Source: an uncultured Pseudomonadota bacterium (GTDB lineage: Bacteria > Pseudomonadota > Gammaproteobacteria > Steroidobacterales > Steroidobacteraceae). From it: a stretch of 64,000 nucleotides of DNA. The position numbers and the translations under genes were made by a program. Each line of letters opens with the position of its first letter. Position 1 is the stretch's first letter. The stretch is taken from contig CAIPVV010000010.1 in assembly GCA_903868595.1 (NCBI GenBank), positions 1 to 64,000 on the forward strand, written 5' to 3'. The notes beneath the pieces were generated by a model that saw only the letters and a program-made list of their open reading frames with translations, ran no database searches and was not told the DNA's origin. Shown piece after piece: positions 1 to 64,000 of this stretch.

Positions 1-1497
1 CGGGCCACGGCGCGCGCCGCCGCCCGGCGGGCGTCCGCCGCCGCCGCCACGGCGCGGCGGCTCATCCTCGCGCGGCCTGCGCTTGGGGAATTTCACGTCC
101 TGCGCGACCAGGTCCGGCGTGATCGGTGCCACCGGGATCTTGTGGCCGATGTAGGCCTCGATCTCCGGCAGGCAGATCGCGTAGTCCTCGCAGCCGAAGC
201 TGATGGCGTCGCCCTCGGCGCCGGCACGTGCCGTGCGGCCGATGCGATGCACGTAGTCTGCGCAGTCCTGCGGCAGGTCGAAGTTGTAGACGTGGCTCAC
301 GTCGGGGATGTGCAGGCCACGCGAGGCGACGTCGGTGGCGATCAGCACCGCCAGCTCACCGCTGTGGAATTCCTTCAGGTAGCGCAGGCGCTTGTTCTGC
401 GGCACGTCGCCGGAGATGGCCTGGGCGTTGATGCCGTTGGCGCGCAGCACGTCCTCCAGGCGGTCGGCCATGCGGCGCGTGTTCACGAACACCATGGTGC
501 GATGCGCGTCTTCCTTGCGCAGCAGGCCGATCATCAGCGGCAGCTTCTCCTCCATCGCCGGGAAGTAGATCAGCTGTCGCACCTTGTCGGCGGTGATGCG
601 GTCCGGCTCGATGCGCACGAGTTCCGGACTGTTCATGTCCTCGTAGGCCAGCTCCAGAACGCGCTGCGAGAGGGTCGCGGAGAACAGCATCGACTGGCGC
701 TGGTCCGGCGGCGGCATCTTGCGCAGCAGGCGCCGGATGTCGTCGATGAAGCCCAGGTCGAACATGCGGTCGGCCTCGTCCAGCACCACGACCTGGATCT
801 GGTTGATTTCGAAGACGCCCTGGCGGTAGTAATCGATGATGCGGCCCGGGGTGCCGATGAGGATGTCGGCGCCGTCATCGAACTGGCGGCGCTGCTTCTC
901 GTAGTCGACGCCGCCGAACACACAGGCGAGCTTGAGCCCCGTGTGGCGGGCGAGGGTCTGGGCGTCGCTGTGGATCTGCACGGCCAGCTCGCGGGTGGGC
1001 GCGATCACGATGCCCCGCAGGGCATTGGGGGCGCGGTCGCCGCGCGGCATGCGCGTCAGCAGGGACTGGAACATGGCCACCAGGAACGCGGCGGTCTTGC
1101 CCGTGCCGGTCTGGGCCTGGCCGGCGACGTCGCGGCCCGCCAGGGCGAAGGGCAGGGTCTGGGCCTGGATCGCCGTGCAGTGGCTGAACCCCGCGTCGGT
1201 GATGCCCTGCATGACCTGGGGGGCAAGGTTGAAGCTGGCGTAGGTCGGCAGGCTGGGATCGATGACCACCGGTTTTTTCGGCGGCGGTGGCACCGGCTTG
1301 CTTCGCGGCGGCGAGGCTGGTTTCTCGGCGACCCGCGCCGATTCCCGGGGTTCCCGGGGCGGTCGCGGCGTACGCGGCGGCCGTAGCGGGCGCGCGGCGG
1401 CGGGGGTCGGAGGAGCCTGCGGGACCGGTTCGGCCTGCGGGGCGGGGCGGGCCTGTGACCTGCCACCAAAGAGTTTCTTAAACAGATTGCTGATCAT
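1..1497 (-). CDS. rhlB: DEAD-box ATP-dependent RNA helicase RhlB (C-terminus cut by window edge)
   Basis: This is an RNA-unwinding ATPase; in relatives RhlB works with RNase E in mRNA decay. The reading frame is open from the ATG at 1497 to the window edge, 499 codons, so the stop lies outside. The first ~70 residues are rich in Pro, Arg and Lys. The helicase core then shows the Q-motif region, Walker A (QTGTGKT, ~residue 130), PTRELAVQ, DEAD (~240), SAT and the HRIGRTARAG motif (~415). The visible C-terminal end is a Gly/Arg/Pro-rich tail, the kind of low-complexity RNA-binding tail common in this family. The visible part is already longer than E. coli RhlB (421 aa). It is divergent from trxA-rho, the classic rhlB neighbourhood, which supports RhlB over RhlE or SrmB. 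Confidence 0.93.
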   Translation of the reverse strand, partial: MISNLFKKLFGGRSQARPAPQAEPVPQAPPTPAAARPLRPPRTPRPPREPRESARVAEKPASPPRSKPVPPPPKKPVVIDPSLPTYASFNLAPQVMQGITDAGFSHCTAIQAQTLPFALAGRDVAGQAQTGTGKTAAFLVAMFQSLLTRMPRGDRAPNALRGIVIAPTRELAVQIHSDAQTLARHTGLKLACVFGGVDYEKQRRQFDDGADILIGTPGRIIDYYRQGVFEINQIQVVVLDEADRMFDLGFIDDIRRLLRKMPPPDQRQSMLFSATLSQRVLELAYEDMNSPELVRIEPDRITADKVRQLIYFPAMEEKLPLMIGLLRKEDAHRTMVFVNTRRMADRLEDVLRANGINAQAISGDVPQNKRLRYLKEFHSGELAVLIATDVASRGLHIPDVSHVYNFDLPQDCADYVHRIGRTARAGAEGDAISFGCEDYAICLPEIEAYIGHKIPVAPITPDLVAQDVKFPKRRPREDEPPRRGGGGGRPPGGGARRGP

Positions 1498-1761
1498 AAA
1501 AATTCGCGCCGGTTACGGACCGGTCTGGCCGGAAGCTTGCAAAACGGATCGGGAACGGCTAAAAAAGCCTTCAAGACTTGGCGGCCTTCCTGCCGCCCAT
1601 TAAACCAATCCCGAAACACGTAGTGTAACTGCTTGAACCTCGTTCGTGGCGCGGGATTTCGCCTCCCGTGACACCCGCAAGCACCCATCCCCCCCTGATT
1701 TCCCCTTGAGCTACGGCGTTTTCACCACCACTCACCTCTCTTGGCACATGGAGGCCTCATT

Positions 1762-2087
1762 GTGAGCAGCCCGCAGATCGTCCATACCTCGGACGCCACT
1801 TTCGAAACCGATGTCCTGAAGTCCCCCGAGCCTGTCCTGTTGGACTTTTGGGCTGAGTGGTGCGGCCCCTGCAAGATGATCGCCCCGATCCTCGATGAGA
1901 TCGCGGCTGAATACCAGGGGCGCTTGCGCATTGCCAAGCTGAACATCGACGAGAACCCGCAGACCCCCCCGCGCTTCGGCATCCGGGGCATCCCCACGCT
2001 GATCCTGTTCAAAAACGGGACCGTGGAGGCCCAGAAGGTGGGCGCGTTGTCCAAATCCCAGCTCACGACCTTCCTGGACAGCAACCT

Positions 2088-2091
<4 letters not shown>
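1762..2091 (+). CDS. trxA: Thioredoxin 1
   Basis: Small cytoplasmic dithiol oxidoreductase of 109 aa, the same length as E. coli TrxA. It has the active site WCGPCK (~residue 30-35) and the cis-proline loop RGIPTL. I chose the GTG at 1762 because GGAGG at 1750-1754 sits 7 bases upstream; the longer frame from a TTG at 1741 would place that ribosome site inside the coding region. Its stop codon overlaps the GTG start of rho, so the two are probably translated in a coupled way from one message. The divergent upstream gap (1498-1761) must hold the promoters of rhlB and trxA-rho, but I could not pick out convincing -35/-10 boxes. Confidence 0.96.
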
Positions 2092-3587
<1,496 letters not shown>

Positions 3588-3594
3588 CGAAATG

Positions 3595-3635
3595 GGCGCA
3601 TCACGGAAGCCACACTGTGATGCGCCTCTCCTTCT
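3595..3635 (+). terminator. Hairpin terminator after rho
   Basis: A perfect 10-bp inverted repeat, GGCGCATCAC at 3595-3604 and GTGATGCGCC at 3617-3626, lies eight bases after the rho stop and is followed by a pyrimidine stretch (TCTCCTTCT). A second hairpin, ACGTCGCC / GGCGACGT with a CTCT loop (3640-3659), follows directly but lacks a T-run. Together they probably end the trxA-rho transcript. Confidence 0.6.
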
Positions 3636-3727
3636 GGCCACGTCGCCCTCTGGCGACGTTGGCATCCCCCCGTCGCATCAACGATCATCCCTGCAACGGG
3701 CCTAGCGGCTAGCGAAGGATCAGGTTC

Positions 3728-4582
3728 ATGCGTATCCGTCCCCTTGTCCTCCTGTTGGCAGCCATCCTGTCCGGCCCGGCCCTGCAGGCGGCAGAACCGG
3801 CGGCTCCGGCTCCGGCCCGGGACCTGCTGCAGCCCCCGGTGATTGAGATCGCCAGCCCCATTACCGATCGCTTTGCGCTGCGCGGCAGCTACTCCTTTGG
3901 CTCAGTCTCCACGGAAGTGCGCTACGACCAGGCGCCGGGCGTCCTCGGCACGAATTTCTTCGCCGAGAAGCTGCTGGGGCTGGAGGACCGGAACCGCGTG
4001 GGGGAGGTGGAGATGATGATCCGAATGGGCGAGCGCAACCGCCTGCGCATCGATTACTTCAAGCTCACGCGCCACGGCGATGTGGTCCTGAGCCAGCCTG
4101 TGATCATCGGCAGCAACACCTACCTGCTCACCGACCGACTGACGACGGACATGGACCTGCGCATGCTGGGGCTCACCTACACCTACTCGTTCCTGCGGAC
4201 CGATCGTTTCGAGCTGGGCGGTGGGCTGGGCGTGGCGCTGGGGCAGGGACAGGGCGCGGCGCAGGTGCCTGCGCGGCGCCTGCGCGACACCTTCGACGGC
4301 GTGGCCCCGTTGCCGTCGCTGGCGCTGGATGGCACGTGGCGCATCCATCGCCAGTTCTCGCTGAACGCGCGCGCCCAGTACCTGGCCGTGCACACCAGTG
4401 GCATCGACGGCTCCTACGGCAACTACCACGTGGACCTGCAGTACCGCTGGTGGCGGAACCTTGCGGTGGGCGCGGGGTATTCGCGGACACATTTCCTCGT
4501 CAACAGCGCGGACCCCGGCAATACGGGTCGCGGCGACCTGCAGGTGAAGGGACCGGAGCTGTTCCTGCGCGCGAGCTTCTAG
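3728..4582 (+). CDS. Predicted outer-membrane beta-barrel protein
   Basis: I do not recognise a named family. The 284-aa product begins with a cleavable signal peptide (positively charged start, LLLAAILS core, cleavage probably after ALQA-A near residue 22). The remainder has alternating amphipathic stretches with many Tyr, Arg and Gly residues (for example RGSYSFGSVSTEVRYDQ, VGAGYSRTHF), as expected for barrel strands. The last residue is Phe, the usual C-terminal signature read by the BAM machinery. About 12-14 strands would fit the length. It stands alone between the rho terminator and a convergent hydrolase gene. Function unknown; a porin-like or structural role is possible. Confidence 0.8.
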   Translation: MRIRPLVLLLAAILSGPALQAAEPAAPAPARDLLQPPVIEIASPITDRFALRGSYSFGSVSTEVRYDQAPGVLGTNFFAEKLLGLEDRNRVGEVEMMIRMGERNRLRIDYFKLTRHGDVVLSQPVIIGSNTYLLTDRLTTDMDLRMLGLTYTYSFLRTDRFELGGGLGVALGQGQGAAQVPARRLRDTFDGVAPLPSLALDGTWRIHRQFSLNARAQYLAVHTSGIDGSYGNYHVDLQYRWWRNLAVGAGYSRTHFLVNSADPGNTGRGDLQVKGPELFLRASF

Positions 4583-4593
4583 CCCGCGCGCGC

Positions 4594-5457
4594 CTACAGG
4601 CGGGAGTCCAGGAAGCCGATGATGGCGCCGACCGTGGCCGGGTCGCGCAGCATCCCGCTGTGGCCCAGGCCCTGGGTCTGCAGGAGATTGCCGTCCGGCA
4701 GCGCCGCCAGCACCTCCCGGGCCTGCGAGAGGGGCACGACGTCGTCGTCCCGGTCGTGCACCAGCAGCACCGGGCAGTGGATGCGGGGCGCCATCTGCAG
4801 CGAGGAGAGGCCCTCGGCCGCCTGCCCGAAGCGCTGCCGGTAGCGCTCGCGCACCCGCCCGGCGACCTCCTCGGACACCCCCAGGATCAGCAGGAAGGAA
4901 TCCAGCAGGTAGCCGCCGTCCCGCGGCATGCTGATCAGCGCCGCTGTGCGCATGCCCTTGGGCGGCCCGTCGGCCAGCAGCGAGGCCAGCGCGACCGCGC
5001 CGAAGGAGTGGCCCACGACGGCCCCAAAGGGCCCGTGCGTGGCCACCACGCGATCCAGCGCCGCGCGAAAATCCGCCAGGCTCGCGCGGTGCCCGCTGGA
5101 GGCGCCGTGCGCCGGCGCGTCAAAGGCCACGGCGCGCCAGCCGTTGTCCAGGATGCGCTGGACGAAGGCCGAGTAGCGCGGCGCATGCGAACCCCAGCCA
5201 TGCACCAGCAGCAGTGACTTGGAGCCGAAGCCCCACTCCAGCACCCGGATGCGGCCGGCCGGCAGCACGGTCCAGTTCTGGCGTGCCTCGGCCAGCAGCG
5301 GCGCATCGACGGCGTCGAGCTTGCGGCGTCCGGGACGCAGGTAGAGGTTCAGCGCCAGCCGCGCGGCCAGCGCGGGGCTGATCGCCCCGATCACCCGGAA
5401 CAGGCGTCGCAGGCGCTGTTGCCGCGCGGGAGTGATGCCGGGCAGGTTACGGGGCAT
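4594..5457 (-). CDS. Alpha/beta-hydrolase family protein
   Basis: Serine hydrolase of 287 aa with the oxyanion-side motif LVHGWGSHAPRY, the nucleophile elbow GHSFGA, an acidic residue in LLVHDRDDDVVP and a C-terminal His in GLGHSGML, which together form a complete Ser-Asp-His triad. There is no clear signal peptide, so it is probably cytoplasmic or membrane-associated. The start at ATG 5457 lies 8 bases after the purD stop, so it probably sits at the end of the pur transcript, although nothing links its substrate to purines. It could be a lipase, esterase or haloalkane-dehalogenase-like enzyme; the sequence does not decide. Confidence 0.85.
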   Translation of the reverse strand: MPRNLPGITPARQQRLRRLFRVIGAISPALAARLALNLYLRPGRRKLDAVDAPLLAEARQNWTVLPAGRIRVLEWGFGSKSLLLVHGWGSHAPRYSAFVQRILDNGWRAVAFDAPAHGASSGHRASLADFRAALDRVVATHGPFGAVVGHSFGAVALASLLADGPPKGMRTAALISMPRDGGYLLDSFLLILGVSEEVAGRVRERYRQRFGQAAEGLSSLQMAPRIHCPVLLVHDRDDDVVPLSQAREVLAALPDGNLLQTQGLGHSGMLRDPATVGAIIGFLDSRL

Positions 5458-5465
5458 CGGGGGCG

Positions 5466-6755
5466 CTAGGTCGCGGCGGCTTCGCGTTCCATGGCGCGGT
5501 AGCCGATGTCGCGTCGCGCCTGGGCGCCGGTGAAATGGATCTGGTCCACCAGCGCGTAGGCCTGTGCCTGCGCCGCCCGGACCGTCTCGCCAAGGCCTAC
5601 GGCGCACAGCACGCGGCCGCCGTTGGTCAGGACCTGGCTGTTCCTGAGCTGGGTGCCGGCGTGGAAGACCTTGCCCGGCAGTTTCGCGGCCGCCTCCAGG
5701 CCCGTGATCACGTCGCCCTTGCGCACGTCCTCGGGATAGCCGCCGGCCGCGATCACCACGCCCAGGGCCGCACGCGGGTCCCAGTCGGCGGTGATGCCGT
5801 CCAGCGCGCCGTCCAGCGCCGCCAGACACAGCTGCGGCAGGTCGGAGCGCAGGCGCGAGAGGATGGGCTGGGTCTCCGGATCCCCGAAGCGCACGTTGTA
5901 CTCGATGACCTTCGGCGCTCCCTCGGCGTCGATCATCAGCCCGGCGTACAGAAAGCCGACGAAGGGCATGCCGTCGGCGGCCAGGCCGGCCACCGTGGGT
6001 TCGATGACCTCGCGCATCACGCGCGCATGGACTGCCGCGGTCACCACCGGTGCGGGCGAGTAGGCCCCCATGCCGCCGGTGTTGGGACCCAGATCGCCGT
6101 CGCCCAGGCGCTTGTGGTCCTGCGATGTCGCCATCGGCAACACGTTGCGGCCATCGCACATCACGATGAAGCTGGCTTCCTCGCCGAGGAGGAACTCCTC
6201 GATGACCACTTCCTCCCCGGCAGCGCCGAAGCGGCCGCTGAACATCTCCTCCGCTGCCGCGACCGCCTCGGCCGCGGTCGTGGCGATCACGACGCCCTTG
6301 CCGGCGGCAAGGCCGCTGGCCTTCACGACGATCGGCGCGGGCTGCGCCGCCAGCCATGCGCGGTCGTAGGTGTCGCGGGTGAAGCTGCGGTAGGCCGCCG
6401 TCGGGATGTGGTGACGGGCCAGGAATTGCTTGGTAAAGGCCTTGGAGCCTTCCAGCTGCGAGGCTGCCTTGCTGGGGCCGAAGCACTTGAGGCCGCGCGC
6501 GGCGAACACGTCGGTGATGCCCAGCACCAGCGGGACTTCCGGTCCTACGATGGTCAGGTCCACCTGCTCGCGCACCGCCAGGCTCGCCAGTCCCTCCAGG
6601 TCATCCGCGGCGACTGCGACGTTGCGTACCTTGGCCTCCGTCGCAGTGCCGGCGTTGCCGGGTGCGACCAGCACGTGGCGAACCTGCGGCGAGGCGGCGC
6701 ACTTCCAGGCCAGGGCATGCTCGCGGCCACCGCCGCCGATGATGAGTATCTTCAT
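5466..6755 (-). CDS. purD: Phosphoribosylamine--glycine ligase
   Basis: Catalyses the second step of de novo purine synthesis, joining glycine to phosphoribosylamine with ATP. The 429-aa length equals that of E. coli PurD. It starts [14 protein letters not shown], the N-terminal nucleotide-like fold, and contains the ATP-grasp region ([11 protein letters not shown], ~residue 145) and the family stretch [10 protein letters not shown]. The frame extends 18 codons further upstream, but those residues would overlap purH, and the ATG at 6755 fits the family start. The gene follows purH with a single-base gap, the common purH-purD operon order. Confidence 0.97.
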
Positions 6756-6756
6756 G

Positions 6757-8319
6757 TCAGTGGCGGAAATGGCGCATGCCGGTGAACAGCATCGCGAGCC
6801 CGTGTTCATTGGCCGCGGCGATCACTTCGTCGTCGCGCATCGAGCCGCCGGGCTGGATCACCGCCGTGACGCCGTGCGAGGCCGCCACGTCGACGCCGTC
6901 GCGGAACGGGAAGAACGCATCGGAGGCGACCACCGCACCCTTGGTGCTCAGGCCCGCGTCCGCGGCCTTGATCGCGGCGATACGGCTGGAATACACGCGG
7001 CTCATCTGGCCGGCGCCGACGCCGACGGTGGCCTGCTCGTGCGCGAAGACGATGGCGTTGGACTTCACGTACTTGCAGACGCGCCAGGCGAAGGTGAGGT
7101 CACGCAGCTCCGCGGCGCTGGGTTGGCGGGTCGTGACGCATCGCAGCTGCCCCGTATCCACCATCCCCAGGTCCGCATCCTGCACCAGCAAGCCGCCGCC
7201 GACACTGCGGTATTCCAGCGGCGGTGGGCCGGCGCGCCGCAGCTCGCCGGTGAGCAGGACGCGCACATTGGGTTTGCTGGCCAGGGCCTGCGCGGCGCCG
7301 GGCGCAAGCTCGGTCGCCACCAGCACCTCGACGAACTGCTGGGCGAGGATGCGCTGTACGGTGGCGGCGTCCGCCACGCCGTTGAAGGCGATGATGCCGC
7401 CGAAGGCGGAGGTCGGGTCTGTGCGATAGGCCGCGTCGTAGGCCTCCCCGAGGGAGGCGCCAACCGCGACGCCGCAGGGGTTGGCGTGCTTGACGATCAC
7501 GCAGGCCGGCGCATCGAACTGCCGCACGCACTCCAGCGCGGTGTCCGCGTCGGCGATGTTGTTGAACGAGAGTGCCTTGCCCTGCAGGATGCGCGCAGTG
7601 GCGATGCTGGCACCGCGGGCTGCGGCATTGCGGTAGAAGGCGCCCCGCTGGTGCGGGTTCTCGCCGTAGCGCAGCGTGCTGACGCGCTCGTAGCGCAGCG
7701 TGAGCTGCGGCGGGAACGCATCGGCGCTCGCCGCGTGCGCCCTGCTCAGGTAGTCGGCGACCACGGCGTCGTAGCCGGCGGTGTGCGAGAAGGCCTTGGC
7801 GGCCAGTCGCGCACGCGTCGGGAAGCTCGTGCCGCCGGTGGAGGCGAGCTCTGCCAGCAGCGGCGCGTAGTCGCCGGGATCCACCAGCACCGCGACGCAG
7901 GCATGGTTCTTGGCCGCCGCGCGCAGCATCGCCGGTCCGCCGATATCGATGTTCTCCACGGCCTCCTCGTACGTCGCGTCGGGACGCGCGATCGTCTGCG
8001 CGAAGGGATAGAGGTTTACCACCAGCAGGTCGATCGGCGCGATGCCATGCTCGGCCATCACGGCCTCATCCACGCCGCGGCGTCCCAGCAGCCCGCCGTG
8101 GATCTTCGGGTGCAGCGTCTTGACGCGCCCGTCCATGATCTCCGGGAACCCGGTGTGTGCGGACACCTCGCGCACCGGTAGCCCCTTCTCGCTCAGCAGC
8201 TTGGCCGTGCCACCGGTGGACAGCAGCTCCACCCCTTGCGCGAGGAGGGCCTTTGCGAGGTCCTCGATACCGGACTTGTCAGAGACAGACAGCAGGGCGC
8301 GGCGCAGCGGTTGTTGCAT
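6757..8319 (-). CDS. purH: Bifunctional AICAR formyltransferase / IMP cyclohydrolase
   Basis: Carries out the last two steps of IMP synthesis. The 520-aa product has an N-terminal MGS-like cyclohydrolase domain ([12 protein letters not shown], then [11 protein letters not shown]) and a C-terminal formyltransferase domain with [22 protein letters not shown] and the closing region with FPFRDGVD and [12 protein letters not shown]. Length is close to E. coli PurH (529). It lies 20 bases downstream of fis and directly upstream of purD, so dusB-fis-purH-purD is probably one transcription unit or a series of overlapping ones. Confidence 0.98.
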
Positions 8320-8339
8320 CAGTATTCCGTAGGAGGGTC

Positions 8340-8669
8340 TTAGGCGGAGAGCCCGAACTGGCGCAGCTTCTTGCGCAGCGTGCCGCGGTTGATCCCCAGG
8401 ATCACGGCGGCCTGGCTCTGGTTGCCGCTGGCGTAGTCCAGCACCGCCCGAAACAAGGGTTCCTCGACTTCGCGCAGTACCAGGTCGTAGAGCTGGGCCG
8501 GGCGATGGCCATTCAGGCTTGCGAAGTAGTCCGTCAGTGCGCGTTCGGCGTGGCCGCGTAGCGGCAGATCGTGTTCCCGCGAGTGACCATTGGTGCCAGT
8601 GCCAGTGCCGTGCTTTGCCTTACGTGCCGTGGCCGCGGACCGCTGGCCGTTCTGCTTCTTCGCCGCCAT
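8340..8669 (-). CDS. fis: DNA-binding protein Fis
   Basis: Nucleoid-associated factor of 109 aa that bends DNA and affects rRNA promoters and recombination. The C-terminal helix-turn-helix [25 protein letters not shown] is almost the E. coli sequence, here preceded by a basic, Gly/Thr/Asn-rich N-terminus of ~35 residues. I chose the ATG at 8669 because GGGAG lies 7 bases upstream; this start overlaps the end of dusB by 50 bases, so earlier in-frame ATGs (8693, 8711) would overlap even more. dusB-fis order is conserved in gammaproteobacteria. Confidence 0.95.
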
Positions 8670-9663
8670 GCTCAGACTCCCATCCAAATTCATGCTCGTT
8701 GGTCCACGCATCGAAACACTCGCGAGTAAGCGCGAACTGCGCCGACGAAGAGTCCGCCGCCATCAGTGATGACCGGAAGCCCTGCGTTCGTTGTTGTTGC
8801 TGGCAATACCAGCCGAGATGCTTGCGTGCTATCCGGACCCCGGACGCTTCGCCGTGGAATGCGTACAAGGCCTCAAGATGCTGAAGGATGATATCTCTGA
8901 TTTGGCTGCGCAAGAGCGCGGGCGGCAATGTGCCCGTTGCGAGGAATGCGTTGACATCGCGGAAAATCCATGGCGCACCATGCGCCGCGCGGCCGAGCAT
9001 CACGCCATCGGCCCGCGTGAAATCAAGCACCCGGCGTGCTTTTTCCGGCGAGTCAATATCGCCGTTGGCGAAAATCGGGATCGCTGCCGTGGCACAGATG
9101 TCGCGGATCGTTTCGTATTCCGCCTCGCCCTCGTAGAAGTCCTCGCGCGTGCGGCCGTGCACGGCCAGGGCCTGGATGCCCGATTGGGCGGCGAGTCGCG
9201 CTATGGCAACACCATTGATGTGCGCGCGGTCCACGCCGGTGCGTATCTTGAGCGTCACAGGCACCGTAACGGCGCGCACGACGGCCTCCAGCAGCCGCCC
9301 TACCAGCGGTTCATCGCCGAGTAGCGCGGAGCCGCAGAGCTTGCCGTAGACCTTCTTGGCCGGGCAGCCCATGTTGATGTCGATGATCTGGGCGCCCAGG
9401 TCCACATTGGCGCGTGCCGCGTCGGCCAGCTGCACCGGATCGTTGCCGGCCAGTTGCACGACGCGCGGTTCGGGCTCGCCCTCGTGGTTCATGCGCTGGC
9501 GCGACTTGGTGGTCTTCCAGAGCCGCTGGTCGGAGGTGAGCATCTCGGTGGCGGCAAGCCCCGCGCCCAGGCTGCGACACAGCACCCGGAAAGGGCGATC
9601 GGTGACGCCAGCCATCGGGGCCAGGACGGCCGGCGCGGTGATCTCCCAGGTGCCGATGCGCAT
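8620..9663 (-). CDS. dusB: tRNA-dihydrouridine synthase B
   Basis: FMN-dependent enzyme that reduces uridine to dihydrouridine in tRNA D-loops. The 347-aa product starts MRIGTWEITAPAVLAPMAGVTD, the TIM-barrel entrance, and has the catalytic-cysteine motif INMGCPAKKVYGKLCGSAL (~residue 100) and the flavin-phosphate region IFANGDIDSPEKA. The C-terminal ~15 residues are hydrophilic and overlap the fis start. It is followed by fis, as in E. coli, which supports DusB over DusA or DusC. Confidence 0.96.
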   Translation of the reverse strand: MRIGTWEITAPAVLAPMAGVTDRPFRVLCRSLGAGLAATEMLTSDQRLWKTTKSRQRMNHEGEPEPRVVQLAGNDPVQLADAARANVDLGAQIIDINMGCPAKKVYGKLCGSALLGDEPLVGRLLEAVVRAVTVPVTLKIRTGVDRAHINGVAIARLAAQSGIQALAVHGRTREDFYEGEAEYETIRDICATAAIPIFANGDIDSPEKARRVLDFTRADGVMLGRAAHGAPWIFRDVNAFLATGTLPPALLRSQIRDIILQHLEALYAFHGEASGVRIARKHLGWYCQQQQRTQGFRSSLMAADSSSAQFALTRECFDAWTNEHEFGWESEHGGEEAERPAVRGHGT

Positions 9664-9668
9664 GGGGG

Positions 9669-11084
9669 TTAGTGCGCTGCGGGATCGCTCGCGCAGCGCA
9701 GCCGCCCGCTCGCGCCGCGCAGGCAGGCATCGATCTCAAAGCTCAAGTCGGCCTGGCCGGGATCCGGCAGCAGGAGTTCCGCGTCGACGCGCTGGTCCGC
9801 GCCCAGCTGGGGTTGCTGCGGGTTGTGCAGGTATTCCAGCGGTGCGATCTCGCGCGTGGCGATCGGGTTGCCGAAGCGATCCTGCAGCACCACGCGCAGC
9901 AGCGGCGCCGGCTGGCTGAACGTGGCGCGGTTGCCGACGCTGGCGCGCACGGCGATGTGTGGTGTCTCGCCCGGCACCGAAATGGCGCCCAGCTGGCGCA
10001 CGTCGTAGGCCTGCAGGTCCCAGCGCGGCGCCAGCTCGACATGGAACTGGCGATAGAGCGTCGTCAGCGGCGTGGCCAGCCCGGGGACGGCGACCAGGGC
10101 CTCGCGGAAGTGGTGGACCAGCTGGCCGGCCAGCGCCAGGGCCAGCACGAGGCTGCCTGCGATCCAGCGCACCCGCTGGCGCGACTCCTGCGCCGCCGGC
10201 AGGCCTGGCTCGCCCAGTGCGTCAAGGCCGCCGGGCTCGCCGCCCTCGGTGTCCTGGGGTGGCATCGGCGGCGCGGCATTGTGCCGCTGCTGCAGCGGGT
10301 CCGGTTCCCCGGCATCGTCGAGTTCGAATTCCTTGCGCTGGGCGGCCGACAGGGGCGGGTGTTCCTCCTCGTCGGCCAGGTCAAACTCCGGCTCGCCGCT
10401 CTCCTCGCCGGGCGGCCACAGCGCATTGCGGTTGCCTTCCTCGCTCTCGCGCACGGCGTCGAAGCGCTGCACCAGGGCCTGCAGCTGGGCGTCGACTTCG
10501 GGCTCCGCGACCGTCTCCTCGGTCTGCAGGATGCCGTCGCCTTCCAGCACGATGGTCTCGAAGGTGCCGGTGCGCAGGGCCTCAACCTCCCCGGTCGCCT
10601 CGTTCGGATCGAAATCCTCGTCCTCGTCGGCCAGGTCGATGCCGCCGGCGGTGCCGCTGCCTGCCCGCGGCTCCAGGCCCTCCTGCGCGGTCTCATCGAG
10701 CTCCTCGCCGTGGAGCCCCGGCTGATCGGGCGACGCCGACCGGGTCGGTGCCGCCGGGTCGTGCGGCTCCCCGGGCGGGCGATGCTGGGCTGCGATGGCG
10801 CTGTTGGCGGCATCCAGCAGCGACTGCGGGCTGGTCTCTTCCGCGGGTTCCTCCAGGGGCGCGGGATGCCCGGGTGCCGCGGCCGCGGGGGAGGGCGGCG
10901 CCGTCACCGGCGTCGCGGGCTGCGGCGAGCTGCCGTCACCCTCCTCCGAGAGGGCGAGCAGCGCATTGAAGACGTTGGTGCAGCGGCCGCAGCGCACGTA
11001 GCCCTGGCCCAGGCGCAGGTCGGCCACGGTCAAGGCGAGGTTCAGCGCGCACTGCGGGCAGGTGGTGAACATGGCCTCAGGCAT
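9669..11084 (-). CDS. Zinc-ribbon and DUF3426 single-pass membrane protein
   Basis: The N-terminus has an MJ0042-type zinc ribbon (CPQC...CGRC, first ~40 residues). It is followed by a long acidic, Glu/Asp/Pro-rich linker of ~240 residues, a single transmembrane helix (SLVLALALAGQLVHHF) and a C-terminal DUF3426 domain predicted to face the periplasm. Proteins of this type commonly sit beside prmA in beta- and gammaproteobacteria, but their function is unknown to me. Start uncertain: ATG 11084 overlaps the prmA stop, and ATG 11072 would begin directly at MFTTCPQC but leaves almost no room for a ribosome site. The very long acidic linker is the odd feature. Confidence 0.85.
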   Translation of the reverse strand: MPEAMFTTCPQCALNLALTVADLRLGQGYVRCGRCTNVFNALLALSEEGDGSSPQPATPVTAPPSPAAAAPGHPAPLEEPAEETSPQSLLDAANSAIAAQHRPPGEPHDPAAPTRSASPDQPGLHGEELDETAQEGLEPRAGSGTAGGIDLADEDEDFDPNEATGEVEALRTGTFETIVLEGDGILQTEETVAEPEVDAQLQALVQRFDAVRESEEGNRNALWPPGEESGEPEFDLADEEEHPPLSAAQRKEFELDDAGEPDPLQQRHNAAPPMPPQDTEGGEPGGLDALGEPGLPAAQESRQRVRWIAGSLVLALALAGQLVHHFREALVAVPGLATPLTTLYRQFHVELAPRWDLQAYDVRQLGAISVPGETPHIAVRASVGNRATFSQPAPLLRVVLQDRFGNPIATREIAPLEYLHNPQQPQLGADQRVDAELLLPDPGQADLSFEIDACLRGASGRLRCASDPAAH

Positions 11085-11964
11085 CCGCGCCACGTTGGCC
11101 GCTCAGTGCCGACCAGCCCTCCCGCTGCGCCCAGGGCGCCAGCGTGATCCACGGGCGGTAGGCCTCGATGACCGAGGCGACCTGCTCCTCCAGGATGCCG
11201 GCCAGCACCAGCCGTGCCCCCGGCCGCAGCAGCGTGCGGAAGTGCGGCTGCAGCTCGCACAGGATCCCGGAGATGATGTTGGCCACCAGCACGTCGGCGT
11301 CGCGCGGCAGCGTCTGCGGCGTCTCGTGCAGCACGAGCTGGCTGGCGACGGCGTTGTCGGCCGCGTTGTCGCGCGTCGCGATGGCCGCCTGGGGGTCGAT
11401 GTCGTAGCAGTCCACTTGGGCGGCGCCCAGCCGGGCCGCGGCGATCGCCAGCACCCCGGAGCCGCAGCCATAGTCGATGACCCGCTGGCCGGCCAGCAGG
11501 TGGTTGTCCAGCCAGGTCAGGCACAGCGCCGTGGAAGGGTGGGTCCCGGTGCCAAAGGCAAGGCCCGGGTCCAGGCGCACGACCACCGCCTCGGCCTGCG
11601 CCGGCGGTTCCTCGTGGCGTGGCACGATCCACAGTCGGCGGCCAAAGCGCATCGAATGAAAGTCCTTGAGCCATTCGCGCTCCCAGACCTTGTCCTCGAT
11701 GCGTTCCACGCGGATCGCGCTGGTCGGCAGCGCCAGCACCGTAGCCAGCTGCAGTACGGCCGCCGAACCGGCCGTGTCGGCGTCGAAGAGGACCTGCAGC
11801 ACGGTGCGCGGCCAGAGCCGCAGCTCCCCGGGCGCAGGCTCCAGGATCGCGTCATCCACCGCATCCGTGAGTGTGACGGCGAGGGCGCCGGCGGCAAAGC
11901 AGGCGTCCTCGGCCGCCGTCGGGTCGCGGCCTTCAAGATCCACACTCAGGGATAGGTAAGGCAC
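11077..11964 (-). CDS. prmA: Ribosomal protein L11 methyltransferase
   Basis: SAM-dependent enzyme that trimethylates ribosomal protein L11. The 295-aa product, close to the E. coli length (293), has an N-terminal substrate-recognition domain, a Rossmann SAM site (VIDYGCGSGVLAIAAARLG, ~residue 165) and the catalytic-loop region VLVANIISGIL. It uses a GTG start at 11964. It is sandwiched between accC and the DUF3426 gene, the common accB-accC-prmA order. Confidence 0.95.
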   Translation of the reverse strand: MPYLSLSVDLEGRDPTAAEDACFAAGALAVTLTDAVDDAILEPAPGELRLWPRTVLQVLFDADTAGSAAVLQLATVLALPTSAIRVERIEDKVWEREWLKDFHSMRFGRRLWIVPRHEEPPAQAEAVVVRLDPGLAFGTGTHPSTALCLTWLDNHLLAGQRVIDYGCGSGVLAIAAARLGAAQVDCYDIDPQAAIATRDNAADNAVASQLVLHETPQTLPRDADVLVANIISGILCELQPHFRTLLRPGARLVLAGILEEQVASVIEAYRPWITLAPWAQREGWSALSGQRGADA

Positions 11965-11985
11965 GACCGCTACGGGCTCCCAGAC

Positions 11986-13329
11986 CTACTTAAGGCCGAG
12001 CCGGCGCTCAAGGTAGTGGATGTCGAGTCCACCACTTCGGAACGCCGTGTGGTTCAGGATTTCCTGGTGCAGGGCTTTGTTCGTGTTGATGCCTTCCACG
12101 ACGAGCTCGGAGAGGGCGTTGCGCATGCGGGCGATGGCCGTGTCGCGCGACTCCCCATGGGCGATCAGCTTGGCGACCATCGAATCGTAGTTCGGCGGCA
12201 CGACGTAGCCGGAGTAGACGTGGCTGTCGACGCGGATGCCCGGGCCGCCCGGCGCGTGCCAGAGCTTCACCGGTCCCGGGGAAGGCATGAACGTGCGGGC
12301 GTCCTCGGCGTTGATGCGGCACTCGATCGCGTGGCCCCGGATCTGGATGTCGCCCTGCGAGAACGGCAGCTTCTCGCCGGCGGCAATCAGCAGCTGCGTC
12401 TTGACCAGGTCGATGCCCGTGATCATCTCGGTGACCGGGTGCTCCACCTGGATGCGCGTGTTCATCTCGATGAAGTAGAACTCGTTGTCCTGGTAGAGGA
12501 ACTCGAAGGTGCCGGCGCTGCGATAGCCAACGGCCTTGCAGGCATCGACGCAGCGTTCGCCCATCTGCTTGCGCTGCTTGGCCGTCAGGCCGGGCGCGGG
12601 TGCCTCTTCCATGACTTTCTGATGGCGACGCTGCATCGAGCAGTCGCGCTCGCCCAGGTGCACGACGTTGCCGTAGTTGTCGGCAATGACCTGGAACTCG
12701 ATGTGGCGCGGCTTCTCGAGGAACTTCTCCATGTAGACCTGGCCGTTGCCGAAGGCGGCGAGCGCCTCCTGCTGCGTGACCGTGATCGCATTGAGCAGTG
12801 CGGCCTCGGCATGCACGACGCGCATGCCGCGCCCGCCGCCGCCGCCGGAGGCCTTGATGATCACCGGGTAGCCGATCTCCCGCGCGATCTTCAGGTTCAC
12901 GTCCGGGTCGGGACCCAGCGGACCGTCCGAGCCCGGTACGCAGGGTATGCCGGCCTTCTTCATGGCGCGGATCGCGGAGACCTTGTCACCCATCATGCGG
13001 ATGGTCTCGGCCTTGGGGCCGATGAAGACAAAGCCGCTCTTCTCCACCCGTTCGGCAAAGTCGGCGTTCTCCGAGAGAAAGCCGTAGCCCGGATGGATGG
13101 CGACTGAGTCGGTGACTTCCGCGGCGCTGATGATCGCCGGCATGTTCAGGTAGCTGAGGTTGGAGGCTGGTGGGCCGATGCACACCGTCTCGTCGGCCAG
13201 CAGCACGTGTTTGAGGTTGTTGTCGGCGGTGGAGTGCACCGCGACAGTTTTGATGTCCAGCTCGCGGCAGGCGCGCAGGATGCGCAGGGCGATCTCGCCG
13301 CGGTTGGCAATGACGATTTTGTCGAGCAT
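11986..13329 (-). CDS. accC: Acetyl-CoA carboxylase, biotin carboxylase subunit
   Basis: ATP-grasp enzyme that carboxylates biotin on AccB, the first committed step of fatty-acid synthesis. The 447-aa length matches E. coli AccC (449). The sequence starts [18 protein letters not shown] and carries the glycine-rich ATP loop [11 protein letters not shown], the metal-binding region [16 protein letters not shown] and [13 protein letters not shown]. It lies 19 bases downstream of accB in one operon. Confidence 0.98.
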
Positions 13330-13348
13330 GCGTGCGTATCGCTCGCGC

Positions 13349-13798
13349 TTACTCGACCACGAACAGCGGCTGGCCGAACTCGACCGGGTCGCCGTTCTTC
13401 ACCATGACCGCCGTCACGCGCCCGGAGCGGTCTGACTCGATCTGGTTCATCATCTTCATCGCCTCGATGATGCACAGGATCTGGCCGGGCTTGACCTCAT
13501 CGCCGATCGAGACGAAGGGCTTGGCCGTCGGCGAGCCCGCGGCGTAGAAGGTGCCGACCATCGGCGAGGGGATCACGTTCTCGTTGGCGGCCTTGGCCGG
13601 GCCGGAGCTGAGCGGGACCGGCGGGGGCGCGGCGGGCGCAGCCGGGGCGGCCGGCGGCGGCGCGTAGTACTGCGGAGCAGGCATGCCGGTCGGCATGCGG
13701 CTGATGCGCACGGCCTCCTCGCCCTCCTTGATCTCGATCTCGGCGATGCCCGATTCGTCGAGCAACTCGATCAGCTTCTTGATCTTGCGAATATCCAT
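13349..13798 (-). CDS. accB: Acetyl-CoA carboxylase, biotin carboxyl carrier protein
   Basis: Carrier of 149 aa for the biotin arm used by AccC and the carboxyltransferase. It has the usual three parts: an N-terminal helical region ([17 protein letters not shown]), a Pro/Ala-rich mobile linker (residues ~45-75) and a C-terminal biotinyl domain with the lysine target in [13 protein letters not shown] sits 7 bases before the ATG. It is followed by accC and preceded by aroQ. Confidence 0.97.
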
Positions 13799-13828
13799 CT
13801 ATTGGCTCCTGAGATGGCCGTGCCAGCT

Positions 13829-14266
13829 TCAGCCGAGGCGCGCCGCGATGGCGCGAAGGGCGAGTTCGTATCCCTGTGGGCCCAAACCCACGATCTGGCC
13901 GACGGCGATGTCTGAAAAGTACGAATGGCGCCGGAAGGCTTCCCGCGCGTGAACGTTCGACAGGTGTACTTCGATAAACGGCAGCTTCACGCCCAGCAAG
14001 GCGTCGCGCAGGGCGATGCTGCTGTGCGTGAGGGCGCCGGGGTTGAAGATCAGGAACGCAATCTGGCGCTCCTTGGCGGCGTGGATCTCCTCAATCAGCT
14101 CGTGCTCGGCATTGCTTTGCCGGGCGATGAGCTCGTGACCCAGGTCGGCGGCCAGCGTGCGCACCCGCTCGACGATGGTCTCCAATGTGTCCGTCCCGTA
14201 GATCCCGGGTTCGCGCTGACCCAGCAGATTGAGGTTCGGTCCGTTGAGCAGCAACAGCCGCGCCAT
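13829..14266 (-). CDS. aroQ: 3-dehydroquinate dehydratase, type II
   Basis: Third step of the shikimate pathway. The 145-aa product has the type II signatures: the N-terminal [17 protein letters not shown] with its catalytic Tyr, the [16 protein letters not shown] stretch and [20 protein letters not shown]. It lies 30 bases upstream of accB; aroQ-accB-accC is a common gammaproteobacterial operon. The 158-base gap on its upstream side (14267-14424) is AT-richer than its surroundings and probably carries the operon promoter, but I could not define the boxes. Confidence 0.97.
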
Positions 14267-14424
14267 GTATTTTTTTCCTGATGGCGGCCGCTGAGCCGCC
14301 CGAAAAGCTGTCGCAATTTAACCTTAAAAAGGGTCTATCGGCGCAATTTTTCTACCAATTCGGCTGCGATTAGGCCGCGATGTCGTCCGAAGGCGCCCAA
14401 CTGTGGCTTTTTCGGCCTGAGGGG

Positions 14425-15174
14425 TTAGCCGGCGGTCTTGGGGGGCTTGGCAGCCTCCGCGAGGGCGCGTTTGGTAGCGAGATCCTTCAAACCCTCGCTG
14501 ATCTGCGCCCGGGCGGCCGGCAGGTCCAGTCGCGCGGCATCCACAGCCGCGACCCGGTCCAAGATCAGGTCCAGTTCTTCCTGGTGTAGTTCGCCGACCT
14601 TCAGGGCCACGATGCGCTGCTGGCTGTCGGCAAACAGCGTGAACGGGAAGGCGGGGGTCATGCCGACTGCCGTCACGGCCGCCAGGCCGTCCTCCTCGCC
14701 GATCAGCAGCGGATAATCGAGTTTCTCCTTGGCCGCGTAGGCCAGCACGTCGTCGCGGAAATCCACCGCGATGCCGACCACTTCGACGTTCTGTGTGTGG
14801 CGCTGGGCCCGGATCTTCTTCAGGAGCGGGATCTCGCGCCGGCAGGGAGGGCACCAGGTCGCCCAGAAATTCACGACCAGCGGCCGGCCGCGCCACTGGG
14901 CGAGTTTGCGCGCGGTACCGTCGCGGTCCTTGAGTTCAAAGTCCGGCAGGACCTCCGGCACCGACTTCGGGGCGGCCGCGCTGCCGGCAGGCGAGGCGGC
15001 CGGGGCCGCTGGGGCGGCGGCGGCGGGGGGCGCCGGCGGGACGGGGCTGATCTGGGGCGCGGCACCGTGGTCCCACCGGCGCTGGATCAGGAAGCCGGCG
15101 GCGGCAGCGACGAGGACGAACGCCACCCCGAGGGCGGCGTTGCGTGGGGTGCGGGCAGGAGTGTTGTCTGGCAT
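14425..15174 (-). CDS. TlpA/ResA-like membrane-anchored thioredoxin
   Basis: Predicted periplasmic thiol-disulfide protein of 249 aa. It has an N-terminal membrane anchor (LGVAFVLVAAAAGFLIQRR), an Ala/Pro linker (~residues 42-68) and a thioredoxin fold with FWATWCPPCRREIP (CPPC active site). The C-terminus carries an extra ~40-residue Ala/Lys-rich helix. It starts 9 bases after dsbD, so it is probably translated with it and receives electrons from DsbD. In related systems such proteins serve cytochrome c maturation or cysteine reduction; the exact client cannot be read from the sequence. Confidence 0.88.
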   Translation of the reverse strand: MPDNTPARTPRNAALGVAFVLVAAAAGFLIQRRWDHGAAPQISPVPPAPPAAAAPAAPAASPAGSAAAPKSVPEVLPDFELKDRDGTARKLAQWRGRPLVVNFWATWCPPCRREIPLLKKIRAQRHTQNVEVVGIAVDFRDDVLAYAAKEKLDYPLLIGEEDGLAAVTAVGMTPAFPFTLFADSQQRIVALKVGELHQEELDLILDRVAAVDAARLDLPAARAQISEGLKDLATKRALAEAAKPPKTAG

Positions 15175-15183
15175 GGGCGGACT

Positions 15184-17058
15184 CTAGCGTGCGGCCACGG
15201 CGGGCGTCTCGGCCAGGCTACCCAGCGCCTTGGCCGCCAAGGGGGCGAATTCCGCGGCCTTCATGAAGCCGACGACGCGAAAGTGGCTGCGCTCCTGCCC
15301 GTCGGCGCCGTAGAAGGCGATCGTCGGGGGGCCGAAGATGCCGAACTGCTTGAGCAGCGCCTGGTCCTGTTCATCGTTCGCGGTGACGTCGGCCCGCAGC
15401 AGCACGGCCTGCGACAGGGCGCTGCGCACGGCAGGATCCGGGAAGGTGTATTTCTCCATCTCCTTGCAGGAGACGCACCAGTCGGCATAGAAGTCCAGCA
15501 TCACGGGCCGGCCTGCCGCCTGCGCGGCCTGCACCTCGTGCGCCAGTTCCGCCACGGACTTGACGGTGATGAAAGGTACTTCGACCTGCGGCGCCGGCCT
15601 CACCCAGGGGGCCAGCGGGTCGGTTGCCCCGCGCACGCTGCCCACCACCAGGGCCAGGGCGTAGGCGGCGGCGGCCACGCCGGCGGTGCGCACCGCCAAG
15701 CGCGCAAGGCCACTGCGCAGGGCCGCCCGCAGCAGCACGATCGCCAGCGCGATCAGCGGTAGCGACCAGAGCACCAGTCCCAGCCGCTCCGGCACGATGC
15801 GCGCGACCATCCAGGCGGCCACGGCGAGCATCAGGGCGCCAAACACCTGCTTGACCGTGTCCATCCACGCGCCCGCGCGGGGCAGCAGTTGCCCGGCCGA
15901 GGCCCCGACGACCAGCAGTGGCGTGCCCATGCCCATCGCCATGGCAAACAGCGCGATGCCGCCGCGCAGCATCTCCCCGCTCTGCCCGATCACCGACAGG
16001 GCTGCCACCAGCGCGGGCCCCACGCAAGTGGTCACGATGAGGGCCGACAGCGCGCCCATCGCCGCTACGCCCGCGTAGCTGCCGGCGCGCTGGCGGTTGC
16101 TCAGGTCCGCCAGGCGCGACTGCACGAAGCTGGGCATCTGCACGGTGTAGAAACCGAACATCGAGAAGGCCATGGCGATGAACAGCGCCGCGAACAGCGC
16201 GATGATCCAAGGCTGCTGGAAGAGGGTCTGGGCCTGCTGGCCGGCGGCCGCGAAGGCCACGCCCGCGGCGGTATAGGTCAGCGCCATGCCGAGCACGTAG
16301 GCCAGCGACAGCAGGAAGCCCTTCAGGCGCGTGAGGTTCGCGCCGTGGCCGGCGATGATGCCGGAGACGATGGGCACCATCGGCAGCACGCAGGGCGTGA
16401 ACGCCAGCCCCAGGCCGGACAGGAAGAACGCGCCGGCCATCCACAGGAGGTTGCCGTGGCGGATGAGGTTCGCCAGCCAGTCCTGCTCGGATTCATAGCT
16501 CGCGCCGGCGCCGGGCGCGGGTCCCGCTGCGGCCGACGCGGTGCCGGCCGGCAAGCGGATCTCAAAGACGCGGCTCTGCGGCGGGAAGCACAGGCCCGCC
16601 TCCGCGCAGCCCTGCCAGGTGAGCTTGACGGGTAGCGTCAGGGCGGTGGCGCCCGCGCGGGAGACCGGCAACTGCGCGACGAAATCGTGGTGATAGACCT
16701 GCTGCGTGCCGAAGAACTCGTCGGTCTTGCTCTCCCCCTCCGGCAGCGACGGCGCTCCCAGGGCCGCGCGGTCGTTGGCGGCGGTGCTGAACTTCAGCTT
16801 GTTGCGGTAGAGGTAGTAGCCCTTGGCCACCGAATAGATCACCTCGACGCGGTCCGGAGCGGTGGCGCGCGCATCGACCTGGAAGGCTTGCTCGGGGGTC
16901 AGGAAGTCGTCGCCGGACTGGGATTTGCCCAGGTTCACCAGGGCGCTGGCGTCGGCGGCCGCGCGCGCGGGCTGCGCGGCCAGCAGCGTCGCCAGGACCA
17001 GCGCAGCGGTCGCGGCCAACCGGCCCAGGCGGGTCAAAAAGGGTGCAGTCACGCGCAT
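15184..17058 (-). CDS. dsbD: Thiol:disulfide interchange protein DsbD
   Basis: Carries electrons from cytoplasmic thioredoxin across the inner membrane to periplasmic partners. The 624-aa product has all three parts: a signal peptide and N-terminal periplasmic domain with the cysteine pair CAEAGLC (~residue 150), a central eight-helix membrane domain with cysteines in FTPCVLPM and TTCVGPAL, and a C-terminal thioredoxin domain with DWCVSCKEME. I chose the ATG at 17058, preceded by GGAG at 7 bases, over the TTG two codons upstream. It is divergent from groES and leads the minus-strand run toward aroQ-accBC. Confidence 0.96.
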   Translation of the reverse strand: MRVTAPFLTRLGRLAATAALVLATLLAAQPARAAADASALVNLGKSQSGDDFLTPEQAFQVDARATAPDRVEVIYSVAKGYYLYRNKLKFSTAANDRAALGAPSLPEGESKTDEFFGTQQVYHHDFVAQLPVSRAGATALTLPVKLTWQGCAEAGLCFPPQSRVFEIRLPAGTASAAAGPAPGAGASYESEQDWLANLIRHGNLLWMAGAFFLSGLGLAFTPCVLPMVPIVSGIIAGHGANLTRLKGFLLSLAYVLGMALTYTAAGVAFAAAGQQAQTLFQQPWIIALFAALFIAMAFSMFGFYTVQMPSFVQSRLADLSNRQRAGSYAGVAAMGALSALIVTTCVGPALVAALSVIGQSGEMLRGGIALFAMAMGMGTPLLVVGASAGQLLPRAGAWMDTVKQVFGALMLAVAAWMVARIVPERLGLVLWSLPLIALAIVLLRAALRSGLARLAVRTAGVAAAAYALALVVGSVRGATDPLAPWVRPAPQVEVPFITVKSVAELAHEVQAAQAAGRPVMLDFYADWCVSCKEMEKYTFPDPAVRSALSQAVLLRADVTANDEQDQALLKQFGIFGPPTIAFYGADGQERSHFRVVGFMKAAEFAPLAAKALGSLAETPAVAAR

Positions 17059-17219
17059 CAGCAATCTCCGGGCCTCTTGAACGTGTCGGGCGCCGCACTG
17101 GGCCAGCAGGCGAGACTACCCGTTGCCGGACCAGAAATCGCGATGTAATTCATTATGTTGCAACCTCAACTGCCTATCCGGGAGGCCACTGCACTGCTGC
17201 ACTTACGGTAAGTCTAGAC

Positions 17220-17247
17220 TTGAAAAGCCAGTAACCGCCGCTATGAT
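17220..17247 (+). promoter_or_regulatory. groESL promoter (sigma-70 type)
   Basis: TTGAAA at 17220-17225 and TATGAT at 17242-17247 are separated by 16 bases, a near-consensus vegetative promoter. The predicted transcript start falls at about 17254-17258, inside or at the edge of the CIRCE operator. The -35 region also reads CTTGAAA (17219-17225), the sigma-32 -35 box, but the matching -10 (CCCCAT-type) is poor. Confidence 0.75.
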
Positions 17248-17257
17248 AAGCGCCCGG

Positions 17258-17284
17258 TTAGCAGCCGGGCACCGAGAGTGCTAA
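17258..17284 (+). promoter_or_regulatory. CIRCE operator (HrcA-binding inverted repeat)
   Basis: The right arm GAGTGCTAA (17276-17284) matches the CIRCE consensus at all nine positions. The left arm TTAGCAGCC (17258-17266) matches at seven of nine. The spacer is exactly nine bases. It overlaps the predicted groESL transcript start, the usual site for HrcA repression. hrcA itself is not in the window. Confidence 0.85.
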
Positions 17285-17358
17285 CAAGCGCTCCGGCCTG
17301 GCTGTCCGAATTATTAATCAGGTATTTCCCCATCAAATCCAAAAAAGGAGTGTCAGGC

Positions 17359-19292
<1,934 letters not shown>

Positions 19293-19327
19293 GGCCAAGC
19301 CTTACCCGCTCCATGTGTTGAATAGAG

Positions 19328-19359
19328 AAGGGCCGGCAGCAATGCCGGCCCTTTTTTTT
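19328..19359 (+). terminator. Intrinsic terminator after groEL
   Basis: GGGCCGGCA (19330-19338) pairs with TGCCGGCCC (19343-19351) across a GCAA tetraloop and is followed by eight T residues. Flanking A residues can extend the stem. Confidence 0.93.
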
Positions 19360-19378
19360 GCCGAAGGACAATCAGACC

Positions 19379-20449
19379 CTAGGCGGCGCTGCGCACGGCC
19401 TTGCGGCGTGCCTCCACGGCCCGCGCCAGGGTGTCCAGCACGCCGAGCGAGCTCTCCCAGTCGATGCAGCCGTCGGTCACGCTCTGGCCATAGGTCAGGG
19501 GCTGGCCGGCGATAAGGTCCTGCCGCCCGGCCTTGAGGTGGCTCTCCACCATGACCCCCAGGATGCGCTGTTCGCCGCTGGCGAGCTGCCCGGCAACGTC
19601 TGCGATCACCGCCGGCTGGTTCTGCGGCTTCTTGAGGCTGTTGCCATGGCTGACATCGATCATGAGGCGCGGCGAGAGGCCCGCGGCCACCAGCTGGCGG
19701 CTCACGGCCTCGACCGCATCGGCCCCGTAGTTGGGCTGTGTGCCGCCGCGCAGGATCAGGTGGCAGTCGGGGTTGCCGCTGGTGGAGGCGATGGCGCTGT
19801 GGCCGGCCTTGTTCACGGCCAGGAAATGGTGCGGCTGCGCAGCGGCCTGCACCGCGTCGAGCGCGATCTTCACATTGCCGTCCGTGCCGTTCTTGAAGCC
19901 CACGGGGCAGGAGAGTCCGGAGGCCATCTCGCGATGCACCTGGCTCTCGGTGGTGCGCGCGCCAATGGCGCCCCAGGCCACCAGGTCCGCGATGTACTGC
20001 GGCGTGATGATATCCAGGAATTCGCAGCCTGCCGGCAGGCCCAGCTCGTTCACGTCCAGCAGGAGCTGGCGGGCCAGGTGCAGGCCCTTGTTGATGTCGA
20101 AGCTGCCGTTCAGGTCCGGGTCGTTGATGAGTCCCTTCCAGCCGACCGTGGTGCGGGGCTTCTCGAAGTAGACCCGCATGATGATTTCTAGCGTATCGCC
20201 AAGGCGTTCGCGCTGGGCGTTCAACAGGTGTGCGTATTCCATCGCGGCCGCTGTGTCGTGGATCGAGCAGGGGCCGATCACGACGGCCAGGCGATCGTCC
20301 TGGCCGTGCAGGATGTGCTGCAGGCGCTGGCGCGCGTCCCGCACGGTGCGCGAGGCGCCCTCGCTGCGCAGGCAGTCCCGCAGCAGGCGCTCCGGCGTGA
20401 TCAGTTCCTGCATGTCGCGGATGCGCAGGTCATCGGTACGTAGGCTCAC
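19379..20449 (-). CDS. aroG: 3-deoxy-7-phosphoheptulonate (DAHP) synthase, class I
   Basis: First enzyme of the shikimate pathway; it condenses PEP with erythrose 4-phosphate. The 356-aa product has VIGPCSIHD (~residue 60), YFEKPRTTVGWKG, GARTTESQVHRE, KNGTDGN and the metal ligands in LMIDVSHGNS. I chose GTG 20449 because AAGGAG lies 7 bases upstream; the TTG at 20455 has no room for a ribosome site. Features are mixed between the E. coli AroG and AroF types, so the symbol is generic and the feedback inhibitor cannot be told. A terminator and a leader peptide rich in aromatic residues lie directly upstream, suggesting transcription attenuation. Confidence 0.96.
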   Translation of the reverse strand: MSLRTDDLRIRDMQELITPERLLRDCLRSEGASRTVRDARQRLQHILHGQDDRLAVVIGPCSIHDTAAAMEYAHLLNAQRERLGDTLEIIMRVYFEKPRTTVGWKGLINDPDLNGSFDINKGLHLARQLLLDVNELGLPAGCEFLDIITPQYIADLVAWGAIGARTTESQVHREMASGLSCPVGFKNGTDGNVKIALDAVQAAAQPHHFLAVNKAGHSAIASTSGNPDCHLILRGGTQPNYGADAVEAVSRQLVAAGLSPRLMIDVSHGNSLKKPQNQPAVIADVAGQLASGEQRILGVMVESHLKAGRQDLIAGQPLTYGQSVTDGCIDWESSLGVLDTLARAVEARRKAVRSAA

Positions 20450-20484
20450 GTTCAAACTCCTTGCAGTTGCCGTTTCCCGGCGGC

Positions 20485-20514
20485 AAAAAAAAACCGCCGG
20501 TGTCCGGCGGTTTT
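20485..20514 (-). terminator. Attenuator terminator in the aroG leader
   Basis: Read on the minus strand, AAAACCGCCGG (20514-20504) and CCGGCGGTTTT (20500-20490) form a perfect 11-bp stem with a 3-base loop, continued by five more T residues. It lies between the leader peptide and the aroG ribosome site, only ~35 bases before the aroG start, so it can only serve to stop transcription before aroG. Confidence 0.85.
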
Positions 20515-20521
20515 CTTGGGT

Positions 20522-20536
20522 GGTCTTGTGAAGACC
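20522..20536 (-). promoter_or_regulatory. Small hairpin between leader peptide and attenuator
   Basis: On the minus strand GGTCTT (20536-20531) and AAGACC (20527-20522) form a perfect 6-bp stem with a 3-base loop, just after the leader-peptide stop. It could be a pause or spacer hairpin of the attenuator; the role is inferred from position. Confidence 0.5.
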
Positions 20537-20542
20537 GCTTGT

Positions 20543-20623
20543 TCAGCGCGTACCCAGTCCTTCCGCCGTAGGTGTCGGAATAAAATAGGACCAGAAGTCA
20601 TAGCGGCTGAACGCGGTGTTCAT
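20543..20623 (-). CDS. Aromatic-amino-acid leader peptide of aroG
   Basis: A 26-codon frame (ATG 20623, TGA ending at 20543) directly upstream of the aroG attenuator. Residues 5-14 read FSRYDFWSYF, placing Phe at 5, 10 and 14, Tyr at 8 and 13 and Trp at 11: six aromatic residues in ten codons. The codons for Thr19-Ala20 contain CGGCGG (20568-20563), which can pair with CCGCCG in the 5' arm of the terminator and so act as the antiterminator. A ribosome stalled in the aromatic codons would leave this sequence free; one that reaches the stop would cover it. No good Shine-Dalgarno is visible before the ATG, which is the main weakness. Confidence 0.78.
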   Translation of the reverse strand: MNTAFSRYDFWSYFIPTPTAEGLGTR

Positions 20624-20864
20624 GAGCTTAGGAGTACCACGGGTCGGCCGCGGGCTGCAAATGGGCGTCCCGGGGGCGCTCCTGCAGGCGACCCGTGGAC
20701 GGCTTGGCCGGAGACGTCCGCCCACGTTGCTGCTTCGCGGGGGCGGGGGTGGATCGCAAATGCGAGTCATTCGGGATTGAATCCACCTGCGCAATCGGGG
20801 CGTATGCCCATTAACATTAGACTGTTGTTCATAAGCGTTTTGCATCGCCAAGGAGAGTCCCCAA

Positions 20865-21203
20865 ATGTCCAAGACCTTTCCCCGCCGCACGCTGATCAAG
20901 GCCGTCCTGCTGGGCGGCGCTGCCCTGCCGCTGGCGGCCCGCCTCGTGCCGGACGCCCAGGCCGCGGCGCAGCCGCTGGTCGACCCGAAGGATCCGGTTG
21001 CCGCCTCCCTGGGCTTCGGCGTCGACACGACCAAGATTGACGGTAAGGCCAACCCGACACACAAGGCGGAGCAGAAGTGCGCCAACTGCCTGCAGTTCCA
21101 GGGCAAGGCCGGTGACAAGCAGGGTGCCTGCAACCTCTTCCCGGGTAAGGATGTGGTGGCCACGGGCTGGTGCAAAGTCTGGGCCCAGAAGCCCGGCGCC
21201 TGA
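20865..21203 (+). CDS. High-potential iron-sulfur protein (HiPIP)
   Basis: Small periplasmic electron carrier with one 4Fe-4S cluster. The 112-aa precursor starts with a twin-arginine signal (PRRTLIKAVLLGG, cleavage near residue 35), expected for a protein exported folded with its cluster. The mature part has four cysteines in the HiPIP pattern: CANC, then GACNLFPG, then GWCKVW. AAGGAG-type ribosome site just upstream and an intrinsic terminator downstream make it a single-gene unit. HiPIPs carry electrons between the bc1 complex and oxidases or reaction centres; the partner here is unknown. Confidence 0.95.
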   Translation: MSKTFPRRTLIKAVLLGGAALPLAARLVPDAQAAAQPLVDPKDPVAASLGFGVDTTKIDGKANPTHKAEQKCANCLQFQGKAGDKQGACNLFPGKDVVATGWCKVWAQKPGA

Positions 21204-21235
21204 TGGATACCGCGGGCTGAGCTGAGGGTCCGCGC

Positions 21236-21265
21236 AGGGCCAGCCTTCGGGCTGGCCCTTTTTTT
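21236..21265 (+). terminator. Intrinsic terminator after HiPIP
   Basis: AGGGCCAGCC (21236-21245) pairs with GGCTGGCCCT (21250-21259) across a TTCG tetraloop and is followed by seven T residues. Confidence 0.95.
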
Positions 21266-21335
21266 GCCGTGATGCCGGCCAGTGCCCAGCGGCCGCCCTT
21301 GATCGCCCACCGCGCGCCGGAGGAGCGCGCGCAAG

Positions 21336-21861
21336 GTGAAGTGCTTCGACTATTTCATCCGGCACGCCCGCTGGATGGCCGAGGCCAGCGGCGTACGCAG
21401 CGGGCTTTTGCGCGATTACGCGAATACGCCGGGCCGGGTCGGCCAGATCCGGCGGATCAATCACCTGAAAATCGAAATTTATTGTATCACCGACGATACA
21501 CCCGCTCGGCTGCAAACGATCCGAGTTGCTGTGCCGCTACGACGTGCAGAGCCTCACGCACGAGGCGGTGGCGTTGCCCGGGCTGCTGCAGCCTGGCTGC
21601 GAGCGCAGGCGGGCGGCCGTGGCGCTACGGAACACTACGCGTAACGCGCCGGAGGCACTGAAGCCGTGCAAGGAGATTGATGCCGCGGAATCCCGCGCCG
21701 ACCACGTGATGCGGGCGGCCATTGCGCGCCGGTGCCGCGAGGCGGCCGACACCCGCCAGCGGATCAAGCCTAAAGGCATCTTTGAACTGCTGGAGTCCGC
21801 CACCGACAAGTGCCAGGACGTGGCCGACGTCATGGAACGCCTGATCTTAGACAACGCCTGA
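21336..21861 (+). pseudogene. Broken DUF47 (PhoU-like) phosphate-transport accessory gene
   Basis: Two pieces of one family are read in different frames. From GTG 21336 the frame gives KCFDYFIRHARWMAEAS and LLRDYANTPGRVGQI, the N-terminal helix region of DUF47 proteins. After about 21520 the family continues one frame over: LCRYDVQSLTHEAVALPGLL, KEIDAAESRADHVMRAAIAR and FELLESATDKCQDVADVMER, stopping at 21861. Roughly 40 codons that should lie between the halves are missing. In intact loci this gene precedes a Pit phosphate transporter, and remnants of that gene follow here. Several conserved positions in the second half also look substituted, so decay is probably not recent. Confidence 0.8.
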
Positions 21862-21920
21862 CCCTGCACGGGGGGCAGGGTGTCTTCACGGCGCTGGGTA
21901 CCCGGGTGGCGCGGGCGCCC

Positions 21921-22516
21921 GCCTTCCACTGCAGGAATGGCTTTCCTGATGCTGCCAATTCGATGGCCACCATCGGCTCCACGCGCGTGCTCAAGCCCTA
22001 TCAGGCGGCGCGCTGCTTGCGCCGCAGATCCTCCGCAAGGGCGCTCTTCCGCGCCGTCTCCCCGGTGCTGGGCTTGGCGCGGGGTGCGCTGATCAGGCGG
22101 GCCATCCGCTGGCTGTTCTTTCGCCTGGCACCCTGCCGCCTGGATCGCGGGTTCCGCCGGCTGCAACGGCTCGCCAGCGCCTTCTACAGCCTGGGGCATG
22201 GCCGCAACGACGCGCAGAAGATCAGGGGCCAGAAGCCCACCACGCTGCGGCCCGCCAGCGGCTGCGCGGCCTCGGCGGGCGGGGCGCTCACCCGGTTCAT
22301 CGGCTCCCATTTCGGAATCCCCGTCTCCACGACACACACGACCACCGGGGCCATCCCGGGGGCGGACGCCGTGCAGAACCCCTCCAAGGTGCGCTGGGTG
22401 GGCTGGCCACCAACCTGGTCTAGGATTGGCTCCTGACCCTGCAGGCGGCAGCCTCGTTCGCGGCGGTCGCCTCCTGGGTGGGGCGGAATTTCCTCCACTC
22501 GGGAGGAACTTACTGA
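21921..22516 (+). pseudogene. Degraded Pit-family inorganic phosphate transporter
   Basis: The frame around 21921 reads NGFPDAANSMATIGSTRVLKPYQA, the first Pit signature. Later the same frame reads AFYSLGHGRNDAQK, jumps over a large missing membrane region, and resumes with LTRFIGSHFGIPVSTTHTTTGA and NPSKVRW, the second half of the duplicated transporter. From about 22405 the family continues in another frame as LLTLQAAASFAAVASWVGRNF, interrupted by an in-frame TAG. At least one large internal deletion, one frameshift and one stop make it non-functional. It follows the broken DUF47 gene, the usual pit operon order. Confidence 0.82.
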
Positions 22517-22680
22517 ACGCAAGCTGAATGCCCGTTCCCTAACTGTCCGGCTTGCGCTCGGATTGTGCGCTGGGCCACATCTATTCACTGGCGTCGTGCG
22601 AAACGCCGGTATTCCTTGGTCCGGATGCGTGTTTCCCGACACAAAATTGTCATCACAGGGCCAGGGCTTTTGTGTAAGAT

Positions 22681-22792
22681 GAAGCCTCGAGCCAAGCTGC
22701 GGTTTCGCGCCTTGCGTCTCGATAATCGTGGAACAGGACCCCCCCCGTTTCCACGTGATATTTAAGCCCCACCTCTGGTGGGGCTTTTTTTT
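22681..22792 (+). ncRNA. Candidate small RNA with a C-rich loop
   Basis: About 110 bases that fold into three consecutive hairpins and end in a strong terminator, with no gene upstream that needs it. Hairpin 1 spans ~22687-22720 (CGAG/CTCG, CAAG/CTTG and GCG/CGC paired around a GTTT loop). Hairpin 2 pairs CGTGGAAC (22727-22734) with GTTTCCACG (22747-22755), with one bulge, and displays a loop of eight C residues (22739-22746). Hairpin 3 is the terminator. TAAGAT at 22675-22680 is a possible -10 box; TTGTCA at 22647-22652 is a good -35 match but 22 bases away, which is too far. The C-rich loop resembles G-rich-target-binding sRNAs such as Xanthomonas sX13; homology is not claimed. Confidence 0.42.
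22765..22792 (+). terminator. Orphan intrinsic terminator
   Basis: AGCCCCACC (22765-22773) pairs with GGTGGGGCT (22777-22785) across a TCT loop, followed by a run of eight T (22785-22792). The nearest upstream genes are the broken pit remnants, 250 bases away, so it most likely belongs to the candidate small RNA. Confidence 0.9.
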
Positions 22793-23012
22793 ATCCTCTT
22801 TTCGCCCCTCGACGTTTCGATACGGTTGCCGTTTCGCGGCGAGCGGACGACCGGCCAGGCTTGGCCTCGGGCGGCAGCTGGCCTTCGTTGGAGACGCCCT
22901 TCACGGCCCGCATACGGTGCCGTGCCGCTGCCTAAGCGGCAGTGCAGTAGTCCGCTCACCAGGAGGCACAAGGACTGAGTGTTCGCCCAGGTCCTCGGGA
23001 TTGGGGTGGCCG
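22793..23012 (+). other. Non-coding stretch within the decayed region
   Basis: No recognisable gene or domain. One small hairpin (GCCGCT / AGCGGC at about 22924-22939) is present without a T-run. A 254-codon open frame crosses this part but has no family-like sequence until 23013, so I treat it as chance. Confidence 0.5.
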
Positions 23013-23318
23013 ATGAACAGACGTTTCGCCACTAACCGCGCCGTTGCCTCGTCGTGGCCGCTGCGCCTGTTCGCCTTGCTGCTGACGCTGGGCGCGGTCA
23101 AGACGGTCAACGGCATCAGCGCCGAGATCCCGCGCCGCCCAGCTTGGCCTGCCCTACAGGTCCACCCTCTCGCCTTCCGGCCGGGGCAGCGCCCCCTACA
23201 GCGTCGTGACAACCGGGGACGCCCTGCCGACCGGCTTCAGGATGACCCTCGACGGTACGGTCAGCGGCGTCAACTGCTCCCGGTCCAACGGCTCCTTCAC
23301 CGCAACGTCGGCCTGGCA
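23013..23318 (+). pseudogene. Remnant of a secreted Ig-like (He_PIG) domain protein
   Basis: From ATG 23013 the frame reads like a signal peptide: basic residues and then PLRLFALLLTLGAVKTVNG. At about 23135 the frame must shift for the next part, which reads LGLPYRSTLSPSGRGSAPYS, GDALPTGFRMTLDGTVSG and NGSFTATSA. This matches the pattern of putative Ig / cadherin-like repeats found in large bacterial surface proteins: LPYS.. ASGG..PY, then ALPTGLTL..DGTLSG. Only one repeat remains and no stop-free continuation follows. It is read as the leftover front of a larger surface protein. Confidence 0.55.
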
Positions 23319-23492
23319 CCGGAGGCCGTGAACGCGCTGTGCGAGAGGAGGATCGCCCACGCCCCGATGCGTCGCATGGGGGAACCGGAGCAGATCGCCA
23401 AGGCGGTCCTGTTCCGGACTGGCCCGGATGCCAGCTGCATCACCGGCATCGACCTGTTTGTCGATGGTGGGGTCATCGAGCTTGCGGGTTGA
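23319..23492 (+). pseudogene. C-terminal fragment of a short-chain dehydrogenase
   Basis: The last ~57 residues of a frame ending at 23492 read APMRRMGEPEQIAKAVLF, then DASCITGIDLFVDGGVIELAG, the characteristic end of classical SDR oxidoreductases. Nothing of the Rossmann fold, the catalytic Tyr-x3-Lys or a start codon is found upstream. Only the C-terminal fifth of the gene survives. Confidence 0.75.
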
Positions 23493-23509
23493 CGCCCTCG
23501 CGGCCGCGA

Positions 23510-23526
23510 CGCACTGTAATGGTGCA
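23510..23526 (+). promoter_or_regulatory. NtrC-like binding dyad upstream of the ATP-grasp/glnE operon
   Basis: The dyad GCAC (23511-23514), seven bases, GTGC (23522-23525), with the right half extended to TGGTGCA, matches the NtrC consensus TGCACC-N5-GGTGCA at its conserved core. It lies about 95 bases before the start predicted from the sigma-54-like promoter, a normal distance for an enhancer-binding protein. Confidence 0.55.
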
Positions 23527-23585
23527 TTGCAGCCTGCTGAAAGGGCTCAAATAATTGCCCGGCCGCCTCCAGGCGGCCTCCCCGG

Positions 23586-23603
23586 TTGGAGTGCCGTTTG
23601 CAT
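23586..23603 (+). promoter_or_regulatory. Sigma-54-like promoter of the ATP-grasp/glnE operon
   Basis: GG at 23588-23589 and GC at 23600-23601 have the invariant GG-N10-GC spacing. The -24 part TTGGAGTG matches TTGGCACG at five of eight positions and the -12 part TTGCA is perfect. It ends 49 bases before the first ATG of the operon. No competing sigma-70 promoter is obvious in this gap. Confidence 0.5.
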
Positions 23604-23652
23604 CTAGAGCCCCGGGCCCGGAGGATACGCAACCCGCAGGCAGTCGCTAGTC

Positions 23653-26600
23653 ATGTCTATTCACGTCGCACTTCGTCACGTCACCCACTACAAGTACGAC
23701 CGCCCGGTCACGCTTGGGCCGCAGCTCATTCGGTTGCGTCCGGCACCCCATTGCCGTACCCGCATCCTCTCCTATTCGCTGGATGTCGCGCCCGCCGGGC
23801 ACTTCCTGAACTGGCAGCAGGATCCGCAGGGCAACTACATGGCCCGCCTGGTGTTCCCGGAGAAGACGCGGGAGTTTCGCGTCGCCGTGGACCTGGTGGC
23901 GGAGATGTCGGTCCAGAACCCCTTCGACTTCTTCCTCGCGCCGCATGCGGAGACCTTCCCGTTCGCCTACAGCTCGGTGGAACGTCGCGAGCTCACGCCA
24001 TTCCTGATCAAGGCGCCGCCGACGCCGCTGCTGGCCGCCTACCTGGCCAAGATCCCGCGCGAGCCGATGCGCACCATCGACTTCATCGTCGCGATGAACC
24101 AGCGCGTCGCGGCCGACGTGAAGTACCTGATCCGCCTGGAGCCGGGCGTGCAGTCGCCGGAGACCACGCTGAAGCGGGCATCCGGCTCCTGCCGCGATTC
24201 GGCCGAGCTGCTGGTGACGCTGTTCCGGCACCTGGGGATGGCGGCGCGCTTTGTCTCCGGCTACCTGATTCAGCTCAAGGCCGACGTGAAGCCGCTGGAG
24301 GGTCCCGCAGGTCCGGTGGAGGATTTCACCGACCTGCATGCCTGGTGCGAGGTGTATCTGCCGGGTGCGGGCTGGATCGGCCTGGACGCGACCTCGGGCC
24401 TGCTCGCCGGCGAGGGCCATATTCCGCTGGCCTGCACGCCGGAGCCGTCGGCAGCCGCCCCCATCAGCGGCGGCGTCGACAAGGCCGAGGTCGAGTTCTC
24501 GCACGAAATGCAGGTCAGCCGCATCTGGGAGGCCCCGCGCGTCACCAAGCCCTACACCGAGGAGCAGTGGGAGCAGATCCTGGCCCTGGGCCACGAGGTC
24601 GATGGGCGCCTGACGGCCGATGACGTGCGCCTGACGATGGGCGGCGAGCCCACGTTCGTGGCCGTGGATGATCCGGACGGCGAGGAGTGGAATACGGCGG
24701 CGCTGGGACCCACCAAGCGCCTGCGTGCCGCGCAGCTCTACAACCGCCTGAAGGACCGCTATGCCCCGCAGGGCCTGGCGCACTTCGGCCAAGGCAAGTG
24801 GTACCCGGGCGAGCAGTTGCCGCGCTGGTCGCTCAACTGTTACTGGCGCAAGGACGGCGAGCCGATCTGGCGCGACAACGCGCTGTATGCGGATGAAGCG
24901 GTGGACCATGGGGTCACGCCGGCCGATGCCTCGCGGCTGCTGGCGGGCGTGGCGCTGCGGCTGGGCCTGGATACCCGTTACATCTTCCCCAGCTTCGAGG
25001 ACGTCTTCTACTACCTGTGGCGCGAGCGGCGTCTGCCGGCCAACGTGGATCCCTTCGATGCGAAGCTGGAGGATCCGATGGAACGCGAGCGCCTGCGCAA
25101 GGTCTTCAGCCAGGGGCTGGAGAAGGAAGTCGGCTTCTCGCTGCCCGTGGCGCGCGATGCGGGCAACGAGCGCTGGCAGACCGGTCCGTGGTTCCTGCGC
25201 ACCGAGCGCTGCTACCTGCTGCCCGGCGACTCGCCGATGGGCTATCGCATGCCGCTGGACTCCCAGCCCTGGGTGACCCAGAGCGACTATCCCTACCTGC
25301 ACCAGCCGGATCCGGCCGATCACTTCCCGCCGCTCGCGCGTCATGCCCAGCTGGTCTCCCAGCTGCGCCCGGTCGGCGCGGCGCCCAAGGCGCTGCCGGC
25401 CGCTGCGCTGCGTCGTCCGGCCAAGGGCGAGTCGGCCGCGGGCCTCACGCGCACCGCCCTGTGCGCCGAGCCGCGCAAGGGCGTGCTGTATGTCTTCATG
25501 CCCCCGCTGCAGAGCCTCGAGGCGTACCTGGAACTGGTTGCGGCGGTGGAAGTCAGCGCGCAGCAGCTGGGACTGAAGGTGGTGCTGGAAGGCTACGAGC
25601 CGCCCTCGGATCCGCGCCTGGCGAGCTTCCGCGTGACGCCGGACCCCGGTGTCATCGAGGTCAACATCCACCCGTCGGCCACCTGGAATGACCTGGTGGA
25701 CCGGACCGAGCACCTGTACGAGGCCGCGCACGAGTCGCTGCTCACCAGCGAGAAGTTCATGCTCGACGGGCGCCACACCGGCACCGGTGGCGGCAACCAC
25801 TTCGTGCTGGGCGGTGCCACCGTCAACGACTCGCCGTTCCTGCGCCGGCCCGACCTGCTCAAGAGCCTGCTGGGCTACTGGCACAACCATCCCTCGCTCT
25901 CCTACCTGTTCTCTGGCCTTTTCATCGGGCCTACCTCGCAGGCGCCGCGCGTGGATGAGGCGCGCAACGACTCGCTGTATGAGCTGGAGATCGCGTTCCG
26001 CGAGATCCAGGAGCACGGCGCCAACCCGCCGCCCTGGCTGGTGGACCGGGTGCTTCGCAACCTCCTGATCGACGTCACCGGCAACACGCATCGAGCCGAG
26101 TTCTGCGTCGACAAGTTGTTCTCGCCGGACGGCCCGACCGGGCGGCTTGGTCTGCTGGAGCTGCGGGCATTTGAGATGCCGCCGCATGCGCGCATGAGCC
26201 TGGCGCAGCAGTTGCTGCTGCGCTCGCTGGTGGCGCGCTTCTGGCACGAGCCTTACGAGCCGGCGCGCCTGGCGCGCTGGGGCACCGAGCTGCATGATCG
26301 CTTCATGCTGCCGTACTTCGTGAAGCAGGATTTCGGCGACGTGCTCAGCGAACAGCGCGACGCCGGCTTCGCGCTGGACGATGCGTGGTTTGCGCCGCAC
26401 TTTGAGTTCCGGTTCCCGCGCTACGGCGACTACGAGACGCGCGGCGTGGAGATGGAGATCCGCCATGCGCTGGAGCCCTGGCACGTGATGGGCGAGGCGG
26501 GCTCCGCCGCCGGCACCGTGCGCTACGTCGACTCCTCCGTCGAGCGGGTGCAGGTGAAGGTTGGCGGCCTTGCGCCGGACCGCTACGCGGTGGCCTGCAA

Positions 26601-26955
26601 CGGCCACGCCGTGCCGCTACGTCCGACCGGCAATGCCGGCGAGTACGTGGCCGGCGTGCGCTACCGCGCCTGGCAGCCGCCCAACGCGCTACACCCCACG
26701 ATCGGCGTACATTCCCCGTTGACCTTCGACCTGGTGGATACGTGGATGCAGCGCTCGCTCGGCGGGTGCAGGTACCACGTTGCCCATCCGGGCGGCCGTA
26801 ACTACGACACCTTCCCGGTGAATGCGTTCGAGGCCGAGAGCCGTCGGCTGGCGCGCTTCTTCCGTCTGGGCCATACCCAGGGCCGCGTCGCGGCGCCGCC
26901 GCAGGGCGTGAACGCCGACTTCCCGTTCACGCTCGACCTGCGTCGCGCGGACTGA
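23653..26955 (+). CDS. DUF2126 transglutaminase-like protein
   Basis: Large cytoplasmic protein of 1100 aa. The N-terminal ~270 residues are a bacterial transglutaminase-like domain: a beta-rich region ([18 protein letters not shown]), the Cys motif [18 protein letters not shown] (~residue 180), His in [12 protein letters not shown] and Asp in [10 protein letters not shown], so the Cys-His-Asp triad is intact. The rest (~residue 300 on) is DUF2126, with conserved stretches [33 protein letters not shown] and [20 protein letters not shown]. The latter two resemble an ATP-dependent carboxylate-amine ligase active site. First gene of a four-gene unit; the next starts 1 base after its stop. Predicted to make or break amide bonds; the substrate is unknown. 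Confidence 0.93.
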
Positions 26956-26956
26956 C

Positions 26957-29419
26957 GTGTCGAGCAAGCCCGACTTGCCCCTGGATACCAAGAAGCTCGG
27001 TACTTATAGCGCTGAGGCCGGCCGCTATGACGAGCTGCTGGATCGCGAAGGCGAGTTGCGCGAGCACTGGCAGGGACTGGTCACGCGCCTGCTGGAGGAG
27101 GGCCCGGACTCCGCGCGCCGCGGCGTGGAACTGGCTCGCCGGCTGGTGGTTGAGAACGGCGTTACCTACAACGTGTATGCCGATCCCCAGGGCCGTGACC
27201 GGCCGTGGGTACTGGACCCTCTGCCGTTCATCATCAGCGGGTCGGAGTGGCGGCAGATCGAGGCCGGCGTCCTGCAGCGCGCGGAGCTGCTGAACTCGCT
27301 GCTCGCGGACCTCTATGGCCCGCAGCAGCTCATCGCCGATGGCAGCATCCCGCCGGAGCTGATCTTCGGCCATCCCAACTACCTGTGGCCCTGCCGCGGC
27401 ATTCGGCCACCCGGTGGCAACTGGCTGCACGTCTACGCCGTGGACCTCGCACGCGCACCGGATGGCCGGTGGTGGGTGCTGGGGGATCGGACGCAGACGC
27501 CGTCGGGCCCCGGCTATGCGCTGGAGAACCGGCAGATCGTCTCGCGCGTCTATCCGGAAGTGGGCAAGGAGCTGGGCGTGCGGCCCGTGGGCGGATTTTT
27601 CGCCGGGCTGCGCGCCGCCCTGCTGTCGGCCGCGCAGGACGCGGAGACGGCAATGGCGGTGGTGCTGACGCCGGGTCCCTTCAACGAGACCTATTTCGAG
27701 CACGCCTACCTGGCGCGCCACCTGGGACTGCCGCTGGTGGAGGGCAATGACCTCACCGTGCGCGGCGATACCGTCTACCTGAAGACGCTCTCGGGCCTGA
27801 AGCGCGTGCACGCGATCTTCCGCCGGCTGGACGATGACTACTGCGATCCCGTGGAGTTGCGCGGTGACTCGGCGCTGGGCGTGCCGGGCCTGCTGGGCGC
27901 TGCGCGGGCCGGCCGCGTGGTGCTGGCCAATGCGCTGGGCACCGGCGTGATCGAGTGCGCGGCGCTGCTCGGGTTCCTGCCGGGCGTGGCCGAGAAGATG
28001 CTGGGCGAGAAGCTGCTGCTGCCGTCGGTTGCGACCTGGTGGTGCGGCGAGGAGCCGGCGCTCCACTACGTCATCGAGAACATGCACAAGCTGGTGATCA
28101 AGGCAGCGTTCCCGAACCAGCGCTTCGAGCCCGTGTTCGGCAAGGACCTGGACATGGAGGCGCGTGCGGCCCTCGCCAAACGGCTGCGCTCGCGGCCCTA
28201 TGCCTACGTCGCGCAGGAGCGCGTCCAGTTCTCGCAGGCGCCCGCCTGGCGCGGCGCCTCCCCGGTGCTGGGCGCGCGCTCGGTGGGTATCCGCGTCTAT
28301 GCGATCGCGACCCAGGAGGGCTACAAGGTCATGCCGGGAGGCATGGCGCGGATCGCCTCTGACGCCGCGATCGACATCGTCTCCACGCAGCGCGGTGGTG
28401 GCAGTAAGGACATCTGGGTCCTCTCGCGTGGCTCGGCGACCGCTGATGAGGATCGGGACGAGGAGCAGCTGGCTCGCCTGTCCGTGCGGCGCGAGGAGCT
28501 GCCGTCGGGCCTCGTGGAGAACCTCTTCTGGCTCGGACGTTACGCCGAGCGCTGCGAGGACAAGACGCGCCTGCTTCGCGCGACCTTCGCGGTCCGGCCG
28601 GATCCGCGCATCTGGAAGCCCTCGCTGGCGGCCTGCCGCGCATTCGGCGTGCTGGATGAGGAGAGCGAGCCGGCGGAGAGCCTGTTTGACGCCGAGGAGC
28701 CGTTCGGGCTGGCCGCGGACCTGGGGCGACTTGCGTGGTCGGCGACGCGCTCGCGCAGCCGCCTCTCGGCCGAGCACTGGCGCTCGCTGAACGTACTGCA
28801 GCGCCAGTTCCACGAAGCCGATGCGGCACGGACGGAGCCGCGCGAGACGCTGGATCGGCTGCTGCTCGGACTGGCGGCCTTCGCCGGCTTCACGCTGGAT
28901 GACATGACCCAGGACGATGGCTGGCGGATGCTGATGCTCGGCCGACAGCTCGAGCGCCTGCAGTTCCTCAGCTCCCTGCTGGCCGACCGGCTGGCCGACG
29001 GCCGCCGGCTGGTGCGAGGCGAGCTGGACTGGCTGCTCGACGTCGGCGGCAGCACCATCACCTATCGCACGCGCTACCTGGCCTCCCCGCGGCTGACTTC
29101 AACGATCCAGCTGCTGGTCTTCGACGACAGCAATCCCCGCGCGCTGGCCTTTCACTGGCGCGGCGTACGCCGCACGCTGGTGCAGTTGGCCTCCTCGCTG
29201 GGTGGCGCCGTGGAGGACCTGATGGATGAGTCGATCCGCGAGCTCATGGCCGTGGACCTGCTGAATCTGGACCTGGTGGGCGAGCAGGGCCGGGAGGCTC
29301 GGCGCGCGCTGGCCGCGGCGCTCACCGAACTGAACCTCGCCGCCGGGCGCCTCTGCGACCGGCTCGGCATGCGGCACTTCTCGCATACCAACATGGACGT
29401 GCATACGGTAGCCGCATGA
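26957..29419 (+). CDS. Circularly permuted ATP-grasp / alpha-E domain fusion
   Basis: Fusion protein of 820 aa from GTG 26957. Residues ~1-480 are a circularly permuted type 2 ATP-grasp ligase: NGVTYNVYADPQG, WVLDPLPFIISGSEW, LFGHPNYLWPCRG-like stretch, VVLTPGPFNETYFEHAYLAR and a closing part with GGMARIAS. Residues ~500-815 are the helical alpha-E (DUF403) domain, beginning GLVENLFWLGRYAERCEDKTRLLRA. The two domains are separate neighbouring genes in many bacteria and fused here. Comparative studies of this family predict a peptide or amide ligase working with the transglutaminases encoded alongside. Coupled by a 1-base gap upstream and a 4-base overlap downstream. Confidence 0.93.
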   Translation: MSSKPDLPLDTKKLGTYSAEAGRYDELLDREGELREHWQGLVTRLLEEGPDSARRGVELARRLVVENGVTYNVYADPQGRDRPWVLDPLPFIISGSEWRQIEAGVLQRAELLNSLLADLYGPQQLIADGSIPPELIFGHPNYLWPCRGIRPPGGNWLHVYAVDLARAPDGRWWVLGDRTQTPSGPGYALENRQIVSRVYPEVGKELGVRPVGGFFAGLRAALLSAAQDAETAMAVVLTPGPFNETYFEHAYLARHLGLPLVEGNDLTVRGDTVYLKTLSGLKRVHAIFRRLDDDYCDPVELRGDSALGVPGLLGAARAGRVVLANALGTGVIECAALLGFLPGVAEKMLGEKLLLPSVATWWCGEEPALHYVIENMHKLVIKAAFPNQRFEPVFGKDLDMEARAALAKRLRSRPYAYVAQERVQFSQAPAWRGASPVLGARSVGIRVYAIATQEGYKVMPGGMARIASDAAIDIVSTQRGGGSKDIWVLSRGSATADEDRDEEQLARLSVRREELPSGLVENLFWLGRYAERCEDKTRLLRATFAVRPDPRIWKPSLAACRAFGVLDEESEPAESLFDAEEPFGLAADLGRLAWSATRSRSRLSAEHWRSLNVLQRQFHEADAARTEPRETLDRLLLGLAAFAGFTLDDMTQDDGWRMLMLGRQLERLQFLSSLLADRLADGRRLVRGELDWLLDVGGSTITYRTRYLASPRLTSTIQLLVFDDSNPRALAFHWRGVRRTLVQLASSLGGAVEDLMDESIRELMAVDLLNLDLVGEQGREARRALAAALTELNLAAGRLCDRLGMRHFSHTNMDVHTVAA

Positions 29420-30333
29420 GTGACAGCCGTCCCTACCGCTACCGGATCCGGCACCTGACCCGCTATGTCTATGGCGGGGAAGTGGTGCACTCGCACCAGC
29501 TGCTGCGCCTGAAGCCTCGGCCGATGCCCCACCAGGTCACCCTCTCGCACCGGGTGGACGTCTCGCCGGTGCCGGCGGCCAGCATCGATGGCGAGGACGC
29601 CTTCGGCAACCCGGTCACCCGGCTGCAGATCGACCGTCCGCATGAGAGCCTGACGGTGGATGCCCAGCTGGAGGTGGAGGTGTGCGCGCGCCCGCTGCGT
29701 CCCCCCGAGGAGAGCCTGCCCTGGGATGTGGTGGCCGAGTCCCTGCGCTATGCGGCCGGCCCGTTGGACGTGGCGGACCTGGAGGTGCGTCGCTATCGCT
29801 CCGAGTCGCCCTACGTTCGCATCAAGCGCGACTTCGGCGACTACTCGGCGGAGTGCTTCGATCCGCAGCGTCCGGTGCTGGAGGCCGCCGAGGCGCTGAT
29901 GCACAAGGTCCACAAGGAATTCACCTATGCGCCGGGTGAGACGCAGATCGCGACGCCGCTGATGGAGGTGCTGCGCGACCGGCGCGGCGTATGCCAGGAC
30001 TATGCGCACTTCATGATCGCCTGCCTGCGCTCGCGCGGGCTCTCGGCGCGCTACGTCAGCGGCTACCTGCGCACGCTGCCGCGGGAGGGGGAGTCGAACG
30101 AGGAGTTGATCGGGGCAGATGCCTCGCATGCCTGGGTCGCCGTCTACGCACCGCCCTTTGGGTGGGTGGCGCTGGACCCGACCAACGATCTGCGAGTCGG
30201 CCGCGACCACGTGACGCTCGCCTGGGGTCGTGACTTTGGCGACGTGTCGCCGTTGCGCGGCGTTATCCTGGGCGGCGGCGACCATGAACTGACGGTCAAC
30301 GTTTCGGTACAACCTCTGCCCCTGGCCTCGTGA
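29416..30333 (+). CDS. Transglutaminase-like cysteine protease family protein
   Basis: Protein of 305 aa with an N-terminal beta-domain (YRIRHLTRYVYGGEVVHSHQLLRLKPR) and a transglutaminase core: Cys in DRRGVCQDYAHFMIACLRS (~residue 195), His in GADASHAWVAVY and Asp in WVALDPTNDL, a full triad. There is no signal peptide, so it acts in the cytoplasm. It overlaps the ATP-grasp gene by 4 bases (ATGA) and glnE by 4 bases (GTGA). It may hydrolyse or transfer the amide bond made by the ligase; this is an inference from the conserved gene set. Confidence 0.94.
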   Translation: MSDSRPYRYRIRHLTRYVYGGEVVHSHQLLRLKPRPMPHQVTLSHRVDVSPVPAASIDGEDAFGNPVTRLQIDRPHESLTVDAQLEVEVCARPLRPPEESLPWDVVAESLRYAAGPLDVADLEVRRYRSESPYVRIKRDFGDYSAECFDPQRPVLEAAEALMHKVHKEFTYAPGETQIATPLMEVLRDRRGVCQDYAHFMIACLRSRGLSARYVSGYLRTLPREGESNEELIGADASHAWVAVYAPPFGWVALDPTNDLRVGRDHVTLAWGRDFGDVSPLRGVILGGGDHELTVNVSVQPLPLAS

Positions 30334-33197
30334 CCCCCGAACTCTCCGCCCTGTCGCAGCGGCAACTGTCGGCTGTCGAAGAACGCGCGCCTGCTGCCTG
30401 GGCCGCCCTTGAGCAGCTAGCCCCTGCACAGCGCACGATCGCCACGCGCGTGCTCACCTGCAGCGACTTCATCACCCGTTCGATCAGCACGTGCGAGAGC
30501 CTGCTGCCCCGGCTGCTGGCCCACGGCGGCCTGGAGCGGCCGCGCAGCCTGGCGGACTACGTGGCGCTGGCGCAGGGCGTGGCCGATGCCGCCGCGGGCG
30601 AGGAGAGCGCCTTCATGGCCGGCATCCGTCAGTGGCGCCAGCGCGAGCTGGTGCGCATCGCGTGGCGGGACCTGGCGGGCCAGGCCACGGTCGAGGAGAC
30701 GTTGCTGGAGGCCTCGTGGTTCGCCGAGGCGGCCATTGCCGTTGCCACGCGTTTTGCCGGCGAGCTGGTGGCGCGCCGCCACGGCGCGCCGGTCGGCGCC
30801 GATGCGGGACTCATCGTTCTGGGCATGGGCAAGCTGGGCGGCGGGGAGCTGAACTTCTCCTCCGACATCGACCTGATCTTCCTGTACGCCGAGGCCGGCG
30901 AGACCGCGGGTCCCGTGCCTCTGGCGTACGAGGACTACTACACGCGGCAGGGACGTACGCTCATCCGGCTGCTGGATGCGCGCACCGAGGATGGCTTCGT
31001 GTTCCGCGTCGACATGCGCCTTCGGCCTTTCGGCGACAGTGGCCCGCTCGTCGCGAGCTTCGCGTCGCTGGAGGACTACCTGCAGTTGCATGGCCGGGAC
31101 TGGGAGCGCTATGCGTACGTCAAGGCGCGCGCGCTGACCGGCAAGGCCAGCTATGCAGCGCTGCGCGAGCAGGTCATGCGGCCGTTCGTGTATCGGCGCT
31201 ACCTGGACTTTGGGGTCTTCGATTCGCTGCGGGAGATGAAGGGCCTGATCGCGCGCGAGGTTGAGCGGCGCGAGCTGGCCAATCACGTGAAGCTGGGTCC
31301 CGGCGGCATCCGCGAGATCGAGTTCATCGTGCAGGCCTTCCAGCTGATCCGCGGCGGTCAGGACCGCAACCTGCGGGAGACCTCCCTGCTGACCGTCCTG
31401 CCGCGCCTCAATGCGGCCAAGATCCTGCCGCAGGCCGCGGTCCAGGAACTCACCAGCGCCTACCTGTTCCTGCGACAGCTGGAGAACCGGCTGCAGATGC
31501 TCAACGACGAGCAGACCCATAGCCTGCCCACGGATGCCTTGACCGCCGAGCGTATCGCCTATGCGATGGGTGAGAAGGACGCGGCGTCCCTGCTGCTGCG
31601 GCTGGATCGCCACCGCGCCTGCGTGACCCGGCACTTCGAGGCCGTAGTCGTCGCACCGGCGGGCTCCCAGGCGAGCGTGACGCTGGACCTCTCGCCGGTG
31701 TGGGAGCCGGGCCTGGATCGCCGGCCCCTGCGTGAGCGGCTGACGCAGCTCGGGCATGCCCAGCCCGACGAGGTGCTGCGCATGCTGGAGGAGCTGCGCG
31801 GCGGCGCCCGCCTGCGCCGGCTGGATGAGATCGGCCGCCGCCGGCTGGAGGCGCTGCTCAAGTGCCTGCTGTGCGAGTTGCCCGCCACGGAGCCGGTCCC
31901 CGTCCTTCGCCGCCTGCTCTCCATCATCGAGGCGATCGGCCAGCGCTCGGCGTACTTCGCGCTGCTGCTGGAGAACATTCCGGCCCGCAGGCGCCTGGTG
32001 GAGGTGTGCGCGCACGGCAACTTCCTGGCCTCGCGCATCGCGGCGCATCCGCTGCTGCTGGATGAGCTCATCGATGATCGAGTGCTGGACGTGCTGCCGG
32101 ACCGCGCCGCGCTGGCGACGGATCTGGCGCTGCGCAGCGCCGAGTCGCATGACGAGGACCCGGACCGGCAGGTGGAGGCCTTGTGCCGCTTCCAGCAGGC
32201 CGCGATCTTCCGCGTCGCCCTGGCCGACTTGAGTGGCCGCCTGCCGCTGATGCGGGTCAGCGACCGGCTCACCGAGATCGCCGAGCTCATCGTGGAGGAG
32301 GCCATGCGCCTGGCGTGGCTGCAGATCACGGCGACCCAGGGCGTCCCGCATTGCGTGGAGGCCGCGGGCAGTCCGCCCCGGCAGGTGCGCGTGGCTGCCA
32401 TCGGCTACGGCAAGCTTGGCGGACGGGAGCTGGGCTACTCCTCGGACCTGGACCTGGTGTTCGTGCATGACTCCGTGGGCGAGCAGCAGGACACCGACCG
32501 GGCCACGCCGGTGGACAACCAGGTGTTCTTCCTGCGCTTCGCGCAGCGCCTCATGCACATCCTGACCGTGCATTCGGCCGCCGGTCGCCTGTACGAGGTA
32601 GACGTGCGACTGCGGCCCAGCGGCAAGGGTGGCCTGCTGGTCACCAGCATCGACGCGTTCCGCGACTATCAGTACCAGGAAGCCTGGACCTGGGAGCACC
32701 AGGCATTGCTGCACGCCCGCGCGGTGGCCGGCCCGCAGAGCCTGCGGGCGCGCCTGGAGGCCCTGCGCCTGGACGTGCTGCAGAATGCGGTTCGCCGCGA
32801 GGACCTGCGCAAGCAGGTGCACGACATGCGTGAGCGGATGCGCAAGGAGCTCAGCGGGGGCTCCGGCGGGCGCTTTGACCTCAAGCAGGATCGGGGCGGC
32901 ATCGCGGATATCGAGTTTCTGGCCCAGTACTGGGCCCTGCGCTGGGCGCGGGACTACCCGCCGGTGGCCCTGTTCTCGGACACGATCCGGCAGCTGGAAT
33001 CGGTGGCCTCGGCGGCCCTGGTGCCGCAGGAGACCGTGGACCAGCTGGTCGGGGCCTACCAGGCCTACCGGGCGAGCGGCCACCACCGCTCGCTGGATGG
33101 CCTGGACACTATTCTGGAGCCGGGGGCGTTCGCCGCCGAGCGGCGGGCGGTGGCCGGGATCTGGGAAGCTACGATGAGGGGCGAGGCGGGCTTATAA
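30330..33197 (+). CDS. glnE: Bifunctional glutamine-synthetase adenylyltransferase/adenylyl-removing enzyme
   Basis: Controls glutamine synthetase activity by adding or removing AMP in response to PII and glutamine. The 955-aa product (E. coli 946) has two nucleotidyltransferase domains: N-terminal LGMGKLGGGELNFSSDIDLIFLY (~residue 165) for de-adenylylation and C-terminal YGKLGGRELGYSSDLDLVFVHD (~residue 690) for adenylylation, each with its Asp-x-Asp pair. It starts at a GTG that overlaps the transglutaminase stop. Being last in this unit, it would share the NtrC/sigma-54-like control seen upstream. Confidence 0.97.
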   Translation: MTPELSALSQRQLSAVEERAPAAWAALEQLAPAQRTIATRVLTCSDFITRSISTCESLLPRLLAHGGLERPRSLADYVALAQGVADAAAGEESAFMAGIRQWRQRELVRIAWRDLAGQATVEETLLEASWFAEAAIAVATRFAGELVARRHGAPVGADAGLIVLGMGKLGGGELNFSSDIDLIFLYAEAGETAGPVPLAYEDYYTRQGRTLIRLLDARTEDGFVFRVDMRLRPFGDSGPLVASFASLEDYLQLHGRDWERYAYVKARALTGKASYAALREQVMRPFVYRRYLDFGVFDSLREMKGLIAREVERRELANHVKLGPGGIREIEFIVQAFQLIRGGQDRNLRETSLLTVLPRLNAAKILPQAAVQELTSAYLFLRQLENRLQMLNDEQTHSLPTDALTAERIAYAMGEKDAASLLLRLDRHRACVTRHFEAVVVAPAGSQASVTLDLSPVWEPGLDRRPLRERLTQLGHAQPDEVLRMLEELRGGARLRRLDEIGRRRLEALLKCLLCELPATEPVPVLRRLLSIIEAIGQRSAYFALLLENIPARRRLVEVCAHGNFLASRIAAHPLLLDELIDDRVLDVLPDRAALATDLALRSAESHDEDPDRQVEALCRFQQAAIFRVALADLSGRLPLMRVSDRLTEIAELIVEEAMRLAWLQITATQGVPHCVEAAGSPPRQVRVAAIGYGKLGGRELGYSSDLDLVFVHDSVGEQQDTDRATPVDNQVFFLRFAQRLMHILTVHSAAGRLYEVDVRLRPSGKGGLLVTSIDAFRDYQYQEAWTWEHQALLHARAVAGPQSLRARLEALRLDVLQNAVRREDLRKQVHDMRERMRKELSGGSGGRFDLKQDRGGIADIEFLAQYWALRWARDYPPVALFSDTIRQLESVASAALVPQETVDQLVGAYQAYRASGHHRSLDGLDTILEPGAFAAERRAVAGIWEATMRGEAGL

Positions 33198-33208
33198 TCC
33201 CGCGCATC

Positions 33209-33406
33209 ATGTCCAGTTCACCCCAGATCAAGCTGCAGGCCAACGCCGCGCAGCACTACGAAGTCCAGGCCTCTGACCTGCCTCTGGCCTGCCCGATGCC
33301 GGAGATGGCGCTGTGGAACTCTCACCCGCGCGTGTACCTGCCGATCGAGGAGACGGGGCAGGCCAAGTGCCCGTATTGCGGCGCCGAGTACTCGCTCAAG
33401 GATTGA
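33209..33406 (+). CDS. Zinc-finger (CHCC-type) small protein
   Basis: A 65-aa protein with the ligands spread as in the zf-CHCC family: Cys in LACPMPEM, His in NSHPRVYLP and CPYCGAEYSL near the end. The family is related to the zinc subunit of mitochondrial complex I, and in proteobacteria it usually occurs as an uncharacterised stand-alone protein near LPS or glnE/ilvE genes. It starts 11 bases after glnE and could be read through from it. Confidence 0.87.
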   Translation: MSSSPQIKLQANAAQHYEVQASDLPLACPMPEMALWNSHPRVYLPIEETGQAKCPYCGAEYSLKD

Positions 33407-33438
33407 TGCCGTGGCGGCCGCGGCACGCCTGCTGGGCC

Positions 33439-33828
33439 CTAGTAGGCGGCGTAGGACTTCTCTTCCACGATGCGGGAGCCCAGCGTCGTGTTGATGCGCT
33501 TCTTGAACGCCGCCCGCTGGTCGTTCTCGATGTAGACGGCGCGTGCCAGCGCGATGAATTGCGCGTCGAATGCCTTGGCGCGCTCCTTGTCGCGGATCTT
33601 GTCCTCGATATCCCAGAGGCGCTCGTTCACGGCCAGCAGCGCGGCCTCGTCTTCGCGGATGTCGACCGTGGCCCAGGGGGAGGCCTGCCAGCAGCGGGTC
33701 AGCACGTCCAACTCGGCACGCACGTTGGCGAGCTTGGTCGCATCGCTGATGCGGCGGGATTTGATCTGCAGGATGGTGAGCTTGTCGACGAGCTCGCCGG
33801 GGGAAACGGGTGCGAGGATTTCGTTCAT
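33439..33828 (-). CDS. DUF6165 family protein
   Basis: Small cytoplasmic protein of 129 aa, starting MNEILAPVSPGELVDKLTILQIKSRRI and rich in charged helices. Function unknown. It overlaps the upstream glycosyltransferase by 4 bases and so is translated with it. Proteins of this type recur beside LPS-core glycosyltransferases, which suggests, but does not prove, a role in LPS assembly. The start ATG at 33828 was chosen over the longer frame because the extra residues overlap the glycosyltransferase coding region. Confidence 0.82.
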   Translation of the reverse strand: MNEILAPVSPGELVDKLTILQIKSRRISDATKLANVRAELDVLTRCWQASPWATVDIREDEAALLAVNERLWDIEDKIRDKERAKAFDAQFIALARAVYIENDQRAAFKKRINTTLGSRIVEEKSYAAY

Positions 33829-34901
33829 GCGCGGGATTTTAGCAGGCCGGCGGCCGCCAGTGCCTCCAGCCTCTCCACCACGTCGGCCACCCCGATCAGG
33901 TCTGTGACCCCCTCGCGCTCGATCTTGCAGGTCCAGGGCAGCGCCGCGGCGCTCTTGCCCAGGAAGGTGCGGGCGGCCGCCTCGTAACGGTCCACGCACC
34001 ACTGGCGCGACAGGTAGGGGCCGCTGCGCGCCGGGTTGGTGGCCGCGTAGAGCCCCACCACCGGCACGCCGGCCAGGGTGCCCAGGTGGGCGGGTCCGGA
34101 ATCCGGCGACACCAGCACCGTGGCGCGCTCCAGCAGCGCCAGCAGCTGGGGCAGCGAGTCCTTGCCGATCAGGTTGACGAGGCTCGTCTGGGCCGCCGCC
34201 TCGATGGCCTCGCCCATCTGCCGCTCCAGCGGCGCGGGTCCCCCGCAGAGAATCACCCGCAGGCCCAGGGCGCGCTGCGCGTGGTCGATCACCGCGGCGT
34301 AGCGCTCGGCACGCCAGTTGCGAAAGACGTGGCTGGAGCAGGGGCTGACCACGAGCGTGGCAACGCCGTCGGGAATCAGGGAGCGGGCGTACTCGCGCGC
34401 CGCCGCCGGCAGCGGTAGTTGCATTTGCAGCGGCGCGGGCGCTACCCCCAGCGCGTCGGCAAAGCCCTGGAAGCTATCCAGCACGTGTTCGCGCTGTCGC
34501 GCCGGGACGCGCTGGTTGGTGAACAGCCACTGCAGCTCGCGGGCCCGTGCGCGGTCGAAACCCAGCTTCACGGTCGCCCGGATATGGCGGGAGAGGAGGC
34601 TGGCGCGCAGCGACACCTGCAGGTGCAGCAGCAGGTCGAAGGGCGTGGCGCCCAGGGCTCGCCGGAGCGCCGCCTTGGCGGCGCGGTCGGCCCGCTTGTC
34701 GACGGTGATAAACTCCACGCCAGGCAAGAGGCTCATGAGCCGTGCCTCGATGCGGCCAATCACCCAGGTAAAGTGGGTCTGCGGCCAGGCCTGCTGCAGT
34801 CGGTGCAGCAGGGGAACGACATGGCAGGTATCGCCGATGGCCGAGAGCCGCAGGATGCAAACGCGTTGCGGCGGCGTCGTGAACGGGAACGGGACGGGCA
34901 T
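33825..34901 (-). CDS. Glycosyltransferase family 9 (heptosyltransferase-like)
   Basis: Predicted LPS inner-core sugar transferase of 358 aa using ADP-heptose or a similar donor. It has the N-terminal acceptor-side motif RVCILRLSAIGDTCHVVPLL and the C-terminal donor-side motif ATVLVSPDSGPAHLGTLAGVPVVGLYA, both typical of GT9. Cytoplasmic face of the inner membrane. It is divergent from kdkA-waaA. Whether it is WaaC or WaaF cannot be decided from the sequence, so no symbol is given. Confidence 0.92.
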   Translation of the reverse strand: MPVPFPFTTPPQRVCILRLSAIGDTCHVVPLLHRLQQAWPQTHFTWVIGRIEARLMSLLPGVEFITVDKRADRAAKAALRRALGATPFDLLLHLQVSLRASLLSRHIRATVKLGFDRARARELQWLFTNQRVPARQREHVLDSFQGFADALGVAPAPLQMQLPLPAAAREYARSLIPDGVATLVVSPCSSHVFRNWRAERYAAVIDHAQRALGLRVILCGGPAPLERQMGEAIEAAAQTSLVNLIGKDSLPQLLALLERATVLVSPDSGPAHLGTLAGVPVVGLYAATNPARSGPYLSRQWCVDRYEAAARTFLGKSAAALPWTCKIEREGVTDLIGVADVVERLEALAAAGLLKSRA

Positions 34902-34920
34902 GCGCGATGGTCTTTAGTCG

Positions 34921-35640
34921 ATGACGGACATCAGGCGCTTTGCCACGAGCGGCGCGGCGGGCAGTGGCGCGATGCTATACAAGCCCTCCCATGCCGGCAA
35001 ATTCGCCGAGCCCTGGTTCGAGCCCCGCCACTGGATGACGCAGGACGCTGTGGTCGGGAAAGCGCTTGGACGCGGCACCACCTACATCGTGCAGGAGGGC
35101 GAGCGGCGACTCGTACTGCGCCACTATCGGCGCGGGGGCCTGATCGCCCGACTCTCGCCGGATCGCTACCTCTGGCGGGGCGAGTCGGCAACGCGGCCGT
35201 TTCGCGAGCTGCTGCTCATCGACCGCCTGTTCGAGGCGGGCCTGCCGGTGCCGGCACCGGTGGCTGCGCGCTACCAGCGCGAGGGCAACACGTACCGGGG
35301 TGACCTGATCACCGAGTTCATTCCCGATACGCAGTCCCTGGCGCAGCGCCTGCGCGCCGGGAGCGTGCCGCTGTCCACCTGGACCGCCATCGGACGCTGC
35401 ATCCGGCGCTTCCATGACTTTGGGGTCTGCCATGCGGACCTGAACGCGCACAACGTGCTGCTGCGGGGCGAGGCCGATGTGTTTCTGATCGACTTCGACC
35501 GCGGCCGGCAGCGGCGGCCGGGCCTCTGGCAGGACGCCAACCTGGTGCGTCTGCGTCGCTCGCTGGAGAAGATCTGCGAGCCGTCGCAGCAGCCCTTCGA
35601 TGAAGTCACCTGGCAGTGCCTGCTGGCGGCCTACCGCTGA
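34921..35640 (+). CDS. kdkA: 3-deoxy-D-manno-octulosonic acid kinase
   Basis: Phosphorylates the Kdo sugar attached to lipid A. The 239-aa product has a protein-kinase-like fold: the catalytic loop FGVCHADLNAHNVLL (~residue 170) and the metal site VFLIDFDRGR (~190). KdkA occurs in bacteria whose WaaA adds only one Kdo, as in Haemophilus. The one-base overlap with waaA downstream fits that pairing. Confidence 0.93.
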   Translation: MTDIRRFATSGAAGSGAMLYKPSHAGKFAEPWFEPRHWMTQDAVVGKALGRGTTYIVQEGERRLVLRHYRRGGLIARLSPDRYLWRGESATRPFRELLLIDRLFEAGLPVPAPVAARYQREGNTYRGDLITEFIPDTQSLAQRLRAGSVPLSTWTAIGRCIRRFHDFGVCHADLNAHNVLLRGEADVFLIDFDRGRQRRPGLWQDANLVRLRRSLEKICEPSQQPFDEVTWQCLLAAYR

Positions 35641-36947
35641 TGCCGCGCGCGCTCTATACGCTGCTGCTTCGCCTGGTGCTGCCCGTCGTGGGCGTGCTGT
35701 TTTGGTGGCGTGGCCGGCGCAATCCGGCGCTGCGCGTGGACCTGCGCGAACGCCTGGGACACGGCCGTCCGCGCAGCGGCCCGCAGCCGGTGTGGATCCA
35801 TGCCGTCTCGGTGGGCGAGGTGCAGGCCTCGGCGGGCCTGCTTCGGCTGCTGCGCGAGCGCGACCCGACGCGCCCCGTGCTACTTACCATGGCCACGGCG
35901 ACCGGCCGGCAGCGTGCCGCGACGCTATTCACGCAGCCCGGCATCGAGTTGCGCTATGCGCCCTTCGACCTGCCCGGCGCGGCCGAACGCTTCCTGCGGC
36001 GCGAGCGCCCTTGCGCGGCCGTCTTCCTGGAAACCGAACTGTGGCCCAACCTGCTGGCCGCCTGCGAGCGCCGCAACGTACCGGTCTCGCTGGTGAGCGC
36101 GCGCCTCTCGGAGCGCTCGCTGCGCCGCTATCGCAGCTTCGCGCCGCGGCTGATGCGCAAGACGCTCAGCCGGCTTGCACTGGTGGCCGCGCAAAGCCAG
36201 ACGGACGCCGAGCGCTTTATCCAATTGGGCGCGGACCCCCGGCAGGTACACGTCACCGGCAATGTGAAGGTCGACTTCGAGCTGCCCGCGGACCTGGACG
36301 AGCGCGCGGCGGCGCTGCGCAGCCGCCTGCTGGGTAGCCGCCGGGCGTGGGTTGCCGGCAGCACGCACGCCGGGGAAGAGCAGCAGCTGCTGGAGGCGCA
36401 TCGGCGCCTGCTCGCGGTCTGGCAGGGCGCGGGCGGCCACGGCAATGCGCCGCTGCTGGTGCTGGTGCCGCGGCATCCTGATCGCTTCCCCGCGGTGGCG
36501 CAGTGGCTCGCGCGCGAGGGCCTCTGCTTCGTGCGCCGGGCCGATGCACAGGCCCCGGTGGGTGAGGACACCCAGGTGCTGCTGGTGGATACCCTGGGGG
36601 AGCTGCTGGCCTTCTATGCCTGCGGGGAGATCGCCTTCGTGGGGGGGAGCCTCGTGCCGATCGGCGGCCACAACCTGCTGGAGCCGGCCGTGCTCGGACG
36701 GCCGGTGCTCAGCGGCCCCCATACGTTCGCCTCCCCCGAGATCGCGCGGATGCTGGCCGCCTGTGGTGCGCTGGAAACCGTTCGCGATGCCCAGGAGTTG
36801 GCCGCGGCGCTGCTGCGACTGTTCATCGACGAGGCGGAGGCGACCCGCCGCGGCGAGGCGGGCCGGGCACAGGTGGCGAGTAATCGGGGCGCGGTGCGCC
36901 GCAGCCTGGCGCTGCTGGAGGGCGTGCTGCCCCCCGTGCCGGGCTGA
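35640..36947 (+). CDS. waaA: 3-deoxy-D-manno-octulosonic acid (Kdo) transferase
   Basis: Inner-membrane-anchored GT-B enzyme of 435 aa that attaches Kdo to lipid IVA. It has an N-terminal membrane helix (LYTLLLRLVLPVVGVLFWW), WIHAVSVGEVQA, FLETELWPNLLA and the donor-site stretch FVGGSLVPIGGHNLLEPA. ATG 35640 overlaps the kdkA stop by one base; an in-frame ATG eight codons earlier would lie inside kdkA. Together with kdkA this suggests a mono-Kdo, phosphorylated inner core. Confidence 0.96.
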   Translation: MPRALYTLLLRLVLPVVGVLFWWRGRRNPALRVDLRERLGHGRPRSGPQPVWIHAVSVGEVQASAGLLRLLRERDPTRPVLLTMATATGRQRAATLFTQPGIELRYAPFDLPGAAERFLRRERPCAAVFLETELWPNLLAACERRNVPVSLVSARLSERSLRRYRSFAPRLMRKTLSRLALVAAQSQTDAERFIQLGADPRQVHVTGNVKVDFELPADLDERAAALRSRLLGSRRAWVAGSTHAGEEQQLLEAHRRLLAVWQGAGGHGNAPLLVLVPRHPDRFPAVAQWLAREGLCFVRRADAQAPVGEDTQVLLVDTLGELLAFYACGEIAFVGGSLVPIGGHNLLEPAVLGRPVLSGPHTFASPEIARMLAACGALETVRDAQELAAALLRLFIDEAEATRRGEAGRAQVASNRGAVRRSLALLEGVLPPVPG

Positions 36948-36957
36948 GAGCCGGACC

Positions 36958-38367
36958 TTACGGCGACGGGGGCGCCGGATCCGGGGCAGGCGCCGCAATG
37001 GCGACCGTCATCCACTTGTTCATTTCCTCGATCGTCGAACGGTCGAGGTCGCCGGCGGCCAGGCGCAGCTGGATCAAGCTGTTGAGGTAGGCGTAACGGC
37101 CCTGCGAGTAATTGGTCTGCGCCTGGATCAGCAGGCGGCGGGAGTCCAGCACTTCCACGGCCGTGCGGGTGCCCACCTCATAGCCGGCCTCGGTCGCCTT
37201 GAGCGCCGTCTGGCTCGACTCCAGGGCCTGGCGCAGCGCCTGCACCTGCGAGATGCCACTGATCACGCTCTGGAAGGCATCCCGGGCCGAGCGCTCGGTC
37301 TCCCGGGAGGTGCGCTGCAGGCGCTCCTTGGCGGCGATCCACGAGTACTGCGCCTGGCGGACGCGCGACTGCGTGGCGCCGCCGCTGTACAGCGGCACCG
37401 ACAACTGCAGCGCGATCGACTTGCCGTAGGTGTTGGAGGAGTTGGCGCCATTCTGGCCGGTGATGAAGGTCTGCGAGCCGTCGGTCTCGCTGTGGGTGCG
37501 ACCGGCCACGAGGTCCAGCGTCGGCAGGTGGCCGCCAAAGGCATTGGAGACGCGGTCGCGGGCGATGTCGGCGGCCAAACGGCTGGAGATCAGCGACGCG
37601 TTCTGTTCCATCGACATCTTGACCCATTCATCTTCGCTGGCCGGGGCCGGCGTCAGCAGCGGCAGGGTCTCCGCCGGCTTGTTCAGGACCTTGTAGTCCT
37701 CCCCGACGATGGTCCACAGCTGCTGCTGCTGGTTCGAGAGCGCGCGCTTGGCCGCGATGACCGCCGCTGCCGCGCTGTCGCGGGCCGCACGGGCTTCCTG
37801 TACGTCGGTGATCGCGATCAGGCCCACTTCGAAGCGCTTCTCGGCCTGCTCGAGCTGGCGGGAGAAAGCATCGAAGGCGGCCTGCTGGGCATCCAGGAAG
37901 TCCTCGGCGGCGAGGACGGCGAAATACTGGCTGGAGACGCGCTGCGCGAGGCTCTGGCGGGCGACCAGGTAGTCGGCCTCGGCCTGGGCCACGGTGTCGC
38001 TGGCGGCGCGCAGGTTGGTCCAGTTGGCCCAGGAGAACACGTTCTGGCGCAGGTTGAAGTTCCAGGACGTGTTGTTGCTGAGCGTCGGACCGCCGCCGTT
38101 GAAGGCGATCACATTGGTGCCCAGCAGCTGCTGGCTCGAGGAAGTGCCGTCACCCCAGGTACGGGTGCGCGAGGCGCCGGCCGTCAGCTGCGGCAGCAGG
38201 TTCGCCAGCGCCTGGGGCTTGGCCTCCCGGTTGGCCAGGCGGGTGGCGTCGGCCTCCCGCAACTGGGGGTCGTTGGTCAGCGCCCGGTCATAGACCGCCA
38301 GGAGGTCTTCGGCCTGGGCTGCACCGGTTAGGCACAGTAGCGACACAATCAGCGGTCCACGATTCAT
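36958..38367 (-). CDS. tolC: TolC family outer-membrane channel
   Basis: Trimeric outer-membrane exit duct for efflux pumps and type I secretion. The 469-aa precursor has a signal peptide (LIVSLLCLTGAAQA) and the duplicated TolC layout: DLLAVYDRALTNDPQLREADATR begins the first half, and SIALQLSVPLYSGGATQSRVRQA, the second beta segment, lies near residue 320. GYEVGTRTAVEVLDSRRLL is the typical closing helix. The C-terminus ends in a Pro/Ala tail. It lies 73 bases downstream of pcm on the same strand. Confidence 0.94.
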   Translation of the reverse strand: MNRGPLIVSLLCLTGAAQAEDLLAVYDRALTNDPQLREADATRLANREAKPQALANLLPQLTAGASRTRTWGDGTSSSQQLLGTNVIAFNGGGPTLSNNTSWNFNLRQNVFSWANWTNLRAASDTVAQAEADYLVARQSLAQRVSSQYFAVLAAEDFLDAQQAAFDAFSRQLEQAEKRFEVGLIAITDVQEARAARDSAAAAVIAAKRALSNQQQQLWTIVGEDYKVLNKPAETLPLLTPAPASEDEWVKMSMEQNASLISSRLAADIARDRVSNAFGGHLPTLDLVAGRTHSETDGSQTFITGQNGANSSNTYGKSIALQLSVPLYSGGATQSRVRQAQYSWIAAKERLQRTSRETERSARDAFQSVISGISQVQALRQALESSQTALKATEAGYEVGTRTAVEVLDSRRLLIQAQTNYSQGRYAYLNSLIQLRLAAGDLDRSTIEEMNKWMTVAIAAPAPDPAPPSP

Positions 38368-38439
38368 GAATGCACCAGAAAACTAAAGGCCCGGGTTAAG
38401 AGCGCGCCGGCGTTCTGCAAGTTCCCCCGAAGGGGTTCT

Positions 38440-39105
38440 TTAGAACCGGAAATGCTCCAAGCGCTGGGCGTTGACCAGCGGGTCGAGCACGGTTTCGAAA
38501 AGACTCTCCTGCCGGCGCTCGCCAGACAGCTCGCGTGTAATCAGACGCGCGTCCATGGCGGCACCCTCGCCGACGACGACAAAAAGTCGTCCGCCCGGCT
38601 TCAACTGGGCCTCAAACCGCGAGTCATAAACTGGCAGCGAGGCGGTAATCACGATCGCATCGAAGCGCGCCGGGCCGGCCAGCATGCCCAGCGCGTCCCC
38701 GGTGGTGACTTGGACCCCGAGGATCCCGGCGCTGGCCAGGTTGCTCTGGGCCTGGGCCGCCAGATCGGGATAAATTTCAATCGTGCGGACCGACGCGCCC
38801 TGCAGCGCCAGGCAGGCGGACAGGAAGCCCGAGCCCGTGCCCACTTCCAGCACCTGTTCCTTGGGCTGCACGTCCAGGGCCTGCAGGATACGGCCCACGA
38901 TCTTGGGGGCCAGCATATGCTGGCCGTGGCCCAGCGGAATGTCGGTATCGGCGTAGGCCAGGTCGCGATAGGCCGCCGGCACGAACTGCTCGCGCACCAG
39001 CTGCCTGAAGAGGTTCAGGACGTTCTCGTCGAGCACGTCCCATGCACGAATCTGCTGGGCAACCATCTGTTCGCGAGCGTATTCGGCGGCCTGGAGACGG
39101 GTCAT
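38440..39105 (-). CDS. pcm: Protein-L-isoaspartate O-methyltransferase
   Basis: SAM-dependent repair enzyme that methylates isoaspartyl residues. The 221-aa product shows MVAQQIRAWDVLDENVL, the family motif region ADTDIPLGHGQHMLAPKIVGRILQ-like stretch, and the SAM loop VLEVGTGSGFLSACLA. In this branch the usual active-site Ser/Thr region is LGHGQHML rather than IGHGQTIS, as seen in the divergent family members that sit next to tolC; the substrate may therefore differ from classical Pcm. Confidence 0.88.
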   Translation of the reverse strand: MTRLQAAEYAREQMVAQQIRAWDVLDENVLNLFRQLVREQFVPAAYRDLAYADTDIPLGHGQHMLAPKIVGRILQALDVQPKEQVLEVGTGSGFLSACLALQGASVRTIEIYPDLAAQAQSNLASAGILGVQVTTGDALGMLAGPARFDAIVITASLPVYDSRFEAQLKPGGRLFVVVGEGAAMDARLITRELSGERRQESLFETVLDPLVNAQRLEHFRF

Positions 39106-39249
39106 GCTGGGGGGTACCGGAAGTCGACTGAAGCCTGGGTTTTCGTGCGAGCCGGCAAGTTACGGCTTTTCACCGGGCCTGCCAAGTTCTCAATATCAGG
39201 GAACTGATTATGCAGGGTCTGTCGCTTATGTTGAAGTGCCCCTGTTGCC

Positions 39250-41529
39250 ATGCGGCGACTGGGCTATTCTCGGACGATGCCAAGTTATGGGGTTCTAAGT
39301 CTGCTGTTGACGCTTGCGGCCGTGCTGCTGCTGGGACTTTTCCTGCGGCAGCGGCGTGAATTGCGGGCACTGGAGCAGGCCGCCTCGGTAGTCGCCGAGG
39401 CGGCCGCGCCCCCCCCGCCCCGCCTGGCGCCCCCGGCCGCACCCGCCCGCACCCGGGCGGATCCCGCGATGCTGTTCAAAGATATTGGCGACCGGGTCCA
39501 CGAGGTCGTGCTCGTGCACGCTGCGACGATCCTCTACGCGAACCCCCAGTTTGCAAATCTTCTAGGGGTCGACCTGAAGGACGTGGTGGGCCGCCGCCTG
39601 GGGGATCTGGTGCCGCCCGACCACGCCGAGCTGGTGGCCGAGAACCTGAAGAAGCGCCTCGCAGGGGAGGCCGTTCCGGAGCGCTACGAGATCGACCTCA
39701 TTGGCCTTCAGGGCCAGTTGAGCCGCCTGGAGATCGCCACCAAGCCGATCGACTACGACGGGACCGATGCGCTGCTGGTGACCGGCGTGGAAGTAATCCC
39801 TACCCAGACGGTTCAGGCGATCAACCTGTCCGGCATGTCTGAAGGGGTTCGCTCCCGGGCCCGCAATGCGCTGGACAGCCTGGGCGAGGCGATCCTTACG
39901 ACCGACGCCTCCGGGCGCATCGACTACGCCAACCCGTCGGCCTGCCGGCTCCTGGGCGCCGACTTGCGCGAACTCAAGGGCGCGACGCTGGGGACCGTGG
40001 CGAGCCTGGTGGATGAGACCGACCGCAAGCTCCTGGCCGACCCGGTGCAGCAGGCACTCTCCAGCGGCGCCACGGTGAACCTGGGGCGTCGTGCCGTGCT
40101 GCTGTCGCTGGCCAACGGCGCAGAGCGTTCCATCGAAGTGGCCGTGTCGCCGATCCGCAGCCAGGAGAACGCCGCAGGCGAGATCACCGGCACGGTGATG
40201 CTGCTGCACGACGTGACCGAGGTGCGCGGCCTGGCCCGCCAGATGTCCTACCAGGCCACGCACGATGCGCTCACCGGCCTGGTGAACCGCCAGGAGTTCG
40301 AACGGCGCCTGTCCGAGGCCCTGGCCGCCGCGCACCGCGGCGACGCGACCCACGTGCTCTGCTACCTGGACCTGGACCGCTTCAAGGCGGTCAACGACAC
40401 CAGCGGTCACCTGGCAGGCGACAGCATGCTGCGCGAGGTGGCCAAGCTCATGCGCGAGGCCGTGCGCGACTCGGATACGGTCGCGCGACTGGGCGGCGAT
40501 GAGTTCGGGTTGCTGCTGGTCGGCTGCCCGCTCGAGAAGGCACGGCAGATCGCCGACGATCTCTCCCGCGCAATCGCGGACTTCCGCTTCGTCTGGAAGG
40601 ACCGCATCTACAACGTGGGCGTGAGCTGCGGCATCGTGGAGATCGCGCGCGACAGCGGCACGCTGGAGGAAGCCCTGGCGGCGGCGGATTCGGCCTGCTA
40701 CGTCGCCAAGAAGCAGGGCACCGGTCAAGTGGCCGTCTATTCGGCGCGCGATGAAGTGGTCGCGCGCCAGAGCGGGGAGATCCAGTGGCTGCAGACGCTG
40801 CAAACGGCGATCCGCGACAACCTCTTCCGCCTGTTCTGGCAGCCTATCGTCTCCGCCTACGGCGATGACGGGCGCGGGCCGGCGATGGAAGTGCTGTTGC
40901 GCCTGGCCGACGATGCCGGGCGCGAGATGCCGCCGGTGGATTTCCTGCGCGCCGCCGAGCGCTACCGGCTGATGAGCCTGATCGACCGCTGGGTCGTGCA
41001 GACGACGCTGACCGCGCTGGGTCGCGGCGCCATCGAGTTGCCGGGAGAGCGCAGCCTGGCCATCAATATCTCCGGGCAGACGCTGGCCGACGGGCAGTTC
41101 CTGGAGTTCGTCACCGACTGCTTTGACCGCACCGGCGTGCACCCGGCGCAGGTTTGTTTCGAGTTGTCGGAGGCCTCGGTGGTGGCCCATATGGACCACG
41201 CGCGGCGCTTCGTCGGCGTCCTGCACGGCATGGGCTGCCAGTTCGCACTGGATGACTTCGGCAGCAACCTGGGTTCCTTCTCCAATCTGAAGAACCTGCC
41301 GATGGACTACCTGAAGATCGATGGCTCCTTCATGCGCAACCTGGCCCGCGATAGCGTGAACCAGGCGATGGTCGCCGCGATGATCAAGCTCGCCCGTACG
41401 CTGAATTTCAAGGTCATTGCCGAGCAGGTCGAGGATGCGGCTTGCGTGGATGCCGCGCGCAGCATGGGTATCGACTACCTGCAGGGCTACGCGATCGGCC
41501 GACCGCAGCCGCTGTCCCTCGCGGCCTAG
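39250..41529 (+). CDS. Membrane-anchored PAS-GGDEF-EAL cyclic-di-GMP protein
   Basis: Dual c-di-GMP enzyme of 759 aa. It has one N-terminal membrane helix (VLSLLLTLAAVLLLGLFL), an Ala/Pro linker, two PAS-like domains (~residues 75-185 and 205-325), then GGDEF (RLGGDEFGLL, ~residue 418) with an RDSD inhibitory site five residues before it. The EAL domain carries EVLLRL in place of EALLR and otherwise keeps the catalytic residues: INISGQ, FELSEAS, LDDFGS, YLKIDGSF, VIAEQVED and LQGYAIGRP. Both activities are probably intact. The start is ATG 39250 or 39277; the latter would begin just before the membrane helix. Divergent from pcm-tolC. Confidence 0.94.
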   Translation: MRRLGYSRTMPSYGVLSLLLTLAAVLLLGLFLRQRRELRALEQAASVVAEAAAPPPPRLAPPAAPARTRADPAMLFKDIGDRVHEVVLVHAATILYANPQFANLLGVDLKDVVGRRLGDLVPPDHAELVAENLKKRLAGEAVPERYEIDLIGLQGQLSRLEIATKPIDYDGTDALLVTGVEVIPTQTVQAINLSGMSEGVRSRARNALDSLGEAILTTDASGRIDYANPSACRLLGADLRELKGATLGTVASLVDETDRKLLADPVQQALSSGATVNLGRRAVLLSLANGAERSIEVAVSPIRSQENAAGEITGTVMLLHDVTEVRGLARQMSYQATHDALTGLVNRQEFERRLSEALAAAHRGDATHVLCYLDLDRFKAVNDTSGHLAGDSMLREVAKLMREAVRDSDTVARLGGDEFGLLLVGCPLEKARQIADDLSRAIADFRFVWKDRIYNVGVSCGIVEIARDSGTLEEALAAADSACYVAKKQGTGQVAVYSARDEVVARQSGEIQWLQTLQTAIRDNLFRLFWQPIVSAYGDDGRGPAMEVLLRLADDAGREMPPVDFLRAAERYRLMSLIDRWVVQTTLTALGRGAIELPGERSLAINISGQTLADGQFLEFVTDCFDRTGVHPAQVCFELSEASVVAHMDHARRFVGVLHGMGCQFALDDFGSNLGSFSNLKNLPMDYLKIDGSFMRNLARDSVNQAMVAAMIKLARTLNFKVIAEQVEDAACVDAARSMGIDYLQGYAIGRPQPLSLAA

Positions 41530-41771
41530 CGGCCCCCGCCACCTGGCTGCCCGCCCCTGCAGGGCGCTGCCGCGCTGCCGCGCCTGCGATCCGGTTCCTG
41601 TTCGACAAAAATCCGGCCCACCTGTTTCCGCAAGCTGCACCGGCGTCCCGAGAAAAGCTGGCTGGCAAGACAGAAGCTGATGGCCCTGTTTGCGCAGACC
41701 GCGAGCCGTGGACAGGTTTGTTCAAGCCGTGAGTTAAAGGACCGGGGCGGCGGCCCTCCAAGCAGCGCCGT
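41530..41771. other. Intergenic stretch with no recognised gene
   Basis: No domain-like sequence could be read in any of the six frames between the EAL stop and the PAS remnant; short open frames here look like high-GC chance frames. It may be older debris of the same lost gene. Confidence 0.5.
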
Positions 41772-41948
41772 GGATACAAGGCCTCCTGGCAGAAGCTCGG
41801 CAGCGGCGAGTACGCCGCCGGGCAGTCCAGGCGCATCGGCAAGGGCGGCAAGGGAATCTGGAGCCAAGCCAGCTACAACCCGACCCTGGACAGGGACTAC
41901 AGGCTGTCCAAAGTCGTCAAGTACGCCACCGACATCACGGCGCTAAGC
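41772..41948 (+). pseudogene. PAS-domain remnant of a chemoreceptor-like sensor
   Basis: The frame through 41772-41948 reads WQKLGSGEYAAGQSRRIGKGG, then IWSQASYNPTLD and KVVKYATDIT. This is the C-terminal half of the PAS domain found at the front of many methyl-accepting chemotaxis proteins (pattern GEF.AGQFKRIGKGG.E.WIQASYNPI...VVKFATDIT). There is no start codon: an in-frame TGA lies about 40 bases upstream. No sensor output domain follows. About 59 codons survive. Confidence 0.75.
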
Positions 41949-42004
41949 GGCCGGCCCGAAGCGGCGGCGCCAGCCACGGGGCGGCGTCCCCCCCCCGCGC
42001 AAAG

Positions 42005-42033
42005 AAAAGCCCGGCACTTGGCCGGGCTTTTTT
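42005..42033. terminator. Bidirectional intrinsic terminator
   Basis: AAAGCCCGGC (42006-42015) pairs with GCCGGGCTTT (42021-42030) around a 5-base loop, with a T-run on the plus strand and a broken T-run on the minus strand. It lies 26 bases beyond the hppA stop, so its main job is probably to end the minus-strand hppA transcript. Confidence 0.85.
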
Positions 42034-42058
42034 GTTGCTGCGAAGAGCAGTGCCTGCG

Positions 42059-44095
<2,037 letters not shown>

Positions 44096-44197
44096 CAACA
44101 GACCTCCCCACGATCGTTCAAGTGATCAAATGTTGTTCTAGGTGCATGCGGGTATCAGGAACCCCCCGCAGCGCGTTGTTTGCGCAACTGAATATAG

Positions 44198-45061
44198 TCA
44201 GAAAGGCGCGCCGATTGCCAGACGCCAGCCGGAGAGTTCCCCGGCAATCCGATACGACACGCCCAGTGCGGGAAGCGCAATGCCCAGCCGGCTGGAGCGG
44301 GGGTACAAAGACAGTGAAAAACCAATCTCTTTCTGGTACCGGTCGGCGTCCCGACCCGTCAGGGGGGATGTCGGCGGGTTGATATAGGCGTCCAGCAGGG
44401 TGTAGGGGGCCACGCGCAGCCGCCGCTCACCAACGGCGAGCGGCGTGGCGAAATCCCCCTCTACGGCCGTGCGCAGCCGCAGGAAGTGGTCGCCCGGCGG
44501 CGGGCCACGCAGGTCCGCGACGGCCAGGTTCAGCTCGTTGTAGAGGAGAAATTCCTGCGAGCGCGGCTTCACGGCCCCGTCCTCGTCAAACTGCACGCCG
44601 GGCCGGCGCAGGTTGCTGCGCAGCCCCAGGCCGAAGAGAACCGCGTCGGCGGCATTGCCCGAGGCCTTCGTATAGCCGGCCTTGGAGAACTGCGTGAGGC
44701 TCCAGTTGTCGGTAATACCGAAATCCCGCTCGATCCCCGGCACCAGGCTCACCGAGCCTATTCCGCGCGGCAGGTTCAGGTTGATGACGTCGCTGCTGCG
44801 GAAATCCAGCAGCCCGACGGTCACAGGCAGGGTCAGGCGCCAGCCCTCGCGCTCAAACGCAAACGGCAGGCGGTAGATCTGCAGCGCCCGGCCATTGGTC
44901 TCGTAGATGCCTGAACCCAGCTCCGGTGCGAAGGCGTAGCTTGCGAAGGCCTGGTCGCCGGCCGTCGAGGCCAGGAGGCCCGACCAGGCCGGCAGGCTGG
45001 CACTGCCGATCAGCAGTGCCAGCCGTGCGGACGTCCGCGCGGGTGACGTGCGTCGCCTCAA
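44198..45061 (-). CDS. Predicted outer-membrane beta-barrel protein
   Basis: I do not recognise a named family. The 287-aa product has an Arg-rich start, a probable signal peptide (LALLIGSASLPAWSGLLA), many alternating amphipathic segments (for example SLSLYPRSSRLGIALPALGVSYRI) and a C-terminal Phe, all consistent with a barrel. It begins with TTG at 45061, overlapping the pfp stop by 4 bases (TTGA), so it is probably made by translational coupling to the pfp message. A barrel gene between two cytoplasmic/inner-membrane pyrophosphate enzymes is unexpected and its role is unknown. Confidence 0.72.
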   Translation of the reverse strand: MRRRTSPARTSARLALLIGSASLPAWSGLLASTAGDQAFASYAFAPELGSGIYETNGRALQIYRLPFAFEREGWRLTLPVTVGLLDFRSSDVINLNLPRGIGSVSLVPGIERDFGITDNWSLTQFSKAGYTKASGNAADAVLFGLGLRSNLRRPGVQFDEDGAVKPRSQEFLLYNELNLAVADLRGPPPGDHFLRLRTAVEGDFATPLAVGERRLRVAPYTLLDAYINPPTSPLTGRDADRYQKEIGFSLSLYPRSSRLGIALPALGVSYRIAGELSGWRLAIGAPF

Positions 45062-46353
45062 ACCTTGAACGTAGACTTCAGCTTGCGGCGCACCGGCTTG
45101 CCCTTGATGCGCACGTAGTCCGGCAGCCCATCCACGTAGGGCGGGTAGTCCTCGCCCGCGATGAGCGGCTCCAGGTAGCGGCGGCAGGCCGCCGTGATGC
45201 CAAAGCCATCAGCCGTTATGAAATTGCGTGGAACGGTCTTCTCCACGTTGGCGACGGCCGACAGGGGTACCGGCTCGATTTTCCAGCGGTAGGGGCGGGC
45301 GGACTTGCGGATGATCGCCGGCATCACCGCATTGCGGCCCTGCACGGCGTACTCCACGGCGGCCTTGCCCACGGCGTAGGCCTGCTCCACGTCGACCTTG
45401 GAGGCGATGTGGCGGGCCGAGCGCTGCAGGTAGTCGGCGACCGCCCAGTGGTACTTGTAGCCCAGTTCCTCGCGCACCATGTTGGCCACCACCGGCCCGA
45501 CGCCGCCCAGCTGGGCGTGGCCGAACGCATCGCGCGTGCCGGCTTCGGCCAGGAATTTCCCGTCCGGATACCTGGTGCCCTCCGACACGACGATCACGCA
45601 GTATCCCTGCGTTTCCACGGACGCCTTCACCCGCGCCATGAACGCGGCCTTGTCGAAGGCGATTTCCGGGAAGAGGATGATCTGCGGCGCCTCGCCGCTC
45701 TTGCGGGCGGCAAGGCCGCCCGCGGCGGCGATCCAGCCCGCATGGCGGCCCATCACTTCCAGAACGAAGATCTTGGTGGAGGTTCGGGCCATGGAGGCCA
45801 CGTCCAGGGCCGCCTCGCGGGTGGAGACGGCAACGTACTTGGCTACGGAGCCGAATCCGGGGCAGCAGTCGGTCAGCGGCAAGTCGTTGTCGACGGTCTT
45901 GGGTACGCCAACGCAGGTGATCGGGTAGCCCATGGCCTCGCCGATCTGCGACACCTTCAGGGCGGTGTCCATGGAGTCGTTGCCGCCGTTGTAGAAGAAA
46001 TAGCCGATGTCGTGGGCCTTGAAGACCTCGATCAGGCGCTCGTATTCGGCGCGGTTCTGCTCCAGGCCCTTGAGCTTAAAACGCGCCGAACCGAAGGCCC
46101 CCGCGGGGGTGTGGCGCAGGCCACGGATCGTGGCGTTGGATTCCTGCCCCACGTCGATCAGGTCCTCGGTCAGCGCGCCGATGATGCCGTGGCGGCCCGC
46201 ATACAGCTTGCCGATGTGCCGGGGGTATTTTCGAGCCGTCTCGATGACCCCGGCGGCGGAGGCATTGATGACCGCCGTAACGCCACCCGACTGGGCGTAA
46301 AAAGCGTTACGGGGCTTGGTGTTGCCCCCGGATTTTCTGCCTGGCTTGGTCAT
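45058..46353 (-). CDS. pfp: Pyrophosphate-dependent 6-phosphofructokinase
   Basis: Phosphorylates fructose 6-phosphate reversibly using PPi instead of ATP. The 431-aa product has YNGGNDSMDTA (~residue 120), with Asp at the position that is Gly in ATP-dependent enzymes, and VPKTVDNDLPLTD, with Lys in PKTVDND where ATP enzymes have Gly. These are the accepted PPi-type marks. It also has EVMGRHAGWIAA for the sugar-phosphate site. It shares a transcript with hppA, linking glycolytic flux to the pyrophosphate pool. Confidence 0.95.
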   Translation of the reverse strand: MTKPGRKSGGNTKPRNAFYAQSGGVTAVINASAAGVIETARKYPRHIGKLYAGRHGIIGALTEDLIDVGQESNATIRGLRHTPAGAFGSARFKLKGLEQNRAEYERLIEVFKAHDIGYFFYNGGNDSMDTALKVSQIGEAMGYPITCVGVPKTVDNDLPLTDCCPGFGSVAKYVAVSTREAALDVASMARTSTKIFVLEVMGRHAGWIAAAGGLAARKSGEAPQIILFPEIAFDKAAFMARVKASVETQGYCVIVVSEGTRYPDGKFLAEAGTRDAFGHAQLGGVGPVVANMVREELGYKYHWAVADYLQRSARHIASKVDVEQAYAVGKAAVEYAVQGRNAVMPAIIRKSARPYRWKIEPVPLSAVANVEKTVPRNFITADGFGITAACRRYLEPLIAGEDYPPYVDGLPDYVRIKGKPVRRKLKSTFKV

Positions 46354-46466
46354 GCCGCCGCTCCCGCAATGGTGTTGCGTTGTTTGACCCCTTGGAAGGG
46401 TATCGGTACTGTGCCAGAAGGCTGCCAGGCGCGGCCATAACGATATTCAAACGGTGACCCTCGACC

Positions 46467-47399
46467 ATGCGCATTGTTCTACTCGGCGCCCCCGGCTCCG
46501 GCAAAGGCACGCAATCCCAGCGCCTCGTGCAGCGCTTTGGCATTCCCCAGATCTCCACCGGAGACCTGCTGCGCTCCGCAGTTGCCCGCGGTACGCCGCT
46601 GGGCCTGGCCGCCAAGGACGCGATGCAGGCCGGCAAGCTCGTGGACGACAGCATCGTGCTGGGCATGATCCGCGAGCGCCTGGGCGAGGCAGATACGGCC
46701 AATGGCTTCATCCTGGACGGCTTCCCGCGCAACCTTGCCCAGGCGGCCGCCCTGGACACCTTGCTGGGCCAGGTGGGCAAGCCGCTGACGGCAGTCGTGC
46801 TGATGGAAGTCGACTACAGGGAGCTGACGCGCCGCATTGCCGGGCGTCGCAGCTGCCAGACCTGCGGCAGCGTCTACAACATCTACACGATGCCGCTGGG
46901 CAAGGAGCCGCGCTGCCAGAAGTGCAGCGATCATCCGCCGCTGTTCCAACGCCCGGACGACAACGAGGAGACCGTGGTGGCGCGTCTGCAGGTGTACGAG
47001 CAGCAGACGCGCCCGCTGGTGGAGTACTTCCGCAAGCAGGGCCTGCTGAGCGTCATCAACGCGCAGGGTGAGATCGACGACATCACCGCGCTGCTGGTGG
47101 CCGCGCTGTCGGCCGATACGGTGAAGCCCGCCAAGAAGCGCGCCAAGCGCAAGGTGGCGAGGAGGGCTGCCAAGAAGGCTGCGAAGAGCGTAGGGAAGAA
47201 GGCAGCGAAGAAGGCAGGCAAGAAGGTCGCCAAGAGGGCGGCTGGGAAGTCTGCGAAGAGGGCCGGCAAGAAGGTTGCCCAGAAAGCAGCCAAGAAAGCG
47301 GCCAAGAAAGCGGCCAAGAAGCCTGTAGCCCGCAAGCCTGCAGCCAAGAAGAAAGCCGCCAAGAAGAGGGCGGCCCGCAAGGGCTCCCAGCGCCGCTAG
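46467..47399 (+). CDS. adk: Adenylate kinase with histone-like C-terminal tail
   Basis: Interconverts ATP and AMP with two ADP. Residues 1-~217 are a normal adenylate kinase: GAPGSGKGTQ, STGDLLRS, DGFPRN and a zinc-type LID with CQTC...CQKC. Residues ~220-310 are a tail made almost only of Lys, Ala, Arg and a few Gly, Val and Pro (KKAAKKAGKKVAK-type repeats), like the histone-H1-like tails of bacterial DNA-binding proteins. The tail is in frame with the kinase and no stop or start separates them. The total of 310 aa compares with ~214 in E. coli. Divergent from pfp and convergent with rnd; a hairpin without T-run (47389-47408) spans the stop. Confidence 0.95.
   Translation: MRIVLLGAPGSGKGTQSQRLVQRFGIPQISTGDLLRSAVARGTPLGLAAKDAMQAGKLVDDSIVLGMIRERLGEADTANGFILDGFPRNLAQAAALDTLLGQVGKPLTAVVLMEVDYRELTRRIAGRRSCQTCGSVYNIYTMPLGKEPRCQKCSDHPPLFQRPDDNEETVVARLQVYEQQTRPLVEYFRKQGLLSVINAQGEIDDITALLVAALSADTVKPAKKRAKRKVARRAAKKAAKSVGKKAAKKAGKKVAKRAAGKSAKRAGKKVAQKAAKKAAKKAAKKPVARKPAAKKKAAKKRAARKGSQRR
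47124..47396 (+). repeat. Lys/Ala-rich low-complexity coding repeat in adk
   Basis: Imperfect tandem units coding for A-A-K-K, A-G-K-K and related tetrads, with AAG and GCC/GCG codons repeated (for example three near-identical units at about 47289-47323). Such repeats can change length by slippage. Confidence 0.85.
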
Positions 47400-47406
47400 G
47401 TCGGCG

Positions 47407-48507
47407 CTACAGGGCGGCCAGGAGCGCCTCGCCGATGACGGCGCGGCGCCAGCCCCGCAGTAGGCCCACGTCCCGCTCCCCGCGCGCGAGTTGTTCCATG
47501 TCGCGCCGGGTGGCGAGCAGTTCCGGGCTCAACTCAAGTGCCGTCGCGACGTCTCGGGTGATGGTGCCGAGCTTCTTTACGCATTCGCTGAGAACCGGGT
47601 CGGGCCGGGAGCGCCCGGCCAGGGGCGCCAGCACCGCCGGCAGCTGGGCCTCGTGCATCAGACTCAGGATGTCGGCCCCGCTGTTCTCGATGAATCCGGG
47701 CGTCAAGTCCACCAGTTCCTGCAGCCCGGGAAGGTCGCGAGGCGCACGGTTCACGAGGGCGCGCAGGCCGGCATCGTCCAGGATCCAGGCGCGCGGGCGG
47801 TTGCGCTCCGCCGCCCGCCGTTCCCGCCAGGCGGCCAGCATCCGGGCGAGCCGCTGCCGGTCGGGATCCAGCTCGTTGAGACCCTTGAGGCGTTCGTGGG
47901 CGCGCTCCGGGTCAACGAAAAGATTGTCCGCCGACGCCAGCAGCTGCATCTCCTCCACCATCCACTGGCTGCGGCCGCGCTTGTCCAGCAGCTCCAGCAG
48001 GGCATCCCGCAGCGGCCCCAGGTAGCGCACGTCGTCCACCGCGTAGGTCAGCTGGGCGGGGCTCAGCGGGCGGCGTGACCAGTCCGTGCGGGTGTGCGAC
48101 TTGTCCAGCTCAACGCCCAGCAGGCGCCGCACCAGCTCGCCATAGCCCACCTGGGCCGGCATGCCGGCCAGGGCGGCGGCCACCTGCGTGTCGAAAATCG
48201 GCTTCACTGCCCCGAACAGCGGCCACAGCACCTCCAGGTCCTGGCGGGCGGCATGCATGATCTTTACCGGCGTCGGAGCCGCCAGCGCGGGGCGCAGGGC
48301 GGTGAGATCCGGATTGCCGAGCGGGTCCACGCACTCGCAGCGGGAGGGCGTGGAGAGCTGCAGCAGGCACAGCTGGGCCCGGTAGGTCCGCTCCCGGAGG
48401 AATTCCGTGTCCAGCCCTATGTAGGGGGCGGCCGCCATCTCCGCCGCCAGCTCCTGCAGCCGCGGTAGGTCCTGGGGGGAATCGGTAATGGGCTCAATCA
48501 GGTTCAT
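47407..48507 (-). CDS. rnd: Ribonuclease D
   Basis: 3'-exonuclease that trims stable RNA precursors. The 366-aa product (E. coli 375) has the DEDDy exonuclease motifs IGLDTEFLRERTY (DE), MHAARQDLEVL (D) and YAVDDVRYLGPL (D and Tyr), followed by two HRDC-type helical domains. It is convergent with adk, 7 bases away. Confidence 0.96.
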   Translation of the reverse strand: MNLIEPITDSPQDLPRLQELAAEMAAAPYIGLDTEFLRERTYRAQLCLLQLSTPSRCECVDPLGNPDLTALRPALAAPTPVKIMHAARQDLEVLWPLFGAVKPIFDTQVAAALAGMPAQVGYGELVRRLLGVELDKSHTRTDWSRRPLSPAQLTYAVDDVRYLGPLRDALLELLDKRGRSQWMVEEMQLLASADNLFVDPERAHERLKGLNELDPDRQRLARMLAAWRERRAAERNRPRAWILDDAGLRALVNRAPRDLPGLQELVDLTPGFIENSGADILSLMHEAQLPAVLAPLAGRSRPDPVLSECVKKLGTITRDVATALELSPELLATRRDMEQLARGERDVGLLRGWRRAVIGEALLAAL

Positions 48508-48561
48508 CGTCTGCTCGCGCTGGCTGTGTAGAATCGCTGACCCCTATCCGCGAGAGGCGCC

Positions 48562-49110
48562 GTGATCGACTCCAATCCGGCTGGCGTCACCCAGGTGGCG
48601 CGGCTCTATACCGACATCGCCCTGCTTCGCCGTGGTCCTGAGGACGTGCCGGTATCGGCCGTGCTGCTGGCCCTGACGGTCCTCGCATACATGCTGCTCA
48701 GCCTGCTGCTCAGTGCCCTCATGCCCGCCGTGGAGGAGGACCAGATCGCCCTCATCGCACTGGACAGCTTCCTCTCCGTCGCATGGTACTGGGTTGTCCT
48801 GCGACTTGCCGGGCGGCCGGAGCGATTCCTGCAGACCGCGACCGCCGTCTTCGGCTACCAGACGATCGTCGCGCCGGCCTTCGTGGGCGCTACCTGGCTG
48901 TTCCTGCACTACATGAAGGACGCGACCTGGCAGCTGCCGGTTTCGCTGCTGCTGCTCGCGCTGGCGGTCTGGACGCTCGCGGTCAATGGACGCATCCTGC
49001 GCTCTGCCACCGGCTGGCCGCAGGTTACCTGCGTCGCCCTGGTGGTGATGGAGGCCATCATCAGCCGCGTCATTGCCCTGGGCCTCTTCCCCGGGACTGG
49101 TGCGCCCTAG
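48562..49110 (+). CDS. Four-helix inner-membrane protein of unknown function
   Basis: A 182-aa protein with four to five hydrophobic helices (for example VSAVLLALTVLAYMLLSLLLS, LPVSLLLLALAVWTLAV, VALVVMEAIISRVIALGLF) and a short charged N-terminus. I do not recognise a family with a known role. It starts at a GTG 54 bases from rnd on the opposite strand and lies 9 bases before mpl, so it may be cotranscribed with it. Confidence 0.75.
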   Translation: MIDSNPAGVTQVARLYTDIALLRRGPEDVPVSAVLLALTVLAYMLLSLLLSALMPAVEEDQIALIALDSFLSVAWYWVVLRLAGRPERFLQTATAVFGYQTIVAPAFVGATWLFLHYMKDATWQLPVSLLLLALAVWTLAVNGRILRSATGWPQVTCVALVVMEAIISRVIALGLFPGTGAP

Positions 49111-49119
49111 GCAAACTGC

Positions 49120-50493
49120 ATGCACGTACACATCCTTGGCATCTGCGGCACCTTCATGGGCGGCATCGCGGCGATCGCGCGCGCTGCCGGGCACCGCGTC
49201 ACCGGCTCCGACCGCAACGTCTACCCGCCTATGAGCACCCAACTGGCGCAGCTCGGCATCGAGGTCACCGAGGGCTTCGACGCCGCGCAACTGGAGCCGG
49301 CTCCCGATGTGGTGGTGATCGGCAACGTCATGAGCCGCGGCTCCGCCGTCATCGAGGCGCTGCTGGATCGCGGCATTCCCTACGCGTCGGGCCCGGAGTG
49401 GCTGGCGCGCGAGGTGCTCCGGGACCGCTGGGTGCTGGCCGTGGCCGGCACGCACGGCAAGACCACGACCACCAGCATGCTGGCCCATATCCTGGATCAG
49501 GCCGGCCTTGCGCCCGGCTTCCTGATCGGTGGCGTGCCCGGTAATTTCGACGTCAGCGCGCGCCTGGGCAACGCGCCGTTCTTCGTGATCGAGGCGGATG
49601 AATACGACACGGCTTTTTTCGACAAGCGCGCCAAGTTCGTCCACTACCGCCCCCGCACCGTCATCCTCAACAACCTTGAGTTTGACCACGCGGACATCTA
49701 TCCGGACCTCGAAGCAATCAAGCGCCAGTTCAACCACCTGGTGCGCACCGTGCCGGGCAGCGGCCGCATCCTCTGCAATGCCCGCGATGAGAACCTGGCG
49801 GATGTGCTCAGGCAAGGCTGCTGGACGCCGCGCGAGGGATTCGCGCGCGATGGCGGGCCGGGCGCCAACTGGTCAGCCAGGGCCCCGCAGCGCAGCGACT
49901 ACGCGAGTTTCCAGGTGCTGCTGGATGGCGTGGCGCAAGGCAGCGTCAACTGGTCGCAGCTGGGCGGCCACAACGTGGATAACGCGCTGGCTGCGATTGC
50001 CGCTGCGCGCCATGCCGGCGTGCCCGTGGGGCAGGCGATCGCGGCGCTGGCGGATTTCAAGGGCGTGCGGCGGCGCATGGAGCTCTCCGGCGTTGCCGCC
50101 GGGGTCAGTGTCTACGACGATTTCGCGCACCATCCCACGGCCATCGCCACCACGATCGACGGCCTGCGTCGGCGCATTGGCGCCGCGCGCCTGGTGGCAG
50201 TGCTGGAGCCGCGCTCCAACACCATGAAGCTGGGCGTGCACCGCGAGACGCTGGGTCCCTCACTGGCCGGTGCGGACGACGTGTTCGTGTACGCGCCGCC
50301 GGACCTGGGCTGGGACGCCGGTACCATCACGCGGCCCTTGGGAGCGCGCGCACACCTTGCCGGCAGCATCGAGGACCTCCTGCAGCAGCTGACAGCGACG
50401 CTCAAGTCCGGTGACCAGGTGCTGATCATGAGCAATGGCGGCTTCGGCGGCCTGCATCGCAAACTGCTGGATGCCCTGGGAGTGCGCCAGTGA
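49120..50493 (+). CDS. mpl: UDP-N-acetylmuramate:L-alanyl-gamma-D-glutamyl-meso-diaminopimelate ligase
   Basis: Murein-recycling ligase that joins the salvaged tripeptide directly to UDP-MurNAc. The 457-aa product resembles MurC but starts MHVHILGICGTFMGGIAAIARAAGH and has the ATP loop GTHGKTTTT (~residue 111), EADEYDTAFFDKRAKFVHYRP and YDDFAHHPTAI, all Mpl-type. It is followed by a 4-base overlap with the next gene. Confidence 0.95.
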   Translation: MHVHILGICGTFMGGIAAIARAAGHRVTGSDRNVYPPMSTQLAQLGIEVTEGFDAAQLEPAPDVVVIGNVMSRGSAVIEALLDRGIPYASGPEWLAREVLRDRWVLAVAGTHGKTTTTSMLAHILDQAGLAPGFLIGGVPGNFDVSARLGNAPFFVIEADEYDTAFFDKRAKFVHYRPRTVILNNLEFDHADIYPDLEAIKRQFNHLVRTVPGSGRILCNARDENLADVLRQGCWTPREGFARDGGPGANWSARAPQRSDYASFQVLLDGVAQGSVNWSQLGGHNVDNALAAIAAARHAGVPVGQAIAALADFKGVRRRMELSGVAAGVSVYDDFAHHPTAIATTIDGLRRRIGAARLVAVLEPRSNTMKLGVHRETLGPSLAGADDVFVYAPPDLGWDAGTITRPLGARAHLAGSIEDLLQQLTATLKSGDQVLIMSNGGFGGLHRKLLDALGVRQ

Positions 50494-51098
50494 GCCCGCC
50501 CGTGACCGAGGAGATCCCGCTGTTTCCGCTCAACACGGTCCTGTTCCCGGGCGGGCCCCTGCCGCTGCGGATCTTCGAGACCCGGTACGTCGATATGGTG
50601 CGCGACTGCCTGCGGCGCGACAGCGCCTTTGGCGTGGTGCTTATCCGCGAGGGCATGGAGGCGGGCGGCACGGCCAACGTGATGCACGTTGGTACGCGGG
50701 CACGCATCGTGGATTTCAATCCAATGCCCGACGGACTGCTGGGGATCATTTGCCGCGGCGAACAGCGCTTCAGGGTGCTGGAGCGACGCCGGCAGGCGGA
50801 CGGCCTGAACATCGGGCGCGTGCAGAGCCTCGCGCCGCCCACGGCCACGGCCGTGCCGGAGACCTACCGACACCTGGCGGAGCTGCTGCGCCGGGTGCTT
50901 CCGGAGCTGGGCTCCCTGTATGCCGCAATCAAGAACGACTATGACGATGCCGATTGGGTGTCGTGCCGCCTGGCGGAGATCCTGCCGCTGGAGCAGCGGG
51001 AGAAGCAGCGCCTGCTGGAGTTGGAGGATCCGGTGGAACGCCTGGCGATGCTGGATCCGCACATCCAGGCCGCCGACGATGAAGACGACGAGGCTTAG
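50490..51098 (+). CDS. Lon-substrate-binding-domain protein
   Basis: A 202-aa protein made of a single N-terminal-Lon-type (PUA-like) domain: EIPLFPLNTVLFPGGPLPLRIFE, then RARIVDF and GEQRFRVLERR. It has no ATPase or peptidase part. It starts at a GTG overlapping the mpl stop (GTGA). Such stand-alone domains are widespread in gammaproteobacteria and their role is unknown; an adaptor function has been proposed. The acidic C-terminus (DDEDDEA) is typical. Confidence 0.9.
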   Translation: MSPPVTEEIPLFPLNTVLFPGGPLPLRIFETRYVDMVRDCLRRDSAFGVVLIREGMEAGGTANVMHVGTRARIVDFNPMPDGLLGIICRGEQRFRVLERRRQADGLNIGRVQSLAPPTATAVPETYRHLAELLRRVLPELGSLYAAIKNDYDDADWVSCRLAEILPLEQREKQRLLELEDPVERLAMLDPHIQAADDEDDEA

Positions 51099-51101
51099 GG
51101 G

Positions 51102-51971
51102 CTAGGCGCGGCGCCGTCGGTAGTACCGCAGCAGCGGCACGGCCGCCAGCAGCGTCCAGCCCAGCGTGAGGTAGCCCACGAAGCCATCGTGCTGGCTGAC
51201 CAGCCAGCCCAGGGGCGCTGCGCGATCCACGCTCGTCAGGCGCAGCACCGCCAGCATCACCGTGACCCAGCCTGCGTGCAGGCCAATGCCCGCGGCGATG
51301 TTCCCCGTATCGCCGCGAACCACGGCCAGCAGCGCGCCCACGGCGGCGAGCGAGAGGTAGGCGTCCAGAATGACGCTGGGATGCGCGAATTCCGCCAGCG
51401 AGCCGCCCAGCAGCTGCAGGCCGCTCAGGTACGTCACGGCCTCGTCCGGAATGCGATAGCGGGCGAAGAAGTGCGTCGCGGCATAGAGCAGGGCGGTCGC
51501 GAGCACCGCGACGGTGCGGCCGGACTCCCGTGATACGGCCGTGTACATGGCGCCCCGCAGGAAGGTCTCCTCGATCAGCGCCACGACCAGTCCCGAGCCC
51601 AGTCCCGCCAGCAGCGCCTTGCCCAGTACCGCCAGGCCCGTGCCGCTGTGGACCTCCCGCAGTCCCAGCACCAGCATCAACAGGGCCAGGGGCAGCATGA
51701 ACAGCAGGCCCAGTGCATATCCGCGCAGCACGTGCCTCAGGAACTCCCGGCGTGGGGCGCCGTAGCCGAGGGCGGCGCGGTTGGCCACCCCAAGGCGCCG
51801 GGCGACCAGGTACAGGCCCAGTGCCAGGCCCAGCATGGCCACGCGGTTACCGACCCGCTGGAACGGTACGCTGGCGTAGCGGTTGACCAGTTCCCACGCG
51901 GGCCAGGTGGCTAACACGACCAGGCCCAGGGCGGCGGCGAAGAGGGCGGCGAAATAGCTGAGCGCGCGCAC
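51102..51971 (-). CDS. CPBP-family intramembrane metalloprotease
   Basis: Membrane protein of 289 aa with about eight helices and the Abi/CPBP motifs EETFLRG (~residue 140), ATHFFARY and a late HAGWV, the glutamate and histidine ligands of a glutamyl-type intramembrane protease. I chose GTG 51971, with AGGAG 11 bases upstream; the much longer open frame upstream is antisense shadow over cpdA. Its substrate is unknown. Convergent with the Lon-domain gene. Confidence 0.86.
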   Translation of the reverse strand: MRALSYFAALFAAALGLVVLATWPAWELVNRYASVPFQRVGNRVAMLGLALGLYLVARRLGVANRAALGYGAPRREFLRHVLRGYALGLLFMLPLALLMLVLGLREVHSGTGLAVLGKALLAGLGSGLVVALIEETFLRGAMYTAVSRESGRTVAVLATALLYAATHFFARYRIPDEAVTYLSGLQLLGGSLAEFAHPSVILDAYLSLAAVGALLAVVRGDTGNIAAGIGLHAGWVTVMLAVLRLTSVDRAAPLGWLVSQHDGFVGYLTLGWTLLAAVPLLRYYRRRRA

Positions 51972-52077
51972 GGGCTTGGGAGCTCCTGTTAGGGGCGGCA
52001 GTCTTTGTCGGGGAGATCGCGCCGCGCGCGCCACGGTACTGGCAGCCCGGCAGCCCGGCAAGCCCGCGGAGACGGGG

Positions 52078-52863
52078 CTAGCGGCGCCCGCCGGCGGCCC
52101 GCTGCTCGTCGGGCAGCCAGGCGATGTGGCTCTGCACGGTGCCCTCCGGGAGCAGCCGCAGCACGCGGTAGGCCGGCGGCAGGGTGTCCACCGCGAAGTC
52201 CGGGGACCGCGGGAGGAACTGCGCGCAGGTGGAGGGCGTGCCGAGGATGCGCACGCCATGCCGCTCGCCCTCGTACGCCTGGTGCACGTGGCCGAAGACC
52301 ACGCCTCGCACCTGCGGGTGGCGGTCGAGAATGGCAAAGAGCGCATCCGGGTTGGTCAGTCCCACCGTATCCAGCCACTGGCTGCCCATCCGGATCGGCT
52401 GATGGTGCAGCGCGACAAGTGCATGCCGGTCCGGGGCGCCCGCCAGGGCGCGCTCAAGCCGGTCCAGCTCGCTGGGGGACAAGCTGCCCCGGGTTTGGCG
52501 GGGAACGCTGCTGTCCAGCAGGACCACCCGCCAGCCGGCCGTGTCGTAGTGCCCGCCCACCTGGAACGGCGGGCCGCGCAGGGCCCGCTCCAGCTCCACC
52601 GCGTCGTCGTGGTTCCCGGGAATGCACAGCACGGGCTTGCCGAGCCGGCCCATGACCTGCCGGAAGGGCGCGTAGCCGCCCGCATCGTCCTGAACCAAGT
52701 CGCCGGTGGCGAGAATGGCGTCCGCGGCGCGGATATCCGCCTCCGCGGCGCGCAGCGTGTCCTTGAGCGCAAGCAGGGTAGGCACCCCGCGCAGCCGGCC
52801 CGCGGGGTCGGCGAAGAGGTGCGGGTCCGTAATTTGAACCAATTGGACGGTGGGTGTGCTCAC
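52078..52863 (-). CDS. cpdA: 3',5'-cyclic-AMP phosphodiesterase
   Basis: Cytoplasmic calcineurin-type phosphoesterase that hydrolyses cAMP. The 261-aa product has the metal motifs ITDPHLFAD, ATGDLVQDD, PGNHDD, ALHHQPI and GHVHQAYEG in order, and the length matches E. coli CpdA (275). The GTG start is at 52863. Upstream it is divergent from transketolase. Confidence 0.93.
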   Translation of the reverse strand: MSTPTVQLVQITDPHLFADPAGRLRGVPTLLALKDTLRAAEADIRAADAILATGDLVQDDAGGYAPFRQVMGRLGKPVLCIPGNHDDAVELERALRGPPFQVGGHYDTAGWRVVLLDSSVPRQTRGSLSPSELDRLERALAGAPDRHALVALHHQPIRMGSQWLDTVGLTNPDALFAILDRHPQVRGVVFGHVHQAYEGERHGVRILGTPSTCAQFLPRSPDFAVDTLPPAYRVLRLLPEGTVQSHIAWLPDEQRAAGGRR

Positions 52864-52972
52864 GGTGCTCGCGGCGGCTGCGTTTCCGGACGCACTCTAA
52901 CAAGGCACTATTTGCCCGAACGGTGATACACGTCCGAACCTTGGAGGGGTTCGGCTGCGGGATCCGGCATTC

Positions 52973-53003
52973 GTGACGGGGGTGTCTCCGGATCGCACAT
53001 AAT
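52973..53003 (+). promoter_or_regulatory. Possible promoter for tkt
   Basis: CATAAT at 52998-53003 is a good -10 box. The best -35, GTGACG at 52973-52978, is weak and 19 bases away. It would give a leader of ~90 bases before the tkt ATG. Confidence 0.3.
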
Positions 53004-53100
53004 GCACGTGCCGGCAAGCCGAAAGACCCGATTTGCCGTAAGGCGCCCTGAGCTGGAAAATGTCCGGCTTTCCTTACCGTCCCGTGAGCCGAAACCTGCA

Positions 53101-55101
53101 ATGCCATCTCATCAAGAACTTGCCAACGCCATCCGCGCCCTCTCCATGGACGCCGTCCAGCAGGCCAACTCCGGACACCCGGGTGCGCCCATGGGCATGG
53201 CGGACATCGCCGAGGTGCTGTGGCGCGGCGTAATGCGCCACAACCCATCGGATCCGACCTGGTGGAATCGCGATCGCTTCGTGCTGTCCAACGGCCACGC
53301 CTCGATGCTGCTGTACTCGGTGCTGCACCTGACGGGATACCCGCTCTCGATCGAGGAGATCCGTAACTTCCGCCAGCTGGGCTCCCATACCGCGGGCCAT
53401 CCGGAGCACGACGTGCACCTGGGCATCGAGACGACCACAGGTCCTCTCGGCCAGGGCATCGCCAATGCGGTCGGCATGGCGCTGGCCGAGAAGCTGCTGG
53501 CGGCGCAGTACAACCGTCCCGGCCTGCCGGTGATCGACCACCGCACCTACGCCTTCGTCGGCGATGGTTGCCTGATGGAGGGCATCTCGCACGAGGCCTG
53601 CTCGCTGGCGGGCACGCTCAAGCTCGGCAAGCTCGTGGTGTTCTTCGACGACAACGGCATCACGATCGATGGCGACGTCCACGGCTGGTGCAACGACGAC
53701 ACGCCGGCGCGCTTCGAGGCCTATGGCTGGAAGGTGATCCGCGCCGTGGAGGGCAACAACGCCGCCGCCATTGCCGCCGCCATCCAGCAAGCGCAGTCGC
53801 AGTCCGAGCGTCCGACCCTGATCTGCTGCAAGACCGTCATTGGCTTCGGCGCCCCCAACAAGGGCGGCAGTGCCCGCACGCATGGCGAGCCGCTGGGTGC
53901 GGCGGAGATCGAGGCCACGCGCAAGAACCTCGGCTGGACCTCGCCGCCGTTCGAGATACCCGCCGACATCCGCGCGGCCTGGGACCAGCGCACGGCGGGC
54001 CAGCTGGCGCAGGATGCCTGGAACGCCTTGTATGCGCGCTATCAGGCGGCCTACCCGCAGGAAGCACAGGACCTCACGCGCCGTCTCGGCGGGCAGCTGC
54101 CGGGCAACTGGCATGAGGTCGCCGCCGACCTGATGGGCCAGGCGGCGGCGTTGGATGTTCCCCAGGCCACGCGCCAGTCCTCCCAGTTCGCCCTCAATCT
54201 CATCGGCCCGCACCTGGGCGAGCTGGTCGGCGGATCTGCCGACCTGACCGGCTCCAACAACACCTTCCGCAAGGATTCGCGGGCGGTAACGCCCGACGAC
54301 GCCAGCGGCAACTACATCAACTACGGCGTGCGTGAGTTCGCGATGACCGCGATCATGAACGGTCTGTGCCTGCACGGCGGTTTCCGGCCGTACGCGGGCA
54401 CGTTCCTGGTGTTCTCCGACTACGCGCGCAACGCGGTGCGCCTGGCCGCGCTCATGCGCCAGGGCGTGATCCTGGTGTACACGCATGACTCTATCGGCCT
54501 GGGCGAGGACGGCCCGACCCACCAGCCCGTCGAGCACGTGGCCAGCCTGCGCCTAATGCCGAACCTGTCGGTCTGGCGGCCCTGCGACGCGGCGGAAACC
54601 GCGGCGGCCTGGGTTTGCAGCGTGGAGCGCGATGACGGCCCGAGCGCCCTGGTGCTCACGCGCCAGGCGCTGCCGCAGCAGCCGCGCACTCCGGCACAGC
54701 AGGCGGCGATCCTGCGCGGCGGCTACACGCTGATCGACTGCGACGGCATGCCGGAGGCAATCGTGATCGCCACCGGCTCCGAGGTCGCCCTGGGCGTCGA
54801 GGCGGTCAAGGCGCTGGCAGGCCAGGGCCGCCGCGTTCGGCTGGTGTCCATGCCCTGCGTGGAGGCCTTCCAGGCCCAGGACGCCGCCTGGCGCGAAGCC
54901 GTGCTGCCGGCCGCGGTAACGCGACGCGTGGCAATCGAGGCAGGCGCGACAGGCCTGTGGTGGCGCCACGTCGGCAGCCAGGGCCGCGTATTGGGCATCG
55001 ACCAGTTCGGTGCCTCCGGCAAGGCCAGCGAGCTGTTCCGCCATTTCGGGCTTACAGCGGAAAATCTGCAGCGAACAATCGTAGAATTGCTGAATAACTG
55101 A
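53101..55101 (+). CDS. tkt: Transketolase
   Basis: Thiamine-diphosphate enzyme of the non-oxidative pentose phosphate pathway. The 666-aa product (E. coli 663) has the substrate His region [10 protein letters not shown], the ThDP-Mg motif [10 protein letters not shown] (~residue 155) and, in the pyrimidine domain, the catalytic glutamate region [13 protein letters not shown], then [22 protein letters not shown] 53101 fits the family start ([19 protein letters not shown]); the frame extends 33 codons further with no family-like sequence. First gene of tkt-gap-pgk-pyk. Confidence 0.97.
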
Positions 55102-55116
55102 ACCAGAGGACATCCC

Positions 55117-56130
55117 ATGGCGATCAAGGTTGGCATCAATGGTTACGGGCGTATCGGCCGTAACATCCTGCGGGCGCTGTACGAGTCCGGCCGCACGACC
55201 GACATCCAGATTGTGGCCATCAACGATCTGGGCGATGCCAAGATCAACGCGCACCTGACGCGCTATGACACGGCCCACGGCAAGTTCAATGCCGATGTGC
55301 AGGTCGACGGCGACAGCATGGTCATCAACGGCGACCGCATCCGCGTGCTCTCCGAGCGCGACCCGTCGAAGCTGCCATGGGGCCAGCTTGGCGTCGACGT
55401 TGTGTTCGAGTGCACCGGCATCTTCACGAGCAAGGCCAAGGCCTCCGCGCACATCGCCGGTGGCGCCAAGAGGGTGCTGATCTCCGCCCCGGGAGGTGCC
55501 GACGTGGATGCCACCGTGGTGTACGGCGTGAACCACGCCGTGCTGAAGTCGCAGTTCACGGTCGTCTCCAACGCCTCCTGCACCACCAACTGCCTGGCGC
55601 CGCTGGCCAAGGTGCTGAACGACAACATCGGTCTCAAGCACGGCCTGATGACCACCATCCATGCCTACACCAACGACCAGGTGCTCACGGACGTCTATCA
55701 CGAGGACCTGCGCCGCGCGCGTTCGGCCACGATGTCGATGATCCCCACCAAGACCGGAGCCGCCGCCGCGGTGGGTCTGGTGCTGCCGGAGCTCAAGGGC
55801 AAGCTCGATGGCTTCGCGATCCGCGTGCCGACGATCAACGTCTCTATGGTCGACCTGACCTTCACGGCCAACCGCCCGACCAGCGCTGAGGAGATCAACC
55901 AGCTGGTCAAGGCCGCTGCCGCAGGTCCCCTGAAGGGCGTGCTGGCCTACACCGAGGCGCCGCTGGTGTCGGTGGACTACAACCATGACCCGGCTTCCTC
56001 CACCTACGACGCGACGCTGACCAAGGTCATCGACGGCACGATCGTCAAGGTCTGCTCCTGGTACGACAACGAGTGGGGCTTCTCCAACCGCATGCTGGAC
56101 ACCGCCCTGGCTTGGTCGAAGGCACCGTAG
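55117..56130 (+). CDS. gap: Glyceraldehyde-3-phosphate dehydrogenase, type I
   Basis: Glycolytic NAD-dependent dehydrogenase of 337 aa. It has [14 protein letters not shown], the active site [11 protein letters not shown] with the catalytic Cys (~residue 153), [10 protein letters not shown] and [12 protein letters not shown]. Erythrose-4-phosphate dehydrogenase is a close alternative, but placement between tkt and pgk and the GAPDH-type DTAHGKF region favour Gap. It follows tkt by 15 bases and precedes pgk by 1 base. Confidence 0.94.
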
Positions 56131-56131
56131 G

Positions 56132-57310
56132 ATGAAAGTCCTGGAGATGGCACGGCTGGATCTGGCGGGCAAACGCGTCATGATCCGCGAGGACCTCAAT
56201 GTCCCGATCAAGGACGGCGAGGTGACCAGCGACGCGCGCATCAGGGCCTCGCTGCCGACGATCCGCCTGGCGCTGGAGAAGGGCGCGCGCGTGATCCTCC
56301 TGTCTCACCTGGGACGACCGGAAGAAGGCAAGTACGACCCGGAGCTGTCGCTGGCTCCGGTGGCAACGCGGCTCTCGGCGCTGCTCGGCAAGAGCGTGCC
56401 GCTGGTGAAGGACTGGCTCGACGGCGTGAGCGTCGAGCCGGGCTCCGTCGTGCTTTGCGAGAACGTCCGCTTCAACAAGGGCGAGAAGAAGGACAGCGAG
56501 GAACTCTCGCGTCGCATGGCTGCGCTGTGCGATGTGTTCGTCATGGATGCCTTCGGTACGGCCCACCGGGCCGAGGCCAGCACCCACGGCGTGGCGCGCT
56601 ACGCGCCGGTCGCGGCCGCAGGCCCGCTGCTGGTCAGCGAGCTGGACGCGCTGGAGCGGGCGCTGGAGAAGCCCAAACGACCGCTGGTGGCAATCGTCGC
56701 TGGCTCCAAGGTCAGTACCAAGCTGACGATCCTGGAGGCCTTGCTGGAGAAGGTCGACCGGCTGATCGTGGGTGGCGGCATCGCGAACACGTTCCTGGCG
56801 GCCAGCGGCGTCAGCGTCGGCAAGTCGCTGTGCGAGATGGAGCAGCTGGATACCTGCCGTCGCCTGATGACCCGTGCGCGCGAGCGCGGGGCGGACATCC
56901 CGCTGCCGACCGATGTGGTCACGGCCAAGGAGTTCGCCGCGACGGCGCACGCCGACGTCCGCGACATTCACGAGGTGGCCGCGGATGACCTGATCCTGGA
57001 TATCGGCCCGGATACGGCGGAGCGCTTTGCCAAGATCATCGAGGAGGCAGGTACCGTTCTCTGGAACGGCCCGGTCGGCGTCTTTGAATTCGACCAGTTC
57101 GGCGAGGGCACGCGCGTGGTCGCCAATGCGATCGCGAGCAGCAAGGCCTTCTCGCTGGCCGGTGGCGGCGATACCCTAGCAGCTATCGAAAAATACGGGG
57201 TCCAGGACGGTATTTCCTATATATCTACGGGCGGCGGTGCCTTCCTCGAATTCGTCGAGGGCAAGAAGCTCCCGGCCGTCGCGGCACTCGAAGACCGCGC
57301 TTCCAAATAA
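56132..57310 (+). CDS. pgk: Phosphoglycerate kinase
   Basis: Transfers phosphate from 1,3-bisphosphoglycerate to ADP. The 392-aa product has the N-domain motifs [10 protein letters not shown] and [18 protein letters not shown], the family stretch [19 protein letters not shown], and the C-domain nucleotide loop [12 protein letters not shown]. Length is normal. Only one base separates it from gap, and pyk follows after 45 bases. Confidence 0.98.
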
Positions 57311-57355
57311 TCACTCGCCGTAGGCACGACGGCAGCAAGTAGGCGTAAAGCAGTC

Positions 57356-58786
57356 ATGTTAAGGCGAACGAAGATCGTAGCAACCCTCGGGCCGGCCACG
57401 GATAACCCAGAGGTCATTCGGGAGATGATCCGCGCGGGCTTGGATATGGCGCGCATCAACTTCTCCCACGGTGGTCGCGAGGACGTCCGGCGCCGGATTA
57501 CCCAGCTGCGCGAGGCGGCTGCGGAAGTCGGTCGGCCAGTCGGCATCCTGGCTGACCTCTCGGGTCCCAAGATCCGCATCGAGAGCTTTGTCTCCGGCAA
57601 GATTCATCTGTCCGAAGGGCAGCCCTTTGCGCTTGATACGAGCCTTGATCCGGCCGCCGGCAATGAGCGTGAGGTCGGTTGCGCCTACAAGGACCTGCCG
57701 CGCGACGTGAAGGCGGGCGACACGCTGCTGCTCGCCGATGGCTTCATCATCCTGGATGTGGTCTCCGTGACCGGTACCCGCATCGAGTGCACGACGCGTG
57801 TGGGTGGGGAACTCTCCAACCGCAAGGGACTTAACCGCCAGGGCGGGGGCCTTTCGGCGCCGGCGCTGACCGAGAAGGACCTGGAGGACATCAAGCTCGC
57901 CGCGGAAATGGGCGTGGACTACCTGGCCGTCTCCTTCGCGCGTGATGCAGCGGATATCCGCCGTGCGCAGGCGGAGCTGCGCAAGTGGCGAGGTACCGCG
58001 CACATGGTGGCCAAGATCGAGCGTCACGAGGCGATCGAGAACCTCAGCCAGATCCTCTCCGCCACCGATGCCGTGATGGTCGCGCGTGGCGACCTGGGCG
58101 TGGAGATGGGCTACGCGGAGCTGACCGGCCTGCAGAAGACGATCATCCACCAGGCCTTGGCCGCCAATCGGGTCGTCATCACGGCGACCCAGATGATGGA
58201 GTCGATGATCGCCAGCCCCGTGCCGACCCGTGCGGAGGTGAGCGACGTGGCCAACGCCGTGCTGGACGGCACCGATGCGGTGATGCTGTCGGCCGAGACC
58301 GCCACGGGTCGGTTCCCGGTCAAGGCGGTGCAGGCCATGAACGAGGTCATCCTCGGCGCCGAGAAATACGAGCTGGGCAATCCGGGCTCGGTGCGCACCG
58401 AGGGCGAGTTCTCCAACACCGAGGAAGCCATCGCCAAGGCGGTGATGTACACGGCCAACCACCTGCGCGTGCGGGCGATCGTGGCGCTGACCGAGTCGGG
58501 CCTTACGCCGCTGTGGATGTCGCGTATCCGCGTGGATATCCCGATCTACGCCTTTACGCGCCAGGAGGCCACCCGCGGCCGCGTCACGCTGTACCGCGGC
58601 GTGTACCCGGTGCAGTTCGACGTGACCCATGCCACCAGCCAGACCATGGCGATGGCGGTCTTCGAGCGGCTGCTGGAGCAGAAACTGGTGGACGTGGGCG
58701 ACCAGATCATCCTCACCAAGGGTGACCTGTCCGGCGTGCAGGGCGGTACCAACACGCTGCAGATCCTGCGCGTCATCGGCGGCTGA
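57356..58786 (+). CDS. pyk: Pyruvate kinase
   Basis: Last enzyme of glycolysis, making pyruvate and ATP. The 476-aa product has RRTKIVATLGPATDN at the start, ARINFSHG, LADLSGPKIRIE, the catalytic VAKIERHEAIEN, MVARGDLGVEMG and ITATQMMESM, then a C-terminal regulatory domain. The pattern is of the PykA (AMP/sugar-phosphate-regulated) type rather than PykF, but I do not assign the regulator. The xanthomonad version of this cluster continues with fba; here a MoxR gene follows instead. Confidence 0.96.
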   Translation: MLRRTKIVATLGPATDNPEVIREMIRAGLDMARINFSHGGREDVRRRITQLREAAAEVGRPVGILADLSGPKIRIESFVSGKIHLSEGQPFALDTSLDPAAGNEREVGCAYKDLPRDVKAGDTLLLADGFIILDVVSVTGTRIECTTRVGGELSNRKGLNRQGGGLSAPALTEKDLEDIKLAAEMGVDYLAVSFARDAADIRRAQAELRKWRGTAHMVAKIERHEAIENLSQILSATDAVMVARGDLGVEMGYAELTGLQKTIIHQALAANRVVITATQMMESMIASPVPTRAEVSDVANAVLDGTDAVMLSAETATGRFPVKAVQAMNEVILGAEKYELGNPGSVRTEGEFSNTEEAIAKAVMYTANHLRVRAIVALTESGLTPLWMSRIRVDIPIYAFTRQEATRGRVTLYRGVYPVQFDVTHATSQTMAMAVFERLLEQKLVDVGDQIILTKGDLSGVQGGTNTLQILRVIGG

Positions 58787-58806
58787 GCACTCTTGCAGGC
58801 CACCCG

Positions 58807-59655
58807 GTGAACGAACTGCGTTTTTCTGGGAGCGATCGCTACGTCGCAACCGACGAGCTGATGGTGGCGGTGAACGCCGCCATCACGCTCTCCCGGCCGC
58901 TGCTTATCAAGGGCGAGCCGGGGACCGGCAAGACCCAGCTGGCGGAGGAAATCGCCCGCGCGCTGGGCCTGCCCCTCTTCGAGTGGCACATCAAGTCCAC
59001 GACCAAGGCGCAGCAGGGCCTGTATGAGTACGACGCGGTCTCGCGGCTGCGGGACTCGCAGCTGGGCGATGCGCGCGTTGCGGATATCGGCAACTACATC
59101 GTCAAGGGCCGCGTCTGGGAGGCATTCGCCTGCGAGCAGCGCCCGGTGCTGCTGATCGACGAGATCGACAAGGCCGACATCGAGTTTCCGAACGACCTGC
59201 TGCGCGAGCTGGACCGCATGGAGTTCTACGTGCAGGAGACGCGCGAGCTGGTTAAGGCCCTGCACCGGCCGATCATCCTGATCACCAGCAACAACGAGAA
59301 GGAACTGCCGGATGCGTTCCTGCGCCGCTGCTTCTTCCACCACATCCGCTTCCCGGACGCCGCCACGATGCAGCAGATCGTGGAGGTGCATTTCCCCGGG
59401 CTGAAGAAGGCGCTCCTGGCCGAGGCGCTGCAGGCCTTCTTCCGCGTGCGGGAGACGCCGGGCCTGAAGAAGAAGCCCTCGACCTCGGAGCTGCTGGACT
59501 GGATCAAGCTGCTCGTGGCGGATGACCTGGGCCCGGAGGCGCTGCGCGCCACCGACGGCAGGGGCCTGCCGCCGCTGCATGGGGCGCTGCTGAAGAACGA
59601 GCAGGACGTGCACCTGGTCGAGCAGCTGCTGTTCCTGTCACGCCGCGCGCGGTAG
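58807..59655 (+). CDS. MoxR-family AAA+ ATPase
   Basis: Chaperone-type AAA+ ATPase of 282 aa. It has Walker A GEPGTGKTQLAEE, Walker B VLLIDEIDKAD, sensor I LITSNNEKELPDAFLRRCFF with the arginine finger, and a small C-terminal lid. GTG start. It is 66 bases before a VWA protein of the CoxE type; MoxR/CoxE pairs are known to help insert metal cofactors into oxidoreductases such as CO dehydrogenase, but no such client gene is in the window. Confidence 0.94.
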   Translation: MNELRFSGSDRYVATDELMVAVNAAITLSRPLLIKGEPGTGKTQLAEEIARALGLPLFEWHIKSTTKAQQGLYEYDAVSRLRDSQLGDARVADIGNYIVKGRVWEAFACEQRPVLLIDEIDKADIEFPNDLLRELDRMEFYVQETRELVKALHRPIILITSNNEKELPDAFLRRCFFHHIRFPDAATMQQIVEVHFPGLKKALLAEALQAFFRVRETPGLKKKPSTSELLDWIKLLVADDLGPEALRATDGRGLPPLHGALLKNEQDVHLVEQLLFLSRRAR

Positions 59656-59721
59656 AGACATGCTCGCGGCGTGCCTTACCAGCAGGGCTGCCAACCGATC
59701 AGGGCGCGAAGGAGCTCCGGC

Positions 59722-60966
59722 ATGCTGATCGAGTTCTTCTTCGCCCTGCGCGGCGCCGGCTTGCCGGTCTCCCTGGGCGAGTTCCTGCTCCTGCTGCAGG
59801 GTCTGCACGCCCGCATCGCCTTTCTCTCGGCCACCGACTTCTATCACCTGGCCCGCACGGCACTCATCAAGGATGAGCGCCACTACGATGCGTATGACCG
59901 CGTGTTCGCACGCTATTTCAGCGGGGCGCAGGAGGCCTTTGCCAAGTTCATGGCACAGGTGCCGCCGGAGTGGCTGCAGCGCGCGGCAGGCCGCAAGCTG
60001 AGCGCGGAGGAGCGTGCGCAGATCCAGGCCCTCGGCGGCTGGGAGGAGCTGCTGCGGACGCTGCGCGAGCGCCTGGCCGAGCAGGCCGAGGCCCACAGCG
60101 GCGGCAACAAGTGGATCGGGACCGGGGGCACCTCGCCATTCGGTGCCTACGGCTACAACCCTGAGGGCGTGCGCATCGGGCAGGCACAGCGCGGGAGCGG
60201 TCGCGCCGTTAAGGTCTGGGACCAGCGGGATTTCAGCGACCTGGATGACAGCCGCGAGCTGGACACCCGGAACTTCAAGATGGCGCTGCGGCGCCTGCGG
60301 CGCTTTGCCCGCGAGGGCGCGGCCGAGGAGCTGGACCTGGAGGGCACGATCTCGGCCACCGCGCGCAACGCCGGGCTGCTGGATCTGCGCATGCAGCCCG
60401 AGAGGCACAACGCCGTGAAGCTGCTGCTGCTGCTGGACGTGGGCGGCTCGATGGATGCGCACGTGAGCCTCTGCGAGCAGCTCTTCTCGGCCGCGCGCAG
60501 CGAGTTCCGGCACCTGCAGCACTACTACTTCCATAACTTCACCTATGAACAGCTGTGGCGCAGCAATGCCCGCCGCCAGGAGCAGCGACTGCCCACGCTG
60601 GAGCTGCTGCGCAGCTACTCGCGCGACTATCGGGTGATCTTTGTCGGGGATGCGTCGATGAGCCCGTACGAGATCATCCAGCCGGGCGGTAGCGTGGAGC
60701 ACTGGAACGAGGAGAGCGGCGCGACCTGGCTGTCGCGGTTTGTGCGCGCGGTCCCGCGGCTGGTTTGGTTGAACCCGGAGCCGCAGTCGCGCTGGCACTA
60801 CACCGATTCGGTGCAGATGACGCGCGACCTGGTGGGAGGAAGGATGTTCCCGCTCACCGTGGGTGGGATCGCCGCAGCGATGGACTCGCTGCGGCGAACC
60901 GGCGATCAGCCCTTGGCCTTGGCGCCCTTGAGCGATTCGATGTCGGCCAGCACGGCCTTGGAGTGA
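59722..60966 (+). CDS. CoxE-like VWA-domain protein
   Basis: Partner of the MoxR ATPase, 414 aa from ATG 59722, which has AAGGAG 7 bases upstream; the longer frame from 59671 would bury that site. The N-terminal half is helical, and the C-terminal half is a VWA domain with a metal-ion site LLLLDVGGSMDAHVSLC (DxGxS form, as in CoxE proteins) and VIFVGDASMSPYEI. The last ~20 codons overlap the 3' end of the convergent peroxiredoxin gene by 61 bases, so the tail residues may not be conserved. Confidence 0.9.
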   Translation: MLIEFFFALRGAGLPVSLGEFLLLLQGLHARIAFLSATDFYHLARTALIKDERHYDAYDRVFARYFSGAQEAFAKFMAQVPPEWLQRAAGRKLSAEERAQIQALGGWEELLRTLRERLAEQAEAHSGGNKWIGTGGTSPFGAYGYNPEGVRIGQAQRGSGRAVKVWDQRDFSDLDDSRELDTRNFKMALRRLRRFAREGAAEELDLEGTISATARNAGLLDLRMQPERHNAVKLLLLLDVGGSMDAHVSLCEQLFSAARSEFRHLQHYYFHNFTYEQLWRSNARRQEQRLPTLELLRSYSRDYRVIFVGDASMSPYEIIQPGGSVEHWNEESGATWLSRFVRAVPRLVWLNPEPQSRWHYTDSVQMTRDLVGGRMFPLTVGGIAAAMDSLRRTGDQPLALAPLSDSMSASTALE

Positions 60967-61511
60967 CCCTCGGGCTTCACTTTCTCGTAGTGACGCACGA
61001 TCTTGCCTTGCGGGTCGATCAGGAAGGTGTCGCGCCGCGCGATCGTCATCGGACCGAAGCTCGTCAGCACGCCGTATCTTTTGGCCGTTTCCTTGGTGGC
61101 GTCGGCCAGCAGCGAGAAGGGCAGGCCATGCTTCTCCGAGAAGGCCTTGTGGGAGTCCACGTCATCGACGCTGATGCCCAGTACCACGGCCCCCGCCTTG
61201 CGGAAAGCGAACACGTCGTCCCGGAACTCGCAGGCCTCCGTCGTGCAACCGGGCGTCTGGTCCTTCGGGTAGAAATACAGCACGACCCATTTGCCGCGCT
61301 GTTCCTCCAGGCTGACCCACTTGCCCGACTGGTCCTGCAGGCGGAAGGTCGGGGCGGCTGCGCCCACGGCCGGCGATACGCTAGTCTCTGCAGCGGCCGG
61401 CGCGGCGGCGGGAGCCGGCGCAGTATCGGCAGCCAGGGCGGATCCTGCGGCCAGCGTGGCGGCCATGGCGAGGATCCAGACACGTGAACTGGAGGCGAAT
61501 CGTGAAAGCAT
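60906..61511 (-). CDS. Periplasmic peroxiredoxin (PrxQ/Bcp type)
   Basis: Thiol peroxidase of 201 aa. It has a signal peptide (SRVWILAMAATLAAGSALA, cleavage at ~residue 28), an Ala/Pro linker of ~20 residues and the Prx domain with PGCTTEACEFRD: the peroxidatic Cys and, five residues on, the resolving Cys, as in Bcp. Classical Bcp is cytoplasmic, so an exported form is notable; the DsbD/TlpA proteins elsewhere in the window could supply electrons. Convergent overlap with the VWA gene. Confidence 0.92.
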   Translation of the reverse strand: MLSRFASSSRVWILAMAATLAAGSALAADTAPAPAAAPAAAETSVSPAVGAAAPTFRLQDQSGKWVSLEEQRGKWVVLYFYPKDQTPGCTTEACEFRDDVFAFRKAGAVVLGISVDDVDSHKAFSEKHGLPFSLLADATKETAKRYGVLTSFGPMTIARRDTFLIDPQGKIVRHYEKVKPEGHSKAVLADIESLKGAKAKG

Positions 61512-61565
61512 GTTATTCCCCTGACTGGAATTTGGTTGGCCCAGTACTAGCCTGATCGTAACGGT

Positions 61566-62834
61566 ATGTCTCTCGACCCGTCATCACGGCGTTCGGTTCC
61601 CGGTCTGGTCCTGACCGGTGGCGGTGCGCGCGCGGCCTACCAGGTTGGCGTGCTCAAGGGTATCGCGGAGATGATGCCCAACCGCCCCAACCCCTTCCGG
61701 ATCATCGTGGGTACCTCGGCCGGGGCGGTTGCCGCCGCCGTGATCGCGGCGCGCGCGCGGCGCTGGCAGCGGGCGGTCAACGAAATCGAGCGGGTTTGGG
61801 CGGGTTTTCATGTCGACCAGGTCTTCGAGGTCGGGGCGTGGCGCATGCTGGGCTCGGGCCTGCACTGGCTGGGCTCGCTCATCTCCGGGGGATTGCTGCG
61901 ACCGCCCCAGGCCCTGTTCAACAATCGACCGTTGCGACGGCTACTATCCCGCAGTGTTTCCTGGCACAACCTGCGTCGCGGCGTGGCGCGCGGCGATCTG
62001 GATGCGCTGGCCTTGTGCGCCACCAGTTATTCCAGCGCCCGCTCGGTGGCCTTCTTCGAGGCGCGGGCAGGCTTGGCCGAGTGGACCCGTCGCCAGCACC
62101 TGGGCCGGCGAGCCGACCTGGGCCTGCACCACCTGATGGCGAGCCTCGCCGTGCCCTTCCTGTTTGCGGCCGAGCGCCTGGGCACCGAGTACCACGGCGA
62201 CGGCTCCATGCGGCAGCTGGAGCCGTTCAGTCCCGCCGCGCACCTGGGTGCGACGCGGCTGCTGATCATCGGCGTGCGCGGCCCCAACGATGACGGCCTG
62301 CCCGCGGTGCCGGCGAAGCTGCCCCCTGCGCCGGGTCCGGGCCAGCTCTTTGGCTATTTGTTGGACAACCTGTTCATGGACCAGGTGCATGCGGACCAGG
62401 AGCAGGTGGAGCGCGTGAACCAGCTCGTGCGCTATGCGCCGCACCTGGTCCCGGGCTCGCGGGAAATAGAAACCCTGTTGATCACGCCGAGCGAGGATCC
62501 GCGCAAGATCGCGGCGCGTCACATCCAGGAGCTGCCCCTGAGCCTGCGCGCACTGCTGCGCGTGGCCGGCGCAGGCGACGTGGCTGGTTCGCGGCTGGCG
62601 AGCTACCTGATGTTCGAGGCCAGCTATACGCAGGAGCTCATCGCACTGGGCTATCGCGATTCCCTCGCGCGCGCCGCGGAAATCATGTCGTTCCTGGATC
62701 GGCGTACCACCACCAGCGTGGCGGCCTCGCTTCGCAGGCGCCGCGACGACCACGCCGAACAACGCCCCTCCGGACCGGCCGGATCGCCGCCGCCTGGCGA
62801 CCGCGTCGCGCCCGTGGAGAGCGAGCCCGGTTGA
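61566..62834 (+). CDS. Patatin-like phospholipase
   Basis: Predicted lipid acyl hydrolase of 422 aa using a Ser-Asp dyad. It has the oxyanion motif [18 protein letters not shown] (~residue 17), the nucleophile motif [10 protein letters not shown] (~50) and the Asp motif [10 protein letters not shown] (~220), in the order expected for patatins. No signal peptide is seen. The C-terminus has a basic stretch and a Pro-rich tail. It lies alone between two minus-strand genes; its lipid substrate is unknown. Confidence 0.92.
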
Positions 62835-62869
62835 CCCGCGGGGATCCCGCCGCCACGTGGCGCGGCGTC

Positions 62870-64000
62870 TCAGAGTCCCGCGTAGTTGGGTCCGGAGCCG
62901 CCCTCCGGCGTCGTCCAGGTGATCTGCGCGTAGGGATCCTTGATGTCGCAGGCCTTGCAGTGCACGCAGTTGGCGGCGTTGATCTGCAGGCGTTTCGCCC
63001 CGGCCCCGTCATCCACCATCTCGTAGACATTGGCCGGGCAGAACCGCGTGCAGGGATTGCCGTATTCCGCCGTGCAGCGCGTCGCGCAAAGGTGGGTATC
63101 GGCGACCTTCAGGTGCACCGGCTGGGCTTCATCATGCGTAGTGGAAGCAAAGAACACCGACGCCAGGCGATCGCGCGGCGGGAGGCTGCGCTCCACCCAG
63201 CCGCGATCCGGCGAAGCGTACTCGTCCAGCTTGTCGAGCGCGGTGTTGCTGGAATTGCGCAGCGTCCACGGGAGGCGCCCTCCGGTGATGGTTTCCAGCG
63301 CGCCGTTGAGCAGGCCCACCCACAGTCCACCCTTGAAGCCCGGCTTGATGTTGCGGACCTTGCGCAGCTCCTGGCCTCCCGGGGAGGCGCGCCAGCGCGC
63401 GTCAAAGCCGGCGCTGCCGCCGGTCTGGGCGATATGGGCGGCAGCGAGCATGCCGCTGCGGATCGCCTGGTGCACGCCCTTGATCTTGGGGAAGTTCAGC
63501 GTGCCGCCGGCATCACCGACGAGCAGGGCACCGGGCATCTCCAGCTTTGGCAGCGACTGCCAGCCACCGGCGGCGATCGTGCGCGCGCCGGCGCCCACGA
63601 TCTCCCCGCCCTCCAGCAGCGCCCGCACCGAGGGATGGTGCTTGAACTGCTGGAACGCCTCGAACGGGCTGAAGCGCGGATCCTTATAGTCCAGCCCCAC
63701 GACGAGGCCGACGTACACGCGGTTGTCGTTGAGGTGATAGATGAAGCTGCCGCCGTAGGTCGCGTTGTCCAGCGGCCAACCGACGGAGTGCTGGATGAGG
63801 CCGGGTTCCACGCGGCCTGCAGGCAACTGCCAGAGCTCCTTCATGCCGAGCGCGTAGGTTTGCGGCGAGCAGTCCTGGTCCAGCGCGAAGCGCGCGATCA
63901 GCGTCTTGCTGAGGCTGCCACGACAGCCCTCCGCCAGCACGGTGACCCCGGCGCGGATCTGCGGTCCTGGCGCGAAGTCCGGCCCCGGCTGGCCCTCCTT
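62870..64000 (-). CDS. Electron-transfer-flavoprotein:ubiquinone oxidoreductase (N-terminus outside window)
   Basis: Passes electrons from ETF to the quinone pool at the inner membrane. The 377 visible codons run to the window edge with no stop, so the FAD-binding front is missing. Visible parts: VLAEGCRGSLSKTLI, the membrane-associated quinone region with YGGSFIYHLNDN and GGWQSLPKL, GALLVGDAGGTLNFPKIKG, and the C-terminal 4Fe-4S domain with CTRFCPANVYE and CVHCKACDIKDPYAQ. Length and motif order match the last two thirds of the enzyme. Confidence 0.96.
   Translation of the reverse strand, partial: KEGQPGPDFAPGPQIRAGVTVLAEGCRGSLSKTLIARFALDQDCSPQTYALGMKELWQLPAGRVEPGLIQHSVGWPLDNATYGGSFIYHLNDNRVYVGLVVGLDYKDPRFSPFEAFQQFKHHPSVRALLEGGEIVGAGARTIAAGGWQSLPKLEMPGALLVGDAGGTLNFPKIKGVHQAIRSGMLAAAHIAQTGGSAGFDARWRASPGGQELRKVRNIKPGFKGGLWVGLLNGALETITGGRLPWTLRNSSNTALDKLDEYASPDRGWVERSLPPRDRLASVFFASTTHDEAQPVHLKVADTHLCATRCTAEYGNPCTRFCPANVYEMVDDGAGAKRLQINAANCVHCKACDIKDPYAQITWTTPEGGSGPNYAGL

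Follow-up and report, generated by a model that had tools for sequence, protein, structure and literature searches.

Enteric bacteria regulate entry into the shikimate pathway by TyrR/TrpR. The protector/antiterminator/terminator logic that is proposed below for a DAHP synthase gene is shared with the attenuators of E. coli pheA (pheL) and trp (trpL), which, unlike the present element, respond to one amino acid, are led by a Shine-Dalgarno sequence and control terminal branches instead of the common first step (PMC11802643). For aroF of E. coli and Shewanella, attenuation sensing tyr-tRNA has been put forward (Camakaris, 1980, cited in PMC8632094 and PMC2659441); it is presented there as a hypothesis only, and it resembles the present family in that attenuation is proposed at a DAHP synthase gene. 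In the actinobacterium C. glutamicum, the aroR-aroF attenuator (Neshat et al., 2014) is reported to raise transcription when the ribosome stalls on aromatic codons (PMC11802643; PMC4046766). Its leader peptide, with Phe-Tyr-Phe, precedes one of the two DAHP synthase genes of that genome. The likeness is one of arrangement: aroR has a short F-Y-F motif, whereas leaders of the present family usually contain four or more aromatic codons, usually include Trp as well, and possess a GGCGG/CCGCC/GGCGG core.

Two further systems each share part of this arrangement. The Acholeplasma element uORFC-13-1, located upstream of aroF, is a computed uORF in which, likewise, one or more Phe codons and a terminator precede a DAHP synthase gene, but its 24 representatives all come from Acholeplasma or from environmental sequences, and it differs in possessing a ribosome site and in its structure (PMC8632094). 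The trpL leader of S. meliloti (rnTrpL/peTrpL) is documented as a leaderless mRNA that begins at its AUG and acts by transcription attenuation, although it senses Trp only and controls trpE (PMC10117765). No Rfam leader family matched at its gathering score in 20 aroG loci, none did so at E≤0.1 in 4 further loci, and a search of the window (the whole 64,000-nt stretch of DNA analyzed here) at E≤1 returned sub-threshold matches only. Full-text searches of open-access literature yielded no report of a proteobacterial aroG attenuator of this kind. Attenuation of this general kind is thus known, while a broad proteobacterial aroG family appears to be both undescribed and uncatalogued.

The leader reading frame upstream of aroG

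The aroG gene of the window (19379-20449, minus strand) encodes a type-I DAHP synthase (TIGR00034 aroFGH, 523.8 bits against a cut-off of 173.2; PF00793). Its start is most likely GTG 20449, 7 nt after the Shine-Dalgarno sequence AAGGAG that is read directly at 20457-20462 (minus strand), in preference to TTG 20455, which is also possible. The order on this strand is leader ORF, spacer, terminator and aroG. The leader ORF MNTAFSRYDFWSYFIPTPTAEGLGTR (20543-20623, minus strand) comprises 26 codons and a TGA stop on direct reading (ATG AAC ACC GCG TTC AGC CGC TAT GAC TTC TGG TCC TAT TTT ATT CCG ACA CCT ACG GCG GAA GGA CTG GGT ACG CGC TGA, 20623-20543), and equivalent ORFs are found in relatives. 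The original prediction of such a frame, with three Phe, two Tyr and one Trp at residues 5-14, proved exact, and these six aromatic residues (F5, Y8, F10, W11, Y13 and F14; codons 5-14 at 20582-20611, minus strand) are assigned as control codons from the family aromatic frequency and a frame test.

Such density is exceptional within the window, where only one of 561 ORFs (ATG start, 10-60 codons, both strands), the leader ORF itself with its terminator downstream, has at least six F/Y/W within 10 codons; no ORF of this density occurred in 40 Markov-randomized windows. The frame test on the family clusters put the aromatic share at 78% in the leader's own frame and at 22% and 19% in the two alternatives, and found no in-frame stops. 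Furthermore, 80% of the leader Phe codons are TTT, versus 13% in the aroG genes of the same loci (L002-L081), a bias that may delay decoding or hinder folding of this stretch.

The caveat attached to the original prediction, that the leader has no clear Shine-Dalgarno sequence, was borne out, and would be accounted for by a predicted leaderless start: only 7 nt separate the end of the predicted -10 element (TG-G-TACTCC, 20631-20636, minus strand) from the leader ATG, and transcription is therefore predicted to start at or beside this codon. The predicted -35 element TTGCAG (20655-20660, minus strand) lies across an 18-nt spacer; it aligns by eye with TTGCCA of a relative from the same genus (L084) and is weak in the window, as is the overall -10/-35 match of the window in a sigma-70-like promoter search. 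Across the family, the best -10 box falls 5-9 nt from the ATG in 50% of loci versus 8% of shuffles, and Shine-Dalgarno sequences are mostly without a match or limited to 3 nt. Placement near the ATG holds for most own-family loci and for most of those from alphaproteobacteria, Xanthomonadales and Bordetella, whereas Oxalobacteraceae and Burkholderia have their best -10 box about 25-41 nt upstream. Divergent from the leader is a gene for a high-potential iron-sulfur protein (HiPIP; 20865-21203, plus strand), and both promoters are accommodated within about 240 bp.

Predicted RNA structures of the leader transcript

The 11-bp terminator with its T-run that had been described ahead of the aroG ribosome site is present at 20485-20514 (minus strand), as AAAACCGCCGG-ACA-CCGGCGGTTTT at 20514-20490 with the T-run reaching 20485. 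This pairing of segments 3 and 4 is supported by direct reading, by a 59-nt fold z of -7.1 and by its maintenance in relatives, where 94% of cells are paired and compensatory changes are present. The complementarity originally noted between CGGCGG in codons 19-21 (20568-20563) and CCGCCG in the 5' arm of the terminator (20510-20505) is likewise exact, and the proposed antiterminator gains from the observations that its arms co-vary and that the pairing also extends to an inner arm, TGGGT (20556-20552) with ACCCA (20521-20517). Segment 2, the 5' arm of the antiterminator within the last codons of the ORF, accordingly spans 20552-20568, and segment 3, which serves as the 3' arm of the antiterminator and the 5' arm of the terminator, spans 20505-20521 (both minus strand).

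The antiterminator was assessed by duplex permutation, which tolerates shifting arm spacing and replaced a fixed-column pair count in which covariation was no better than in shuffles (113 of 500), partly because the inner arm shifts in position. The segment 2:3 duplexes of own arms average -20.2 kcal/mol versus -18.3 kcal/mol for swapped arms (0/20000 permutations), and the advantage of own arms persists within clades, both with the invariant core (p = 1e-4) and after its removal (p = 0.002); two negative-control pairings showed no excess pairing in the same test. The GGCGG core of segment 2 is invariant or nearly so among 43 non-redundant relatives. In one locus (L080) the antiterminator core carries a G-C to A-U change, while two loci (L013 and L055) have GGCAG facing CCGCC, which counts against the antiterminator.

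Segment 1, the protector (20602-20622, minus strand), occupies the beginning of the ORF, whose end is its pairing partner; the protector forms without a ribosome in the minimum free energy fold. Within clades, own arms pair better than shuffled arms, both for segments 1:2 (p = 0.011) and for segment 1 with the stop region (p <5e-5). The smaller 6-bp hairpin that had also been proposed (GGTCTT/CAC/AAGACC, apical loop, 20522-20536, minus strand) is present but unconserved: the spacer containing it has a z of -3.1 in the window and a mean z of 0.04 across the family, on which ground a conserved pause hairpin was rejected, and it is probably an incidental feature specific to the window sequence. 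For the complete leader at equilibrium, folding favors the terminator, and the switch must therefore be kinetic, acting during transcription.

Modeled effect of a stalled ribosome

The original prediction had suggested folding the leader with and without the region covered by a stalled ribosome. Folds were computed with the nucleotides under the ribosome masked and with segment 3 as the end of the transcript. When no ribosome is present, the modeled probability of the 2:3 pairing, P(2:3), is 0; a stall at codons 2-15, a range that takes in all six aromatic codons, raises it to 0.84-1.0, and one at codons 16-25 gives 0.14 or less. For codon 26 the smallest footprint yields 0.44, and larger footprints yield 0. 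With the ribosome on the stop codon P(2:3) is 0.73, 0.66 or 0, depending on the assumed footprint, a result that counts against the model.

The distribution of aromatic residues in the family leaders follows the same boundary. Among 43 leaders, 91-98% of residues are aromatic at a distance of 7-9 codons ahead of segment 2, a share that declines to 51% at 5-6 codons, 16% at 4 codons and 0% at 1-3 codons, and thus drops to zero at the place where P(2:3) collapses as the ribosome covers segment 2. Segment 2 was located partly by demanding an aromatic stretch upstream, which does not force this downstream boundary.

Conservation and distribution

Loci fetched by AroG protein similarity alone comprised 80 from named genomes and 20 from relatives of the window's genome. 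Counting only those with enough upstream sequence, the aromatic cluster and the terminator, whose joint conservation had been proposed as the decisive comparison, occur together in 83 of 87 loci with an AroG at least 60% identical and in none of 11 with an AroG less than 55% identical; the element is therefore not a product of chance. An aromatic leader combined with a CCGCC...GGCGG-T terminator characterizes nearly all of the close loci, as exemplified by MKFASPAFYFYFYGFLKPLAEEGTRAV (Bordetella), MSAKFYFYFFWYLRPLADREG (Burkholderia), MITVATSYFWYFSYDSSLAAGGSRSI (Bradyrhizobium) and MILTSTRYYFWFYGYPMPLAEVGARS (Dyella). Two loci with an AroG 62-63% identical (L165 and L169; leaders MSITSVYASRFYWYRCSQRMRVRA and MSTTSIYASRFYWYRCSQRMRVYA) have no match to the simple terminator pattern and represent a divergent variant.

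Of 398 genomes sampled from the phylum, 52, representing 30 of 213 genera, gave matches to a covariance model of the element at E≤1e-7. All strong matches that were fetched lie upstream of aroG with an F/Y/W leader, and together with aroG the element is found across the alpha-, beta- and gamma-proteobacteria. Five fetched matches lack aroG; all are weak, and one is a trp leader. This trp-like leader MTISMNIGNWWWARFARP (L167, G582:C68) is matched at an E of 9e-8, indicating that trp and aroG attenuators have a similar GGCGG-type terminator layout. Class-wide matches below about 40 bits were set aside, being mostly bare terminators: L109 is the terminator beside groEL, and no aroG follows L161, L162, L166 and L168. 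A plasmid search with a Bordetella leader gave no match.

Genomic context

In the genus of the window, aroG and its attenuator occur in two of nine genomes, while a type-II DAHP synthase is encoded in all nine, from which it follows that the attenuator here would control a second, accessory and patchily distributed type-I isozyme. A second PF00793 match in the window's genome is presumably KdsA. The patchy distribution of type-I aroG within the genus reflects gain or loss; here the gene lies beside groESL-dsbD. Among the genus members that were checked, the flank fetched around groESL contains no aroG, and groESL mostly adjoins dsbD, as in the window. Further along, at 23653-26955 (plus strand), lies the gene of a large protein in which transglutaminase-like and DUF2126 (putative amidoligase) domains are combined.

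Proposed mechanism and alternative explanations

Taken together, the anatomy of the locus, its conservation and linkage to aroG, the co-variation of the arms and the fit of the codon positions to the footprint model make it very probable that aroG is controlled by a ribosome-mediated transcription attenuator; we infer that the leader is translated, where its transcript starts, that starvation raises read-through and which amino acids are sensed. In the proposed mechanism, transcription would begin from or beside the leader AUG, and a ribosome loading on the leaderless mRNA would follow close behind RNA polymerase. With ample Phe-, Tyr- and Trp-tRNA, the ribosome would pass over segment 2 (codons 19-21) to the stop codon, leaving segment 3 free for segment 4, so that the terminator forms and transcription ends before aroG. 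Scarcity of any one of the three charged tRNAs would stall the ribosome at codons 5-14, just short of segment 2, where it would break the 1:2 protector and allow 2:3 to pair, with the result that no terminator forms and aroG is transcribed. If the leader were not translated, 1:2 would form, followed by the terminator.

The wider proposal stands at about even chances: that a single, predicted leaderless attenuator, conserved as one RNA family in alpha-, beta- and gamma-proteobacteria, acts on the committed step of the common pathway as an OR-sensor for Phe, Tyr and Trp, here in a genome that also encodes a type-II DAHP synthase. The original suggestion that several end products are sensed at once receives structural support, in that a stall at any of the six codons frees segment 2 in the model, but Trp is missing from 12 of the 43 non-redundant leaders, leaving Phe and Tyr, both near-universal, as the predicted core inputs. 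The same figures bear on a possible, if tentative, sub-case that is compatible with attenuation, in which one amino acid (e.g. Phe or Tyr) is sensed in practice and the other aromatic codons are neutral. C. glutamicum AroR, which reportedly responds under Phe limitation (PMC11802643), is in keeping with a single input, whereas the model needs a stall at only one of the six codons, whichever it is, and Phe, Tyr and Trp occur together in 30 of the 43 leaders.

Additional action in trans of the terminated leader RNA or of the peptide, as reported for S. meliloti rnTrpL/peTrpL, is suggested by the leaderless layout of trpL that is also predicted for the present leader, but the peptide sequence is poorly conserved and we regard such action as improbable. 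Another alternative is a nascent-peptide arrest element resembling TnaC, in which free aromatic amino acid would be sensed through the peptide sequence and not through tRNA charging. The C-terminal half of many leaders does look conserved (P-LAE-G-R-like), but this likeness tracks the nucleotides: GGCGG falls in phase 2 in 70 of 79 loci and in phase 1 or 0 in the other nine, giving other residues, and in L082, L013, L017 and L055 the GGCGG/GGCAG stretch is translated in a different frame. Since the nucleotides of segment 2 are kept there although the frame differs, the RNA is the conserved entity in these relatives. The aromatic residues, moreover, vary freely among F, Y and W and also in number, and peptide arrest is accordingly highly improbable. 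A further alternative dispenses with a translated sensor and supposes either an unstructured, U-rich leader followed by a constitutive terminator or an element resembling a riboswitch. It would suit the U-rich cluster codons and their preference for TTT over TTC, yet is scarcely credible in view of the strong frame dependence, the absence of in-frame stops, the recurrence of Trp TGG codons, the abruptness with which the cluster ends at the footprint boundary and the lack of an Rfam match.

Possible biological implications

Under the attenuation model, this family would guard entry into the shikimate pathway in Burkholderia, Bordetella, Bradyrhizobium, Mesorhizobium, Xanthomonadales and others. 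The element would constitute a ready three-input sensor whose Phe/Tyr/Trp logic, singly or jointly, is testable with one reporter. It would also provide a codon-level readout of the aromatic tRNA that limits growth, and may offer a handle on aromatic amino acid production.
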